From Sulfurovum sp. (GTDB taxonomy: Bacteria; Campylobacterota; Campylobacteria; Campylobacterales; Sulfurovaceae): a DNA stretch of 8,212 bases. The translations under genes and the position numbers were made by a program. Below the pieces are notes generated by a model that worked only from the letters and a program-made list of their open reading frames with translations, ran no database searches and was not told the DNA's origin. The DNA lies in NCBI GenBank assembly GCA_027029065.1, contig JALVGO010000243.1, positions 1 to 8,212 of the forward strand. Reading direction: 5' to 3'. Each line of letters starts with the position of its first letter. Position 1 is the first letter of the stretch. Shown one piece after another: positions 1 through 8,212 of the stretch.

Positions 1-692
1 TATCCAATTTTTTCCTTAAAGTCCGCAAGACAGTTGGTACAGGTTTTAATGGTATTGCTCTCAATAATGGCAAGCAGTGCATCCTGATTGAGAATATGGA
101 GTTTATGGTTCTCTATCTTGATGATCTTCTCTTTTTTCATTTTGGTCAAAATACGTGAAAAGGTTTCCGGTGTCAGGTTGAGGATAGAGGCGATCTCATT
201 GTTTTTCAAACGGTTGAAGATGGTTACTTTCTTCAGCATAAGGTCTGCTACTTTCGCTTCGGACGAAAGGATGGTCTCTTTATGCACCAGTGCCGAAAGC
301 AGACTGATCTTGCCTGTCAGAGATTTGATCAGTTCCAAAGAGAACTGCGGCTGGTTAAGATAGTCATAGAGTTTGTCAAAGTGCAGCAGCCCTATTGTCC
401 CGTCTGTCACAAACTCACAAGTCGCGGGGAAAGGCTCTTTTTCAAAACATGCATATTCGGCAATGAGCCCGGGAGCGGAAAAGCGGTTGATCTGTATCTG
501 GCTTCCTTTGGGAGTGGTTTTGTAGAGTTTGACACTCCCGTGCATCAGAATATGAAGGTACTCGCTCTCATCGCCTTCATAAAAGACAATACTCTCTTTG
601 GTATAGTGTTTAATATGGATCTCTTCTTGAAGCTCTTTAATATAGTTTTGACCCAATGCCGAGAACATCGGCATCTCTTCAAGTGTAAACAT
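1..692 (-). CDS. Crp/Fnr-family transcriptional regulator (DNR/NssR-like), 3' end at window edge
   Basis: A DNA-binding regulator translated from ATG at 692, open for 230 residues to position 3. The last two bases give TA, so the next codon is either a stop or Tyr. Residues about 10-115 form a cyclic-nucleotide-binding-type beta roll (EGDESEYLHILMHGSVKLYK at 39-58). A long dimerisation helix follows, then a winged helix-turn-helix near 163-195. The recognition helix reads TPETFSRILTKM (174-185). Its E176, S179 and R180 reproduce the E-x-x-S-R pattern that FNR and DNR use to read TTGAT half-sites. The N-terminal Cys cluster of FNR is absent, so an oxygen-sensing 4Fe-4S centre is unlikely and an NO- or nitrite-responsive DNR/NssR-type role fits better (inference). 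A CTNC motif sits at 218-221. An AAGGAAGG Shine-Dalgarno lies close upstream of the start. Family certain; signal and regulon inferred from context. Confidence 0.88.
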   Translation of the reverse strand, partial: MFTLEEMPMFSALGQNYIKELQEEIHIKHYTKESIVFYEGDESEYLHILMHGSVKLYKTTPKGSQIQINRFSAPGLIAEYACFEKEPFPATCEFVTDGTIGLLHFDKLYDYLNQPQFSLELIKSLTGKISLLSALVHKETILSSEAKVADLMLKKVTIFNRLKNNEIASILNLTPETFSRILTKMKKEKIIKIENHKLHILNQDALLAIIESNTIKTCTNCLADFKEKIG

Positions 693-704
693 ACAACCTT
701 CCTT

Positions 705-721
705 CTCTATCGGGGATAGAG
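705..721. repeat. Perfect inverted repeat in the leader of the Crp/Fnr gene
   Basis: CTCTATC-GGG-GATAGAG is a perfect 7-bp inverted repeat with a 3-base spacer. It lies between the likely -10 region and the Shine-Dalgarno of the regulator gene. Two TATAGT hexamers on the minus strand (725-730 and 732-737) sit just upstream and could serve as -10 elements, although no convincing -35 is visible. The repeat could be an operator for autoregulation or a small mRNA hairpin. It does not resemble an FNR box. Confidence 0.45.
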
Positions 722-774
722 CGTACTATACACTATAAAAGATAAATTCTCTCCTACTTTATACAAAGAATCTT

Positions 775-1506
775 TTATTTTTCAAACCAACTGAGCTGTT
801 CGCGCAGTTTTACCACTTCTCCTACCACAATCAACGCAGGGGTGGGAAGGTCTTTGGCTTTTTCATAGATATCCTCAAGGGTACCCACCACTGTTTTTTC
901 ATCCGGTGTCGTCCCTTTGCTGATGACGGCAACCGGATGTTCTTTGGGTTTACCGATCTCTATGAGTTTTTTGGTGATCTTGTCAAGGTTGTGCAACCCC
1001 ATCAAAAAGACGATCGTATCGTCGGTTTTGTAATTCTCCCACGGTATCTGAGACTGCGCTTTTTTCGATTCGTGCCCCGTAACCACCCGAAACGATACCG
1101 TCACCCCGCGATGGGTAACTGGGATACCGGCATACTCCGGCACGGCAATGGCAGAGGTGATCCCGGGAATAAACTCAAATGTAATGCCCCGCTCCCGAAG
1201 ATAGATCCCCTCTTCACCGCCACGTCCGAATACAAAAGGGTCTCCACCTTTAAGACGTACCACCATCTCATATTTCAGTGCCGCCTGATAGATAAGTTCA
1301 TTGATCTCCTCCTGCGGCAGTGTATGATGAGAATCCTCCTTGCCGACATAGATAAACTCACACCCGTTCTTTGCCTGCTGCAAAATATCCGGATTTGCCA
1401 GCCTGTCATAGATGATCACATCTGCCTGCTGCACCACACGCAGCGCCTTGACTGTCAGAAGATCGATATCTCCCGGTCCCGCTCCTGTCAAATAAACCTT
1501 ACCCAT
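775..1506 (-). CDS. cobA: Uroporphyrinogen-III C-methyltransferase (SUMT; CobA/NirE)
   Basis: Transfers two methyl groups from S-adenosylmethionine to uroporphyrinogen III, giving precorrin-2, the branch point for siroheme, heme d1 and cobalamin. The 243-residue length is normal for a stand-alone SUMT without the CysG dehydrogenase/ferrochelatase part. Visible family motifs are GAGPGD (8-13), the RLKGGDPFVFGRGGEE block (84-99), IPGITSA (113-119), THRG (131-134) and VFLMG (166-170). The start is ATG at 1506, which has AAAGGA a few bases upstream and gives the standard MGKVYLTGAG opening. An in-frame ATG 14 codons earlier adds an atypical extension and is not favoured. The gene lies downstream of nirJ, so it probably feeds heme d1 synthesis (a NirE role), but supply to siroheme or cobalamin cannot be excluded. 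A GGTGC/GCACC hairpin (1520-1537) precedes the ribosome-binding site. Confidence 0.93.
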   Translation of the reverse strand: MGKVYLTGAGPGDIDLLTVKALRVVQQADVIIYDRLANPDILQQAKNGCEFIYVGKEDSHHTLPQEEINELIYQAALKYEMVVRLKGGDPFVFGRGGEEGIYLRERGITFEFIPGITSAIAVPEYAGIPVTHRGVTVSFRVVTGHESKKAQSQIPWENYKTDDTIVFLMGLHNLDKITKKLIEIGKPKEHPVAVISKGTTPDEKTVVGTLEDIYEKAKDLPTPALIVVGEVVKLREQLSWFEK

Positions 1507-1556
1507 CTCTATCCTTTCCGGTGCGTAATGATGCACCCTACAGCCCAAAATTCAAT

Positions 1557-1578
1557 AAAAGCTTTTCGATAGAAAAGC
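1557..1578 (-). terminator. Probable rho-independent terminator after nirJ
   Basis: On the minus strand GCTTTTC-TATC-GAAAAGC forms a perfect 7-bp stem with a 4-base loop (1561-1578), followed at once by TTTT (1560-1557) and ATT. It sits 30 bases past the nirJ stop and ahead of cobA. The stem is AT-rich, so termination may be partial. The run of T on this strand only, with mixed sequence on the other side, supports minus-strand use. Confidence 0.6.
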
Positions 1579-1591
1579 ATACCACATCTCT

Positions 1592-1617
1592 TCACTATTC
1601 ACTCCTCACTATTCACT
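1592..1617. repeat. Short direct repeat spanning the nirJ stop codon
   Basis: TCACTATTCACT occurs twice, at 1592-1603 and 1606-1617, separated by CC. On the minus strand this is a 14-bp unit read as AGTGAATAGTGAGG then AGTGAATAGTGAAG. The first copy read holds the last codons and TAG stop of nirJ. It looks like a small tandem duplication. Confidence 0.7.
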
Positions 1618-2736
1618 TGCTGTTTGCGTATCACGCAAATAGCAAGACGGATCTTCCGCCCACATATCCCCATAGATCGCATACGCCCTGCTACGCGATC
1701 CACCGTTGCAGATATCAAGGTAGCGGCAGTCACTGCATTTTCCGCCAAGTTCACGCGGATGGACACGCAGTTTCTGCAGCATCTGAGTCGGTTCGTTCGT
1801 CCAGATATCCGAGAAATCCTGATGCAGGATATTGCCGATCTTGACAGGGAAAAAAGGATCGGGTTTGACAAAACCTTCGCTGTCGATATTGAGCAGTTTG
1901 CGTCCGGCGGAGTTGCCGCCCCATGCCTTGAGTCTGGCAAGCATCTCTTCGGCATGCTCGGGGTATTTTTGGCTAAAACGGTTATAGAACAAAATTGCAT
2001 CCATCTCCATATTGCCTGTGACGATCTCGATATCCCTGCCGCTCTCGTGATACTCAAAGGCTTTATCGAGGATATACTCTACTGCTGCAATGCGCTGTTC
2101 TTTGCTTAGATCCATCTCCAGATTCTCCAGCCCCCGTCCGCTGTAGACCAGGTGGGAGATGTAGATTTTGGGAATGTTGTGTGCTTCGGCAAGTTCAAAG
2201 ATAAAACGCAGATCATCGTAGGTATCTTTGGTGATCGTAAAGCGGATGCCCACTTTGGTTTTGCCGTAACTGTTGAGCAGGTCGACTGCCTTCATTGACT
2301 CTGTAAACGACCCTTTGAGTCCGCGAAATCTGTCGTGTACTTCAGGTGAGCCGTCGATACTGATACCGATATAGTCAAAGGTATCAAGAATCTTCTCGGC
2401 ATTGGAGGTTTTCACATACAAACCGTTTGTCGAAAGATAGGTAACAATACCAAGCTCCCTACAGCGCGCGGCAATGTCAAACAGGTCTTTGCGGGTCAGC
2501 GGTTCCCCTCCGGAGAAGATCAAAAACTTTACACCGTTTGCTTTAAGCTTTGGAAGTGTCTCCATGACATTTTCGGTCGTTAGGGTATCGACAGCATCGA
2601 GGTCTGCTTTGGAGTAGCAGTGCAGACAGCTGAGGTTGCAGCGGTTGGTAAAGTTCCAAATGGCGATTGATCCGTCAAGCACCCGTGCAGGCTTGCCTTC
2701 GGTGACCGATTTGAGGAGGTTGGAGAGTCTGAACAT
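1609..2736 (-). CDS. nirJ: Heme d1 biosynthesis radical SAM protein NirJ
   Basis: A 375-residue radical SAM/SPASM-type protein. The SAM-cluster cysteines C33, C37 and C40 form CxxxCxxC within NRCNLSCLHCYS, and the SAM-binding SGGEP motif is at 75-79. A C-terminal auxiliary-cluster region has C334, C337, C343 and C365 (CxxC-x5-C-x21-C). The N-terminal MFRLS start and the IWNFTNRCNLSCLHCYS block match the NirJ subfamily as I remember it. NirJ acts on didecarboxysiroheme, removing propionate side chains on the way to heme d1, the cofactor of cytochrome cd1 nitrite reductase. Its start overlaps the cytochrome c stop by one base (TGATG), with AAAAGGGG upstream, so the two are translationally coupled. 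A related AhbD- or PqqE-like enzyme is the main alternative, but a SUMT and c-type cytochrome beside it favour NirJ. No nirS, nirF or nirDLGH is in the window. Confidence 0.85.
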   Translation of the reverse strand: MFRLSNLLKSVTEGKPARVLDGSIAIWNFTNRCNLSCLHCYSKADLDAVDTLTTENVMETLPKLKANGVKFLIFSGGEPLTRKDLFDIAARCRELGIVTYLSTNGLYVKTSNAEKILDTFDYIGISIDGSPEVHDRFRGLKGSFTESMKAVDLLNSYGKTKVGIRFTITKDTYDDLRFIFELAEAHNIPKIYISHLVYSGRGLENLEMDLSKEQRIAAVEYILDKAFEYHESGRDIEIVTGNMEMDAILFYNRFSQKYPEHAEEMLARLKAWGGNSAGRKLLNIDSEGFVKPDPFFPVKIGNILHQDFSDIWTNEPTQMLQKLRVHPRELGGKCSDCRYLDICNGGSRSRAYAIYGDMWAEDPSCYLRDTQTASE

Positions 2737-3059
2737 CAGGATGCCCCTTTTGCTTTGGGTTTGTAGGAGAGGATATAGCGGGTGATCGCTTCAAGCTCCT
2801 CCTCATTAAGTTTAAACGACGGCATCGCATTGCGTTTGTAGCCAAATACTTTGGAGATACTCTCAGGATCGACGATCATCGCCCGTATCTCTTCGGCAGT
2901 GCGTTTTTGGGCAATCTGCACAAACGGCGGACCAAATGCCACAGCAGTCTGGTGGTGGCACCCCCAGCAGTAGGTCTCAAAGACTTTTTTGCCGCTGACT
3001 GCCAAGAGTGGCGAAGCGAGTACCAAACCAATCAAAAAAACTGCTGCAATCCTCTTCAT
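2736..3059 (-). CDS. Periplasmic monoheme class I cytochrome c
   Basis: A 107-residue exported cytochrome. Residues 1-20 form a Sec signal peptide (MKRIAAVFLIGLVLASPLLA), with cleavage probably after A20. The heme is attached at CWGCH (31-35), H35 being the axial ligand. GPPF (43-46) follows the heme site, and M79 in AMPSF is the likely sixth ligand, the usual class I layout. The C-terminal helix contains EEELEAITRYILSY. AAGGATAGAG gives the ribosome-binding site. Coupled with nirJ by a one-base overlap, it could be a NirC/NirM-like protein, carrying electrons to nitrite reductase or helping heme d1 maturation. Sequence alone does not separate those roles from a generic cytochrome c551/c553. 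Confidence 0.85.
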   Translation of the reverse strand: MKRIAAVFLIGLVLASPLLAVSGKKVFETYCWGCHHQTAVAFGPPFVQIAQKRTAEEIRAMIVDPESISKVFGYKRNAMPSFKLNEEELEAITRYILSYKPKAKGAS

Positions 3060-3147
3060 TCGCTCTATCCTTATATGTATAGAGTGATGATAACAACTTT
3101 TTGATATTATGAAATTGATTTAGCACAAATAATCTGAAAATGGCGAT
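3060..3147. other. Intergenic gap upstream of the cytochrome c gene
   Basis: This 88-base AT-rich gap separates the last small membrane-protein gene from the cytochrome c. It contains CTCTAT (3063-3068) and ATAGAG (3079-3084) as 6-bp inverted arms, overlapping the region just upstream of the start codon. Two TTGAT elements (3101-3105, 3115-3119) lie in the same orientation. I see no clear terminator and no convincing -35/-10 pair, so read-through from the upstream genes is possible. Confidence 0.4.
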
Positions 3148-3291
3148 TTATTTGCTCACATTGTGTTCAAAGATCGTCCAATAGGCTCCTGTACGTACGA
3201 TCATCGTATCTGTCGGATGTGTTATTTTATAGTAGAGAAAAGCACCCATGATTACTACGACAATACCCAGAAATATCAAAAACCCTTTCAC
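3148..3291 (-). CDS. Small single-pass membrane protein, 47 residues, GTG start
   Basis: An unrecognised small gene. The GTG at 3291 overlaps the TGA of the preceding 38-residue gene by four bases (GTGA) and has GGAGGAAGAG at good spacing, which decides the start. The protein opens with one hydrophobic segment (about residues 3-21, KGFLIFLGIVVVIMGAFLYY) and continues with a polar, probably periplasmic tail, HPTDTMIVRTGAYWTIFEHN (25-44). An internal ATG at codon 15 would cut the membrane segment in half and is unlikely. Tight coupling to its neighbour, an intact Shine-Dalgarno and a sensible membrane topology argue that it is translated. It may be a small subunit or assembly factor of a membrane enzyme such as the nearby NO reductase, but nothing in the sequence proves that. 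Confidence 0.68.
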   Translation of the reverse strand: MKGFLIFLGIVVVIMGAFLYYKITHPTDTMIVRTGAYWTIFEHNVSK

Positions 3292-3404
3292 TGCTCTTCC
3301 TCCTCTTCTTTATAGTCCATATCCTCTCCATCTTCTACTTTTGCAACCACAAGTATGATGACCAAAAAGAAAACAATCACTCCCGCATAGACATAATCAA
3401 TCAT
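3288..3404 (-). CDS. Small single-pass membrane protein, 38 residues, acidic tail
   Basis: An unrecognised small gene with ATG at 3404, one base after the TAG of the preceding gene (TAGGATG), so translation is probably by reinitiation. Residues 5-21 (VYAGVIVFFLVIILVVA) form one transmembrane helix. A strongly acidic cytoplasmic-looking tail follows, ending in a run of five Glu and a Gln. The codons of that Glu run also supply the GGAGGAAGAG ribosome-binding site of the next gene. Size and topology recall small accessory subunits of respiratory enzymes such as CcoQ, but I see no sequence identity that would support that name. It is too short for most gene callers and likely to be missed. Confidence 0.65.
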   Translation of the reverse strand: MIDYVYAGVIVFFLVIILVVAKVEDGEDMDYKEEEEEQ

Positions 3405-3405
3405 C

Positions 3406-3855
3406 CTAAAGATTCCCGTTCATAAAAAGATATAGATTGTCTGCATCTCTAAAGAGAATGCACATCCTGCCCTCTTTTGGCTTACCAAGATCATATGAAC
3501 TGCTCAGATAGATATAGGGCGATTTTTTGATCACAGCTACCATCTCTTCATCTGTCTCGTAAGCTACTTTTGGCAGTTTTTCTACGGTGATTTTCTCCAA
3601 ACGGCAGGTTTGGGAGAGTTTTTCTATGACTTTTTGATCATTGTCTGTTCGTATTGTAAAGAGATGGGGAGAGATAGCACCCTCTTTATAGCGTCTAAGT
3701 GACATCTCTTTGATCTCGCTGTAAGGCTTGCTTCCTACAAGCCGTTCAAATGTCACATCTGTCGTGCCAAGATAATAGGTCCACGCCTCAAGAGAGAGCA
3801 AAACAAGCAACAGAAAGGCTACAATATATACTGCTATATGGCTGCGTTTAAACAT
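3406..3855 (-). CDS. Membrane-anchored hypothetical protein, 149 residues
   Basis: Not recognised. From ATG at 3855 the protein begins MFKRSHIAVYIVAF with one hydrophobic helix at about 7-25. A soluble domain of roughly 120 residues follows, probably outside the membrane, with no heme, iron-sulphur or catalytic motif I can identify. It has two cysteines, C84 and C132. The start is chosen because AAGGAAAA lies at normal spacing upstream. An in-frame ATG 39 codons earlier would run deep into the preceding gene and add a charged extension before the anchor. The start overlaps the preceding stop by 8 bases and the stop is one base from the next ATG, so this is an inner gene of an operon. Its function is unknown; its neighbours suggest a membrane-complex role (inference). 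Confidence 0.78.
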   Translation of the reverse strand: MFKRSHIAVYIVAFLLLVLLSLEAWTYYLGTTDVTFERLVGSKPYSEIKEMSLRRYKEGAISPHLFTIRTDNDQKVIEKLSQTCRLEKITVEKLPKVAYETDEEMVAVIKKSPYIYLSSSYDLGKPKEGRMCILFRDADNLYLFMNGNL

Positions 3856-4360
3856 GGAAAAGTTTTCCTTTCTCTTTTGCCAGACTTTTAAGTCTGCTTT
3901 TTTCTTCAAGTGAACCAAACGCACTTGAGGGAAGATAAAAGGTATTCCCCTGATAGTAAAGCAGTATATCATCTTCTACAGGTACAATACCTTCGATCTT
4001 CTCCCACGGTACAAGGGTACCATTCTGCATAATACCCTCCTTGGAGATCTGAAGTGTGATCTTGCTGTTTTTCAGTGCGGCATTCTCATACGCCTTGAGA
4101 GCCCTTTGATGCACCAGCCACTTTTTGATCACATACCAGTAGAGTAACAGAATCGTTGCCAGCATCAAAAGCCCGACAGAACCTCCCTTGAGGGCAGCCA
4201 CCACACCAAACTGTGCCAGTGCGACAAAAAACCACCCCACATATCTTCGGGCAGAGTTTTTGAACTGGTGGGCGTAGGATCTTGCAAACGCTTTTTCAAA
4301 ATGCTCCCTGTCCCATTGAAAAGAGAGTGTGATCGGTTTAGATATGCTCATCTGACTCAT
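3848..4360 (-). CDS. YcxB-like domain membrane protein
   Basis: A 170-residue protein with two adjacent transmembrane helices (about 41-58 and 61-78) and a C-terminal cytoplasmic domain. The domain pattern ITLQISKEGI (101-110), then VPWEKIEGIVPVEDDILLYY (117-136), then FYLPSSAF (141-148), resembles the YcxB-like family: a beta-rich, PH-like domain behind a membrane hairpin. The biochemical role of that family is not established. ATG at 4360 overlaps the previous gene by 23 bases; a second ATG at 4351 (residue 4) is equally possible, and no ideal Shine-Dalgarno separates them. Together with its neighbours it forms a run of membrane proteins between NO-reductase and heme d1 genes. Domain call moderate, function unknown. 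Confidence 0.78.
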   Translation of the reverse strand: MSQMSISKPITLSFQWDREHFEKAFARSYAHQFKNSARRYVGWFFVALAQFGVVAALKGGSVGLLMLATILLLYWYVIKKWLVHQRALKAYENAALKNSKITLQISKEGIMQNGTLVPWEKIEGIVPVEDDILLYYQGNTFYLPSSAFGSLEEKSRLKSLAKEKGKLFHV

Positions 4361-4943
4361 CGATATAAAGATCTTCCTTCTTGAGATATCCCTCTTTTTC
4401 CAATGCTTCGATCAGTGCCAGGGTTTCACTGTAAAGTGCTTTGTACTCTGCACCATTCACAGCATATTTTTTCTGCTCTTTTTTGGCATACCACCAGGCA
4501 GCGACAATAGAGAGCATAAAAAAGGCATAGATCCACCACTGCCATGCTTTGAGATCCAGCAGTACAATAAAATACTGCACCGAAAAAAGCACAAAAAACT
4601 CTACAGAGAAAATAAGTACCAGTGTAGCACTGTTCTCAAAATCGAGGGTATATTTTTCTATCTCTCTGAGTCTGTCCAAATTGCGGTTGATCTGCGCCGC
4701 TCTCTCTTTGGCTGCTTCATCAATGGTATCAAGGTCAATATTTCTAAGATGGATATTGCTGAGATTGTACTCCACATTCGTCTGCATATAGTCACGAAGA
4801 ATCTGGGGGTCTCTCTGCAACGCCTCATCCAGTTCCTCCTCTGTCGGCTTCTCTTTGCCTATGAGCTTCTGTACATCCTGAAGTACCAGATCATAAAGAC
4901 CGACATGCAAGATCTCGTGCATCATTCTTTTTTTGTTTAGCAC
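4338..4943 (-). CDS. Hypothetical two-helix membrane protein with coiled-coil-like N-terminus, GTG start
   Basis: A 201-residue protein I do not recognise. The start is GTG at 4943, supported by GGGAG six bases upstream; ATG codons at 4925 and 4922 are alternatives with no good ribosome-binding site. Residues 15-100 are polar, charged and largely helical (for example KPTEEELDEALQRD at 32-45 and AAQINRNLDRLREIEKY at 82-98), suggesting a coiled coil. Two transmembrane helices follow at about 106-129 and 134-152, then a charged helical tail to 201. HEILH at residues 9-13 fits HExxH, but at the extreme N-terminus of a non-exported protein it is weak evidence for a metalloprotease. It is the first gene of the five-gene block after the reductase terminator, so a promoter should lie within 4944-5017, although I see only weak candidates. 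Confidence 0.78.
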   Translation of the reverse strand: MLNKKRMMHEILHVGLYDLVLQDVQKLIGKEKPTEEELDEALQRDPQILRDYMQTNVEYNLSNIHLRNIDLDTIDEAAKERAAQINRNLDRLREIEKYTLDFENSATLVLIFSVEFFVLFSVQYFIVLLDLKAWQWWIYAFFMLSIVAAWWYAKKEQKKYAVNGAEYKALYSETLALIEALEKEGYLKKEDLYIDESDEHI

Positions 4944-5017
4944 AATACGCTCCCGTTATAAAAACTGACAAATCTCTTCAGTAAATCTACTATTTAAATA
5001 GACTTATTCAAGAAATC
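4944..5017 (-). promoter_or_regulatory. Presumed promoter region for the five-gene membrane block (weak)
   Basis: This AT-rich stretch lies after the reductase terminator and before the GTG at 4943. On the minus strand TTTACT is followed 17 bases later by TTTATA, a loose -35/-10 match. A perfect 12-bp palindrome, CTATTTAAATAG, occupies 4990-5001 and could be an operator or just AT-rich sequence. No FNR-type box is visible. The call rests mainly on position. Confidence 0.3.
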
Positions 5018-5039
5018 TTACGGGGAGCGATCCCCGTAA
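5018..5039 (-). terminator. Strong hairpin terminator after the NO reductase genes
   Basis: TTACGGGGA (5018-5026) and TCCCCGTAA (5031-5039) form a perfect 9-bp stem closed by a 4-base loop. It begins 10 bases after the TAA of the subunit I gene. On the minus strand it is followed by GATTTCTTG, only moderately T-rich, so efficiency may be less than complete. It separates the reductase genes from the membrane-protein block downstream. Confidence 0.75.
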
Positions 5040-5048
5040 TACAATCAC

Positions 5049-6707
5049 TTACTTTTTCTGAGCAGCTACCACTGAAGGCTGTGGATCGATACCGAACGTC
5101 GCTGTATCATCAGATGCCGGAAGGAAGATACCGATCAGCCCCTTGATACCGACAGACATGATAATGTTGATCATAAACAGTACCCATGCTACCACCATCA
5201 TGATGGCACAGACAGCCGCAAGGATCATAAAGGTCTGATACTCACCATCCATATAGAAGTGGCGTCTGAGCATCCCGTCAAGTCCTGCCATCCCCATAAA
5301 AGCACCCATACCGACACTGCCGATAAGGTGCAGCCAGAAGTGTGCATTGGCAAGCTTCATCGAGTAGAGCTTCGTGTTATTCGTTAACAGCGGCCAGAGA
5401 ACATACACCACACTATAGAGTGTCATGTAAAGTCCGGTCAGAAGTGCAATATGCACATGGGCACCAATGATCCACTGTGTATTGTGCAGTACCCTGTTCA
5501 TCCCCATATCTGCCTGAATGATCGCTGCAGGTACCGCCAGACCAAATCCCATAAGACCTGCGAGGAGGTACTTCAGCTCCATCGTCAGTTTAAGCGGTCT
5601 GGCTTTCCAGAGTGTCATGAGGGTAATAAAGAGTGCCAACCCCTGTGTCAAGAGTTCAAACATCGTTACCATCTCTCCGGAGATCAGCTTCATCATCTCC
5701 GGCTGCCCCTGATCTGCCAAGAGGTGGTGCGACCAGACCATCCATGAGACGACAAGTTCCAAAAGGAGTGCCGCACGTGCCACGTTTTCCATAAAGAGCT
5801 TCTGTCCGGTGATCAGTGTCGCCAGCAAGTACCATGAACCTGCCACATAAATGAGTACCAACCCGTCAGCCACAAGGTCAAGCCCCCACCAGAAGAAGTT
5901 TTTGTAAAGCAGTGCATCGATCGCATGTACATCCCAGGTTGCACCGCCAAGATCTGCAAGCAGATAGACCAGCACAAGAATACCTGCACTGAGAATGACC
6001 AATGCATCAAGGAATGTATCGATTGTTCCTCTAAATATGGCAACTACCGGAAGTGAAAGTGCCGGCTCTTTCGAATAAGGCGGTTTTCCCATCAGTTTGT
6101 GGGCAAGGTTGAGCATTCCGTCGATACCAAAACCGGAGATCAGCAACTCTTTGCTTGTTTTGTTGGCATGTACCCCTACTTTGGCAAAGATCGTAGCATA
6201 GATGTTGTAAATGAAGGCAAGCGTACCTATCATGATCAACGCAACACCGACGATAAAGACAATCCCTCCAACAACATTGAACTGCTCTGTATCGGCAGGC
6301 AGTGGCCAGTAGAGAGTATAGAGCGGCGCATAGTGCCAGATAAATGCTGCAATCCACGCCAAAGCAGAACCGATCGTGATGGTAAACCATACAAAGTTTG
6401 CCAGACCGACACTGTAGAGCGGCTTTTTAGTCAGGAAAGGTATCAGGAACATAAATGCTGCAAATACCAGCTGATAGGTCGATCCAAAAATACCGATGAT
6501 CGGGTGTACCGTCATAATAGAAAAGAAGTGGTCAGGTGAACCGTTGATTGGCGGGATGGAGGGGTTAACCAGTGCCACCCTCATCAAAGTTCCCTCGATC
6601 GATGCCAAACCGTAAAAAAGAAATGACATCACCACAGCACGCAGTGTCACCTTCTGAAGTGCCGTCAACTGTGACGGATTAAAATTGGTGCCTTCTACTA
6701 AACTCAT
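5049..6707 (-). CDS. Heme-copper-superfamily subunit I, gNOR-type nitric oxide reductase catalytic subunit
   Basis: Predicted to reduce 2 NO to N2O and water at a heme b3-FeB site in the inner membrane. The 552 residues hold about a dozen hydrophobic helices. Low-spin heme ligands are H68 (TVHP) and H419; H417 in GAHVH should bind the high-spin heme. H327-H328 (WSHHLL) are metal ligands in helix VII. The helix VI motif of oxygen reductases, HPEVY, is replaced by DLVAD (277-281): the metal-ligand His becomes D277 and the cross-linked Tyr becomes D281. No Tyr replaces it in helix VII as in cbb3 oxidases, which argues against oxygen reduction. This pattern fits the gNOR family described in Sulfurimonas (from memory). 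Automatic annotation would probably say cytochrome c oxidase subunit I. ATG at 6707 is chosen over one 8 codons earlier because AAAGGAG lies at ideal spacing; it is one base after the subunit II stop (TAGGATG). Confidence 0.82.
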   Translation of the reverse strand: MSLVEGTNFNPSQLTALQKVTLRAVVMSFLFYGLASIEGTLMRVALVNPSIPPINGSPDHFFSIMTVHPIIGIFGSTYQLVFAAFMFLIPFLTKKPLYSVGLANFVWFTITIGSALAWIAAFIWHYAPLYTLYWPLPADTEQFNVVGGIVFIVGVALIMIGTLAFIYNIYATIFAKVGVHANKTSKELLISGFGIDGMLNLAHKLMGKPPYSKEPALSLPVVAIFRGTIDTFLDALVILSAGILVLVYLLADLGGATWDVHAIDALLYKNFFWWGLDLVADGLVLIYVAGSWYLLATLITGQKLFMENVARAALLLELVVSWMVWSHHLLADQGQPEMMKLISGEMVTMFELLTQGLALFITLMTLWKARPLKLTMELKYLLAGLMGFGLAVPAAIIQADMGMNRVLHNTQWIIGAHVHIALLTGLYMTLYSVVYVLWPLLTNNTKLYSMKLANAHFWLHLIGSVGMGAFMGMAGLDGMLRRHFYMDGEYQTFMILAAVCAIMMVVAWVLFMINIIMSVGIKGLIGIFLPASDDTATFGIDPQPSVVAAQKK

Positions 6708-6708
6708 C

Positions 6709-7281
6709 CTACGCTCCTTTCTTGTTGTCACATCCTGTCACAACAACCGCTTTTTTTGCAAACATACTATTTCCTTCCGGTCCGGAATACTCTGTCGATC
6801 TTACATCAAACTCACCACATTCGTTAAATGTCCAGAGCAGATCGTTTCTCGTTCCCGGATTGACCTGCATCTGCGAGACCATACTGCCATCCTGGCGGAA
6901 AAGACCGAAGCCATAGACCAGATCGGAACTGTGCGCATCAAAGAGCACCTTCTCTCCCTTTTTGATCTCCATCTTTTCAGGCAGATCAAACTTGTGGTGC
7001 GCCATTTTGATCTCAAACGTTTTATCCGGTGTGATGTGGTGTCTCATAATATCCTCAGACACCCATGGAATGGTGTTGTAGGTAAAGATATGGTGTCCCA
7101 CTCCCATCGCTACCAAAAACCCTATATAAAGATAGAATGGTATACGAACAAGCGGCTTGGCTTTCGTTTCACGTGTCAGATTATACGCGAACCATGCAAT
7201 GACTGAAATAATAAGCATTGCATAGACTGTATATGCAACGTTATGAAATTTGAGCAGCTCAACTGAAGTTGCAAAAGTCAT
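6709..7281 (-). CDS. Subunit II of the gNOR-type reductase, cupredoxin domain lacking CuA ligands
   Basis: A 190-residue membrane-anchored partner of the catalytic subunit. It has two N-terminal helices (about 15-33 and 47-67) and a periplasmic cupredoxin domain (about 85-185), the layout of oxidase subunit II. The CuA centre is lost. The first ligand His, normally in a DVxHSF context, is Y123 in DLVYGF. The CxExCGxxHxxM loop reads S-T-E-Y-S-G-P-E-G-N-S-M (162-173), so both Cys are Ser and the His is Gly; only the Glu and Met remain. The subunit therefore should not take electrons from cytochrome c through CuA; quinol or a direct route into subunit I is likelier (inference). The start ATG at 7281 follows AAGGAGG, an almost perfect Shine-Dalgarno. 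The stop is one base from the subunit I start, so the two are coupled. Confidence 0.83.
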   Translation of the reverse strand: MTFATSVELLKFHNVAYTVYAMLIISVIAWFAYNLTRETKAKPLVRIPFYLYIGFLVAMGVGHHIFTYNTIPWVSEDIMRHHITPDKTFEIKMAHHKFDLPEKMEIKKGEKVLFDAHSSDLVYGFGLFRQDGSMVSQMQVNPGTRNDLLWTFNECGEFDVRSTEYSGPEGNSMFAKKAVVVTGCDNKKGA

Positions 7282-7310
7282 ACTCTCCTCCTTAATGTTA
7301 AATAATCAGA

Positions 7311-7316
7311 ATTATA
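7311..7316 (-). promoter_or_regulatory. -10 box of the NO reductase operon
   Basis: TATAAT on the minus strand, an exact consensus. Transcription would start near 7303-7304, leaving a leader of a little over 20 bases with the AAGGAGG site before the ATG at 7281. The -35 position is occupied by the FNR-type box rather than a TTGACA hexamer, the arrangement expected of an activator-dependent class II promoter. Confidence 0.68.
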
Positions 7317-7337
7317 GCTTCGGTCTATAGCAAACGC

Positions 7338-7351
7338 TTGATCTTGGTCAA
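7338..7351. promoter_or_regulatory. FNR/DNR-type operator upstream of the NO reductase genes
   Basis: TTGAT-CTTG-GTCAA, one mismatch from the FNR/DNR consensus TTGAT-N4-ATCAA. Its centre lies 28.5 bases upstream of the first base of the TATAAT box, placing it at about -40.5 to -41.5, the classic class II activating position. The Crp/Fnr regulator at the left end of the window has the matching ExxSR recognition helix, so it or a paralogue is the likely activator (inference). Confidence 0.75.
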
Positions 7352-7392
7352 TTTTTGCAGAAGGAGGGTGATGAAAAATTAGACACACATAC

Positions 7393-7425
7393 AAAAAGCA
7401 TGGGTACAGAAAGTGACCCTTGTGC
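7393..7425 (-). terminator. Possible weak terminator after the DUF481 gene
   Basis: On the minus strand GCA, a short bulge, GGGT, a 10-base loop, ACCC, one base and TGC can pair, and a TTTTT run (7397-7393) follows. The stem is interrupted and short, so this is tentative. Its position, about 18 bases past the DUF481 stop and ahead of the reductase promoter, fits. Confidence 0.33.
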
Positions 7426-7442
7426 AAAAAGTAGGCAGTCTT

Positions 7443-8212
7443 TTAGAAGTCAATACCAAACAGCAGTTTGGTTGTCGTTTTATTGTTGCCTACTTCGGGG
7501 TCTGGATTGCTGTCATTGATCAGATCAAAGACCAGTTTGACAGAAAAAAAGTCAAAAAGCGGTACAGTAAAGTTAAGGTTGGAGCGCAGGATCCAATCTT
7601 CGTTAAACCCGTGTTCGATACTTGGGTAGTAAAGCATAAATCCGTCAATATCCAATCGGTTTATCAGGGTAACATCCTCTATCCTGTAACGCCCGAACAG
7701 TCCCAGTGCCGCCACGGCAAACTGTTTGTCACTGTAGTCGGGATCGGTATAGTCTACCCCTGCATACCCAAGTCCCAAAGATGGTTCCAGCCACTTCTCC
7801 TTTCCATATTTAAACCGGTACCCTGCCCCTGCCGAAGGGATAAAAAGGCTGTTAATATGTCTGGGCTTGTCATACTCTGCACTCAGTGTGCCATAGTAAA
7901 ACATATGATTGGTAACATGATAGCGGTAACTGAGGAAACTGGAGAGTTCATCTTTATTCAGCACCTGTGGATTCTCCTCTGTCTGTGTTGTCTCATAGGC
8001 GTAATCAAGGTAAAAGAGTACTTCGCTTTCGGCTTTTTTGTAACGTGTATTGAATAAAATATCCACCTTGTTCTTTTTACTGTTACCGTTTTCTTTTTCC
8101 AAACCAAACGCTACCGTACCTTTGGTGTATGGAAATTTGTTTCGTACCCTGTTCTCAAAAGAGTCATCATTCTGTACCGACATGACAAAGTTGTCGATGT
8201 CCGCAATCTTGA
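7443..8212 (-). CDS. DUF481 (YdiY-like) outer-membrane beta-barrel protein, 5' end beyond window
   Basis: The frame is open to the right edge, giving 255 residues plus TAA. No signal peptide is visible and the frame continues upstream of the ATG at 8183 (reading KIADIDNFV before it), so the true start lies outside. The body alternates polar and hydrophobic residues in successive beta strands with aromatic girdles, for example KGTVAFGLEKENGN near the start, LSYRYHVTNHMFYYGTLSAE in the middle and AGAGYRFKYG later. It ends in LLFGIDF, with the terminal Phe expected for an outer-membrane barrel assembled by BAM. The pattern matches the DUF481 family, which includes E. coli YdiY; its substrate is unknown. 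It precedes the reductase operon on the same strand, but a separate regulated promoter lies between them, so a functional link is not implied. Confidence 0.75.
   Translation of the reverse strand, partial: KIADIDNFVMSVQNDDSFENRVRNKFPYTKGTVAFGLEKENGNSKKNKVDILFNTRYKKAESEVLFYLDYAYETTQTEENPQVLNKDELSSFLSYRYHVTNHMFYYGTLSAEYDKPRHINSLFIPSAGAGYRFKYGKEKWLEPSLGLGYAGVDYTDPDYSDKQFAVAALGLFGRYRIEDVTLINRLDIDGFMLYYPSIEHGFNEDWILRSNLNFTVPLFDFFSVKLVFDLINDSNPDPEVGNNKTTTKLLFGIDF

Follow-up and report, generated by a model that had tools for sequence, protein, structure and literature searches.

The minus strand of the window (the whole stretch of DNA analysed here, 8,212 nucleotides) carries two adjacent genes, norH and norG, whose products very probably form a two-subunit nitric oxide (NO) reductase of the gNOR type. 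Judged from its sequence, the locus would belong to a host near Sulfurovum and Sulfurimonas, probably a denitrifying member of the Campylobacterota, and the enzyme would convert NO to N2O at a site where two His and one Asp (D277) hold the metal and a second Asp (D281) stands in for the Tyr of oxygen reductases. Since both of these odd residues are already in print, the exchange of the His ligand for Asp in the case of gNOR by inference, the NorG of the window appears as a further member of a proposed NO reductase family with a known feature; the finding is right, but it is not new. Its interest lies in the open biochemistry of gNOR, in a companion gene and in a promoter box. If gNOR acts as proposed, NO is consumed and N2O made by bacteria that are common at vents and in sulfidic waters, and the cytochrome oxidase label that gNOR carries in databases makes NO reduction there easy to under-count. 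An Asp ligand at a heme/non-heme metal site would also provide a natural test of the choice between NO and O2 in heme-copper enzymes, while the companion gene and the FNR-type box offer direct handles on expression of the active enzyme and on the time of its use.

Active site and subunits of NorHG

The norG reading frame opens with an ATG at 6707 and runs for 552 residues on the minus strand (Table 1). The coordinates given in a preliminary description of this DNA, 5049-6707, are exact, the strand being minus; frame 1 of the plus strand over the same span contains several stops. The norH stop codon ends one base ahead of the norG start, and NorH precedes NorG in 109 of 110 loci.

Table 1. Features of the norHG locus and its surroundings in the window.
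Feature	Position	Strand	Basis
NorG, putative gNOR catalytic subunit I, 552 aa	5049..6707	minus	translation, PF00115 E=3e-51, tree
Codon of D277, likely helix VI metal-ligand His place	5877..5879	minus	alignment and profiles
Codon of D281, probable place of the cross-linked Tyr	5865..5867	minus	alignment and profiles
Codons of H327-H328, presumed remaining two metal ligands	5724..5729	minus	alignment, profiles, superfamily knowledge
Codons of H417 (presumed high-spin heme ligand) to H419 (presumed low-spin heme ligand)	5451..5459	minus	alignment, profiles, superfamily knowledge
Codon of H68, presumed second low-spin heme ligand	6504..6506	minus	alignment, small profiles, superfamily knowledge
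NorH, putative subunit II of 190 aa with a cupredoxin-like domain and two hydrophobic stretches	6709..7281	minus	CuA-domain chain match, hydropathy
gNOR companion, 201 aa membrane protein, GTG start	4338..4943	minus	profile search, linkage
FNR/DNR-type box TTGAC-N4-ATCAA	7338..7351	minus	centre 63 nt before norH start
TATAAT	7311..7316	minus	centre 31 nt from box centre
Hairpin, 9 pairs, between norG and companion gene	5018..5039	minus	no clean T run
NirJ-like radical SAM protein (heme d1 biosynthesis)	1609..2736	minus	TIGR04051 393 bits, below cut-off of 515
Uroporphyrinogen-III C-methyltransferase (CobA/SUMT)	775..1548	minus	TIGR01469 312 bits, cut-off 185
Small c-type cytochrome	2736..3059	minus	PF13442
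Crp/Fnr-family regulator, runs to window edge	3..692	minus	domain matches
Two overlapping frames 3' of companion gene (YcxB-like protein, one-helix protein)	3406-4360	minus	

Translation places the stretch D277-L-V-A-D281, together with H68, H327, H328, H417 and H419, at precisely the residue numbers reported for them earlier. These seven residues (the two Asp and the five His) are invariant in all 116 rows of an alignment composed of the query and the best frame of more than 480 residues from each locus (loci numbered up to 140), in which some genomes were fetched repeatedly; they are equally invariant in the 103 rows that are distinct over residues 10-530, among which identity falls as low as 59%. 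The same residues recur in 77 of 77 sequences of a second set, for which 76 of the 240 listed protein matches were aligned with the query. Given this invariance, the occurrence of D277 and D281 alongside the His set is not a matter of chance. The invariance of all heme ligands and of the two metal His is also what would be expected of a catalyst, and for this reason we regard it as very improbable that NorHG handles NO in some other way, for example as a dismutase or a sensor, without forming N2O, even though we know of no activity for any gNOR and, to our knowledge, the gNOR site differs from that of every purified NOR.

The preliminary description had further stated that neither helix VI nor helix VII offers a Tyr. 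With helix bounds taken from the predicted model (helix VI, 260-300; helix VII, 307-330), this statement stands for helix VII, which has none, and has to be dropped for helix VI, which contains Y268, Y287 and Y293. None of these three occupies the ligand+4 place; Y268 and Y293 are invariant, and Y287 is replaced by Phe in 6 of the 103 distinct sequences. In C-type oxygen reductases the cross-linkable Tyr sits in helix VII, and in NorG no Tyr of the cross-linkable kind was found there or at the ligand+4 place of helix VI.

Simple alignments, and likewise the printed PDB alignment, anchor on a Gly and move D277 by one residue. A small gNOR profile sets D277 opposite the ligand His in one of the four comparisons that cover helix VI, the B-type one, where D281 also falls on the Tyr; in the other three (A-type, Q-type and one N-type row) the register is shifted and D277 lies one residue off the His, which counts against our reading, and the C-type and cNOR comparisons stop short of helix VI. 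Deep profiles were also used, built on the gNOR side from the query, 16 divergent loci and 120 of the 240 listed proteins. In 14 of their 15 runs D277 came to stand opposite the ligand His; D281 stood opposite the Tyr in 8, a gap in 6 and a His in 1. The runs were five overlapping reference sets under three settings each and are not independent of one another. Ungapped scoring favoured no register for D277, and the AlphaFold2 model of NorG (pTM 0.84) has a mean pLDDT of only 51-56 over residues 261-290. In the register of the deep profiles, comparison with the other families bears out the earlier reading of Asp at the place of the ligand His: D277 is likely the third metal ligand and D281 likely the replacement of the Tyr.

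NorH matches chains of CuA domains (best E=8e-6), and as such provides a cupredoxin-type subunit II adjoining subunit I, an arrangement that PMC8756737 describes for sNOR, gNOR and eNOR. All 104 distinct NorH sequences lack the two Cys and the two His of CuA. Across the 110 rows from which these derive, the first His place is always Tyr and the second always Gly, the first Cys place is Ser (108) or Thr (2), the second is Ser (93) or Ala (17), and the CuA Met is kept in 108. With these residues NorH cannot form a CuA site of the known kind, which fits quinol as the electron donor, most likely menaquinol. Electrons would then reach a low-spin heme, which we take from superfamily knowledge to be ligated by H68 and H419, and from there a high-spin heme (presumably on H417) paired with a putative non-heme metal; the latter would be held by H327, H328 and D277, with D277 replacing the third His. 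Because the second acid, D281, would stand where oxygen reductases cross-link their Tyr, the site seems suited to coupling two NO to N2O rather than to splitting O2.

Placement of NorG among heme-copper enzymes

Of the NO reductases that PMC11388526 names, cNOR, qNOR, bNOR and eNOR rank as characterised there, and the status of sNOR, gNOR and nNOR is that of proposed enzymes, in agreement with the remark of the preliminary description that gNOR has seen little biochemistry. Table A4 of PMC8756737 places gNOR in Sulfurimonas, Sulfurovum and Persephonella and gives it an active-site Asp; by description in the same paper, sNOR and CuANOR/bNOR have an Asn in the active site, eNOR a Gln and gNOR an Asp, and gNOR is said there to have no proton channel. 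PMC8906906, where the genes are called norGH, presents gNOR as quinone-oxidising and non-electrogenic. PMC3475470 reports that the Tyr gives way in NORs to Glu, Gln, Asp or Asn, and that certain NOR types have an Asp instead of one of the His that ligate the metal; it cites Hemp and Gennis 2008 as well as Sievert 2008 for this. The second of these, cited for the ligand change, is the Sulfurimonas denitrificans genome paper, and through this citation we infer that gNOR is among the types meant. For gNOR, the literature refers to Hemp and Gennis 2008, Sievert 2008 and Murali 2024.

The window proteins have the host lineage, the Asp at the Tyr place and the cupredoxin-type subunit II in common with gNOR as published, and the His-to-Asp ligand change is one reported for certain NOR types; no feature that would distinguish NorG or NorH from published gNOR was found. 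NorG is 81% identical to a protein of Sulfurovum sp. NBC37-1. In a tree of 34 rows (9 gNOR, 8 A, 4 B, 4 C, 5 cNOR, 3 of a Gln-type group and 1 Asn-type), which contains no named sNOR, eNOR, bNOR or nNOR rows and has several long branches, the gNOR rows form a single clade with support of 100/100, and this clade lies outside the A, B and C oxidase groups and the cNOR group. Host lineage, active-site Asp, clade and the close Sulfurovum relative together uphold the original assignment to gNOR.

The cNOR (NorBC) belongs to the same superfamily and probably catalyses the same reaction, but it carries an HLWVE motif in helix VI, with a His ligand and a Glu, forms a clade apart from gNOR, and has a cytochrome c gene adjoining where gNOR has the cupredoxin gene; NorG has no HxxxE motif in helix VI and falls outside the cNOR clade. 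The cbb3 CcoN and the ba3 and aa3 oxidases have the fold, the heme ligands and the database names in common with gNOR, whereas their helix VI has a His, followed in the A and B rows by a Tyr at ligand+4, and they form clades of their own. Database entries for gNOR, where a name is given, read cbb3-type oxidase subunit I, cytochrome c oxidase subunit 1 or polypeptide I, just the misannotation that had been foreseen. Four oxidase models match NorG, all with scores far short of their cut-offs.

These shared properties raise the alternative that NorHG is itself an oxygen reductase, a quinol oxidase with an unusual site. The PF00115 fold would allow it, the PDB matches listed for the model are nearly all oxidases (one NO reductase, 4xyd, appears in one listing of 50 rows and none so named in the other 50), and a role as a high-affinity oxidase has been argued to be possible for sNOR in PMC6967387. 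We nevertheless consider an oxygen reductase unlikely, as an Asp lies opposite the Tyr in 103 of 103 distinct sequences, gNOR stands outside the oxidase clades, and 43 of the 45 genomes with gNOR hold a further PF00115 match that resembles CcoN in size and score.

These 45 genomes were found among 397 sampled Campylobacterota genomes, and the 80 loci kept of 333 from a genome scan are all Campylobacterota by their titles. The family is not confined to this phylum, since the record of one listed gNOR protein (P0235) is labelled Deltaproteobacteria and Persephonella is named in print.

Other unusual heme-copper genes were seen in passing. Two Thermus thermophilus plasmids (L145:2342-4024 and L146:1962-3647) encode a heme-copper-type subunit with Gln at the Tyr place, in which the second His of HFH, a low-spin heme ligand, has become Lys (HFK); a Thermomicrobium relative (L147) retains HFH. 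In both plasmids an Rrf2 gene follows, and in L145 also a DUF542 gene. A Thermomicrobium roseum plasmid (L106:1461-2945) encodes a short subunit I of 494 aa with HTLVN in helix VI, hence Asn at the Tyr place, which adjoins a formate/nitrite transporter gene and is annotated as a cbb3 oxidase.

Denitrification context of gNOR

Taken together, the NirJ-like, CobA-type, small cytochrome c and Crp/Fnr-family genes of the window are indicative of heme d1 and nitrite reduction; CobA/SUMT enzymes supply the precursor for both siroheme and heme d1. Across the sampled genomes, a Cytochrom_D1 match at E<=1e-3 occurs in 41 of 45 genomes with gNOR and 55 of 352 others, and at E<=1e-40 in 40 of 45 and 36 of 352, respectively, counts in which PF02239 (Cytochrom_D1) also takes in NirN and NirF. 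The sampled genomes are related, so that p-values for the co-occurrence of gNOR with cd1-type genes, and with the companion gene described below, are overstated. In one genome (G209), whose NorG is 89% identical to that of the window, a cd1-type gene lies 3.3 kb from NorG. Among 14 genomes viewed that have the two on one contig, five have them within 11 kb and nine at distances from 28 kb to more than 1 Mb. We would expect norHG to be expressed together with, or beside, the reduction of nitrite to NO; the four gNOR genomes (of 45) with no cytochrome cd1 match at E<=1e-3 count against our explanation of the locus.

In most of its genomes gNOR is not the sole candidate NO reductase, because 39 of the 45 hold a further PF00115 match of 461-509 residues, with the size and score of cNOR NorB. 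The count of 39 is based on size and score, and the HLWVE motif was confirmed in the NorB-like genes of all six genomes checked. For S. denitrificans, PMC6682613 names only NorBC as NO reductase. It is conceivable, though we lean towards the opposite view, that NorHG protects the cell from NO and plays no part in energy-yielding denitrification, with cNOR taking the respiratory step. The non-electrogenic character given to gNOR in PMC8906906 and the four genomes with no cd1-type match would suit such a role as well, but the strong link with cytochrome cd1-type genes, including the close physical linkage in G209, argues for participation in denitrification. The two readings are not exclusive, as protection and respiration would use the same chemistry and differ in physiology alone.

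Six gNOR genomes (G130, G136, G151, G234, G277 and G361) have no PF00115 match of cNOR size. Four of them (G130, G151, G234 and G277) also have no cytochrome cd1-type match, and gNOR may serve NO removal there; G136 has no other PF00115 match whatever and may be an incomplete genome.

Promoter box and companion gene

The box upstream of norH, TTGACCAAGATCAA, is the sole TTGA-N6-TCAA in the window, and the TATAAT lies 3' of it at the spacing characteristic of class II FNR/CRP activator promoters (31 nt; Table 1). A sigma-70 scan, which needs a -35 hexamer, did not list this TATAAT. An FNR-type box within 200 nt upstream is present at 73 of 100 loci (70 of 96 distinct), the loci being related and not independent. 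The count started from the window and 109 loci with NorH, of which 10 were dropped, 6 with no Met near the aligned start and 4 with fewer than 120 nt upstream. By comparison, mononucleotide shuffles give 0.7 boxes per 100 loci, and the mean density across the loci is 0.025 per 200 nt. According to PMC6682613, Campylobacterota have no known FNR orthologue, and in S. denitrificans expression appears to be largely constitutive. The boxes suggest that another member of the Crp/Fnr family is in control. A regulator of this type, acting at the box upstream of norH, probably drives expression. The Crp/Fnr-family regulator of the window has no N-terminal Cys cluster and is a possible reader of the box.

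Downstream of norG lies the companion gene, whose product is hydrophobic over residues 102-134 and is predicted to form long helices at 106-128 and 132-183. With a profile of 15 members, the companion was found in 38 of the 397 Campylobacterota genomes: 38 of the 45 with gNOR and none of the 352 without. In all 38 the best match shares the strand of NorG and sits 12-159 nt downstream of it. A second match occurs in two genomes, in tandem in G309 and partial on another contig in G380. Because of this tight linkage and of its absence elsewhere in the sample, the companion is likely a partner of gNOR, and it may be a dedicated subunit or an assembly factor.

In the seven gNOR genomes that lack the companion, NorG is near 61-62% identity, and at the loci of six of them (L131-L136) no companion homologue was found downstream of norG. 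Among the fetched loci, the companion is present in 101 of 110 (93 of 102 with distinct NorG), the misses being L131-L136, L038, L080 and L063. The contigs of L038 and L080 end within 42 nt. L063, a locus outside the deep clade, is a true exception, in which no companion was found in 10 kb of downstream flank. We give even chances to the fuller proposal that most Campylobacterota gNOR are three-gene systems, in which the companion would be a dedicated third subunit or a maturation factor for the His-His-Asp site with a role like that of cNOR NorD/NorQ, and that the deep-branching clade works without it.

The window copy of the companion matches no Pfam or NCBIfam model at cut-off, and no PDB fold stands out for its model (mean pLDDT 88). 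Among the 120 listed of 1482 homologues, none has a name beyond hypothetical protein. The companion does not appear in the gNOR descriptions cited here, which came from a literature search directed at the enzyme and not at this gene.

The hairpin between norG and the companion gene has a poor T run, and attenuation or RNA processing is a possible function for it. Of the two frames 3' of the companion gene, the YcxB-like one (E=5.9e-5, just below cut-off) is found in 69 of 110 loci, and the one-helix protein occurs mainly in close relatives.
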